Below, piece by piece: positions 1 through 64,000 of a stretch of 64,000 bases of DNA (position 1 is the first letter of the stretch; every line of letters starts with the position of its first letter). The stretch comes from Capitulum mitella (taxonomy: Eukaryota > Arthropoda > Thecostraca > Pollicipedomorpha > Pollicipedidae): NCBI GenBank assembly GCA_030062745.1, contig CP099849.1, positions 9,759,767 through 9,823,766 of the forward strand. Reading direction: 5' to 3'. Below the pieces are notes generated by a model. The model was not told the origin of the DNA. It ran no database searches and saw only the letters and a program-made list of their open reading frames with translations. Position numbers and translations under genes: made by a program.

Positions 1-833
1 CCAGTGTGTAGCCTGCAGCACGGACGGGAGGGGGAGGATTGTGTGTTGCCATGTCGACTGGGGAAGTTGTAATATGTGACTAAATGAACGAAGGGTGTGT
101 GCGGCAATCTACTGACGGTAAGCTGAGGTGTTCTGCCGTTAATCGGACTTGGTGTGGACTTATTGTCTGCTTCTTGTTGGGAAGGCTTTGAAACTTGATT
201 ATATGTCACGAGGCAGATTTTGTTAGCTGGACGGCGTGTAGCTTGGCGGCCCTTGCAGGCTGAAATTCGTATCTACAAGCTAGAGGGATTTTACGTTTTA
301 CTTATTCATTCATTTATTTTATAAGACAGGCGTTTTTGAAAGATTTGATCGTGTGTTGCTAGGCGTCTGTTGGTAGCTACAGCTCGTGTGAACAGGGAGT
401 CGTCAGGAGCCGAATTGTGCTTGAATGTGGCATATTTTAGATATAAAGTGAATGGTAGTGATGGTGCGTCGCTTGGCAAATTGATGCCCAAATTGGCTCG
501 TGCAAAGTTGAATGATGTTCCGTTGGAGGAGATCGCAGCCCTGTCAATAGCTGCCCGGTGGCACAACTCTGGGAACTACTTTGCTTCCCTCTGCTCTCAT
601 ATTCACCGTAGTATAGTCTGATGCCGATGAAAGTGGCACTGGTGATACATTGCGAAGTGAAGATTAGGTCTGCTGTAACCGGATTTTAGTAGTGAGCTCG
701 TCGTTCTGACTCGGATACGTTGTTCAGAATGTTGTGGGCACATTGTGGCCAGGTTCACAAATTTGGGTAGAATTTGACACAGGACGGCAAAAATAGATAC
801 ATCCCAATGTGTAAAATGTACGTCTAACATTGT
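1..833. other. Upstream intron, no gene seen
   Basis: No convincing coding exon, RNA gene or repeat. Open frames here are short and mixed in composition. By position it should belong to the intron upstream of the first CASK exon in the window. Confidence 0.5.
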
Positions 834-2024
834 TTAACCCTGTTCCCAGAGGGCTAATCGGTATGGCCGATCCGGCAGGAGGGGGGGGGGGATTTGGCGC
901 CCCTGAGATCTCGAGAATACCCATCCGATTTCACCTCAACAAACGGCAATCGATTTCCCATGAAGTGGACTACATTTTCATAAAAGAAATTTTCAAAATT
1001 TTAAAAGGGGTGGATACAAGGGGCCTTAAAAGTCAAAATGGAGGATATTTCCGGATTTGTTTTAACTCTGTTGTTTACGGACCGATTTTGATGAAATTGG
1101 CATGAATCGAGAGATTATGGATAGGACTTTTACCATTGGTCCATACATTTGAAATTTTGAGAAAATTCATGGACGTTCACAGGGCTTTGAAAATAGGATT
1201 GGTTTTCAAAAACCGAATTAAAAAGAAAGTTAAAAAACGCCTTTTTAGCTTCTCATAGTAATGGTATGCTGAGAAAGTACAAATCGTGTTACAATGTTTG
1301 TGTAATGTTAGTGCTGGCGGTGCCAGGGACATGAAAAAGGGGAACTGCCATGGTCAGACACTTTTCAGGTCAACTTACAACCTCTGACCTTAAATTACCT
1401 TCAGTGACCTTACAGTGACATGGAGTGATCTCGTGTGCATTTCATATTATTTGAAAACGTTGCCAATCATTTGAATTCAGTCTATCCCTAAAATTCCATT
1501 TTACGGCTGTTGTGATGTAGGGTGCGCGCACTGACATTTTAGGTTATAGTTCTGTGACCCGATCTGGTATCAAGCTGAAACTTCTTACACAAGTGAGGGC
1601 ACCCGTATCTGTCATGTATATTCCGGGTTTTGTTTTGAAGAAATAGCGCCGAAATAATTACTGTGGAACCAAATTTTAATTTTGACCATGACCTGACCTT
1701 TTGAAGTGACCTCAGACAAATAAAATTGTATCGGTATGTTGCACAGCTATTTACCTATACATCCATGTAAAGGTTTTAGTTCTATCTTAAAAACGCTACT
1801 TTTGGCAACCATTTTCTTTTTGCCCTCAACTAAGCCAAAAATGGCCTGAGGGGCCTCAGAAAAACGTTACCTGACTCCGCCCTGAGCAAAATAGAATTAC
1901 AGAATTTTGTTACAATACGTAGAATGAATAGTTAGGAAAAGTCACCAAGTTTCGTGAAGCTGCGTCAAAAATCCTGGAATTGAGAAGCAAAAAAACCCGA
2001 TTGGGCTGATTCAGCCCCCCCCCC
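834..2024 (+). mobile_element. Family 1 TTAA MITE, copy 1 (3' end lost)
   Basis: It begins TTAACCCTGTTCCCAGAGGG and carries the family's G-run and the TGAGATCTCGAGAA block, so the 5' end is intact. It then runs collinear with copies 2-5: the CAAACGGCAATCGATTT block, TGACCT-rich middle and AAAAAACCCGA near the 3' end. It stops at a C-run near 2024 without the final inverted TTAA end. The CCCT start next to TTAA is typical of piggyBac ends. No transposase is present; the element is non-coding and looks like the oldest of the five copies. Confidence 0.85.
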
Positions 2025-5000
2025 ATTTTCGAGGCATCATGCGCCGCTGACTTGACAGTGCAATGGTAGTTATCTTAGAATGGAAATCCCGTGGGCCAGA
2101 GTTAGGGATGGGAGAGACTGGGCCATACCCTGCTGCTTTTCAGATATCTTAGCGCTAAAATGAGGGATTTACTGAAGGTACGCCATGTGAAATCCCATTA
2201 ATGCCCACCCGCAATACTTTTTAGAAATTTCTAGCCAACAAGAAGTTTATAGGCTTGGCATCTACCCCTAAAAAAGCATGCACAGAAAAGGGACACCTTC
2301 TCTCTCACTCATGCACCAACCTCTTCGTTAGCCTCTCGATATAGTTTGAAATCTTCAGTCATGAGTCCCCAGTTTTGAACAAGCCACCTGTCTGCATCCC
2401 CTGTAATATCGTCTTCCCGTTCGGAAACATGTGTTCATCGAATTCCGTCGCTGCTGTTACCAAATGACTGAGTAGGTCCACCTAGCGATGCACTTTAGGG
2501 ATGTAACCAGAAATGATGGATATGGGCTCGTGACACCTCAAGGCACATGATGTCTCCAGTCGCTTGACGGATGAGGTAACAGTCAAAGAAGAACAAACTG
2601 TTGCTAAAAGGAGCGGAAACCTTGTAGTAGTGCAGCTGAAATAAGTGAACTGGAAAGGCCTCGCAATTTTTTTCTTTGTAATGTCGTAATGTATTACACA
2701 TTGCTGGGAACGGTCCGTCAGTTGGCCATATACCTGTCTGTTGAAAAATCAGAAATGCATGACAATGAAGAATGCCTATGAAAAAAGTCAAATATGTTTT
2801 AAAAATAGAAAACCCTGCGCTGTTGACTGCACATCTACGGATCTGTACTTCGTATTGTCATTTTCCTACAAATACCAACTGGAACTTCACAAAATAGTTG
2901 TATCCCTTCTATCCAAGTTACATCTAAAGACACCAAACTTCACAGTAATCTGACGAAACAGAAAGGTAACTGATTTTAATGCGGTATTTTCTAACTATAG
3001 GCTAAATTTCGTTTAAAGACATTCGGTGTGATATTGATTGTGTACCGGTTTCAAGAAACCCCAGATTTCATTTTGAGTCTGCCATGTTTTCGGCCAATTT
3101 TCGACATTAGTGTGGTCTCCCAGCATCAGATTTTGGCATGACCTCATTGCATCACACGACGACAACTTGGCACTAAGTTGAATGTTATCGTGCCAAACCG
3201 CATGAATTCATAGTTTGTATCTCCGTTGACCGCATCCTTGTGCATTCTTTATTCTGCATTCTATATGCATATTCTAAAAGGTTCGTATTTAGCTAAGCCA
3301 AGTGTGTCCGGTAAGTAGAGCACAGAAGGGTATTTTGGATCATTTTTTGTGGCAGTGAGTTCGTGGAGGCATTTTTGACCATTTGCCTTTTTGCCCTCCC
3401 CTCCCCTCTCCTATGGCTTTTGAAGTATAATTCTGGCACTGCTGTGGCACGGGCACAGACGCACCAATGGGCGTTGATTTCCTACTGTTTAGTTTCGTAT
3501 GCCAAGCCGCTTGATCCTTCGTTAGGTTTACTAACGATATGTCTTACGCTGTGCACGAAACTTCGAGTAGGGAATAACACTGCACACGGACAACTCCATG
3601 CTTCGGTTACTGTCTACGACTCTGACGAAGTACGACACATTTTTCACCGCCACCGTTTGTCATCCTCACTGCTAAGTGACGGCAGTTTCCGCCTCCTCGC
3701 CTGGCACGACATGGTTATGGAACGTCGCGCACCAACAGAAATTCGGGACGCTTTGGTAGAATTCAAAATGGGCTTCTTGAACGATCGTTTCATTTGTCTG
3801 TGGTTGCCGGCATCCCCAGTCATCTAGCGTGCGTTCACGTTTCGTAACTGGTTGAAGAGCTAATCGTCCTGGATATGACACCGATCATTGTGAGAGAGAT
3901 GGGTACGACGTATCTGATATGACAAGCTTAATACTGTTAAAGATTGACGTAACCTATATTTGGCTCCGATATTTTGCTCCTCGGAACCGAATACATCGCA
4001 GAACCTCCGGCGTAAGAACGTTCGGCGTTGGAGAGTTAGGATATCTCTCATACTGCGGAACTGGTAGGAAGCTAGAAGTCGGGATATCGTAGGTGGTAGG
4101 TTCGTGGTGCCTAGATAACCAGACGGCAGTGGGACTGTAAGCGACTTGGATTCTGAAACACAGGAACAGGTTGAACGTAACGTTTTATTTCCATTGGTAC
4201 GACAGACTGAACACTTTGGCCCTGCCAAAGCCACGATGGGGTCTGCCATGCAATGGCTGGGAAATTCATTACAAGATTTTCAGCGTGGTCTGGTCAGTCA
4301 CTTTTCCTTCTGCGTAGTGCTGTAGTAACATGTTTTGTGGGGGGGGAGCGGAGGGGGTGGGTAAGCATCATTTTCTTTGTCCGTGTATTGTTATTGTAAT
4401 TGTGATGTTGATTATGATTTTGATTTCCATAAACATGGGTACCACATTGGCTGCCGTTTTTAGTCTTTTTCTAGCACGCATTAAAAATCATTTGGATCTC
4501 TTATATTTTTTTTGCATCGTGACGTCGGCGGGAAAATGAAACTGGACGCACTGAGTGGGCGTATCAACAATTATAATGAACTGCTCTGCGATTCCCTGTT
4601 GTTCCAACAGCTGCTGCTCAATGTCAGTCTTGCTGGGTCGTACAGCATCGACTCATGCGGGTGTTAGTAGCCCTGTAAGTGCTTCTGGATAGTCGTTCAG
4701 TGTAGGACCTTTTGTGAATTGTTTTGAAGGTTTAATTCTGGAGTCGAGGCTCGGAAACAGTAACGCTGCTACGAGATCCGCGAGCGACGTTTCTTATTCG
4801 CGAAACGTATTTTTTGAATTTGTCTTTTAACGTCGATCCCAATGTTTAACGTGGACGGCGTGAACATTAGGGCCAGAATTAAGCATCTTTCTGATGCAGA
4901 CCGTGACCCCGCCTTCCTAGCGTCCCAAATGGCGTCATTTTGTCCAGAAATTAAAGCAGGTGCGCTGACGGATGTTTTACGTGCCATAAAAGCCGAAACA

Positions 5001-6931
5001 CGGCTGCAGTTGTTCTGGTTGAACCTCTGTTTTGGGTCAAATATCGTTGACTTGGTGCTGATATAGGACCTCGTTGCGTGCCACACGCCAAGTCTAAGCA
5101 GATCGTATCACCACATTGCCACGAGGGAGCTTAAAGCGACAGGTTGTGGCTACTTTTAGTCAACGTGAGTGCCCTTATGAAGACAAACATTGTTGTAATG
5201 CATCCATGCGTTCCAAAAATATATTTGGTGCGCGCCTGAGCGAGGAGGTCTCTCACGTGATGATGCATTGTACCAGTTAAAGAAACAGTTTAGTTGTCGA
5301 ATGTCTTGTGTAGCCCAATTTGTTGTGTGTTCTGGGTGATGTAAAAAATGGTATATTGTGTTATGTCGTAAAAGAATTGGAATGTTGATTTTCCTCAACA
5401 AATGGTTATTTATAACATGAGGTTGGAAATGCAAAAAGTCGGCTTCAGGGGGTTTCGTGGTTCGTTCCCAGAAGCACTTCATGGTGGGTTCGGGTTTCTT
5501 GGTTGATAGCCGTATCCGTTTAAAGGTAGCTGAAGATGACCTCCCTTTACGCTGAACAAATAAGAGAATTAAGTGATGCAGCTGCAGTCGTGTTTTTGCG
5601 GTTGAGGGCCGCTTCAGGCCGCCCTAGTTTGCTGTGTTGGCGAAGATGGGGCGGTGTGGCGGTGAGTTGGTTCGGAACATCTAAGACGCGGTCGCGCGGT
5701 CGCCGTTACTGCCACCAGCTCTGTGCTAAAACGGCAGCGCCGCGACCGTTTCCTGTTGTGCCAGTGCTGCCATCTCCCGGGCCGGCGTTTAAATAGCTCT
5801 GCCTCCAGTATAGGGATAGTGTTGTCCGTGCGTTTTAGTTTGATGTATGGCGGCTGGACGTTTTGTGACAGTTTTCCCTGTGCGGCTAATGCGTCGGTAA
5901 GCATGTTGACACGATTCCGGTCGTCCGCCCTGTGAACGGGATTGAGGCGTGAGTCGTTTTGTGGTCAGGATTGGAGTCGTTAGTTGTGGAGCGGGGCGGT
6001 TGGCAGCCCTGCGTGAGATATTGTGCAGGATTTGGAAGGGAAAATGTGTCCTGTCTCCCGGCGCGGGGTGAATGGCCGTCTTGCATGCATGGTTGAAGTG
6101 TGGGACGTGGCGGTGTGTTTACACGAGAAACCTTGCCTCGCCACAACGTTTAAGTGTGTAATATGTGGCCCGTAGAAACAGGGTTTGATACGTTTCGCTG
6201 GTGTGTTGTGGAACGTCGTATATGGGTCCTGTTCCGTAGCAGAACAGTCGTATGATATTTCCCGGCGTCCGAATACTGAACGGTTGAAATTCACGAATGC
6301 GCCAGGGCCAGCCGATCGGACGATGGAGTTTTGAATTTGAAGTGGCTCGGCCGCTGGCGTCTGAGCCGGCAGGCCTCACCGTGCCGTGTGCTACTCACAC
6401 CGCTGTCTCCGGGCCCCGCAGTCAGTCTCCGGCCGGCGGAGTCCGACTCCAGGCCAGGGAGTCCGGCGCCACGTTTTAGAGTCAGTCTCCAATCCTCGGG
6501 GTCTTGCTCTGGGCCGTGGAATCATTCTTCGGACTGAGCGGCCGGGCTTCACTGCTGGAGACGTGCTCGTCGTGTTGGAGTCGGCCTCGGGGTCTTTGAT
6601 TGGCGCCGTGCCGTTCGTGCGGTCGCTAGCCGCCCGGTCCGACTCAGGACGGTGTCGAGTCCGGTCCCTGGACCCTGAGCCGTGCTCCAGGCTGCGATGA
6701 GATCCCTGTCTGCAGGCGACGGCCGCGGGCCGCGCGGGCCATGCCGCGGTCGGCGCGGACCCTGCCGCGGTGCATGTGCAGGTGGCCGCCCGGTCCGAGC
6801 CTGCGCCGGTGGCGGAGCGGCCGCGGTGCCGGTGCCGGTGGCCGTGCGGGCCGTGCGGCGGCCGGCGGCGGTCCTGGCCGCGGTGCCTGTGCCGGTGGCC
6901 GTGCTGCAGGCGCTCTGTTGCCGCTCCCCAG
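2025..6931. other. Intron upstream of the PDZ exon
   Basis: No exon can be supported. From about 6300 the base composition turns GC-rich, and 6700-6925 holds short degenerate GC repeats of the type GCCGGTGGCCGTG leading to the acceptor at 6931. I searched for the expected preceding CASK exon, ending in a DEPM-like motif before a GT donor, and did not find it. Confidence 0.5.
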
Positions 6932-7096
6932 GGCATCACGCTGAAGATGAGCGACGACGGCCGCTGTCTGGTGGCGCGCATCATGCACGGCGGCATGATC
7001 CACCGGCAGGCCACGCTCCACGTCGGCGACGAGATCCGCGAGATCAACGGGGTGCCCGTGGCCAACCAGAACGTGGACGCCCTGCAGAAGATCCTG
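6932..7096 (+). CDS. CASK: CASK exon: PDZ domain, central part
   Basis: 55 codons from [10 protein letters not shown] to DALQKIL, flanked by acceptor CTCCCCAG and donor GTAAGG. It carries the hallmark CASK PDZ string [13 protein letters not shown], then [13 protein letters not shown], the carboxylate-loop side of the PDZ fold and the conserved helix. This domain binds the C-terminal EYYV/EFYA-type tails of neurexin and syndecan. The exon starts inside the ligand-binding loop (GITL), so the first PDZ strands are encoded upstream. Both ends are phase 0. Third positions are strongly G/C, in contrast with the AT-richer intron. Confidence 0.98.
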
Positions 7097-8874
7097 GTAA
7101 GGCGCGCGGTGGGGCGGGCCTCGGGCGGCCGGCCGAGGCCGCAGTCCGCTCCGGTCACGGCAGTAGCGGTCGGTCGTGGCCCGCGGCCGGCCAAGGCGTG
7201 AACAGGTCGTCCGTTCAAGGTACGTGCCATGCCGAGGGTTGCAGGGACGCACGCGGCTTGTTTGGCCGGAATGATAAACGTCGGGACTGGATGGTGGATT
7301 GCGATCAAGCGAAGCCAACCGAGAACGGCTGCTGAAAGTTTGGAATGTTACGCCCTCGCGTTTTGCGCTAGAGAGTGGCATTGATGGGAGCGCTGTTGTG
7401 CATGTAAGGTTCCGCTTTCGCTTGGAGATGCCATGCTTATGCTGTTTGTGGGAGGTGGAATGCTTAGGAAGGTCATATGAAGAGAAGGGTGTTTCAGCGT
7501 GACGTCATCCGACTCCCACTGCGTCGCCTCCTTGTTGTCTCGAACGTGTTTTGGTGTTCTACATTTGACATAAGTGTCGCGTATTTTCGCCAGCGTGCGG
7601 TCGTTTCGAATCAATCGGATGGTGTAGCGAAGTGATGCTTAGGGTAGTGATCGATTGGACAAAGATAGCCGCCGTGCCGGGCGGCGCCAGCGCACCGACC
7701 GCACGAACGGCGTGGCTGAGAATACCCGCTGCCGTCGAGCGCGACTCTGGTGCGCGCGCACTGTTGCAACTCTGTGTGTCCGCAGTGTGTCGCGACGTGT
7801 GCGAGGATGTTTGCGAAACTCGTATCGTATAGCACACATTATTCGCCATATTTATCGACGAGCCCTTAAATCGTTGGGATGTCGGTCCGATGAAAAGTAT
7901 TGCCTGAACCCGGTAAAACAGTCATGATGATGAAACAGACAGACGAATAATGTCTGGTATGGTATTAACCTTAATTATGCATTCTGCAAGCTGCCTGTCA
8001 CCCTGCGTTTCGCATGTATTTGCCGTTTTTCTGTATGTAAGGGATTCCCCTCTGCGAACCAAGTGTGTGAGACTAGGTGGCCATAGCCCCGTGCATGTGC
8101 CGTCCTCTGGCGTGTTTCGCAGTAGCCCTCTCGGATGGAGTGGGCGCAGTGTCCTTGTTTGAGGCGCCCCCGCGGCCGATCTCATCTGCGGGCCGGTGTC
8201 CAGGCGATGGCTGCGTCGTATCAGGTCCGGACGAGGTGCCAGTCGCCGTATGCGGCCGAAGAGTGCTGAGATGTGGAACCCAGCCGCGATGACGATGACG
8301 AGATCTTGCGCTGTTTCTACTCTGCGTCGTGGCGCTGTGTGGTCAGACTGGTCCGCTAGGCTCGCGCCGAACCGTTCATGCTGCTGACCAAACCGTTCAT
8401 TTGGTCGCCACAAAACTGTTGCCGTGCTGTAGTCTGAGTATGCCTGCAATACATATCATACGTGCTTTGCAGGTGGGGCGCCCGCAGTTATTTACGAGAT
8501 TCCGGTTTCGCCTGTAGTATACTTTTTTGTAGGGATTACCCAGGCATTCAGGCATTAAATTTCGTGGTTCAGAGAGGCTCTGTCCGTTGAAGTTTCAAAC
8601 TTTGCAGGTCTTTGTGCACAAAATGGCCGGGTCAGAAGTCCTGGCGAATGCGGATAGAATTTCCCACCTTGACGACGAAGAAAGCTTAAGTGTAAAGGAA
8701 GCATGGTGTTTGTCAGTGATTACGGCTGCCTGATTGTCATGTCGGAGTCGTCCGGCGGGCCGGTCCGCCGTGCTCCGGGGCCGTGCCCACGCCCCGCCTG
8801 TCTACGCCCGCCGTGCCTACGCCGGCCCCGTCAGCCGTGCGCCGCCGCCGCTGACTGCCGCGCCTCTGTTGCAG
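7097..8874 (+). other. CASK intron within the PDZ domain
   Basis: Phase 0 intron of 1778 bp with donor GTAAGG and acceptor TCTGTTGCAG. The first 150 bp and the last 130 bp are very GC-rich; the middle is mixed. No further feature seen. Confidence 0.9.
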
Positions 8875-8943
8875 CGGGACTCACGCGGCTCCGTCACCTT
8901 CAAGATCGTGCCGTCGTACCGCTCGGCGCCGCCGCCCTGCGAG
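8875..8943 (+). CDS. CASK: CASK exon: end of PDZ domain
   Basis: 23 codons, [10 protein letters not shown] then [13 protein letters not shown], between acceptor TTGCAG and donor [18 protein letters not shown] is the last PDZ strand of CASK, and the SAPPPCE tail is the arthropod version of the PDZ-SH3 linker start (vertebrates have TQSSSCE). In vertebrates this junction takes alternative linker exons. Here the following intron is 22 kb and holds a candidate phase-0 microexon, so linker splicing may also vary in this animal. Both ends are phase 0. Confidence 0.97.
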
Positions 8944-11664
8944 GTAACTGACCCGTACCAGGTGTACCCGTGCCTGCGGCAGGCGCGCCGCGCCCCCGCA
9001 CGCGACTAGCGCATGTCCGGACCCCGCCCGGTGGCCGCCGGCCCCGCCCGGCGCCGCCGCCGCCACTTCTGATTCTGTTGCCGCCCACTCGGATGCAGAT
9101 CAGTTCGATGGGATGCGTCTTGCCTGGATTTCATACACGGTTGAGTTATTGCCGTAGCGGTGTCCTTATTTGCTTCCGCGGCCAGCGCTCGCGGCTCAGA
9201 TAGTTATATCAGTCCTCCTTGGTTATGCCGGTTATGCATGCGGGCTTGTTTTCTCCATTTATTACAGATATTTAATCTCCTTTATTAGGGTCTTGAATGT
9301 AGCATGGCAATCCAAAGAGCGTGACGCGTGCTGTTATTTTGTTGCATATTATTCAGTAGCATTTGTTATTCGATGTTATGACCTCGGATTCGTCTTAGAG
9401 CGAATGTCAGCAGTTATCGGCGTAACCGTGCCATTAAAGGAATGTAAATATAGCTAATGTATACTATCAGCGTCCCATCTTTGTTTGGAAGTTCAGAGGA
9501 TGAGTCTAAAGACCCAGGCGGGGTTGTTTGCATGCCACTTTTTAAGCCTGTAGAAGATACACGTGGGCAACAAGAAGCAATAATTTATCTAAAACGGCCC
9601 ACACTTGTGTTCGCTTTGTATATTCTAATCAACCCTCGCCAGTATTTGCCACTTGGCCACCTTCGACAATACAGGGACTGGTACGACCCGTTTCCCAAAC
9701 GTGACGTAGTCGAGCGACGAAACAAAAACGATCTTATAACTTGGCGTTTTGCTGCGCAATTCCGGGTTGAACCTTTCAAGCCGCTCGGTGACCTTAGAGC
9801 GTGCCTCAGAGGTTATTTCACGGTGATCTTAGAGCCAGTCTCAGAGGTTATTGCAGAGGACTGTGGCTTTCATTGGATCCTGTGAGACGCAACCTATAGG
9901 GCGCCTTTGAGAGGCCCAAAACGACTTAATGATGAAAAGGTTCTCAGTTAGTGAAAAAGGTATGCAGCAACGTTGCTATGCAAATCGCGTTTACGATTAC
10001 AGCATGATCTGGAGATGAAAAACGTGGATGACATCAACTCGGTATTCCGACCTAAGATGTCCTTGATCAAAGTATAGCTTAATTGCGAAGGTAACCGACA
10101 CTACGAGTGGCACCATTGTATAGCGCGTCATAAGATTGAACACTGTTAGCCACGTAAGATGCTTGTTATGCGATGGCGACCGTCGTCGTATCGTGGTTTC
10201 TTCATGGTATGCCCTCAAGAAAGAGGCCATAGGTCGGCTGCCGGGGCATTGACCTAAAATTTTCAGAACCTCAGCTATGCCAAATTCCAGAGATCGTTCT
10301 GAGAAAAGTCGGACCAATCATTCTAGGGCAACCTGTGAAAACCCCAGGCACCATCCTCCTGTACTGACGAGCGTCAGGAAAGGGATATGTTCAGGACTGA
10401 CAAAACCGACCCCCGAACGTCTTTCGTGATTGGTTATACGCATCATTAAAGTGGTGGTATGGACCGCATATGGTTCTAGTCTGTCGAAAAGTCTGTGATG
10501 TTTTGTGACGAAAATCGATTTTCAGGGACTTCCTGAACTGGCTTAAACTCGCTGGTCACAAAAATGAGTGTCAAAAAAGGCCAGGAAAGGCCGGGTAATG
10601 TTTATGAAATTGATTGTTGTTCTGTTATCTTGCTATTGTTACCAGGGAACAACTATATGGAACATGAAAAATAACGTTGTCATTGCAGTAAACTGCATAG
10701 TATCTCACCCTAACATACGACGTTAGTGAAATATACGGAAACCGTGTGATTCACGTACTTTGATTTTGCATACGAGACTTATCGAAAGTTCAGGACGGTA
10801 TGGTAATGCCAAAAGCTTATGATTTGTTGATATTTTTTGTTAATACACCATGCCATAAACGACTGTGGTCAAGGACACATTTGTTTGGGATGCTGGTGCT
10901 GTTTCTGTAATAAAAGTCCGAAAGCCACAATTGAACATACAGGTCGAATCATCAGTAGGGCGCTATCATCAGCTAAACTCAGGAATTTTGACATGCGACA
11001 GCCATATATTAGACATTATGCGTAGGTGCCGAATTCGCGAGTATCAAATGTGTATGGGACATTGTGAAGTTCTTGAAGAAATATGTGGAAGGAAAATAAT
11101 ACACAAAAAACTATTCTAGAGTGAACTCCGAAACATTGGTGTGTGTGTAATCGGAACCTGGGTTAGAGCGTTACGTCTTTCATGGCCAGACAACTGCCTT
11201 TTTATTATGACTTCTTTAAACCGAAATATTTAGCAAAACTGAATTTATTTCTGCCATTTTTTGCTGCAAATTCGATCCAAATCTTTTCAAGTGCACGACG
11301 TTGGGACCTGAGTTCCCATGAAGCAGAACTTGTTTTGCGGATCCTGTAACCCCGCCGTCCAGGTGGATCTAAAGCGAGGGAAATTTTGCTCCAGGCATTG
11401 CGTCAGATGATGCTGAGAGATCTCTAACGTGCCTTGAAAGCTGCGACACAACCGCCCCATGGTCGGGCCGTCGTTTCTGTTTCGAGTCGAATAGCACGAG
11501 CTGATGAGGAGGATCGACCCTCGGCTCCTGCCACTCACCGGGTGTCAGCCGACCGCATTACCGCAGGTCCGCGGCGGCGACATTACGCCGGTTTGAACCG
11601 GCTAGCACTTGCTTGAAGCAAAAGGTCGTATCAGTTACTTTTAGCTGGCTGAAATCGAAATGAA

Positions 11665-11667
<3 letters not shown>

Positions 11668-11698
<31 letters not shown>
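11668..11698. repeat. (AT)n microsatellite
   Basis: About 31 bp of uninterrupted AT dinucleotide. Confidence 0.95.
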
Positions 11699-11701
<3 letters not shown>

Positions 11702-12806
11702 CTAACAGGCAATAGATAATATATAATGCTATAATATATCAAGGTGTAATAGAGAAGAAAAATCAAAATAAAGCATAACAGACTCTCTGCCGGCAATATT
11801 TTACAAGGTTTAGACTATGAAATTGAGCGTAGAAAAGTTGCTCGCTCGGGGGAGGGTGATGGCCACCCACCCTCGCCAGGTTTTCCTTAGACTGCCGGTG
11901 AGCGGTAATCTTCATGAGCCTGAAACTTGCAAAAGTTGACTTTACATCATTTCCGCATCTTTTTCACACGCTAAAGATATGACCAGCTCATGTTACGTCA
12001 CCGAGTTACGACACCGTTGTCGAGGGCCTGCGGGCAGTTTTTCTCGATCCGAGCCATATTTTTGTCAAGATTTTTACTTTCCCCAGGAGCCTGGCGAGAT
12101 GTGGGGTCGATTTTCGGTACAGAATTGTTCGGACATACGCTTGACACTGTATCAGGCTTCGAAAGACATGTGACCTCTCCTTTCTCATGTGAGACCACTG
12201 ACATTATAAAACGTCAGTCTGATTTCGAATCCGTTGTAGGATAATTTATGTCTGTGATGTCAGTGATGAAAATGATTTTTTATCCGCCCCAGTGATCAGA
12301 ACTCTAGCATGTGATGACCGGGAAATGAGTTTTGGCACTCGTAGCATCATAAATGCTAACGATAGTTAACCTTTCATTGACCTGGCTTTGATCTCAAGCA
12401 GAAAACAGTATCTGACGATTAATTAATTTGAAAACCAGTTCTCCACAACAGCTTGCTAATGTAGCTGGAATGTTATGAGCCGACTACGGTGGCGGCAGAG
12501 ACGGCAAACAGTGTGGTGTTCTCTTTTGCTGTGACCTGTTATGTCATTAGTAGACCCAAAAGGGGTTAAAGCGAGTATATTTGGATTGGAGAGAAACACG
12601 ATACGCTCGTTTTTGTTTTGCTGTTCTCGTTTGACTAGGATGGAAGTTGAATGGGAGCAACCTTGCTGGGCGTAGATGAAAATTCTTAGGTCCGCCAAAT
12701 GCTTATCTTTACACTGAATTATGACTCATGCTGAATCTACCTATTCTTCAGCGTCGCTGAATGATCCTCAGTCATTCATAGAGCGAGCAAGAAGTGTTAA
12801 ACGTCA

Positions 12807-12861
12807 AATTATTATTATTATTATTATTATTATCATTATTATTGTTATTATTGTTATTATT
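12807..12861. repeat. (ATT)n microsatellite
   Basis: ATT trinucleotide repeat with CATT and GTT interruptions toward its 3' end. Confidence 0.95.
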
Positions 12862-15741
12862 TGGAAAAGATCTTAATGCGCCACACACTTAATGTTATCT
12901 TTCAAAAGGAGGTTGACTGCAAACAGCGTACATTTCCGCATTGAATCAGTAGAGGCGTTTACGTCAAATATAACCCATAACGACCTCACCCCTTTAAATG
13001 ACCTCAGCCCTAGTGCCCAAATGCCGAAGGAGGTTAACCGCCAACGTCCTGACTTCTCGCAGATTACCAGTTTAAACCTTAGCACAGAAGAAAAAAACTT
13101 AGTATCTCGATAATCGTATGGCCATTGTCGATCCCATAACGACAATATACCACTACGCCCATAACCTTATGACCCCATCGACCTTAAGATTACTCCCGCT
13201 TGATTCCTTTCACGTCGCTTAGTCAGAACACATTTCACAGCTTTATCGTATTTGATTGATGATGACAGGAAAAGATCGTGTGACAGCGACTCCAAAGCAT
13301 AAAGAATGACAGGACAAGGTTTATTTCCCTCTCCCTCTCACTGGGAACCTCGTATTGTGCTTCCTGAAATGCGTCAGGAAAAAAGTAATAATAAAAATCC
13401 TCTGGTCTGTGTTTTTCCTTCCGTATTTCTGTCATCTCTTTCGAGTGTTCGTTAGCCGCAGACATTGTTTTCTGTTAAGGAGCAAAAAACGACGTAAATC
13501 ACTTACAGAAGTTATCCGTTTGACGTGTCTCAAATCCGTTTATTTAGGTTGGCCCTGCAGAATCATAGTTTAGTTTTGATTCACTCGTAAATACATCTCC
13601 GAAGATCTGTAACGGCCTTGGGAAGCGAAAAGCCAGTGATCTCGTCTTTGAGCGAAGCTTGCGGGCTGGCCCGCGGCTGCCAGCCATTGGTGGTCATTGT
13701 AGCGCGGTTACGCTGACGTCAGCCGCAGCGGTCCGCGCGCGCAGCGCTGGGCCGCGCCGCAGCCGTGCTACGTGAGATGGGCTTCATATGGCCCTGCCGT
13801 CGGCGTGTCTCTGAAGCCCAAATGGCCGACTCGTTTGTGGTGGTCGAGAGCGGGGCCACCAGAGGATTGTCTGGAAAAGTTTCGCCGTACCCTGCAGCCC
13901 AGCGGGCCTCCCAGGCGCATTCACGATGACGCGATGACCACGGACACCATCTGAAATGTTGGGCAGTGATGTTCTCTGTGATCCATGCATAACATCTGTC
14001 AGTGTGATAGGCAGTGTTCATTTCAGTCTGGCAGAATGTCTGTACGGAATAGCTCTCGGTCCGGCCATATCTCAGCCGTCCGACCCTAATGGCCTCAAGA
14101 GGTTTTGGTCATACGTTGGATTCTGAGCCGTCCTCATCAGGCTGCAAGTGGTCACGTTTTGTTGCTTTCGGGGTTGGGGTCCACCGGGCAAGAACGCCCG
14201 GTCGTATCCTACCCAGCCGTCTCTGTCTGGGGGACTGGAAAGTCTGAATAGATAACGGATTAGTTCGACATCGCCCTTTTCCTGTGTTGAAATGTCGCGT
14301 AAAATTGCATACTTGATGCACATCGGTTCCAAGCAGGCCTCAGATACACTCAGATGTGGGGACATATGAACCATGCTCCATCTCAAGAATAGCAGTCTGC
14401 AACCCGAAAACATTTGCCTTCTGGGAATTGAGTTTTCGGAATTGTAGGTCATGTATTGGAATCTGTGCTCTGGCCAACGCACTCTAAAACTGGTGTTACT
14501 AGAACCGAGAATTAGGTGGAAACACTCTCCCCTGGCTGCTCCGGTTCCCCCCCAAAAATGTGCAGTATTGATGGAATTACAGCAACAAAAACAGTTGCGT
14601 AGTCTGTGTCGGTAATCCTTTAGTCACGAACCAAGTTTATGACGGCTTCTAGACGGTGAAAGCCTCTCACCTGAAACCGGACTAAAACCTGCCAATCCAG
14701 GCGTATGACTCACGGGTTTTTCTGATGCGTTCATTGAGACGTGATAGACCAGCTCTGTTTACGTAAAATGAGAGATTAGAATGAAGAATGATAGAGCGTC
14801 AAGATGTTAAAAATAAAAAAAAACAGCAATGACATTCAAATAGACGAGTAGTTGCGTTGTATACATCAAGTAAGCGGAAATTGAATTAGACCATATTTCA
14901 GTTGTTTCTTACTTTAGGTTGATTCATGGGGCCAAAGGTACTATTTAGATTTGTATTTACAGCGTAGCGCGGTCCATAACGGTTGTGGTTAGTACAGCCC
15001 TGAGTCGGTGTGAGCTACGGCTGGTAAAAAGGTAGACGCATGCGATCATCAGGAGCAATTGCCCCCGAAATAATAGCATGCTTACATTTATTCGCACTCA
15101 AACAGGCACTCGCAGTCATTCGCATGCACACATTTATTCGCACGCAAACATGCACTCGCATCATTTGGTCGCCCAATCCAACAGCAATGTCCCAACACTG
15201 GGCGACAAACCGCGCTCTCTGAGGCCAGTCAGTCGGCTGGCAGTCCGTTATGCGGGGCGGACGCTCCTCACCCACAGCGCCGCGTCCCGGCCTCCTTTCT
15301 TGGCCTGACCGGTTCTGCCGTACGTTGCGACTGCGTTCATCACGATTAGTCCTGGTGGGCATTGTGGCATTGTCCGCGGTTCACCACTCAGAGGCCCTTA
15401 TGCGTTTACCGCGGCGCCAGTACTCGGCCAGCCGCTGAGCCGGCAACCAACCAGGTCTGTCCAGCAGGTCCGAGGCATGATGAGGTGTTCGTGGTTCGAA
15501 GATACCTCTAATCCCAAGGCTGGTGACTGAAATATCCATGACCTCTTAAGATCTCTTGGTGCATATGTAGATGCAGTATTGGGACTGCGAGAGAACCACA
15601 GCTGCTGCCAGAATCCCGGTGACGTCATTAAGCACCAGATGGCGAGCATGCGAAAGGCCGACCAGGGACCCGTACAGTAGCAGCCAACGTGAGCCAAGTT
15701 CGAGTCCCATGATATTTTTTGTCGAAAATTTAGCCCATATT

Positions 15742-15764
15742 TTATATATATATATATATATATG

Positions 15765-15823
<59 letters not shown>

Positions 15824-15830
15824 GTATATT
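15742..15830. repeat. (TA)n / (TATG)n microsatellite
   Basis: Two TA runs separated by TATGCACATA and ending in four TATG units. Confidence 0.95.
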
Positions 15831-16037
15831 TGCCTCGGTACAAGGTTCAAGAGGTGCGTTCCGGCAGGTGACTGAAGTTTGATAAGTTCCATGAGTTTTG
15901 GCGGTTTTCGAGAGCGGTAAGGTTTTTTCGCAACGCTCCATTGGGAGGTTTCGCTAAAACCAGTTACTTGCCTTATAAGCCATATGACCACGTAGTCGGT
16001 ACGTCCGTAAGCCCCAATAACCAATCACTCAATTGCC

Positions 16038-17256
16038 TTAACCCTATTCCCGGAGGGCTAGACGGTATGGCCGATTCCCGGCAGGGGGGGCGGATTCGGC
16101 CCCCCCCTGAGATCTCGAGAACTACTTATCCGATTTCATCGCAACAAACGGCAATCGATTTGCCGTGACGTGAACTACATTTTGATAAAAAGAAATTTTC
16201 AAGATTTTGAAATCTGTGGATACAGGGGGGCAAAAATGTCAAAATGGGGGGTACTTTTTGACTTCTTATAACTCCGTTGTTTATGGACCGATTTCGATGA
16301 AACTGGCATCAATCGAGAGATTATGGATAGGGCTTTTACCATGGGTATGCAAATTTGAAATTTTGAGAAAATTCATGGGCGTTCACAGGGTTTCAAAAAT
16401 AGGGGGATTAGTTTTCCAATAACGGAATGAACAAAAGAGGCCAAAACACTTTTTTAGCTTCTGCTAGTCATGTTATGCTAAAGAAGTACAAATCGCATTA
16501 CAATGTTTGTATAATGTTAGCATAGGCGGTGCCAGGGACATAAAAAAGGGGGAACTGTCATGGTCACACGTTTCTCAGATCAACTTGTGACCTTTGACCT
16601 TAAATGACCTCCAGTGACCTTGGGGTTACCTGGAATGATGTCGTGTGCATTCAATATTATCTGTAAACGTTTTTAATCGATTAAATTTACTCTATTCCAA
16701 AAAATTCATTTTTTGGCTTTTGCGATATAGGGTACGTGCACTGACATTTTAGGTCATAGCTCCGTGACCTGACCTGATATTAAGCTGAAACTTGGTACAC
16801 AAGTAGAGGGCATCTTTCTACGTCATATATATTCCGGGTTTGACATTTGAAAAAACGGCGCCGAAATTATTGCGAAAAAACAAATTTTGACTTTTGACCT
16901 TGACCTGACCTTGTAAAGTGACCTCAGATAAACAAAATTACATATGCACATTGCCCAACTATTTAGCTATATATTCATATAAAGTTTTAAGTTCTATCTT
17001 AAAAACTCTCTTTTTGGCAGCCATTTTCCTTTTACCCTCAACATGGCCAAAAATGACCTGAGGTGCCTCCCAAAAACGTTGCCTGGCTCCGCCCCTGAGC
17101 AAAATAGAATTTGGAAATTTTGTCACGGCGCGTAGAAGGAATAGCTAGGAAAAGTCACCAGGTTTCGTGAAGCTGCGTTAAAAAGCCTGGAATTGGCAAG
17201 CAAAAAACCCGAGGGGGGGCGGATTCCGCCCCCCCCCCTGCCGGGAATAGGGTTAA
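16038..17256 (+). mobile_element. Family 1 TTAA MITE, copy 2 (full length)
   Basis: Best preserved copy. It is flanked by TTAA at 16038-16041 and 17253-17256, with inverted ends TTAACCCTATTCCCGG and CCGGGAATAGGGTTAA. The unit between the TTAAs is 1211 bp. The 5' end is double: after the first terminal repeat and a short GCTAGACGGTATGGCCG spacer, a second ATTCCCGGCAGGGGG repeats the terminal motif and is what the 3' end really mirrors. There is no transposase. TTAA targets and CCCT ends suggest mobilisation by a piggyBac-type enzyme encoded elsewhere. Confidence 0.93.
16588..16600 (-). promoter_or_regulatory. Perfect DR1 nuclear-receptor site in MITE
   Basis: TGACCTTTGACCT, whose complement is AGGTCA-A-AGGTCA, the consensus direct repeat with spacing 1 bound by RXR/USP and HNF4-type receptors. 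Further TGACCT half-sites follow within 30 bp. Match to consensus is seen; use in vivo is not shown. Confidence 0.5.
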
Positions 17257-18150
17257 GAACCAAACGTGACGTTCGTACGAGAGTTGAGTGTAACAAGCTG
17301 TTTTTTTAACCTGCTCATATCATTTCCGAAGAGAACAAAGAGCATCGGACCTAAGACTGGTCCCGAAACACGCCCATCCCGTCGGCAAGTGCTGCGCCGC
17401 CCCCCACTGTCCCTGAGAGACACCCTGAAATGTCTGCCGAGCTATGCCGCTGACCAAACGGTGTTGACACCGTGCAGGCGCTGATTACGGAGTCGTGTGG
17501 TGTGGCCTGTGGCATTAAGACCTGGGCTTAGGTCAGCACATGGGCATGGCTATGGCCACGGGGCCATGGCTCCCCTTAGGGTTGGAAATTTAACGTTTCA
17601 TTACGCACCAAAAATCAAAGTAGAAAAATCCGGAACGGCCAAATTCAAGTGCCCAAAATCCGAAAAATTTTCGTTTTTGGGGGGATTACGTTTGTTCTAG
17701 TCCCATCGTCGTCAGATTCCTGGCCACGCCGATGGGTCATTGGGACATAAAGGTGAGGTCGGCCAGCTGTCGATGGCGGTGAGCAGACGGTGGTCAATAG
17801 TCACGACCGTGCTCCGTGATGTCCAGCGCAGGGCGTAATGTCCTCAGTTCGTAAAATTTGCGAGATTAATATTGGTATGTTGCAGGTCAAATGCATCTCG
17901 ATAGTCGTGAAAAAGCAGGACACGCAGTATTTGATGTTTTGCACCATATTTAGCAAAAAGGCTCTACGCTAGCACGCATTTCGCCAGTCGCCTGCCCCCT
18001 TCCGGGAGTGGTTGATAGCCCAACATCTCGATCGGGCCCGCTGTGTGCCCGGTACCAGGGCAGCTGGCTCGGGTGTCGGACGTCCGGCCCGGAAGTCGGT
18101 CGGTCGCAGTGGTGCGCGCGGCGAGTGACACGCTTTTCCTCTGTCTCCAG

Positions 18151-18180
18151 ATGTTTAGGAAAAATCCGGCCCCAGTGATA
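18151..18180 (+). CDS. CASK: Candidate CASK cassette microexon (30 nt)
   Basis: Thirty bases reading MFRKNPAPVI sit between an excellent acceptor (TTTTCCTCTGTCTCCAG) and an excellent donor (GTAAGTAATG). The length is a multiple of three with no stop, and both flanking CASK exons (ending 8943 and starting 30944) are phase 0, so inclusion would add ten residues between CE and IFVRAQ, in the PDZ-SH3 linker. Vertebrate CASK is alternatively spliced at this same linker. I do not recognise the ten residues from any known isoform. The surrounding intron is otherwise non-coding. It could still be a chance pair of good splice sites. Confidence 0.5.
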
Positions 18181-18369
18181 GTAAGTAATGTGACTGTCGT
18201 GCTGCATGTGTGTCCGTGTGGCCGTCTCTCGATGACGTGGTTCTCCGTGGTTCTCTCTCGGAGGCGTAGCTGTCGCTCGGAGGAGTAGCTCAGTCGAGCC
18301 TGGGCCCGTCGACCGATGAAATTCCGTCGTCAGCGTCGAGATCTGCCGGGCCCGCGCTCCCTGCACAGC

Positions 18370-18595
18370 CCTGCTCCGGTGGTTCCCGGCCTGGTCCCGT
18401 GGTCCAGCCCTGGTCCCACAGTTCAGCCGATCCCCGACCTGGTCGCGTGGTCCAGCTGGCCCCCCGACCTGGTCATATTGTCCAGCCGGTCACCCGGCCT
18501 GGTCCCGCAGTCCGGCCGGTCCTCTGACCTTGTCCCGCAGTCCGGCCGGTCCCCTGACCTGGTCCCGCGGTCCAGCCGGTCCCTGGACTGGACGC
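18370..18595. repeat. Degenerate GC-rich minisatellite, about 36 bp unit
   Basis: Six or so diverged copies of a unit containing GACCTGGTCCCG and GTCCAGCCGGTC, 190 bp downstream of the candidate microexon. It makes open frames on both strands that should not be taken as genes. Confidence 0.85.
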
Positions 18596-20715
18596 ACTGT
18601 AACTTGAGAAGAGACCGGACCTCCTGCCTCAGGACCAGATCTGCCACCCGTTTGCCGGGAGCGTTTGTGGTGTCGTGAACATTTCGTAGCCGTAGTGCAC
18701 TCGCCTGGGTGGTCTGCATGGTGTCGGTGTCGGTGCTGACTGGAATGTTTGCTAGACGGGATGGTTCAACTGCGATGTAATCCACTCCTGATCTGCCGAG
18801 GCCGGAAGGTCTGCGCCAATGTTGGGCGAGTCTTGGATTCGCGGTGAGGCGCAGCGCCGCCTGGTACGAGGCGCCTGGTTTGACTGGCGGCCGGCCGACC
18901 TTCGGGCTCGGCCTGTCAGAGTATCGAGCCGAGGCTGTGGTAAGTCGCGAGATCCGGAGCGTTAGTCGGAGCGAAAGGTCTGCCGCCGTGTCTTCGGCAG
19001 TCGATGCGGGGTGGCCGGGGACGTCTCAAGACCAGCGGAGAAACAAACAGATCTCGGTCGTCCGATCTCGCGGCCAGATGCCCTCATTCATCGGAGCCAT
19101 TCAACGGGCGCACGCTGCGCCTTGTAATGGCGGCTTTGATCGTGACTTATGTAGTCGTTCGCGCGTATAATGATGGCAAGCTGTGAAGCTCGACGGAGGC
19201 GTCGAAGAGAAGCTGGTTAAACGTCACGACAAGTGGTGACTACGCGGGGTGGAGAAGGGCGGAAGAAGACCTCTCGGGCATCACTGGTCGTCCCTGTAAG
19301 TTTGCCCAGTTTCCGAATGCATAGCTCCGGTGAAACGAAGGTGGGCTTTGCTCTCGGTATTGAGAGGAGACCAAAACTGGGGGAAATTGTGACGTTGAAG
19401 GAGAGGAACTAATGATCGCAAGACGTACATGTTTGGTGATGCAAGTGCCAAAGGATGGAGATGCAAGGCTAGGACTATGGAGAACGGTTGGCATGGACTA
19501 TAATCGAAAAAACAACAGTCAGTAACTGAAGATCTGTGCGAAAACTGGAGACAGGGAGGACTGCGTTACGGACTATGGAGCTGCGCTATCGTAGCCGGTT
19601 TGGCTCCGGGCAAGGCCTGTAACATCGCACCCAGTATTGGCTCTTCGCACCACGGGACATGCGTATGCCGCCGTTATGTGAAATTTTCTCTTTTTCCCCG
19701 TCTGGACCGTGACACGCTGCCCATGAAGCTTGGGCTGTTCAGATAACCCGGGAGGTATGTGAACCCTCTCTAGGCAGTTGGTTCATGCACTTCTCCCTTG
19801 TTTGCGGAAGATTCTCAAAAGAAAATCAAGAGACCAGGAACCGGTTTAGCATAGTTGTAAGCATGTGGGAACAGTAAAATATTGCAATATTTTTTTTCTT
19901 TAAAGGGGTGACATGGGAAGGGCAGTTTGGAATTAACTGTGGGCTATACATTGTCGTTGTTTTTTAGTTTTGCATGCCTTCCGCCTCATAACTCCCGACT
20001 TTAATCGAAATTCACGGAAGCGACGTGAAGGAATCCTTCCAGGAGCCGGTAGTGAAGAATCACACAGTTTTGTCGTTTGTTTTCGGTTGTTTTGTTTGTC
20101 TTTCCATGACGCGCTGTCCCGTGGACACAACGCGGACGTCGTATAGTTTCTCTGCGTCACTGATCGCCAGTAGTACGCGACAGGTCGTGACGGCGAATGA
20201 ATGCCCGTCGACAGACGCTGCGCGGCGGACGACTGCGTTTTGGGGACGCCCTGTCCAAAGTGCTGCGCTGTCGGCTCGATGGTGTGTCATGGATATCTGC
20301 GCCTGTCTCAGGGCGGCCTCCCACCTGGTTTGCGTCTAGTTTTGATGTGGGTAATTCTCACGATTCTTCGTAGGAATACTGTTAACTCGGTATCTAGTGC
20401 CATCGATTCTTGCAAATCTTCCTGTCTCTGCGTGGTATTGCCATTACTCACTCCTCCTGCAGTGCATGCATTAAGTTGTCTCCTCTACTTATCATCATTT
20501 CTTTTCTCTAAATCTCCATGCAAACTTGTCTTCGCTTGTTTTTTCCATCTTTGTCGTCCATGGTCGGCTGTCAGTATGTTCTGGCTCCCGTTGTTTGTTA
20601 TCGTTTTGAGACACATTCAGCAACAGTGTTTCCCTGCATTTGCGCCGTTCTAGGTTTCTGGCACTTTTCTCCAGCTTCCCATCAACTGTCCTTCGCTATC
20701 TTTGCCGGCCCTGTC

Positions 20716-21556
20716 TTAACCCACGCAGTGGAAGGGGGTTTCGCACTTACGCGCGCTGGAAAGGGGACACAAAAGTACCTCCCTCCGATCTCGGAAACAG
20801 AAAGAGTTAGAGACATGGAGTTGTATGGGCAGGGTGGGACTATAACGATTTACATTGTGTGCAATTTTCATTACCCGAGGTCAATATCTTCAGGGTCAAA
20901 TGGGGTGGAAAAGGTCAACTTTTGACGCTTTCTGGGCCAGTACAGACTATTCCGTACGACTTTTCGAACGAAACGGGAAAAGAGTGTTTGTTTGGTCGTT
21001 AAAACGTGGAACGTAGAATACGACAGCTTCCATTCATCTGGCGTCTTGACTGAGAATTTCGGGTTTAGGCCACGTCAGGTCATTGACCTATGACGTCGTT
21101 TTTTCATCTCTTGCATATCAGATTTCGGGCAACACGGGATAGCTTGAGTGTAAATAAGGGTGCTATGCATATATTTTGTCGTATTCTCAGTGAAAGTAGC
21201 CACATCGGTGCATTTGGTCACTTCCAGCGCTTATATTTATGTATGTACGTATATGTATATATGTCTGTACATGTATCAGTGTGCCAAACGTGTTTTTAGT
21301 AGGGTCTTTAAATGCATATTTCATACAAACCGACATGCTGCAAAACGAATCTGGATCAGGCCACAAGCTGTTTGACCTTGACCGTTGACGACCTTGACCC
21401 TTATTGACCCTGGCTTTGGTCTTGGTACATCCATCACGTATGCCCGAATGACGTCGCGTGATTGTGTTCAAACGGTAATCTTTGGTAAAACGCTGGTTAT
21501 TTCACAAAGTTCCCATTTGTTAGCGACAACCGTCGTTTTCGTTATGTTTGCTTGAC
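20716..21556 (+). mobile_element. Family 2 TTAA MITE, copy A (3' truncated)
   Basis: Starts TTAACCCACGCAGTGGAAGG and follows copy B (53719-55038) through the GATCTCGGAAACAGAAAGAG block, the GTGCAATTTTCAT block and the CCCGAATGACGTCG block. Similarity ends after GTTATGTTTGCTT near 21556, so about 200 bp of the 3' end is missing. It has only one copy of the internal segment that is triplicated in copy B. Non-coding. Confidence 0.85.
21077..21089. promoter_or_regulatory. Perfect IR1 palindrome (ecdysone-element-like)
   Basis: AGGTCATTGACCT is an exact inverted repeat of AGGTCA with one spacer base, the idealised site for the ecdysone receptor/USP heterodimer of arthropods. It lies inside family 2 copy A. 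In copy B the same place reads AGGTCATGACCT, one base shorter. Function is inference. Confidence 0.45.
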
Positions 21557-22379
21557 TTGCCTCAGGGGCTCGGATCATAGCCCTTACAGTTGGTCACGTA
21601 CACGTCTGCACTGCATAAAAGGAGCATATAAAGCAATTACTTTAAAATTTTACAAATGATTTCATTACCACGGCGGATTTTTCAAGGACAACTCTTTATC
21701 ACGGAGTTTTTGCTTTTGACTTCCCTCTACTGTTTTCGGGAAGATTCATCGGGCTAACGGAATGGCAACATGTATAATCTCTCCGAGTTCCGACAGGCGA
21801 TAAGGTACACTGAGCCGAAGAGAGGTGCTGATTCACTGAGACCTTTGGGCCAAGACCGACGATGATGTGCCGTGCAGGGGACATTAGATTTCTGGACTAC
21901 GGCAGTCAGTCTTTCCGGTTTTATTTTATTTATTTTATTTTTTGTTTCTTTTTAGCGCTGTGAGCTTCCCGTCGGTGCGCTCAAAAGTCCATATAACTAG
22001 CCAGACCAACCACATCGTTCCCTCTGCAGTTCTGGAGTCCTTCCATTTTCTAATGCTTTTTTATTAGCACGATGGGATCGAAACTCGCGTCATCTAAATG
22101 GGCCCGATTCTGCCACTTAGTGGGCCCGAGCTATGGGCCGAACCTCTCTGTGCCACGTGGACTGTCATGTGACTGTTGACCCACCCACCCGACGCTGGCT
22201 TTTTCTCACCAGCTCACGAAATGTTGACCACCGTCGGCATTGCCGAACACACGATGTGTCGTGGCCTAACCGAGCCGATCTGAGCTGAACTAAGCCGGGC
22301 CTCGGGTGGCAGGGTCATTGACGGTATTGACCGGCTCCGGTAACGGACTCCGGGCAGGACCTGGCCCTGGCAGAGACCG

Positions 22380-22690
22380 CTGCACCACGACTGACGACAC
22401 AGCACACTGAACCGGGCGGTTACTGCCCCCCCCCCCTGCACCACGACTGACGACGCAGCACATTGAACCAAACGGATACTGCCCCTCGCACCGCGGCTGA
22501 CGACACAGTACACTAAACCGGAAGGATCCTGAGCTTCCTAATGATGACTGCATCACACGGAACTGGACTGATACTAAGCGCCGTGTATTACGACTGATGA
22601 CACAGCACACTGAACCAGACGGATACTGACCCCCTTCCCCTGCACCACGGCTGACGACGCAGTGCACTGAACCGGACGGAAACGGAGGTT
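22380..22690. repeat. Degenerate tandem repeat, about 50-60 bp unit
   Basis: Roughly five diverged copies of a unit containing CACGACTGACGACACAGCAC and AACCGGACGGATACTG. It produces repetitive minus-strand frames that I do not regard as genes. Confidence 0.8.
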
Positions 22691-24942
22691 TCTAGACCGC
22701 GACTGACGTCGTATCGCACGGACCCGGATGACGCGGAGCTCTCTGGAAAAGACTCCGGGAAAGAGTGATGATGTGCGCAGAACTGGAGGCATACTTAAGC
22801 CGCCGCCGTGGTAGATAAGGAGATGGAGAAGGAACCGGGCAGAATTCCGGTGTGTGGCAAGCACTTGCAGCGATTCCTAGAACGGGCATCTCTGTTTAGC
22901 CCGAGGCCGAAAGGGTCAGTCGGTCACAGGCGACCGTAGCTTTGAGTTGATAGTACGATAAAGATCCTCCAGCGTCAACCAGTCCGGCGCCTGGGGCGAA
23001 ATGACTCCATATTTTTGAACAGCTGCCTGGCCGGGTCGGTGACCGTGAAACAAGTTCGTCTTGGCATGGACTTTGATCGCAGCGCTACCCACTTTATCAC
23101 ACTCGGGCCAAATTTTTGCTTGAAAAAACGGATGTGGGTCTCGACTAGCGTACAGTATCACTGAACGGACAGATACAGAGATGAGCCGGGTTCAGAGCTC
23201 TCTGGGCCTTTAGAACTGCCCGCCGTCGAGGCACGTAACGTAGGTATGGCTAGTTTGTCAAATAACGCTCTGAAATTATCCCTGGGTCTGCTGTCGGCTG
23301 CTAATCAATTTGTGCACTGCAGCTTCCGCGCTGCCAGGTTAAAACGCCGCCTCATCATTCGCACCGAGGCAATCTTGTGTCGGCGGAGGCGGTTGCCATG
23401 TGACGAAACATCGAGCGCCGATCCCGTTTTGAATGCAGAGGCCGATGGGACTCGAAATGAGAAGCTGGCGTGGTCATTTTCCCGAGACATGAGGGTCAGA
23501 GGGAAAGTGGCGGGCAGTCCATTCCCCGTAATGAGTGATTCCCCGCTGCAGGAATGGTGCACGCCGGCGCCGCCCGTCGCCGTCTTTGATTCGTAGAGAA
23601 GTTGGTAATGTGTCACTTCGTCCCGTCGATTTGTTTTTGATCTTCGTCCTGGCGCCTGAATACATGTCTTTGTGACGTGCAGAGTATGCCTGTCTCCGGG
23701 TGGCTTTTAATTCCTTTCGCATTTTTTGTGAACGACCTGTGATGGCAACACGTAACAGCATATCCCAGCCCTCTGAGTCCCCACGCCGTGTGCCAGGCAG
23801 CTAGGGACTCAGTCGGGATCTGAAGACGTCGGTATTGTGCATTGGTGAACTTGGGCTGTGCGTTAAGCAATTGGCATTGAAGTAATGCAGCAGTACGACC
23901 TTTCATATTAGAAAGCGATGTTCTGAGAAGACGCAGCAACGCGGCCTCGAGACTATAGTTCGTAACTGAGGCTGCCATGGCTCAGAAATTGTAGACTTGC
24001 GATCATGACCAAGCAGTCCTGAGAATAAACATGCTACTAACATTTGCAAAGAAACAAGTGACTCCCTGTCGGAAGTCTGATGAACAGGGCTTTTCGTTGC
24101 TATTGCTTGGACAACCGCTGTCCTCACTTTTGACATCAGCAGCAGAGCAGGGGTTTTGTTTTCATCGTCGTGACCCCTTGTATATACAGACATATGCAGA
24201 CTTAGTGTCGAGACTTGCACGTCGAAAGAGGAAGCGTGGTGTTCTTGCACAGGAAGATAAGTCAGTGAAAAAAGCAGTTGTGCGGGCTGAGTTTATAAAT
24301 GTATTTTTTATGGTTCTCCAAATATTTTATTGCGGTAGAACATTGCCGTGGGTTTATTGCTGAAGTCGGAATATTTCAATGATGCATGCCAGATAAAGTA
24401 AACTGGCATGATAACGGTATTAGGCAATACACAGGGAACAGGCTATAGGTGACTTGTTTTCAGGAAGCCTCTCGCGGTGGAGACTGAGCACCGCGCATTT
24501 GTGTAGCGTTTGCCAGCTTCTCGGGGCATCCGTATCCGCGCTTCCCACAAAAGCAAAACAGGCCTGGGCAGCGGAATGGGAGTCTGCACAACAAACTCTG
24601 CTTAACATGTTCTCTGACTAGAATTGATCTTAGTTAATGAAAAGCGTTGTTAACCCGACGTATTCAAAATTAAAAACCAGTTTGAGTTTTTCACTCTTGG
24701 CTGTTTTTTTGGTGACTAAAGCCTCGCATCCTCTTAACGGTTAAAATCGTTCTGAGGAGTCGATTGGAACGTATGGCGAAATGCAGAAAAGTAAAACCCG
24801 CGTTTTAGATCTCAATGTCAGACTTTCCCCTGGTTCGTTCGCTATAGCCGTTGAGTCTCGCACTCGCCCACTAGTCATACATAGCCATTCATGTCCCGCT
24901 TGAAGCTCCCCTGTTGCTTTTGCGCCTCGTACTGCTGTTCTG

Positions 24943-25085
24943 TTATCCCCCCAGGACGGGGTGCGTCTCGACTGGCACTGTTCTGTAACCCTAGGTCTCC
25001 GTCTAGGCCGGGGTATGTCTCGCCTGGTGCTGTTCTGTTATCGTCCCTGCCCGCCAGGGGAGGACATGCCGTGCCCGGCGCGGTT
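24943..25085. repeat. Three diverged 50-60 bp repeats
   Basis: Each begins CTGTTCTGTTAT or CTGTTCTGTAAC followed by a CC-rich stretch and a GTCTCG motif. Confidence 0.6.
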
Positions 25086-26254
25086 CCCTGCTCTCCGGAT
25101 TGAGTGTCTAAATTGTTAATGACCAAATCTGCCCGTGTCGGGCCGAGCCGATTGGAAAGACCCGATGACATCGTTCCGTTCTGAAGGCATTGGATTTAAA
25201 AGCCATCTCCCGCCTCGGAAATAATGAAGTGGCGTGCCGATGACTCTCAGCGAGTATGTGGAGGGCTCTTCTAGTTGGAAACTGACATTGATTTGACGGA
25301 TAGAAGTCGGTTTTTTCTCTGCTGGTGCCCATTGGTTTTAACTGTGTTCTTCTCCATTATGGCCATAGGAACAGTTGTTGATGGTTTAAAATAGATTGTT
25401 TTGATGTTCTTTTTTTAGAAATTAACATTCTGATGAAAACAAACGAGCAGGAACCGGAACCACTCGTTGTCGAATGCAAGCAAACCAGGCGAAAGGAATA
25501 AACAAGTCATTGATTGTAGCTCTGTCATGGCACTAGAATCATGGTACAGCAAACATCCTAGTATGCAAAAAAAAATTCTTTCGGTTACACATTCCGCAGC
25601 TAAGATGGTTTCGGCTGCCTGTAAATAACTTCAATTCTCGATCATAGTAAAACGTTTGGAGATGCGCTGCTAAAGGTGTGAGCAATAATGCATCTTGATA
25701 GAGAACTCACTGGCCATGGCCCAAAACTTGACTAATTTCAGCAAAATCCGCGTTAAATGTGAAATATGTCCCTTCATCGAACTCGTCACAGTCATAAAGG
25801 ACAGATGAAGAAACTCACGGCGAGAAACACCTTCCGGAAGGTCCTGATAAATTCACAGCAATGTTGGTTGGGTACTGAGCCTGAAACTAATTATTTGCGT
25901 TTCGAGAATTCCCTTCAAAAGAAGTGAATGCAGCATCACCGCCAAGAAGTGATGAAATGAAACACCATTGGAAAATATTTTGGATTTTCCTGTATACTGG
26001 ATGGAGCATCTCTGAAAAGTTGTAGTTTCGCTGGTCAGGGTTAAGATCGTTGGTGAAGTGTTGTGGTTTTCGAAATGCCACAGTCCTACCTTAAAATACT
26101 TTTACCCTTGGAATGCGGTGAAATTAAACAGTCGAGCCGTAGGTTTGACGCAGTAAAACTAACACGGCTGGAGGCCCAGGTCCTGTTTCGATGAATCCGT
26201 ACTCCGGTTCTTCAGCTTCTATAAGTCCTCGTTTGCGAAGAGGAACCGCACTGA

Positions 26255-26322
26255 TCGGGCGCTCGCGTGGGAGAGCTCTTGCCTCCGCGCCCCGGCAAGA
26301 CGGACTCGATTCCTTTGGACAC
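26255..26322 (+). ncRNA. tRNA-like fragment, possible SINE head
   Basis: GGGCGCTCGCGTGGGAGAGC resembles a tRNA D-arm/A box. A CTTGCC...GGCAAG stem follows with a large loop, then GGACTCGATTCC, close to the B box GGTTCGANTCC. The loop is too long for a good anticodon arm, so a degenerate tRNA-derived SINE is more likely than a working tRNA. Confidence 0.28.
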
Positions 26323-29300
26323 CCGAGATTTTGTCCATTGGTCAGCTGACAACCGTTACATCAGCGTAGTAATTGCCAGCGGTATTTCCGCAAGAACGTG
26401 GTTAACTTTTGTTACAAGGGCAGCGATCACCTGGAACTGCACGATCGGAGGCGGAGTCGGGAGTCTAACAACAAACGCTACTTAGCGCGAGCTCTGATGC
26501 CAGCCGTCATCCCTCCACGTCATTTAAATCAAGCTGATACGTAGAACAAGATGTTTTAGGCGACGACATACCCGTTAGCTTCAGGGAAGGTCAAAGAAGC
26601 TGGTCACGTTCACTAATGTTTCCATTGTTTTCCGTTTTCCGTTGTGTTCATTGCTTTGTTTTGTCCTTTGATAATAAAATTCGTGTACTTTAAGCATGTC
26701 GTATTGCGTCGGGGGCGTCTAACTTTTTTATACAAAAGCATATCAATCGTGCGATTGTGTTTACGACCACGGAGATGACGTCTAGGTGCCATCGATTTTT
26801 TCACCTGTCCATGTTGCCTGTTGGCGTGCGTTGGTCTCATGCGTTTCTCATTTGAGAATGGCAAATACAGGAGTAGGCAGCTTCGACGATGATGGTGCTT
26901 TCGGATTTGTTGATGGAAGTGCTGGAAACATGGATGAATGCTTCCAGGCTCACTACCAAATCATTACTGCCGTGAATTTATCGGAAGCTCCCTGAAGGTG
27001 TTTCTCTCGTTGATTTTTCTCCCCGTTCTTAACTTTTCTTGTTGGCTGTCGCGGGAGTTGTAAAGGAAATGTTTCACCCTAGATATATTTTCTGTCTAAA
27101 TTAGTCGAGTTTTTTTACTATGGCCATTGAATCTATATTCACCTTGCATTATGAGTGACATCTGCGCAAAAAGCGGCGCTGCCAGGGAGGCCGTGGGGCC
27201 TATTTGTCATGTTTTTTTTTTTTAAGAGCCTGAAGGATTTCTGATCGCCGTGAAAAGTTGCCAGGCAGAGATCGTAAGAACCCTCGTTCGCAGTATTTTA
27301 ACGACCATTTTCAGGGGAAGGAGCGGTGCATTGGATAGTGGGTGTTTTTTTTTTAACGGTCATGGCTTACATGCCTGAACAAGCGGTTAAGCGCTTCTTG
27401 GCCTTACACGTAGGTACGTGTAAATAGACAATATGCGTGATAGTTCCACATCGTGGCAGGGTAGCAGACCTCAGCAAAGGATGCTTTGTCTGGAAACTCC
27501 GGTGAACAGTCAGGACCGAGGAGAGATAACTGATAAAAATATTAAAGTGGGGTACGTATATACTTGCAAGGCAAAGGTTTTGCGTATTCCATGCATGTGT
27601 TCAAAAGATGGCAAAAAGGCATGGATTACAGGTAACACTGGAAAGCTTCGTACGCAACAGAATGACAGAGGAAAGCTCATAAAATCCGCGGCATGACGTC
27701 CCGCATGAAGCAGTGGTGTCAGCGGAGGTGGATGCCATGATGGCGACCAGTGAAACTTCATTGGCATTCATTCATAGTGGTTTTTGTGTCTGGCAGTGCC
27801 GGGATTTGTGTTGTTGAAGGAGATGGCTTTGTAGAAGGGTCATGTATCGTAAGAAGTATAACTTTCTTTAAAAAGATAGTCGCGTGGCCTGTCGTAAGTC
27901 CCTGTAGTGTCGACTGTTCCTTGTTCGGTAGCAGCGCGGTGCTGTGGATGGTTTGTACCATTTGTGTCACCCCAGATGAAAAGTTTCCGAAAGGAATGTC
28001 GTCTGAAGGCCTAAGCAAACATCCGGTCAATACGTCAGGCCAAACGGAGCGTCTGGTTCCGGGCACAGTGGTAACTGATAAATTATGATTAATATACCCT
28101 TCGCGTGCACAATGTGAACCCACTATGCTGTCAACAGCTGTGTCCCATGGAAAGCAGGAGCATTGTCATGGAAATGACGTGCTAAGAAACCCAGGCTTCA
28201 AGGGTGTTAAAAGCTCCGACTGAGACGCCCCATCGCGTTGTTAGATGCTGTGCTTTGAAGAATGCTAGATGAGGTGTACAAGCTCGTGCATTTTTCGGCC
28301 AGCCGCGTGTTCAGCGCCAGTCTCTGTAGCTGCGTTATGTCTGAAGCGTTCGTCACGCCATCGTTTCGTTTATATCACTGCGTAAGTCACGCTCGAAAAT
28401 GGACATGAATGAGAGAAATTACTTACCAGCCGTAAGAGAGGTATTCAACAAGTTGTCTGCCGCAGGACATCCATTTTACAAGAGGTCATTATGCATCGCA
28501 TGAATTAAATGTGCACTTAGCGGTGTCCTTAAGTAAATCATTTAAAACACGAACTGCATTTGCACGTCTGACAGATGGCACCTATGGCTGATGTATCATA
28601 CTAGGCGCCATTCGTTTTTCATGCACATAGTCGTTTTCTATTGGGATGTGGGTTATTCGTCTAAAAAATAAACGGTTTAGATAAAATCATGTTTTGTTTT
28701 GTAGCTATCTGAGATAACTTAGAGCTGCAAGAGTACTGAATGGTGGCCTTTAATCAGCAGTGCTATCGATGCACTCTGTCGGTTTATGTAAAGCAAAAGA
28801 TAACAATTATGAAGAGGACAAAGTGCGCGGTCTGCGTTGTTGCCGGGCTTGTCTGCACTCTCCAGTCGTCGCAGCGATGTCAGCCAGTCGAAGATGTGGC
28901 TGCAGTAGCACCGTCAAAGGAATACCACCGAGCAGCATTCCTGAAATGTATTCAGATGCCGGACCAGTTTTTCGTTTCTTCTGTTTTGGTTCGCTTTATT
29001 TTTGTTTGGCATGTTCTGGCTTTGATATATGTTGTGTGCTGTGCTTTTGCACCAGCTTCTGGACAAGCTGAAGATAGTTTTTGTATATGCTAACGAAATG
29101 TTCCGGGAAAAACGTCATTTGTAGCTGCGGTGAAAAACTGCTGCGGTGTCGATATCAATATTCCATAGCACCATACTTCAGTCACTGGTCACCAGCCCTA
29201 TTTTTTCGATATGGGCCCAGTTGACAAAGTCATCGTCGTGTTCGTGCAACGGTGCCCTGACTGAGAGTCTCGTGGTGTCGGAAGCGGCCTGCGGATCATC

Positions 29301-29409
29301 CCCCCCTCCCTCCATGGGAGGTGGGTGATCCGCGTGTCTGCTCCCGGCACCACCCCGTGTCTCCACTTGCCTCCACCCCGCGTGACTGCCGGCTCTACGG
29401 ACGTGCTTC

Positions 29410-29525
29410 CCCGTGTCCGTTGTCTCTAATGACGTTTCCCCCTGTGTTTCCCCTGTGTCCGCTGTCTCCATTGACGTGTTTCCCTGCATCCGCCGCGCCG
29501 TACTGACGTGTTTCCCTGTGCCTCT
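29410..29525. repeat. 31-bp minisatellite, left block
   Basis: Copies of a unit with TGACGTGTTTCCCTGTGTCCG lie just before the 47-bp array. The same family resumes at 30450, so the large array appears to have expanded inside this one. Confidence 0.8.
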
Positions 29526-30450
29526 GCTGGCTCTGTGTGTGTCTCTGTCTCTGTGTTTGGCGGTGTGTCTGCTGGCTCTGTGTGTGTCTCTGTCTCTGTG
29601 TTTGGCTGTGTGTCTCTGCTGGCTCTGTGTGTGTCTTTGTCTCTGTGTTTGGCTGTGTCTCTTCTGTCTCTGTGTTTGGCTGTGTCTCTTCTGGCTCTGT
29701 GTGTGTCTTTGTCTCTGTGTTTGGCTGTGTGTCTCTGCTGGCTCTGTGTGTGTCTCTGTCTCTGTGTTTGGCTGTGTGTCTCTGCTCGCTCTGTGTGTGT
29801 CTTTGTCTCTGTGTTTGGCTGTGTCTCTGCTGGCTCTGTGTATGTCTCTGTCTCAGTGTTTGGCGGTGTGTCTCTGCTGGCTCTGTTTGTGTCTCTGTCT
29901 CTGTGTTTGGCGGTGTGTCTCTGCTGGCTCTGTGTGTGTCTCTGTCTCTGTGTTTGGGTGTGTGTCTGCTGGCTCTGTATGTGTCTCTGTCTCTGTGTTT
30001 GGCTGTGTGTCTCTGCTGGCTCTTTGTGTGTCTCTGTCTCTGTGTTTGGCTATGTGTCTCTGCTGGCTGTGTATGTGCCTTTGTCTCTGTGTTTGGCTGT
30101 GTGTCTCTGCTGGCTCTGTATGTGTCTTTGTTTCTGTGTTTGGCTGTGTGTCTCTGCTGGCTGTGTATGTGTCTTTGTCTCTGTGTTTGGCTGTGTGTCT
30201 CTGCTGGCTCTGTATGTGTCTTTGTCTCTGTGTTTGGCTGTGTGTCTCTGCTGGCTCTTTGTGTGTCTCTGTCTCTGTGTTTGGCTGTGTGTCTCTGCTG
30301 GCTCTGTGTGTGTCTCTGTTTCTGTGTTTGGCTGTGTGTCTCTTCTGGCTCTGTGTGTGTCTTGGTCTCTGTGTTTGGCTGTGTGTCTCTGCTGGCTCTG
30401 TATGTGTCTTTGTCTCTGTGTTTGGCTGTGTGTCTCCGCTGGCTCTACTG
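29526..30450. repeat. 47-bp minisatellite, about 20 copies
   Basis: Unit built of CTGGCTCTGTGTGTGTCTCT followed by GTCTCTGTGTTTGGCTGTGT, with single-base variants and 41-47 bp lengths. Because the unit lacks stops, all three forward frames stay open for about 900 bp and give Cys/Val/Leu/Trp-rich translations (for example CLCVWLC); these are repeat artefacts. Confidence 0.97.
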
Positions 30451-30935
30451 ACGTGTCTTCCTGTGTCCGATGCCGGTCTGACGTGTTTCCCTGTGTCCGC
30501 TAGCTCTGTTGACGTGTTCCCCTGTGTCAGCCGTCACTGCTGACGTTTTTCACTGTGTCCACTGGCTCTACTGGCGTGTTTCCCTGTGACCACTAGCTCT
30601 ACTGACGTTTCATTGTGTTCACCACCTCTACTGACATGTTTTCCTGTGTCTGCTGTCTACTGACGTGTTTCCCTATGTCTGCTGGCTATGCTGACGTGTT
30701 TTCCTGTGTCCGCCGCCTGTATTGACGTGTTTTTCCGTGTCCGCTGGCTCTTCTGACATGTTTCCTTGTGTCCGCTACCGGTACTGACGTGTTCCCCGTG
30801 TCCGCTGGCTCTGATGACGTGTTTCCTTGTGCCCACTGCCGGTACTGACGTGTTCCCCCGTGTCCTCTGGCTCTGATGACGTGTTTCCTGGTGTCCACTG
30901 CCCGTACTGACGTGTTTCGCTGTGTCCGCTGGTCT
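30451..30935. repeat. 31-bp minisatellite, right block, abutting exon
   Basis: About 15 copies of CTGACGTGTTTCCCTGTGTCCGCTGG-like units alternating with CTCTGATGACGTGTTTCC variants. The last unit runs to within 10 bp of the exon at 30944, so the branch region and pyrimidine tract of that acceptor come from repeat sequence. Confidence 0.92.
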
Positions 30936-30943
30936 CGGCCCAG

Positions 30944-31042
30944 ATATTCGTGCGGGCGCAGTTCGACTACGACCCGCTGCAGGACGAGCTGATCCCCTGC
31001 GCCCAGGCGGGAGTGGCCTTCCGAACAGGAGACATTCTGCAG
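30944..31042 (+). CDS. CASK: CASK exon: SH3 domain, first half
   Basis: 33 codons from [11 protein letters not shown] to FRTGDILQ between acceptor CGGCCCAG and donor GTGAGA; both ends phase 0. It contains the SH3 ALYDY-equivalent FDYDP and the CASK-family [13 protein letters not shown]. In MAGUKs this SH3 packs against the guanylate-kinase domain rather than serving only as a proline binder. CAQAG is the arthropod form (KEAG in vertebrates). A 37-bp minisatellite begins 60 bp downstream. Confidence 0.98.
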
Positions 31043-31103
31043 GTGAGAAGCGGTCACCTGGCGGCCGTGGTCGGCCGGCCGGCCCCTGGCTCTTTCCGCC
31101 CCG

Positions 31104-31390
31104 GCCTGACCTGACGACTCCGGACGCTGTGGCCGCCCCTGCCTGACCTGACGACTGCGGACCCTGCGGCCGCCCCGGCCTGACCTGACGACTCCGGACC
31201 CTGTGGCCGCTCCGGCCTGACCTGACGACTCCGGACCCTGTGGCCGCCCCGGCCTGACCTGACGACTCTGGACCCTGTGGCCGCCCCGGCCTGACCTGAC
31301 GACTCTGGACCCTGTGGCCGCCCCGGCCTGACCTGACGACTCCGGACCCTGCGGCCGCCCCTGCCTGACCTGACGACTCTGGACCATGTG
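31104..31390. repeat. 37-bp GC-rich minisatellite, about 8 copies
   Basis: Near-identical units of GACCTGACGACTCCGGACCC followed by TGTGGCCGCCCCGGCCT fill almost half of the intron between the two SH3 exons. Minus-strand translation gives a Gly/Arg/Ser-rich repeat that is not a gene. Confidence 0.97.
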
Positions 31391-31695
31391 GCCGCTCCGG
31401 CCGTGCGCCGCCGGAAAGCAGGGTCGAGCTGACGGCTTTCTGTGGTCGGCGTACTTTCGTGTGGTTTTTCATCGCGGTAACCGGCGGCCGCTTTCGCTCC
31501 ATGTCGGCGTGGTTGTGGGTTCGCCGGCTGGCGCGCGTAAGCGTGATGTAGCACATCCTGTTCGCTTGTACTGGGGTACGTGTACATCAATGTACAACGT
31601 ACTCCATACAGACATGGGCTACGCCCAGTCGTTCGTGTCGACCATCATCTTGTCGACCATACAGGCGTGGTTCACCGTTACACTCGCTGCGGCAG

Positions 31696-31834
31696 ATTAT
31701 CAGTAAGGACGACCACCAGTGGTGGCAGGCGCGGAAGGAGGGCTCAGCCTCGCCGGCCGGCCTGATCCCCTCCCCGGAGCTGCAGGAGTACCGTTCCGCC
31801 TGCTCAGCCATGGACAAGTCCAAACGCGAACAAG
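31696..31834 (+). CDS. CASK: CASK exon: SH3 second half and HOOK start
   Basis: 46 codons plus one base: [16 protein letters not shown], then [14 protein letters not shown] and MDKSKREQ. The WW pair and [10 protein letters not shown] are the invariant SH3 core of CASK. The exon starts phase 0 after CTGCGGCAG and ends phase 1 at donor GTAGCT; the split codon becomes Val with the next exon (VNCSIFG). The linker of KEGSASPAG is shorter and more polar than in vertebrates. Confidence 0.97.
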
Positions 31835-32197
31835 GTAGCTGGCCGGCCGCCGCCGGCAGACGGCGACGTGACGTCATCTGGGCGTCACGATCTGTGGAAA
31901 ATATTGAGCAGTCGTTACATGGAATTTCGCTGTTCAGTTGTCGGGGTGAAATGTTCTTTTTGTGTGACAGTTACTGCCTTAAAACACCGAAATTATATTT
32001 TTATAGTTGACGCTGTTAGTTCCTGTCAAAAGAGGTTGGTGTGGCTGAAAAGATGCATCCTGCCTATTTTGGAAGAGAACTGTGGCCCCAGATTTGTGCT
32101 TTTCAAACGATTTGTAAGCGATTTGAATGTTTGCCCCAAGACGCATTTTGTTGTGAACCTGTGTTATCACGCGTATCACATGTTAACGTGGTTACAG

Positions 32198-32317
32198 TCA
32201 ATTGCTCAATATTTGGAAAGAAGAAGAAGCAATTCAAAGACAAGTACCTGGCAAAGCACAATGCAATCTTCGACCAGCTCGATCTAGTCACATACGAGGA
32301 AGTCGTACGGCTGAGCT
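32198..32317 (+). CDS. CASK: CASK exon: HOOK segment
   Basis: Reads (V)[19 protein letters not shown], then [20 protein letters not shown], between acceptor GTGGTTACAG and donor GTGAGT, phase 1 at both ends. [13 protein letters not shown] is the basic HOOK motif through which CASK binds protein 4.1 and the actin skeleton. DLVTYEEVV leads into the guanylate-kinase domain. NCSIFG at the start is the arthropod variant. Confidence 0.98.
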
Positions 32318-32644
32318 GTGAGTACATGCAATTGGCTGGTCGACTGTTGGTCCCCTGTTTTCGTTTCTGTCGAATTGCATCTTAATGGTACGTTATACCC
32401 AGGTCTGATCTTGAGCTACACACAACGCGCAGAAACTGAGAGCGATTGGAATGGTTCGCTCTGTCAATTTTCGACGTGCCGCCCTGTTTTAGAGGTGATC
32501 ACGTCATTTGTTTCCCAGACCAGGCTTCTGATTAGTACTATTTATAACCCAGTGCTGGGTGTAGCGTGGCAAATATTTCAGCTGCACTGTTTGCATTGTT
32601 CTGTCCCCGAACACGATGTAACAGCTGAACACAGCGCTGGCGGT

Positions 32645-32765
32645 CCCGGCCGGACGGCCAGTGCTGTCCTGCTGTCCTGGCCGGACGGCCGGCCAGTGCT
32701 GTCCTGCTGTTCCGGTCGGACAGCCAGTGCTGTCCTGCTGTCCTGGTCGGACGGTCAGTGCCGTG
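32645..32765. repeat. 32-bp minisatellite, 4 copies, next to exon
   Basis: Units of CCGGACGGCCAGTGCTGTCC and CTGCTGTCCTGG about 100 bp upstream of the next CASK exon. Confidence 0.9.
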
Positions 32766-32861
32766 GTGCGGCTAGCTCCTCCTGGTCTCGGACTCGCCGT
32801 GTCGACCGTTGGCTACGTTTCCGGCGGTCTCTATCGGCCGCCGCCGGTGGCGCCGTTTCAG

Positions 32862-32972
32862 CGTTCCGGCGGAAAACTCTGGTGCTGCTCGGCGCGCACG
32901 GCGTGGGCCGACGGCACATCAAAAACACGCTGATCTCATCGCACCCCGACATGTACGCCTACCCGATACCGC
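32862..32972 (+). CDS. CASK: CASK exon: GK domain, P-loop region
   Basis: Reads (S)[19 protein letters not shown], then [17 protein letters not shown]. This is the start of the guanylate-kinase-like domain. The P-loop is the CASK form GAHGVGRRH, lacking the Gly-Lys-Ser/Thr end of an active Walker A, so it is a binding module and not a kinase, as known for MAGUKs. Acceptor CCGTTTCAG and donor GTGAGT, phase 1 at both ends. Arthropod and vertebrate forms read PAF/NFQRK here; Ser-Phe-Arg-Arg is a small local change. Confidence 0.98.
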
Positions 32973-33668
32973 GTGAGTATGGCCGGCGGCTGGCGGGGCT
33001 GGGGCCGCCCGACAGGAGCCCGTCTCGGGACGCCCGGGGTTTCGATGTCGATGTGGTCTCCGTGCGTTGTTCCCCTTCTGATTGCCTCGGCGAAGTGTTA
33101 GCTTTGCAAAAAAGCATCTACGGTCGTCGTGTGGAGTGTTATAGTGCGTCTCCATGGCCATTCTCCTTTTGACGGAATGGCATAAGAGAATAATGGCTTT
33201 CTGAACATTTTTAGTCATGACCAACAGTGTTACCTGCTGTTGCTGTTACCAATAGTGTTACCTGCTCATACCTGCTCCACTCTCCTGTGATGTTTTTTCG
33301 GCCCTTTTTCTCGATGAATGACGCCTGGTCGTATCTGTCGTATACATGTTCATAATGACGCATTGCCGGATGATCATGATGTTGCTTTTCATCCACTGAT
33401 CTCCGTTGCCTTTTGTACTGTAAACGAGGGTTTGTGAGCCGACTGTTGTGCCCGACCTACTCTTTCATGTCGTCGCCTCTAAGTATGAGTGTATGTGGCA
33501 ACGTTCAGCTGGAGCTTAAGACGGCGACCCGTTTACCCACTTACCAAGTCCGATCAGTCAGCGACCCAGACATACATCTCGCTGCGTTCGAACCATGCAT
33601 GGCTGCAGCAGGAGTCTTGCTTGTTTCTCCTCCGCCTGCCGGGGCTGACGATGTCCTCCCGCCGTCAG

Positions 33669-33776
33669 ACACGACGAGGGCGCCTCGGAAGGACGAGGAG
33701 AACGGCAAACACTACTTCTTCGTGTCCCACGACGAGATGATGGCTGACATCGCGGCCAACGAGTACCTCGAATACG
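33669..33776 (+). CDS. CASK: CASK exon: GK domain, middle
   Basis: (H)[20 protein letters not shown], then [15 protein letters not shown], phase 1 at both ends; acceptor CCGCCGTCAG, donor GTGAGA. TTR and ENG.HYYFVSH are the GMP-binding-fold motifs of the guanylate-kinase family. [13 protein letters not shown] is nearly identical to insect Caki. FF replaces the usual YYF/YF. Confidence 0.98.
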
Positions 33777-34693
33777 GTGAGATGCCAGACGACCGGAGCA
33801 GCGGGACACGCCGCTTCCGGGGATACGGTGAAAGGCGTGACACCTGCAGTGATACAAAACGTGTCAAGCGAGAATGCAGCGAAAAAGGAGACTTCATGAA
33901 TTCACTGATACGTGCTACGTAAGGAATATGGAAGGACTTGCATGGAATGTTGTGACAGTGGCTACATGGGCCACTGTGGGCGAGAAACGCCAACGATTTC
34001 TGTGAGTCACGAGACCCTCAGTGCTGTGAGATGCGAGCGACGGAAATGCGGCGAGATCTCACCTGTAACGCGACGAGGCATGATACCTGGGAGTACGGGG
34101 AGAAACGGATACCGGGTGTCCGGCGAGGTTCAGACGGTGCGCGCACCGCCTGACGTCCGACGTGTGAGCGGACGGTCGGCTCACGCGGCCGACGACCCAC
34201 GGCAGGCGGTGTGGAGCGGTGCGATGTGGGCTGAATGGACGACCGGTGCGCAGTCGACGCGGGCTGACGCGGGCTGCGAACTCGGAGACAGTCGCCGGTC
34301 ATTCTCAGAGGCCTGCGATCGTGGAGTTTCAGCCACGCAGTGGAGGCGATGTTCACCAGATCTGGGTGGGCGGGCAGGCTATGTTCTTCTGGCATGAGCT
34401 CACTGTTTTACGTCGTTCTTCTGGTATGGACGTATTGCCGTATTGCTAAGGCTGGGAGAACAACAGTTCTTGCCTGTGCAGTGCATACTACTGCTGTGGT
34501 TTATCGCTTGGTATCAATAAGCTTTTTATTTTCACAGTGCCTTTTCGTCCGTCCCGTGATAACTCCCCACAAGTTCTTGGGAATGCCTTTATCATTGCTG
34601 CTGGCATCGCCGTTGTCTGTGTCCACCTACTCTTGCGAGTGTGGTGTACGCAGAAGCACTGCGCTCTGACCGAACATTGCCTGTGACGTCCAG

Positions 34694-34869
34694 GCACGCA
34701 CGAGGACGCCATGTACGGCACCAAGCTGGAGACCATACGGCGTATCCACATGGAGGGCAAGATGGCGATCCTGGACGTGGAGCCGCAGGCGCTCAAGGTG
34801 CTCAGGACGGCCGAGTACGCGCCCTACGTGGTCTTCATAGCGGCGCCCAGCCTCCAGATTATGACCGAC
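34694..34869 (+). CDS. CASK: CASK exon: GK domain, core
   Basis: 58 codons plus two bases. (G)[18 protein letters not shown], then [20 protein letters not shown] and [41 protein letters not shown] is the most conserved part of the CASK guanylate-kinase-like domain. Acceptor GTGACGTCCAG (phase 1), donor GTGAGT after GAC (phase 0). PSLQ is arthropod-like; vertebrates have PTIT. Confidence 0.98.
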
Positions 34870-35330
34870 GTGAGTAGGCCGCTGTTTGTAGTTTCTTTGA
34901 TTTGTACGCCACGCTGAGAATGTTTGGAGTGCATTAGATATATCCGAGACGTATCTGGTGTGCATGAAGTCTGTGGTTGTGACCTTTCTGTTGTTTTTTT
35001 TGGGGGGGACAGCGAATGTATTGTTATTTTACGACTGTAGCTGTCTGTATTGCAAGCATTGCTTGCCTGTGGAACTAGGGTAAGGTACCGCTTGCAGATT
35101 GCTTGACTGTTTGCCTCGCGATGAATAGTTGGCGTGCGCTTGTGTGCGGCTTGGAAGTCGGGCTTTAAAATCAGGACACCTGATGCAGTTTCGTAAAATA
35201 ACCATTCAAAATAAGCCGTGTATGTATTATCAAGGGTGCTATTTGCTCGCTAAGTGGAAATCTCACTGCACGCTTGATCATAGAAGCCCAGAATGTTGGG
35301 GCATAAATTGCTGAAGTGTGTGGCCGGCGT

Positions 35331-35378
35331 CAGCGTTAAGGTAGCCAGTCTCGTCAGCGTTAAGGTAGCCAGTCTCGT
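35331..35378. repeat. 24-bp direct repeat, two copies
   Basis: CAGCGTTAAGGTAGCCAGTC occurs twice in a row in the intron just before the last full CASK exon. Confidence 0.9.
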
Positions 35379-35435
35379 ATGACTGCGTGCTTCTACGTGG
35401 CGTTCAGTAGCGTGACCTGCACCTGCTGCCGACAG

Positions 35436-35591
35436 TATGACGGCAGCCTGGAGCGCCTCACCAAGGAATCGGACCTGCTGAAGAACGCCTACGGCCACTT
35501 CTTCGACCTGACGATCGTCAACAACGACATAGAGGAGACGATACAGATTCTGGAGGACGACATCAACACCTTGGGCTCCAAGCCGCAGTGG
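35436..35591 (+). CDS. CASK: CASK exon: GK domain C-terminal part
   Basis: 52 codons: [20 protein letters not shown], then [20 protein letters not shown] and [12 protein letters not shown]. Acceptor CTGCCGACAG, donor GTACGT, phase 0 at both ends. It ends exactly at PQW, after which every CASK known to me continues VPVSWVY or VPVSWLY. If the donor is not used the frame adds only VRA and stops, so the normal C-terminus must come from the tandem terminal exons downstream. Confidence 0.98.
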
Positions 35592-35776
35592 GTACGTGCC
35601 TGATTCTGCCCCGACCGGCCGCAGGCCTGCCGCGTCAGTTGGTCTCCTGAGTTTGTTCGTGATCTCTGGTGACTGCGTCACAAGTGCCGCCGGTGTGAGT
35701 CTATGGACAACGTGTCTTGCTTGCTGCAAGTGCAGTTTTGTTCATTTGCTGGTGGAGATTGTTCCATACCTCGGCC

Positions 35777-35800
35777 GTTCCGGTTTCGTTCCTCTACTGA
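35777..35800 (+). pseudogene. Relic terminal exon (unit 0), VPVSFLY-stop
   Basis: GTTCCGGTTTCGTTCCTCTACTGA translates VPVSFLY and stop, and its downstream flank (CAGTGTCCGGTGCGTGC) matches the array units, so it is a diverged ninth copy. Against unit 1, four codons differ silently and one changes Trp to Phe. There is no AG immediately upstream (CTCGGCC), so it cannot be spliced in at this place. Its CTACTGAC still lies about 20 bp before the unit 1 acceptor and may serve as that acceptor's branch point. Confidence 0.8.
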
Positions 35801-35820
35801 CAGTGTCCGGTGCGTGCTAG

Positions 35821-35844
35821 GTGCCCGTCTCGTGGCTTTACTGA
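35821..35844 (+). CDS. CASK: CASK terminal exon, unit 1 (VPVSWLY-stop)
   Basis: First usable copy of the last coding exon: 7 codons and TGA, in phase with the exon ending PQW at 35591, giving the conserved CASK tail PQWVPVSWLY. The tail forms the last strand of the guanylate-kinase-like domain against the SH3. The acceptor is CGTGCTAG; the other units have CGTGCCGCAG. Seven further equivalent copies follow, so which unit is used in mRNA cannot be told from the genome. Intron to this copy is 229 bp. Confidence 0.85.
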   Translation: MPVSWLY

Positions 35845-36166
35845 CAGTGTCCGGTGCGTGCCGCAGGTGCCCGTCTCGTGGGTTTACTGACAGTGTCCGG
35901 TGCGTGCCGCAGGTTCCCGTCTCGTGGCTGTACTGACAATGTCCGGTGCGTGCCGCAGGTGCCCGTCTCGTGGGTTTACTGACATTGTCCGGTGGGTGCC
36001 GCAGGTGCCCGTCTCGTGGCTTTACTGACAGTGTCCGGTGCGTGCCGCAGGTGCCCGTCTCGTGGGTTTACTGACAGTGTCCGGTGGGTGCCGCAGGTGT
36101 CCGTCTCGTGGGTTTACTGACAGTGTCCGGTGCGTGCCGCAGGTGCCCGTCTCGTGGGTTTACTGA

Positions 36167-39989
<3,823 letters not shown>

Positions 39990-40198
39990 CAATTAATGAC
40001 GCACCGTTGAGACCGCACTTTGCCGTCGTCAGTCGATGACGTACCACTCTAAGCCGTGCTCTGATGACGTCGGTCGACGGCGTGCCGTCAATCAGGCCGT
40101 GCTCTGATGACGTCAGTCAATGACGCACAACTCGAGGCCGTGCTCTGGCGACGTCAGTCGATGACGTACCGTTCGAGACCGTACTCGCTGATGACGTC
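39990..40198 (-). repeat. 41-43 bp tandem repeat of the gene's 3' end
   Basis: Read on the minus strand, five units begin GACGTCATCAGAGCACGG or variants and end CGTCATCGACTGA. The first, 40198-40154, is the in-frame C-terminus (DVISEY...YVID and stop) of the minus-strand gene. The later four lie beyond the stop and are out of frame or broken by small indels, though most keep a terminal GACTGA. Confidence 0.85.
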
Positions 40199-41246
40199 CA
40201 GCGCGTCAGGATCGTCGACGCCGCTGAACTGGATCCAGCCGACGGCGGCCAGCCGGTAGAGCAGGGCGCCGATCAGCTCCAGCAGGGGGCTGAGCGCCTC
40301 AGAGCGGAGCAGGCGGCGCATCAGCGCAGAGGCGGCCGGCCGGGCGGCTCGCTCCACCAGCGGCGTCCACCGCTCCGGCTCCTGCTCCTGCTCCGGCTCC
40401 TGGCCCGGCTCCTGGTCCGGCTCCTGGAGCGGCTCCTGGTCCGGCCCCCTGGTCCGGCTCCGGCTCTGAGCAGTCGCTGCCGCCGCCGGCCGCGTGGCAG
40501 CGGTGAGGAGTCACAGACGGCGGGATCTGGTCCGCGGCAGGCGCTTGGGAGCCGCCTTCCGTCCGGCGGTCCTTCCGACGGTCCCCCAGAGCCTGCTGGT
40601 CCCCGCGGCGATCCCCCAGAGCCTGCCGGTCCCGCGACGTGTGGCCGGCGCGCTCTGAGAACCCCCTGCCTCGGCCCTGACTGCGCCCGCGGGCCCGGTT
40701 CCTGCGGCGCCGTCTTCGCCCGCCCCGGAGCCGGCGCCGGCGTTTGGTCGGGCGTCTCTCTGCGGCTGTTTTCAGCCGCCTGTCCGCCCTGCTGGGGCCG
40801 CTGCGAGCCGGGTCCGCAGCCGGAGACGCCGGCTCAGAGGGCGCTGGCCGTCGCCACCCCGCCGACGGGCGCCGCGGCGCCGCCGAAGGGGTAGCCGTCC
40901 GCGGTCCGGGGCGGTCCTGGTGCGGAGACGCGGCCCGGTCCCCTGGTCCATCCCCGACCAGCGGACCACGGCCCGCGGTCCGGTCCGCCGGTCTCCGGCC
41001 TGGCCGACCCGGAGGGAGGGTCTGCCAGTGCGGAGAACCGCGAGCCGTGGTCTGGTCCTGTCTCCAGCCCGGCGGGCCAGACCGAGGCGCCGCTCGAGCC
41101 CGCCTTCTGGTGTTCAGCTGCCTTGAAGCCGGCTTCGGAAGCGAAGTGCTGCGCTCTGCGCGTGATGGGTGGTGACGGCCAACCATATCTGGCGTTCGGT
41201 ATTTCCTGCGAGCCGGAGGATTTGGACGACACCGCAGACTGTGGTC
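40154..41246 (-). CDS. Secreted Arg-rich protein, terminal exon (probable)
   Basis: Exon opens after acceptor TTTGCCCTCACCTCAACAG and is phase 0, matching the donor at 45603. Order: DHSLRCRPNPPARRKYRTPD, a Pro/Arg/Gly-rich middle, a very basic run (TKRRRRLRGGRRRRRRNRAR), a RQALGD/QQALGDRRKD repeat, an acidic SDCSEPEPDQ, QEP repeats, then a hydrophobic C-terminus (LLELIGALLYRLAAVGWIQF; FSGVDDPDALDVISEY; YVID). The QEP part and C-terminus are one frame off from what precedes: the shift falls at a run of five G/C near 40446-40450, so it is either a sequence error, a true frameshift or an unrecognised short intron. Without the shift the frame ends at 40299 in Gly-Ala repeats. I do not recognise the family. 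Confidence 0.55.
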
Positions 41247-42947
41247 CTGTTGAGGTGAGGGCAAAGGCTTCTTCAAGAGGCTGGCGCTGCGAGGGAAACA
41301 TGTCTGTGTTATATGCGAGGTCAACTTCATGTTCAAGAATTATTACAAAAATCTTTAACCGCGGTACTTGAGCTTTGCCGTATGGTCATCATACCGCGAT
41401 GAATGTATATATGCAGCTTCATGCACCTTTCGTCGTCGTAGGCTTGTCGTCCATACCGATATATTTGTATATGTTCTACTCACCAATATACATGCGTCCT
41501 ATGCATCGCTATGAACACAATTATGAAGCAAGTCACCAGCATTAACATGTAAATATCATGGTGACCAGACCTGTACAAAAAAAAACATGGAATTGTCATT
41601 ATTCATCCTGAATAAATAGCGCCTTTGGACCTGAACGCCTACGCTATATTCAAACGTCCATACCTGTTAATTTGGTTGTTTTTTCTACCATGTTACTGAG
41701 TGCTGCGGGCCTTTCCATGTGGCAGAACCGGCCGCGCCACCCGCGGTAAATTGGGTAAGGTCTCTGTTGGGAGAGTTTTCCTAATTTTCGCTCATTTAGA
41801 GACATGAAAAATAAAACAAGGACCGGAGTTCAAATCTTCCAGGTAATTCCAGGCATAGCGAGTCCAACGTCCACAGTAAACCAGACTGCGGATGTTGGGT
41901 TTTTGACGGTCTATGGCTGTTCAAGACGAGTCCCTGACGGTCGTGCGGATTATAGCAGGCTGAGGCCGGCCTCGCCACAGATTGGTACACCGTAACTGAT
42001 TTAGTGGCGTGCACAAGGGTACTTAGCCCTTCAGGACCAGTGATTCCATACCGGTGTGGAGGATGCGCCGGGTATTTTATGTTGGCGTCAGCTTGCGTAT
42101 GAAACATCACGGGAAGCTAACGGCTGAAATGGGAATCGCAGCCCATTCATCGATGAACAAACTCATTATTGCATACCCTCTAGACCTTTTCCGAAATGTG
42201 AGTTCTTGCTACTGACCATGAATAAATGAAAGAGAGGGGGTTAGAGAGAACGAGGGGGAAAACAAAGTGAAGGGAGGGGAGATGCAGGGATCGCTTTCTG
42301 TTCCAGATAATCTCGTTGTTTGAAAGGATGTCACCAAGTCTGGAGCAGCTCTACATTTGGTCCAGGATGCAGTTTCCTCGGCTGAGCGTCTTCCGACCCA
42401 CATTTGCGCGGCGGCGGTCGGTGGGATATGGCGTGCGTACGTCAGAGGAGTGCCACTTGTCCGGGAAGAAACTTACTGTTTGAGCCCGCCTCCGCTTTTT
42501 GCTGTCATCATGCGCATGGCGTGCTTCACGCAGACCGCGAAAAAAGGCCGGAAAAACGTGGTTGGTGGGAAGACGTGCGGCGGGCTCAGAACGAAATCCG
42601 GGACAGCGCTGCTGGGCTTCAGATATCGCCGAAAACCCGGCTAAACGAAAGTGTGATGCTGAAATTGGGCGCTCGCGGCGCAGGGGCCGCTGCACGTTTT
42701 CACTGCAGACACACCGCCTGACTGCATGAAGGAAAACCGATTCATGAATTCATGGTTCTCTTCTGAATGTTTAAATACATAGATGGGAACCAATAAGACC
42801 ATTCGAGGGAAACGCAGTTACATGTCGCCGAATCAGTGATCTGCTTGGTTCGATTCATTGACTTCCCTTGCACATAATGCTAAGATATAATCAAAGTACT
42901 AAGTGCTAAACATGTGGGATAATTATAACTATGGCTGATCACCACTG

Positions 42948-43016
42948 TGGTTGGTAGCTCAGTTGGAAGACGGCTGGTCTTCCCGTACTGCCAAGGCTGG
43001 TTCGAGTGTCCGACCA
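42948..43016 (+). tRNA. tRNA-like sequence, probably a pseudogene or SINE head
   Basis: TGGTTGG at the start pairs with CCGACCA at the end as a 7-bp acceptor stem. TAGCTCAGTTGG fits the A box and GGTTCGAGTGTCC is near the B box with an extra base. The D and anticodon arms do not fold cleanly and the length of 69 is short, so I do not assign an anticodon. Confidence 0.35.
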
Positions 43017-43422
43017 GGGCATTCGACATTGGCTCGTGAGTCATTGCCGGCAAGTGGTCAGCAGAGGAACGTACTGCCTACCAAAAAACAATGTTTTCGA
43101 AGGCGCTTTACACGTTTTCCTTCAAATCGGCATTTGTCTAAAAATGACTGGTCGGATGAGTTCATTCTCCGAACAACGAAGACTGCTTAAAACGGGCTGT
43201 GATTTCAAACACTGCCTGGAAAATCATTCGGAAAATTTGTATGTACGAAAAGTATGCATGTCCAGAAGACATTATCACCAGCCTTCTCATGCGGGGGTCA
43301 TGGCTGCAAGGACAAAGAAGAGGCTAGGAGCGGTTTAATGACTTCAAATAATTTGGATGTTATTTTAATTTTAGCTTTCCAGCGCGTCTCTCGGCTGACT
43401 ACCTTAGCCTTATTCTCGTCAG

Positions 43423-44661
43423 GGGATTAAATCCGCCCCCCCCCCTCGGGTTCTTTGCTTGCTGATTCCAGCCTTTTTGACGCAGCTTCATGAAATTTGG
43501 TGACTCTTCCAAGCTATTCCTTCTACGTGCTTTGACAAAATTTCGGAATTTTGTTTTGCTCAGGGGCGGAGCCAGGAAGCGTTTTGGGAGGCACCTCAGA
43601 CCATTTTTGGCCCTGTTGAGGGTAAAAGAAAAATGACTGCCGAAAACATCGTTTTTAAGGTAGAATTTTAAAACCACATATGGGTGTATAGCTTAATAGA
43701 TGGGAAGCCTACGAATACAGTTTTCTTCAGCTGAGGTTACTTTACAAGATTAAGTCAAGGTCAAAATTCAAAATTTAGTTTTATAGTAATAAATTCCGCG
43801 CTTTTTTCAAAGTCAAATCCGAAATATATGTGACATATGTGGCTTCCCTCCACTTATGTACCGAGTTTCAGGGCGATATTAGGTTGGGTCACGGAGCTAT
43901 GACCTAAAATGTCAGTGCGCGTACCCTATATCATAATAGCCGTAAATGAAATTTTTGAAATAGGGTGAATTCAAATGACTGAAGACGTTTTCAGATAACA
44001 TTTAATCCATACGAGATCATTCCAAGCGACTCCAATGTCACTGGAGGTCATTTAAGGTCAAAGGTCGCAAGTTGATCTGAGGAATATGTGACCATGACAG
44101 TTCCCCTTTTTTTAATGTCCCTGGCACTGCCTATGCTAGCATTATACAAACATTGCAATACGATTTGTACTTCTTCAGCATAACATGACTATTGGAAGCT
44201 AAAAAGGTGCTTTTAACTTTCTTTTTAATTCAGTTTTTGAAAAACTAATCCTCCTATTCTTGAAACCCTGTGAACACCTCTGAATTTTCTCAAAATTTCA
44301 AATGTGTATACCAATGGTAAAATTCCCATCCATAATCTCTCAATTAATGCCAATTTCATCAAAATCGGTTCATAAACAATGGAGTTATAAGAAGCCCAAA
44401 AATAACCCCCATTTTGACATTTTTCCCGGTATCCACCCCTTTCAAAATTTTGAAAAACTTTTTTTAATGTAGTTTGCGTCATGGCAAATCGATTGCCGTT
44501 TCTTGCGATGAAATCAAATGCGTAGTTCTCGAGATCTCGGGGGGTAAATCCGCCCCCTGAGATCCGGTATTCGATCCGATCCGATCGGAGATCCGAGATC
44601 TGAATCCGGCCCCCATGGCGGGAATCGGCCATACCGTCTAGCCCTCCGGGAATAGAGTTAA
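43423..44661 (-). mobile_element. Family 1 TTAA MITE, copy 3
   Basis: Reverse orientation: its 5' end is at 44661 (CCGGGAATAGAGTTAA on the + strand), its 3' end degenerate near 43423 (GGGGATTAAATCCGCCCC). Near the 5' end the G-run block is duplicated and interrupted by a GATCCGATCCGATCGGAGATCC stretch unique to this copy. Confidence 0.88.
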
Positions 44662-44761
44662 ACTACCTAGTACCTCATTTGAATTTTTTTTAGAACATTT
44701 TGACCTGGGAATGTAATAGCTAAACGTTTTCTTTTACAAGAGTGGAATTCCCGATGCCTTG

Positions 44762-44790
44762 CAATACAATACAATACAATACAGTACAAT
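44762..44790. repeat. (CAATA)n microsatellite
   Basis: Five to six CAATA units ending with CAGTA and CAATG variants. Confidence 0.9.
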
Positions 44791-45602
44791 GCGATGCAAC
44801 AAGTTGGTTAGGAAAAGCTAGGTACGAAGCAAAATCGGCGCAGAGAGATGTAGGCAGTGACAAGCATACGACAGGAGAACAGTCAAACTGAATGTCTCGT
44901 GTCAGAGGCATGTACGCGGGACGGCATGCGTCCGTGCTCTTGCGACAGCAATTTCACGAGATATGGGTAGTCAAATTTCCTAAATGTGACGTGCAGTTCC
45001 GGCTCATGGCATTAATAGCATCGTATTGATTTAGACCTTACATTCGGCGTCATTTTAGCATGAGGAGGCTCTCTCGGAGTTATGTCCACGCATTTTCAAA
45101 TACTGACGTTTGGAGCCTTAAATATATGCTTAGCAAAATTTACGTTATCGTCACGGGCAAGGAATCTTAGAGCCTTAAAGAAAATGAAGTTGTTTGGCTT
45201 GGACTAGCAACCGTCATGACGTTCTAAACGGACTTTAGCCAACTGACGTCAAATTACAGGCATAGGAAACAAAGGAGCTGGACAATCTAATTAGTCTACG
45301 GTATGATATAATCATCATGCACGACTAAATGAGACATTTAGTTGCATTATATTGGTTTTAGAAGGGCTCCCACACTTTATGGCGTGGTGCAGTGTTTTTG
45401 GTATTTCGTACGTACGTACCGATTCGTACCAGCCAGCGTTGACATCATTCTGCACGCATGAAAATCACCACACAGCCTATCTCCGACGTACTTGGAAGGG
45501 ACTACCTGCACCAAGCGTGGCCCTGTGCCTCGGCTGGACGGACGGCCAGGCTGGACGGACGGCCAGACCGCCGGCGGGCCTCCCGGAGCTAATGGAACTC
45601 AC

Positions 45603-45692
45603 CTGCGCGGTTGGCCAGGGCAGGGAGGCCGCCGCCAGATCAGCTGACGCCGTCCAGGCGAGCAGCAGAAGCGCTGCCGGCGCCGGCTCCAT
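45603..45692 (-). CDS. Signal-peptide exon of secreted protein (probable)
   Basis: 30 codons starting MEPAPAALLLLAWTASA, then DLAAASLPWPTAQ, ending at a consensus donor CAG/GTGAGT. The start has a textbook secretory signal: short N-region, LLLLAW core and A-S-A cleavage site before Asp. An in-frame start further upstream (45791) would bury this signal, so I prefer 45692. The phase-0 end joins in frame to the exon opening at 41246. No coding exon is visible between them, but none is needed. Third positions are GC-rich like the CASK exons. Function unknown; secretion is inferred. Confidence 0.6.
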
Positions 45693-45776
45693 CTCCGACC
45701 TCGACCCGGCCGACTGTGGCGCGGCCCGCAGCCGCGGCGGCAGTCCCGGACACGCAGCGCCGCCTACCGTACCGGG

Positions 45777-45920
45777 CGACCGCAGCGCCATCTGTACCGC
45801 CCCACAGGCTGAGTGGGTCTGATCCGCCGCCCGCTAGCGCGTCAGCCGACGCGGCCGTCCCGCGCACAGAGCCATCTGTCGTACCAGCCGACCGCAGCGC
45901 CATCTGTGTCGCCCCACAGA
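45777..45920. repeat. Duplicated block upstream of the signal-peptide exon
   Basis: GACCGCAGCGCCATCTGT plus CGCCCCACAG occurs at 45779 and again at 45889, 110 bp apart, with a third CCATCTGT between. This lies in the 5' UTR or promoter of the minus-strand gene and is CpG-rich. Confidence 0.7.
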
Positions 45921-46341
45921 CTGTCCGGGCGCTGATTGCGGACCGCCCCAGAACTGTTAGCGGTAGAGCACTTCACGGATTGGATAACTCCGTGGATTGT
46001 GGATTGATCCGCAAAGCGGTTTGGACCGGATGAGAAAATTCAAGCAAGATATGGATAAGGATCGGACAGGAATTTTGGAATTTGCCAAGGCCATATGGAG
46101 TGGACGGATTGAAAATCAAATAAATTTCAAAAGATTATAAATGGACAATTTTTGACAGGGACGTCGATTTCTGTAAATGACTGGAGAGCCGACACAGAGG
46201 GCCCGGTGACTTAACCTCCCCCAAAAGTGGGTTTCCCAACGGATTAAGCTAACTTCATTTTGTCCAACGGCGATTTATGAGTTTTTTGTTCCTATTTATC
46301 AAATCAAAAATTGCACTTAATCCCATGTATATGTGCATATA

Positions 46342-46343
<2 letters not shown>

Positions 46344-46410
<67 letters not shown>
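46344..46410. repeat. (TA)n microsatellite
   Basis: 67 bp of uninterrupted TA. It is followed at 46535-46600 by three short copies of TTGGGTGGGCCCAAAC. Confidence 0.97.
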
Positions 46411-46413
<3 letters not shown>

Positions 46414-47000
46414 AGAAATATAGGTAGATACATTGCTTTAGACTTTATTCTTTACTTTCTGCCCATTTGTTATCTATTGCGGCTGATTTTTCGCTACTAT
46501 TTACTCATTTCCCTTCAAAACCGGCAGAAAATATTGGGTCGGCCCAAACAAAAACATTGGGTGGGCCCAAACCAACACTGGGTGGGCCAGGGCCCTCTCA
46601 AAAGAAAATAAAACGATACTCCTGATGTTTTGAAGCCACTCAGAAGACTGTTATCAAATTTGTTAAAATGAAACAACTAAACTCGCTTAGATGTGCCATA
46701 TTGGTCTATGATGACAAAAGTAAAAAAAATACGGATTGGTGCGCATTTTTAGCACATTTTTGCTATTACGGATTGGAACGGACTGCATTCAGGAATTCCG
46801 GAAAATGCAGATTGCCGATGGATTGGATCCTAGACTTCATGGACTGGATTTGACCGGATCCTAAAAATTCAGTCAGTCACAGGAACAGCCAGGGGGCCTG
46901 GGTTCCCTTAGGTACGCATTTTTGTGAAAACCATTACACATGGTCTTCCCGGCAGGCGGTTATCGTATGATTTCAGTTCACACTTGGCTCCGCCTCCCCC

Positions 47001-48203
47001 TTAACGGTGTTCCAGGCGGGGGGCTGAATCCGCCCCCTCGAGTTTTTTGCTTGCCAATTCCAGGGTTTTTGACGCGGCTTCACGAAACTTGGTCACTTTT
47101 CCTAGCTATTATTTCTACGTACTGTGACAAAATTTCAAAGTTCTATTTTGCTCAGGGGCAAGGCCAGACAACCTTGAGAGGCACCTCAGGCTATTTTTGG
47201 CCCTCTTGAGGGTAAAAGGAAGATTATTGTCAAAAGTAGCATTTTTAGGATAGAGATTAAAACTTTATGTAGATGTATAGCTAAATAGTGGAGCAACGTG
47301 CAAAAACAATTTTGTTCGTCAGAGGTTATTTAACAAGGTCAGGTTAAGATCAAAAGTCAAACTGGGTTTTATAGTAATAATGTCGGAGCTATTCTTTCAA
47401 ATGCCAAATCTCGGAACATATGTGACGTAGCAGGACGCCCTCTACTTGTGTATCAAGTCTCAGTTTGATATCAGGTCGGGTCACGGAGCTATGACCTAAG
47501 TGCGCGTACCCCATAGTACAATATCCGTAAAATGGAATTTTTGAAATAGAGTGAATTCAAATGATTGAAAACGTTTACAGATGATTTTAAATGCACACGA
47601 GATCATTCTAAGCGACTCCAAGGTCACTGGAGGTAATTTAATGGTCAAAGGTCACAACTTGATCTAAAGAACATGTGACCATGATAGTACCTTCTTTTCA
47701 TGTCCCTGACACCGCCTATCTTAACATTATACAAGCATTGTAATCCGATTTGTACTTCTTTGGCATAACATGACTAGCAGAAGCCAAAAAAGTGCTTTTG
47801 TCGTTTTACGTTCACTCAGCTGTTGGAGAAGTATTTTTCCTGTTTTGTCTTTTTTACCCTGTGAACGCCTATGAATTTTCTCAGAATTTCAATTGTGGTC
47901 AGTAATGATAAAAGTCCCACCCACAATCTTTAGATTCATGCCAATTTCATTGAAATCGCGCCATAAACAACGGAGTTATATGAAGTCTAAAAGTACCCCC
48001 CATTTTGATATTTTTGCCCCATGTATCCGTTCCTTTCAAAATTTCGAAACTTCTTTTCATAGAAGCGTAGTTTACGTCATGGCAAATCGATTGCTGTTTG
48101 TGGCGATGAAATCGGATGTGTAGTTCTCGAGATCTCAGGGGGGCCGAATCCCCCCCCCCCCCGGAATTGGCTATATCGTCTAGCCCTCCGGGAATGGGGT
48201 TAA
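47001..48203 (-). mobile_element. Family 1 TTAA MITE, copy 4
   Basis: Reverse orientation, TTAA at both ends (47001-47004 and 48200-48203). 5' end reads CTCCGGGAATGGGGTTAA on the + strand; the 3' end TTAACGGTGTTCCAGGCGGG is mutated. Internal blocks are collinear with copy 2. Non-coding. Confidence 0.92.
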
Positions 48204-49999
48204 GGAAATCCTGACTGCGCCCTTGGAATCAGTGAAGTGCTCCAGCTAGCGGCCCACCACGGATCGTCCGTACACGGAACCCGATTTTCCACGTGTCGGT
48301 ATGAATCTCTTTGTAAACAGCCCGAACTTTTCCGACCGAAACGAACAGACCTGAACTTCCTCGCCACCTCAAGCGATTCGAATCTCGACATGCACTGGTT
48401 ACATTGGTCCCACGGAGAGTGAAAAGGTAGCTAATCGAAATTTGCCGCCACAGAACGACGGTCTGTAATGGGTGGTTCAGGATCATTCGTATCTTCGCAC
48501 AGACTGAATTAGGTTCAGTCTTATCACAGGTCGACGGGAACTGGGCTTTCCAAAAGCGCTCTAGTCGATTCTTTCTTCTGCGTGTCGTGAAGTCAGTTGT
48601 GGCATGTCGTGCATTCCAACCTATACAGTGTTCTCCCCGAATATGTTGATTTTTGGCGTTCGTATAGGAGACTGAATGAGGAATCTGGCTGGATATGGCA
48701 TAAAAGTCCCGAAAGTAAACACTGCCTGAAGTAGCCCTGACTGACGAAGTCCCTAAAGTACATTCTGACATTTTCACTTTGTGAACAGATTTTGGGATAC
48801 TGCGCAATTGCTCGACAGCGGCAACTTTTGGAATTGCTGAGAAAACAAGCGACAGTTTTATGCACCAGACGCCAGACAATGCAGCAACATAGGAAAATCA
48901 GCGCCGAAGAGCTTTCCTCTCAAATAGTTCAGCTGTAAAAATGAGAATGGAAAAGAAATGTTAGGTTCATACCGAGGAAGGATTCCAAAATATCGACCAA
49001 AAACAACCAGTAGCAGAGAGATACGTAAAATGCCATCCCATTATTTCTAGTCATTTTCTACATCACCAAGAGTCATTAAAAGCACAATGCGGTTTAACTG
49101 GCATTAGCTAACATAGATAACTCGGTTCTCAGCTGCCTCTTACGCTTGAATTCCCTTCATGTATAGCGTTTTATTGCCCATGACTCGGAGCGGGCCTTTA
49201 AACCAACTCGATGCCTATTCGATATTGCGCAATAAATCATCCGAACCGTTTCATCAGACAGGTACGTGTACAGACAAACGGCTTTCTGCAGTCTAGTGCC
49301 AGTAAATGCGCGACTTTGCAAGAAATCCAGGACGAATTTTTCACGTCTGCACGAAGATTCCACGTTTCACGAAATCTTCACGGCACACCCTCATTATCAG
49401 GGATTATTTTTGTGCTTTAGGCGCAACAAAATATCGCGAACCACTCAGATTAAAACGAGATCGGGAGGTGTCTTTTCAGCAAATTTGAATAATGGAAAAT
49501 TATCAGACCTTCTCAACTCTAATGTTTTCATGCGTAACTTTATTTCAATAACCTGGAACGCCAACACCCGCCATTCGACTTACTGTAAACAGAAAGGAAT
49601 AAAAACTACTTCAAATGCATGGACAAATAATTGTTTTAATTTTGGGTTCTGCAGTGGAACTGGCGGCATAGGATGTTACAGAAACCCAGTAACGAGAATG
49701 CGCCGTTCACTTCGACAGGAATAGATATTTAAGGCAGCCATACAGAACAAAATCGCAGTTTGGAGGGTAAACGCATACCCAGCAGCTAAACCCTCTTAGG
49801 CAATCACCAGCTGAAGGAGATTGGGCAATGGCGCCCAAATGAGAAAAAATGCTCTCGCAGGAGAAATGAAATCCGGAGAAAGCCCCTCAAGCGTAAAAAT
49901 TAACATTGAGGCTAAAAACTGGAGGTAATGGAATCGTAAGCCGGAGAAAAACAGAAATTCGTGCAGCCTGTAGGTAGGTTGGGAACTATGTAAATGGAC
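48204..49999. other. Intergenic, nothing callable
   Basis: Lies between MITE copies 4 and 5. No motif, splice pattern or repeat supports a gene, although several open frames of 60-216 codons occur. Confidence 0.5.
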
Positions 50000-51223
50000 G
50001 TAACCCTAGTCCCGGCAGGGGGGCTGAATCCGCCGCCCACCTCGGATTTTTTGTTTGCCAATTCCAGGCTTTTTGATGCAGCTTCACAAAACTTGGTGAA
50101 TTTTCCTAGCTATTCTTTCTACGTGCCGTGAAAAAATTTCAAAATTCTTTTTTGCTCAGGAGCGGAGCCAGGCAACGTTTTTGGGGGGCACCTCAAGCCA
50201 TTTTTGGCCTTGTTGAGGGTAAAAGGAAAATGTCTGCCAAAAACAGCGTTTTTAAGATAGAACTTAAAACTTTATATGGATGTATAGCTAAGTAGTTGGG
50301 CAATGTGCAGATATAATTTTGTTTATTTGAGGTCACTTTGCAAGCTTAGGTCAAGGTCAAAAGTCAAAGTTTGATTTTATTGCAGTAATTTCGGTGCTAT
50401 TCTTTCAAATGCTTAACCCGGAATATGTATGACGTAGAAGGGTGTCTTCTATTTGCGTACCAAGTTTCAGCTTGATATCAGGTCGGGTCACGGAGGTATG
50501 GCCTAAAACGTCCGTGCGCGTACCCTATATCGCAATAGCCATAAAATGAAATTTTTGAAATAGAGTGAAACGAAATGATTGAAAACGTTTACAGATAATA
50601 CTCAATGCACACGGGACCATTCCAAGTGACCCCAAGGTCACTGGAGGTCATTTAAGGTCAAAGGTCACAAGTTGATCTGAGAAACGTGTGACCATGACAG
50701 CCCCTCTTTTTCATGTCCCTGGCACCGCCTATGCTAACATTATACAAACATGGTAATGCGATTTGTACTTCTTTAGTATAACATGACTAGCAGAAGCCAA
50801 AAAAGGGTGTTTCCCTCTTTTGTTCATTCAGTTGTTAGAAAACTAATCCTCCTATTTTTGAAACCCTGTGAACGCCCATGAATTTTCTCAAAATTTCAGA
50901 TGTGTGTACCAATGGTAAAAGTCATGTTCATAATCTCTCGATTCATGCCAGTTTCATGGAAATCGGTCTATAAACAACGAAGTTATAAGAAGTCCAAAAA
51001 CACCCCTGATTTTGACATTTCTGCTCCCCTGTATCCACACTTTCAAAATTTTGAAAATTTCTTTTTATGAAAATGTAGTTCACGTCTATGCAAATCGATT
51101 GCCGTTTGTTGCAATGAAATCGGATGTGTAGTTCTCGAGATCTCAGGGGGGGGGGGCCGAATCCGCTCCCCCCGCCCTGCCGGGAATCGACCATACCGTC
51201 TAGCTCTCCGGGAATAGGGTTAA
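50000..51223 (-). mobile_element. Family 1 TTAA MITE, copy 5
   Basis: Reverse orientation. The 5' end is TTAA at 51220-51223 preceded by CCGGGAATAGGG; the 3' end at 50000 reads GTAACCCTAGTCCCGGCAGGGG with the target TTAA changed to GTAA. Well preserved internally; carries a perfect DR1. Copies 4 and 5 lie 1.8 kb apart in the same orientation. Confidence 0.93.
50655..50667 (+). promoter_or_regulatory. Perfect DR1 nuclear-receptor site in MITE copy 5
   Basis: AGGTCAAAGGTCA, identical to the DR1 consensus and at the position equivalent to 16588-16600 in copy 2. Copies 3 and 4 keep it with one mismatch each. Confidence 0.5.
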
Positions 51224-53718
51224 AGCCGTGAGTACAACTCATTTTCACTGACTTGTTTGTTTATGATCGTGGTTAGAGGGTGGATCTCGGTAATTTGGAA
51301 ACAATGTGCAAATATTTCAACATAATATCCAGGGGCGTTGACAGGATGACTGTGCAAGTGAAACTGTTGCTCCTCACCGGCTTTTGTAGAGTCCAACAAG
51401 AAACGACGTGAAGTTTAAACCTATCCTGTACAGGTTTACCCTGTGCGTCTTGACATCCTTTGAATCCCCGCAAAACCTCTTGAAAATGTTGTTAAGCGCA
51501 CAAGTGGCTATGATAAGGACCCTTGACTGAGTGAGAGCTGCTTCATGGCTGCTAAGGCCGCAAGAGGGGTCTTCACCGGATATGAACCTGAGCGGCAGAC
51601 TTCGGCAGAAGCATCCGGACTCAATTCATGAGTCATCGCCCGGTCTTGACCTCAGGTCAAACTCGTCGATACCATTTGTTCTCTGAACAACGACTTATGT
51701 GGATCCCCGTGACCACGTTATTGTAGACGCCTGCGTTCAGGAGATCGTCAGCACAAGGCACTGGAGTCTTGAGCCGGCAAAGGTCAACCGCCGGGCCCGA
51801 CCTTAATTAACCTTAGGAGAAAATCCCCGCTCATAATTTTCGTTCCGATCACGACTGATGGAGGTTACGCGACGAGTTCTTGTAAAAGCCCGGTTACCAA
51901 ATATCATTTACACAACGGTGAGGTGATAACGTGGTAAAGGTAATCACTTATCGTCGGACTTGAGCACGGGCAGTAAACAAGGCCACCGTCTCCTGGGGGT
52001 GCAAATATATGTTCCACAGATTCATGGTATCAAGCATGGGCATTATCTCCACTTTATGCTTATGTTCGGTACATGTCCAGTCGGGTCTTGTGACAAAAGA
52101 CCATTCACGCTATGTGTGATTGAGGTTTACATATTTATCGTAACCTTATATTTCTTATGAGCAGGACGTTTCAGCAATACCCCGCTAACAGTATATGTTG
52201 TTGTTCTTTGAATTCCTTAACCAGCACAGTGTCTCTGATAGCAAGACATTCATCAAAACTTTTGTTACGACATCACCGATGACAGAGCACATTTAAACTA
52301 TTCAACGCCCCTAAAAACACTGTACACGCCACAAACAAATGTCCTGTCAAGAAGCAGCGTAGATTGGGATTGCATATCTTCTCCACGATATGATATTGAC
52401 CTTTGGCAAAAATTCGGACAATTTGTAGTTTGGAAAACCCTGGTCTAAACGATCTTCAGCAGGCACGTCTTGGTTTGAGCCGATCATGCCGTCTAGAATA
52501 AGGCGTGGTCAGGGCAGAAAAATGGTATCTGAGAGCACGCCCCGACGTCAAGGAAAGCCGACGACTGACCTTTGCCGAGTCATTTTTTTCAGTTTGGCGC
52601 ACCGAAGGTGGTTTTGCGCAAAAATTCAATATCGGTAAGTCACAACAGCCCGTTAAAGTCGTGAACCGGGCGGAAACAATGTGGGGGATTTTGACCCATT
52701 GGGAATTAACAGCGGTGACCTCATCTGGTGAAGACCTTTGCAAGAAGGATTTTGGGCAGATAGACTTTCATTTGCGCCGGTCGCAATAACTCCCAAAGTC
52801 GCCATCACTGGGTGAAAACTGGTACCGAAGACTGTGATCTCATGTTGTGCAGTAACCTTGGACTCGTCAAGACCGTTGCGTAAGCGTTCCTCGGCACACA
52901 GAGCTTCATATGGGCTGGTGATCGATTCCTAAAACTCATGACCAAGGCGAAAAACCTACCGATGGTTTAATCCAAGGTCGAGGTCAAGCAGGGATCTCAA
53001 CCGAGTCAGGATTCTTGCCTAAACAATGTAGGTAAGGAAGCTGGCTGCATGACGGCTCGTGCAGTTTGTAACCAGGATGAAACACGGCACTGGACATTTC
53101 ACCAAAAGTGAAGGTTAAGAGGTAACCTTCACTGGTGTCCATTGTAAATAATTTCTAGTGCACAAGCTTTCGATGAGCAAAGCTACAAAAATCTACAGCT
53201 TCCAAAAACTTTCATCAAGGTAAAATAATATCATAAAAAACGGAGCCTGAGATGCCATGATCTGCGTTTGCAAGATGGTGCGTAACCGGGTAAAGATCAT
53301 CGCGTAAAATGCCGTGCCGCAAAATTCACATATGATATAAAAGATTTTCACCTAAACTCAAGGTTAAATCGTGACATGAAGCGAAATGCAATGGTTTCCT
53401 CGATAAGAGCTTTCTTTGAATTCTGACTGACTGTCGTGCTTGTACGCCTAGTTCAGTCTCTGTTGCCGCGAGTTAATGGAAAGGTATAAAGCCACTACGT
53501 TTCGCTCTTTAAGGCTATTCAGTTGTGTCCAGAATGCACCATTTTCAACCCTTGCTTTGCAAATTAGATGCAGACTATGCTGGACTCTCTACAGCATACC
53601 ATCGTTTCATCTTCGCTCCAGTGCTGCTGAGTACGATTTTTGTGATCCTCGCGGAGGAAGAAACAAAATCGCTGGCGGCGACGGCGGAAAACCGGCACCT
53701 GAAATCGCTTGCGTTGCA
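51224..53718. other. Intergenic, nothing callable
   Basis: Contains scattered AAGGTC/GACCTT motifs, including TGACCTCAGGTCA near 51649 (an everted repeat), but no gene. It may be an old, decayed repeat. Confidence 0.45.
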
Positions 53719-55038
53719 TTAACCCGGGCAGTGGAAGGGGGTTTCGCGCTAACGCGCACTGGAAGAGGGGTCAGAGAGGACCCTCCTCTGATCTCGGAAA
53801 CGGAAAGAGCTAGAAACATGATATTTTGTGGACAGGGTAGAGTCATAACAATTTACATTGTGTGCAATTTTCATGACTCTAGGTCAATATTTTCAAGGTT
53901 AAATGGGCCGAAAAAATCAACCTTGGACAATTTCTCTGCCCGTGCAGGCCAATCCGTACAACTTTTCGAACAAAACTTGAAAATGATGTTTGTTTGAGCG
54001 TTATAACGTGGAACACGACAACTTCCATTCATTTGACGTCTTGATTGAGGATTGAGGACCGATGTCATTTCAGGTCATGACCTACGCCGTCATTTTTTCA
54101 TCTTTTGCGGATCGGATTTCAAGCAACACGGGTTAGCTTGAGTGGAAATGAGGGCGCTACATGCATCTTTCGGCGTATTTTCAGTGAAGGTAGCCAACAT
54201 CGATACATCTGACCACTTCCAGCGTTTATATTTATGTATGTATGTATATTTATATATGTATTAGTACATGAGTGTCAATTTGCCAACGTCTTTTTAGTAG
54301 GGTCTCTGCATGCATATTTCATACAGATCGACATAGTGCAAAGGAAATCTAGACCAGGTCACAAAATAGTTATCCTTGGCCTTTGTTGACCTTGACCTGT
54401 ACTTGACCCTGGTATATAGAAGCTTATCGATGCGCCCACACGAGTTTTTATTAGGTTCTTTGAATGCATATTTCATACGAATCGATATGTCGCAAAGCAA
54501 ATCTGGACCAAGTCACAAGATATTTGACCCTGACCTTTGATGACCTTGACTTTCACTTATCCTGGTATATCTGAGCGTATCAGTGTGCGCACACGTATTT
54601 TTATTGGGGTCTCTGGATGCATAATGCATACAAACCGACATGTTGCAGAGCAAATCTGGATCAGGTCACAAAGCTGTTGGACCTTGACTTTTGATTACCT
54701 CGACCCTTATTGACCCTGGCTTTGATCTAAGCACATCTATCACTTATGCCCGAATGACGTCGTATGATTGTGTTCAAGCGGTAATCTTAGGCAGAACGCT
54801 AGTCCTTTCATAAAGTTCCCACTTGTCAGCGATATTTTCGTTATGTTTGCTTAGCTTCAAACGCTTGGAAATTCAAAAATTTCCGGCCGATTTTCGGTTT
54901 CTCTCCGTCAATCGGTGAGTTATTTAATTGCCATAAATGTCACAAAGTAGTAGCAACCAGCTCCGATCCGTTCTCGAGATTTTCAAGAAAATCGAGGGGG
55001 GGGGCACAAGAAGACCCCCTTTACAGTGCGCGTGTTAA
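53719..55038 (+). mobile_element. Family 2 TTAA MITE, copy B (full length)
   Basis: TTAA at 53719-53722 and 55035-55038, 1320 bp. Inverted ends TTAACCCGGGCAGTGGAAGG at the left and, as complement, TTAACACGCGCACTGTAAAG at the right match over about 24 bp. As in family 1 the left end is double: a second motif (GCTAACGCGCACTGGAAGAG) follows and is closer to the right end than the outer one. Non-coding; TTAA target suggests a piggyBac-type source. Confidence 0.9.
54299..54730 (+). repeat. Internal triplication in MITE copy B, about 154 bp unit
   Basis: Three units each with GGGTCTCT/AGGTTCTTTG, GCATATTTCATACA, CGACATGTTGCAAAGCAAAT and TTGACCTTGACC. Copy A holds one unit. Confidence 0.88.
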
Positions 55039-56020
55039 AACAGCTTAATGACTTTTACAATGTCCCGTTTAAAAGCGTTTTACCAACGCTGATTTATTGA
55101 ACTCTTTGTCCCGTGTTGAGCTACCTTCGTGTTGTCTGAACATCGGCCGAGATCGAGGCATGTTGACGCAGTTACCTGAGTCACGCGCACAGTTCGCCTA
55201 CATCCATCGCTGCGTTTCGTCTGATGGTTGTGCGGCTGAATCCAACGCTGTCCATGTAGCCGGCGGGCGGCTTTCAAGGACGCGGCGCGGCGCGGCGTCT
55301 TCGTGAGCGCCAGTTGACGCGGCAGGAAGAACGTAGGTGAGACGGGTGAGAGGGGCACCTGTTGTGGGAAGGGTGGCCGCTGTACTGCGCTCTGGTTGCG
55401 TGGCGTTTTCGCTGGTCGACACGTCGTGAAAGAAGGAGCTGCAATTCCCGTGGAGCAACAGTCTGGTGGTAAGAATGTCATTTCACCTGGCTTTTATTCT
55501 GGCGTTTATGTGGTTTGTTTTCTGTGAAACTAATCAAAAGGCCCTTACTCCAAGCAACCGTTGATGAATCATTCGTGGTGCTTGATCAGTAGATGGCTTG
55601 GAAAATGAAAAACAGTCCTTTTCGTGTTCTGCGTTGTCGTTGTGCTGTTCACGATGAATTAGATGCATCAAGTTCTGGTTTTTGTTGAGCGTGGTAATAT
55701 TTGTTCACCATAAAATGATAGTGTTGAAAAAATGAAAAGTTTAAGACAGTGCAGGTGTGGACATAATGGAACTGGCGATGATGTGGCCCCAGATTTGATG
55801 CTTCATGGAATTTTGTGTTTTTGGGGGCTGGGATTTAATTCCACTTTTTGACATGAGCATGCCAATCCTGGAATTATTCCCAGGCTCTTGAATTAGAATA
55901 TCCAAAGTAATGATGCAGCCTTGTTGAGGATACCCAGTGATTCCTGAAAACTCATCTTGTACTGAGAAAAGCACATGGAAATAGAATGGGTCGCTTCTGT
56001 TTTAAGAATTTAATTTGGAC
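55039..56020. other. No gene seen; shift to CpG-poor sequence
   Basis: 55080-55480 is moderately GC-rich with CpG and open frames on both strands that I cannot support. From about 55600 CpG becomes rare. Confidence 0.45.
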
Positions 56021-57156
56021 GTGGAGAATAGATAAGTGTTTCAGTTGTGTCACTGGCACTATAGTTATAGGATTAAACTTTGTGTTATGTATCATCCAGA
56101 CAAGTTGTGTCCATCACCAGATGTGTGGTTGTTATGTATGAGCTGTAGCCAGCAGTCAGAAATGGATGTGTACTATTGATAGAGCATCATGATCTCTTGA
56201 GGATATGCTGTTGTCCTGACTACTGCCTAAGCATCTCCAAATGTTTCCAAAGTCAGTTTAGAAACTCATGATCATGGAGGGTTTCTGGGACTAGCAATAT
56301 TCAGGGTATCATGGATTAAAAAGACATGGCTTAAAACCCAAAATTCATTTGGCAAAGCTCCACATTGGACATGCATGTAGTTGTTCAGTTGTCCTTGGAA
56401 TATTGCTCTTCCAGCTGTGTTCCATGAAATACCAGTATCATACATGTTGGATGAAGATTGTCTCAGATGGTGATTAGCATTTACAAGTGTTTGTGATGCC
56501 AACAGCAACAGTGCAAAGCTGATTTCAACCTTTAGTAATGGGTCCCTGTATGGAAGGAAATGGCATGATTGCAAAGATAAGGTTACTGTGTAGTAACAGT
56601 GGTGCTGGTGATAAAAGACAAAGATGGGGGACAGGGAAACAAAGTCCATTATAGCAAACAAAATAATTTCCTCATCAGGAAATCTTCCTCATCAGGAATC
56701 TTCTGGAAGCCCACAGATTGTGTGCAGTGATTCTGTTTTTTTAGTTTTGCTATTGGAAAGCCACTTAAAATATTGTTTTGTGTGGTGCCATTTACCTTTG
56801 TATAAACCCAATAGCAGCAGCTCATGTTCCAGGCAGCACAGTTCTGAGACTTTTATGTAAATACATATTCTGACTGGAATGCTGACACTGTATGATGCAT
56901 AATCAACAGTAGCCATGAAGTATGCCTGTTTCTCAGCCTCATCTCAGATTGCATACATAATTTTGCCCCATCCATTAGTGCTTACCATTTGACACTGCAT
57001 TTGGGCCACTATGTAATGCAGCCAATGCACCAGATATACCAAAAAAAATCATTTGCTACTGCAGCTCCATGCTCCAGTTACTTTGAGGTATGATGTGAGC
57101 ATGCTATCATGGCAGGCAGGACAACCAACTTTTGACCAGCATGTGCCAATACATTT
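56021..57156. other. CpG-free block, origin unknown
   Basis: Reading every base, no CG dinucleotide occurs in these 1136 bases, while TG and CA are frequent and flanks on both sides are CpG-rich. Minus-strand frames (for example 56661-56272) have some protein-like stretches, broken by stops. It could be a methylation-decayed old insertion or DNA of different origin. I cannot name it. Confidence 0.7.
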
Positions 57157-58920
57157 CGTGATTGAAGTGATAACAGTGTGGTTTCCCGCCCATCTTATCT
57201 TCTGCAAACATGGTACCATATGTTGTCTGTTCCGAATTCTCAGCGCTCTTGAAAGCTGGAGTTTCAGGCGATAGCCGCGAACCGCAGATAAACGCAAACG
57301 TGCTCTGCAGACGACTAAGCTGTACTGAAGTGTGTGAGAGAATGCAGTCAGAGAAACAGAACGTGAACATGCTGCAAGAGCGCTCAGGTCTGTCGGTCTC
57401 ACCCGCCGCGGGTTAGACTCCACTGTTGATCAGTCGGAGACGGAGGGCGGCCGGGCGCCAACTACCGTTTACGTTCTCGTTCCGTCGTAGCATAGTACAA
57501 CAACACCGGTGGAGTCGTATTCCACCGACCATTGCCAGTCATCTCTCGTTCTGAACCTGTGTCAGCTGTGAAGCTGACACCCAGGAGTGCCTCCGTCGGG
57601 TGGTACCGTATTGCGCACTGTCAGCCGGCCCGGAGATGTTTTTTGGGCCCGTCCAGCCGCCTCTCCCTGTCTAGAACGCTTGAGCTCCGTGCACGGTTGT
57701 TGCATGCAACACGAGCTAAGTACTTGAAAGGAATTTGCGACTGGCTTCGAGATTTGGGCCTGGAGTCGACATGGTGTTAATATCTGAGCATGCAAAGCAA
57801 TACTTCATCCTCTTTTTTTTTAGGGCGGGCAGAATTGTTCCTCCCGGCGCCGGCAAACCCCGCTGCATTCGTTTCTGATGAATCCTTTATCAGTACACCT
57901 TGTTTATCCTCTTTCCCTGTGCATTTCCGCGGCGTTAGATGATTATGCGAGGTCGAGATCGTAGGCACCCTTTGGAGGCTGTTTTCCTAGACGATTATGA
58001 AGGTCTTCACGCATACCTACAGCGATTACAGCGCTGGTAATGCTGATGTTTTGGCTTTACTGAAGGTTAGTTTAAACGTTCCCCGTAAGCCCGTCACGTG
58101 CGGAGTTGTGTCCTGCGATTTGGCGCGTTTGGTGCTTGTATTGCACATAAGCTGGATTATGTGCATGAACTGTGAAAATTTGCGATCTCATTTGCCTTGA
58201 ATGCTTGTCGTGTGCAGGCCTGGTAGCAATGGGTCGTTCTCCGTGACTGAAAGACGCTAGAAACGAAGTAAGGGGTGTCATCATTGTGTTGTCAGCAATA
58301 ATTCGTTGTGCTTCTTGTGCGTAACGTTCCGATTTACGTGTTATCCAGGAAATAACTAGGAAACCTGCAGTGTGATTTACTGCTTGCCTCTTGACGCTGT
58401 TGTAGGTGCACATAAAATTGGTGAGGTCATGTATTTCACAGAACACGGGAGTACAGTAAGCCACTTGTGCAGGGATTATTGTGCTATGACGTGCGCCCGC
58501 GCTATGTATAGATTCTCGCCATTGTCACTCTGTCTCGTGCGTCATGTTCATATCGCCGGCAGTGGTTCGTTCACACGGATGTTGCCGCTGTGACATTTCC
58601 AAACCTTGGAAAACTGAAACATTCCGCTTATTTCCCAACTGGTACGTTTTACACCGTTGCCCAGTCCTTTGAAATGACGAATTGCTGTAAAATGGAATAA
58701 GAATAGGCGCAGTGACGTGCAAGGGAGAAGAAACAGGTCCGATGGTACCGTGCTGTCCTTTTTTTGTAAAATATTGCACCGAAGGCGATAGTTCAGAATT
58801 TTGTCCGAGATTCATGGCAGACAAACGTATCAAATATTCAGCGACATGCCATCACTAAGGAAAGGTTCCGCAAAGACTTTCCATATACCAAAGACGGCAC
58901 CACCGGTACTTTACTAGTCC
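57157..58920. other. Intergenic, nothing callable
   Basis: Normal CpG returns from 57180. Several frames of 60-130 codons, none with recognisable motifs or good splice context. Confidence 0.5.
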
Positions 58921-59217
58921 AGACGTCGGAGCACGGCGGACCCAGCGCTGGCCGGCTGCCGCCACGTGCCGGCCGGCGCCGTCTGGGCGTGTGCCGCAGT
59001 ATCGGTGCGCCGTCTCTCGGCTCTAACGACAGGTGTGGCCGCGTGCGGTGAGGCCGCTCCCTCGGCACGAGAGCGGCGCCTGGCTGCGGCAGACGGCCCA
59101 GCCCGGCCCGGCCCGGCCCGGCCGGCCCGGCCCGGCCGTCTGGCGGGAGGCCGCCGCCGGAGAAAGCGCCGAGCGCCGGAGAGCCGGCCTCCGACAGCGT
59201 CTTCCGGCACTTCCGGT

Positions 59218-59460
<243 letters not shown>

Positions 59461-59911
59461 GCTGAAAGCTGGTTCTTGGACAACGTCCTTGAGTCGTCTG
59501 GAAACACCACGACACTGAGATTTCAAGGAGTGAGGAAAATTTGTCTAGGATGGCATTAAAAGTTACCTTGCGCCTCCACGTCCTTTCCATGCGAAGTCAT
59601 CGATCATGGTACCCCAGTGATACGTCACACTCGATTTTACACCATTGGTATTTGTTAAGTTTTTATGGATGTTTGGAAGGGAACGTCTTTGTTTTCGTGG
59701 GATATTCATCTCCGTTTACTTAGGGCTGTTTACAAAGTGCATATCCTGCGTTCAGTTGAATTTACGGAGAATAACAGTGGAAGTCACATGCAGGAAAAAT
59801 GAACACGTGAAATCCCAGACACGTGCGCTTTAAACCATCACAGAAAGTTCTCTTGATATGGTTTGGCCGTTCTCTGATAGGCTGTGAGAAGTGCGCCTGG
59901 GTCGCTGTCAG

Positions 59912-60045
59912 CCTCGCGCGAGGTGAGCTACCCGAACCGTCAGCGATCGTTCGGATACGGCGGCAGCGGCAGCAGACCATGGCACGAGCGGAGATCCCCC
60001 GCATGGCGGCGGGACAAGCAGCACGTTGTGCACTTTTCTGGGATC
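59912..60045 (+). CDS. Weak candidate exon
   Basis: After a possible acceptor (GTCGCTGTCAG) one frame reads SREVSYPNRQRSFGYGGSG, then WHERRSPAWRRDKQHVVHFS with GC-rich third positions, within AT-richer sequence. No clear donor closes it and I recognise no family. Kept only as something to test against transcripts. Confidence 0.22.
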
Positions 60046-60059
60046 TCACCGCGTTACCT

Positions 60060-61076
60060 GGCCTTCGCACGGCACCACGCTTGCGGAAGACGTTTTAGTA
60101 TGCGTTGTTTTTTTCTCCATCTCATAAAAAGACGGGCACAAATCAGATGACGATGTCGCATGGGAATGGCCACGTCTAGTTATATCGAGTGCTAAAGCGT
60201 TTTCACGTATCGTCATTTTCCATATGCTGGAATATTTGAATAATGCTGTTCTTTTCTAAGACCCCAGTATTATTTGAAGGACAGCAGCCATGTGTAAGTT
60301 CTCAGTACCACTTCAAGAACAGCAGCTATTTTTGAATGTTTGTGTTTTCGGGACGCAGGTGGCGCTTAAGTGTGCCTATCATCATTTCGTTAAAAGTCTG
60401 CGGCACATTCGGAGTGTTGGAATAGGTCTGTCGATATATGTTTTGTGCTTCACCTGCGATAAATCATCGGAAACCTCCAAATTTCCTCTTTGGGTTCATG
60501 CTTGAAGTGCGAAGAGAAAAACAGGCACTACTGTCAGTTACATCAATGGACATGTTTTGTTTCCTTCCCACATGACTGGGTCTCATGTTATCCGATTTTA
60601 AGACGGCCTCATCCCTTCGGAACATGTGAACATGTGTCAAAAGTGTAAAACCCACCGTATGCTGTGCTTTGTTTCCCTTCGTCCAGTGAAGTCATGGCTG
60701 GGCTGAGATTGACGTACGACACCCGTATCGCGAAACTCGATCGTCTCCGCGGTGGCGACCGGCCGGGCGTGATTTGTGCGAACGGTCGGCCGGGTGGCCG
60801 TGTCGTGTTCGCTACCCTGCAGCGGCCAACTCTCCTGTTGCAGGCGGCCGTCCAACGCGAGCTGCAGCATAGCGGCGCCCCGGGCCGCGCGCAGCCATCC
60901 GTCGCGGACAGCGGCCGCCGCGGCCGTGATGGAGGCGGCCCGGCGCGGCCGGCGGCCGACCACTGGGCCCGGTCAGCGCGCCGTCCGCTGACGCCGGCGG
61001 CGCCGCTTTTTGTGGCGGCCGATTTCTCCGCGCGGCGCCGCCCGGAATGGTGCGGCCCGGCGCTGCCTAGTCGGAC
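60060..61076. other. Upstream region and CpG-rich island of next gene
   Basis: 60060-60650 shows nothing. From about 60830 CpG and GC rise sharply up to the start codon at 61077. No TATA box seen. This is the likely 5' UTR and promoter, by position only. Confidence 0.45.
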
Positions 61077-61596
61077 ATGGTGAGCGACGAGCTAGACGCC
61101 GCCGGCGCCGGCGTGACGTCAGCGGAGCGGCCGTCGGAGCGCGCCGCGCCGCCGCCCGCCGCCGCCGACGCCGACGCCGACGGCCGCCCGCCTCTGGCCG
61201 ACGTCGCCTTCATCGACGACGACGGGGACGTGGCGCCGGCTGTCGACGGCGACGCGGGCGAGCCGGCCGGTCGGGAGGCGTCACCGCCGGCGCCGCCGGC
61301 CGGCCGGCTGCACAGGCCGCTCAAGTCGGCCCTGAAGCAGGGCGCCTCCCGTCGCCGGCTGCAGGTGGTCATCAACGAGTCGAAGAACACGTACTGCGAG
61401 GCGAGCGACTGTGCGCTGGAGGAGGTGCCCCAGCTGGTGAGCGTGCGCGCGTTCAACCTGACGCTGCCCGAGCTGCTGAACTTTGAGCCGCCGCTCAGCT
61501 TTGTGGACTCTGTGACGTTGTCGCCGCCGGACGCCTACAAAGATATCGTGTCCGCCGGCGAGCTATGCGAAGAAACCGTCGTGGACGACTCAGAAA
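61077..61596 (+). CDS. First coding exon of an unrecognised gene
   Basis: Start at 61077 is supported by an in-frame TAG nine bases upstream and a GACATGG context. The frame runs 173 codons to a strong donor (AGAAA/GTGAGTAAC); if not spliced it would stop eight bases later, so either a first exon or a 175-residue protein. Residues 1-80 are Ala/Asp/Pro-rich and acidic (ADADADG, FIDDDGDVAP). Then comes a compact, likely conserved part: LKSALKQGASRRRLQVVINE, SKNTYCEASDC, EEVPQLVSVRAFNLTLPELL, PPLSFVDSVTLSPPDAYKDI, ending in acidic VVDDSESE. I do not recognise it. The LKSALK...RRRLQVVINE stretch recalls short linear motifs of the KSILK..RV.F type, a weak resemblance. Confidence 0.75.
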
Positions 61597-62576
61597 GTGA
61601 GTAACGGCGCAGCGTGGCTGCCGAGTTGAGCCGGCGTTTCGACCGGCTTTTGTTGTTCTGCGCTGGTAAGGACCAGGATGTTATGTTTCACAGCAGTGAA
61701 GGGCTTCCGTTGTTGTAATCCGGGAACTCGACATGCGTTGAGAATCAGTATTTTGTAACCGCTACCTCTAAATGTCTTCTTACCGCCATAACACAAGTCA
61801 TCGAGTGTGCTTCTTACAGTGACAGCGGCGTCATTTGTCACATACCGTATTGTATTGTCCGGAGAAGTCTCCGCAGTCGAGGCATTGTGTAACGGGAACA
61901 TCGCTCTCCGCTTAAAGCTGAAACCCTACCTAGACGGCTGAGGCATGTCTGAGGCAGCTGGAAGGTAGCTCCGCTGCGTCAAACGGTGGGGGACAGTTAT
62001 CTGACAGCGCCAGCAGTCGTATGGCAGCCCGGACCGTCTCGGCGCGGGTCGCGACACGTGGTCCGAGCCGGCCATCACGCGCCACGTGGCTCCACTGCGG
62101 CCTGAAGTGTCGCCGGGCACTGTTGGCATAACGTAACCGGCGCCGTCGATTTCGATAAGTGTATTTGAAGTGGCGTGCTCGGCACGGCTGAACCGGCTCA
62201 CCGGTCTGATACGTCAACGGCCACCGTCGAGTTACCGGAGTGACGGCCTCTCGGCATCTGACGGGTGCCGGAAGTCCGAGCGGGGGAGTGTCGGAAGCCG
62301 GGTTATTTTGCCGGTCATCTCAGGCCGTTGATCCGTAGGAAAGTCTGAACGTCGTATTGTTGATGTTCCCCGAGCTGGGTCTGTTTGTTTTCACGCACCA
62401 TGAAATGTCCACTCGGTCGACTGGTTGCCGCACTGCCAGCTGTCGGGCCGTCAGCCGAGGGGCTGCCAGAGGCCGCCCGGACGGCATCTGTCGTAACCGA
62501 GCGATGGTGTCACGGCTCGGCCCGGCAGCCATGTGCCGCTCCGTCCTGGGTCGAGAGCGGCCGCCATCTGCCGCCG
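61597..62576 (+). other. Intron or 3' flank, nothing callable
   Basis: Follows the donor at 61597. Mixed composition; no downstream exon of the 61077 gene could be identified before the minisatellite. Confidence 0.45.
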
Positions 62577-63110
62577 GCCCGAAAAAACGTCCTCCCGCCG
62601 GGTCAGAGCACAACCGGCCCGAGAAAACGTCCTCCCGCCGGGCCAGAGCACTGCCGGTCCGAGAAAATGTCCACCCGCCGGGCCAGAGCACTGCCTGCCC
62701 GAGAAAACGTCCTCCCGCCGGGTCAGAACACAACCGGCCCGAGAAAACGTCCTCCCGCCGGGCCAGAGCACTGCCTGCCTGAGAAAACGTCCTCCCGCCG
62801 GGCCAGACACTGCCTGCCCGGGAAAACGTCCTCCCGCCGGACCAGAGCACTGCCTGCCCGAGAAAACGTCCTCCCGCCGGGCCAGAGCACTGCCGGCCCG
62901 AGAAAACGTCCTCCCGCCGGGCCAGAGCACTGCCGGCCCGAGAAAACGTCCTCCCGCCGGGCCAGAGCACTGCCGGCCCGAGAAAACGTCCTCCCGCCGG
63001 GCCAGAGCACTGTCGGCCCGAGAAAACGTCCTCCCGCCGTTTTTTCCCGTTGTTTTGTCCCGCCGGGCCAGAGCACTGCCGGCTCGGGAAAGCGTACTCC
63101 TGCCGGGTTA
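62577..63110. repeat. 40-bp minisatellite, about 12-13 copies
   Basis: Units of GAGAAAACGTCCTCCCGCCG followed by GGCCAGAGCACTGCCGGCCC, mostly identical, with one 1-bp-shortened unit and a degenerate end containing a GTTTTTTCCCGTTGTTTTG insertion. Open on both strands (for example GRTFSRAGSALARRED), not a gene. Confidence 0.97.
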
Positions 63111-64000
63111 CAACGCTGCCGACTCGTGGCCTGTTGGATTTGCCGCTCCAACATTCGTTTTCCAGTCTTGCCACATCCACATTCTTTACGAGTGTTCAGA
63201 TCTCCATTTTGCATTTTTGTCACTGACAGTCTGCTTCCTCATCATGCCAATTCACGAAACAAGCCAGCTGCTTCAGAAGCGTCCGGCTACCTTTCCCCGA
63301 CATGTGTTTTTCGTGATCCGTGTTGTGTGAGAGCACGTTTGCGGGTATTGTAGCGCATTGTCAATTTCCCATCTGCCAGTCTGGTGTCGTCACCACATCC
63401 AGCAGTTAGTGATACAAGTGCCTGGGTGAAAAGTGTGTTCCGTTCTGGGAAACGAAGGTTTGAAAATTTGGTAGAATCTGCATTTTCCAAGCGTTTTGTC
63501 ATCGTGCTGTGCCACCACTGACATCAGCAAGTGACAAACCGCGGCCTCCTACAAGAAGCTCCGCAAGGCTCGTTCGTGTCTGTACGTCCATCCGTTTTTA
63601 CCATTCTCCCTCCCATGTCCCCCCACGTTTTTCCCTTCTATCTTGGGTCAGTCCGCTCTCTCCCTCCTAGATCTGATTGTCCTCTCTCCCAGGACTCGTG
63701 TGCTGTCTCTCTCCTGAACCCGTATGCCCTCTCCTGTACCGGTATGTCCCTGACACTTATCTGCCCCGTCGACCTTCCTGCGCCATCCCACAGGGACGTT
63801 TCTGCCGTCGTGGTGTGTCTATCATATCTGCCCCGTCGACCTTCCTGCGCCATCCCACGGGGACATTTCTGCCGCCGTGGTCTGTCTATCATCTCTCTCG
63901 TGGACCCGACTATTCTTTGACATGTCTGCCCCTTCGTTTCTAGATGTGTACTGTCTCCCGTTTCGGCTCCCTTGACATGAACCACCTCCCTTTTGGATCC
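63111..64000. other. Nothing callable; one 66-bp duplication
   Basis: Within it 63762-63895 holds two copies of a CTGCCCCGTCGACCTTCCTG-led segment. No gene evidence to the window end. Confidence 0.6.

Follow-up and report, generated by a model that had tools for sequence, protein, structure and literature searches.

A 46-bp minisatellite with a putative CASK terminal coding exon in each of its eight units in Capitulum mitella

The window analysed here is a stretch of 64,000 nt from one assembly of Capitulum mitella (GCA_030062745.1, contig CP099849.1), and all coordinates are positions within it. A CASK gene is present, as an earlier note on this DNA had proposed. Nine matches are collinear with human CASK at E <= 1.7e-5, the last of which is the penultimate exon, and the GK part matches PDB 1kgd (CASK) with E 9.9e-41. 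One extra human CASK match is listed at 12017, with an E of 0.59, which is chance level. The part that was matched has the PDZ-SH3-GK exon order and a MAGUK-type tail, with the kinase and L27 exons lying outside it. The penultimate exon stops in phase 0 at PQW (35591) and is followed by gtacgt; the same boundary had been read in the earlier note. Relatives of the tail are found in PDB chains of MPP5, which align through PQWVPSTWL. The tail stretch presumably completes the SH3 fold in MAGUKs. SH3 and GK have been described as interacting (PMC1978500).

Downstream of the penultimate exon, eight tandem units occupy 35821-36166, each reading AG followed by V-(P/S)-V-S-W-(L/V)-Y-TGA in the phase of the preceding CASK exon (Table 1). 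TAC TGA closes 8/8 units, and the unit starts are spaced exactly 46 bp apart. Tandem Repeats Finder (TRF) reports 35795-36168 as 46 bp x 8.2 copies with 93% matches and 0% indels; the array is thus a minisatellite in the usual sense of head-to-tail units of about 10-100 bp with high identity. It also resembles a splice-site VNTR in having a predicted splice site inside the repeat unit, with an in-phase AG ahead of all eight units and none at a diverged copy further 5′, termed unit 0 and described below. Hence the eight modules of the earlier note are real, the view that they are copies of the final CASK coding exon is supported, and its proposal that any of them would give a near-normal protein agrees with the in-phase AG and near-identical tail of each of units 1-8. 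Its statement that the units are free of indels applies to the exact 46-bp spacing across units 1-8 and not to the whole array, since the spacer is 20 nt ahead of unit 1 and 22 nt elsewhere. The sixth residue runs L V L V L V V V, and the tail is the same up to V/L in seven of eight units, the exception being unit 7 with its Pro to Ser change. No extra units were found beyond the array, either 5′ of unit 0 or 3′ of unit 8.

Table 1. Positions of the CASK 3′ features and of arrays near CASK acceptors in the window
Feature	Position	Strand	Basis or remark
Penultimate CASK exon, GK domain end, ...SKPQW, donor gtacgt	35436..35591	+	boundaries inferred from sequence
Intron, penultimate exon to unit 0	35592..35776	+	no further unit recognisable; protein scan (stopped short of unit 0)
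Unit 0, diverged terminal-exon copy, VPVSFLY-stop, without AG acceptor (cggcc before GTT)	35777..35800	+	sequence comparison
TACTGAC, candidate branch point for unit 1; also Tyr-stop-C of unit 0	35795..35801	+	sequence motif
Unit 1, VPVSWLY-stop after TAG	35821..35844	+	sequence
Unit 2, VPVSWVY-stop after CAG	35867..35890	+	sequence
Unit 3, VPVSWLY-stop after CAG	35913..35936	+	sequence
Unit 4, VPVSWVY-stop after CAG	35959..35982	+	sequence
Unit 5, VPVSWLY-stop after CAG	36005..36028	+	sequence
Unit 6, VPVSWVY-stop after CAG	36051..36074	+	sequence
Unit 7, VSVSWVY-stop after CAG	36097..36120	+	sequence
Unit 8, VPVSWVY-stop after CAG; then non-repeat sequence (3′ UTR)	36143..36166	+	sequence
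Arrays near predicted CASK acceptors	6728-6904, 8780-8823, 30431-30932, 35328-35378, 35795-36168		within 60 bp upstream

Short tandem arrays are prone to assembly errors, and the true copy number could be lower, or one. Differences that distinguish individual units are present in units 1, 3, 4, 5 and 7, and unit 0 differs strongly from the others, which makes an assembly error improbable. It is more improbable still that the array goes unused and that the CASK tail is supplied by an exon elsewhere: the array lies directly 3′ of the penultimate exon and in phase with it, and no 6/6-residue match to VPVSWL or VPVSWV was found outside the array on either strand of the window.

The earlier note stopped at eight units and overlooked a probable ninth. 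Unit 0, GTTCCGGTTTCGTTCCTCTACTGA, lies in register, 44 bp 5′ of unit 1. It shares 18/24 bases with an L-type unit, the best score of any non-array position on the plus strand of the window (the runner-up, at 58040, has 17/24), although without the shared TACTGA the base match has a permutation P of only 0.004. Its peptide matches VPVSWL at 5/6 residues (P 5.5e-5 for a single place, a fixed register and its own composition); an equal match outside the array occurs at one other place on the two strands of the window (5488). Third codon positions account for five of the six bases at which it departs from the L-type unit (P 0.007) and for 5/7 of those at which it departs from the V-type (P 0.02), and because of this bias unit 0 looks like a sequence that diverged under coding constraint. 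An nhmmer profile of units 2-8 did not report unit 0 at E up to 1, and the 22 nt on its 5′ side have no similarity to the array spacer (P 0.29-0.82). CC occupies the position of the AG, and none of the upstream AGs checked by hand (35699, 35730, 35735 and 35757) is in phase with it. As judged from these comparisons, unit 0 is probably an older, decayed unit of the array.

The sequence TACTGAC, which we take to fit the metazoan branch-point consensus, is formed in the array by the Tyr-stop-C of one unit and stands 22 bases ahead of the next AG. Each Tyr-stop-C thus looks like a candidate branch point, and the ending of each unit could serve the acceptor of the next, so that a copied unit would bring its own branch point and acceptor with it. 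In the other CASK introns, CTGAC is found at -45 to -15 of 4/9 acceptors, compared with 3.7-3.9% of control positions (P about 2e-4, for a motif picked after the introns had been seen), and the looser TGAC at 5/9 compared with 15% (P 0.005-0.007). The array spacers are pyrimidine-poor: pyrimidines make up 50-55% of the 20 nt ahead of the AG, though the other CASK introns have only 50-75%. In addition, a CAG lies 4 bases 3′ of the candidate branch A and could compete. TACTGAC is present at both ends of the array, at its start (35795) and at the end of the last unit (36161), which suggests that the array was born by duplication between these direct repeats.

All stop codons in the three forward frames of 35821-36166 are one or another of the eight tail TGAs. 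Therefore entry in a wrong frame would also end in the tail, given enough units ahead; entry at the AG at 35802-35803, for example, would add 21 residues and then end in VPVSWVY-stop. This property, and the finding that unit 0 has retained its peptide in spite of lacking an AG, would fit an array maintained by selection as a buffer, in which several acceptors and tails guard against the loss of any one. However, the two stop-free frames per 46-bp unit may be due to chance, and unit 7 has its Pro to Ser change. Moreover, among units 2-8 the coding part has 5 changes at 4/24 sites and the spacer 4 changes at 2/22 sites. Variability in the coding part is thus not below that in the spacer, which neutral turnover would predict, and gives no indication of selection acting on the copies now present. 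Selection for a buffer is accordingly considered unlikely.

The presence of both L tails (units 1, 3 and 5) and V tails (units 2, 4, 6, 7 and 8) raises the question of regulated terminal acceptors, whereby the choice of unit would give WLY or WVY tails or 3′ UTRs of different length. V for L is, however, a conservative change, and the order of the two forms shows no significant pattern. A regular alternation had been described; both residues are indeed there, but the order given above departs from it in the last units, and 16/56 arrangements alternate as much, so that the alternation is not significant. The expansion of a 92-bp dimer, also suggested earlier, is rejected, for no period of 92 bp stands out in the mean differences between units (2.83 at lag 1, 2.20 at lag 2 and 2.00 at lag 4). 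The RNA fold of the array is not unusual compared with shuffles (z +1.16; 85/100 shuffles fold equally well). No AATAAA or ATTAAA lies between units, the first AATAAA within 36001-46000 being at 41611; the units are thus without standard poly(A) signals of their own and, as far as these two signals go, differ from alternative last exons, each of which is followed by one. In mutually exclusive tandem exons of the Dscam kind, a shared exon further 3′ is spliced to whichever copy is chosen, each copy having an acceptor and a donor of its own. Here a stop codon ends each unit, and GT words are present with no exon-donor-exon arrangement seen. We find nothing in the sequence that points to regulation of unit choice, and regulated acceptors seem rather unlikely.

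Minisatellites are not confined to the terminal exon. TRF gives 58 rows for the window, including short-unit and overlapping rows, and arrays cover 7.6% of it (35/58 rows, leaving out units of <=6 bp and rows that overlap an array already taken). Of the predicted CASK acceptors, 5/10 have an array in the 60 bp on their 5′ side, the terminal array included, compared with a background of 9.8-13.1% (P 0.0015-0.0055, with distances chosen post hoc and base composition uncontrolled). The counts at other distances are 3/10 at 30 bp (P 0.05-0.10), 5/10 at 100 bp and 6/10 at 150 bp. Upstream of donors there are 0/9 up to 100 bp and 2/9 at 150 bp, and downstream of donors 1/9 at 60 bp and 2/9 at 100 bp.

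A 31-bp array at 30431-30940 stops about 10 bp short of the predicted SH3 exon acceptor (30944). Within the units, TACTGAC occurs seven times or CTGAC 11 times, and the array has 3 AG where 11.2 are expected; this deficit is suggestive only, as the units are not independent. By its motifs the array looks like a repeated branch-point region. A common origin with the terminal array is not claimed: the uncorrected P is 0.011 among 30 comparisons (15 arrays, two strands), a 24-bp array at 35328 scored P 0.006 in the same test, and 5/597 other 510-bp stretches match the terminal array as well as the 31-bp array does. On the 3′ side of the SH3 exon, a 37-bp array (31096-31402, about eight near-identical units) has 16 CTGAC and no AG, with 9.8 expected from composition. 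A large pyrimidine-rich complex with 42-47-bp repeats lies upstream of the SH3 exon at 29403-30446, and perfect CT runs are found at 38655-38793 (69.5 copies) and 59222-59458 (118.5 copies).

The most probable explanation, in our view, is a 46-bp minisatellite whose unit comprises a branch-point-like TACTGAC, a short spacer, an AG acceptor and the complete CASK terminal coding exon of seven codons and TGA. It would have arisen when the segment bounded by two short direct repeats 44-46 bp apart, namely the branch-point TACTGAC and the stop TAC TGA C, was duplicated in tandem, and would have grown afterwards by ordinary minisatellite turnover. The penultimate exon could be joined to any of units 1-8, with the first competent unit or units most likely used most, and units downstream of the one used would form part of the 3′ UTR. 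With the same tail encoded by almost every unit, the array would be tolerated and largely redundant. Unit 0 probably represents the earlier terminal exon, or else an ancient copy of that exon; its AG would have been lost once copies downstream could replace it, and they would then have displaced it. The absence of a sign of selection, of a significant L/V pattern, of an unusual fold and of standard poly(A) signals favours this tolerated, redundant minisatellite over a regulated cassette. The many other minisatellites of the window, and the reported use of a second unit in the ABCA7 repeat described below, also speak for it. A further proposal is held only tentatively, as one that may well prove wrong: that the terminal exon is succeeded by its own copies through a splice module that propagates itself. 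Each copy would supply, in its Tyr-stop-C, the branch point of the next, and with every duplication a complete new last exon would automatically be formed; with the ancestral unit 0 having lost its acceptor, the copies would now end the protein and the end of the gene would migrate downstream.

Repeats that include splice sites are known from human genes. The unit of the CBS 31-bp VNTR presumably holds no complete exon with a stop codon. It is described as c.1444_1467+7 (exon 13-intron 13), with 24 coding and 7 intron bases in 16-21 repeats (PMC2630376, PMC1395315). As in the CASK array, the unit spans a splice junction, is constant in length and varies by substitutions; unlike it, the CBS repeat, as described, is on the donor side of an internal boundary, with neither branch point nor acceptor in the unit. 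In the 25-bp VNTR of ABCA7 intron 18, a splice donor starts each unit and the length of the array alters splicing; use of the site in the second unit, with one 25-bp unit retained, is reported (PMC5954066). Thus a splice site is inside every unit there too, but again on the donor side, and a misplaced junction shifts the frame, whereas in CASK the protein would be terminated in phase whichever of units 1-8 is used.

Internal tandem repeats at exon-intron boundaries of human segmental duplications are reported to give novel introns or alternative splicing patterns (PMC2812944). These resemble the CASK array in minisatellite expansion at boundaries, and differ in that a multiplied terminal exon is not among the features described in the available part of that report. 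In the potato RdRp gene, a tandem duplication with a branch site, polypyrimidine tract, 3′ splice site and exon sequence is described as having made a new intron (PMC4974935). The duplicated segment has a counterpart in the CASK unit with its candidate branch site, AG acceptor and exon sequence; the potato gene underwent a single duplication and so gained an intron that has a donor, whereas in CASK the unit recurs many times and a donor between units is not intended. Several acceptors could matter, because in human cells the terminal acceptor is reported to be coupled to 3′ end formation (PMC3737548).

The earlier note knew of no such array. For a terminal coding exon repeated in tandem this agrees with the matches listed from the open-licence PMC literature (titles and abstract beginnings, with subscription literature outside), none of which describes one; splice-site VNTRs as such are known, at CBS and ABCA7. 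If transcripts confirm its use, the array would amount to a natural experiment: a single intron would offer eight acceptors that are nearly identical and share one phase, and positional acceptor choice could be read from the reads alone. It would also show how a minisatellite may copy a conserved last exon and take its place with the protein unchanged, because the stop codon and the branch point share one word. Compared with the systems above, what would be new in CASK is a splice-site repeat on the acceptor side that multiplies a complete terminal coding exon.
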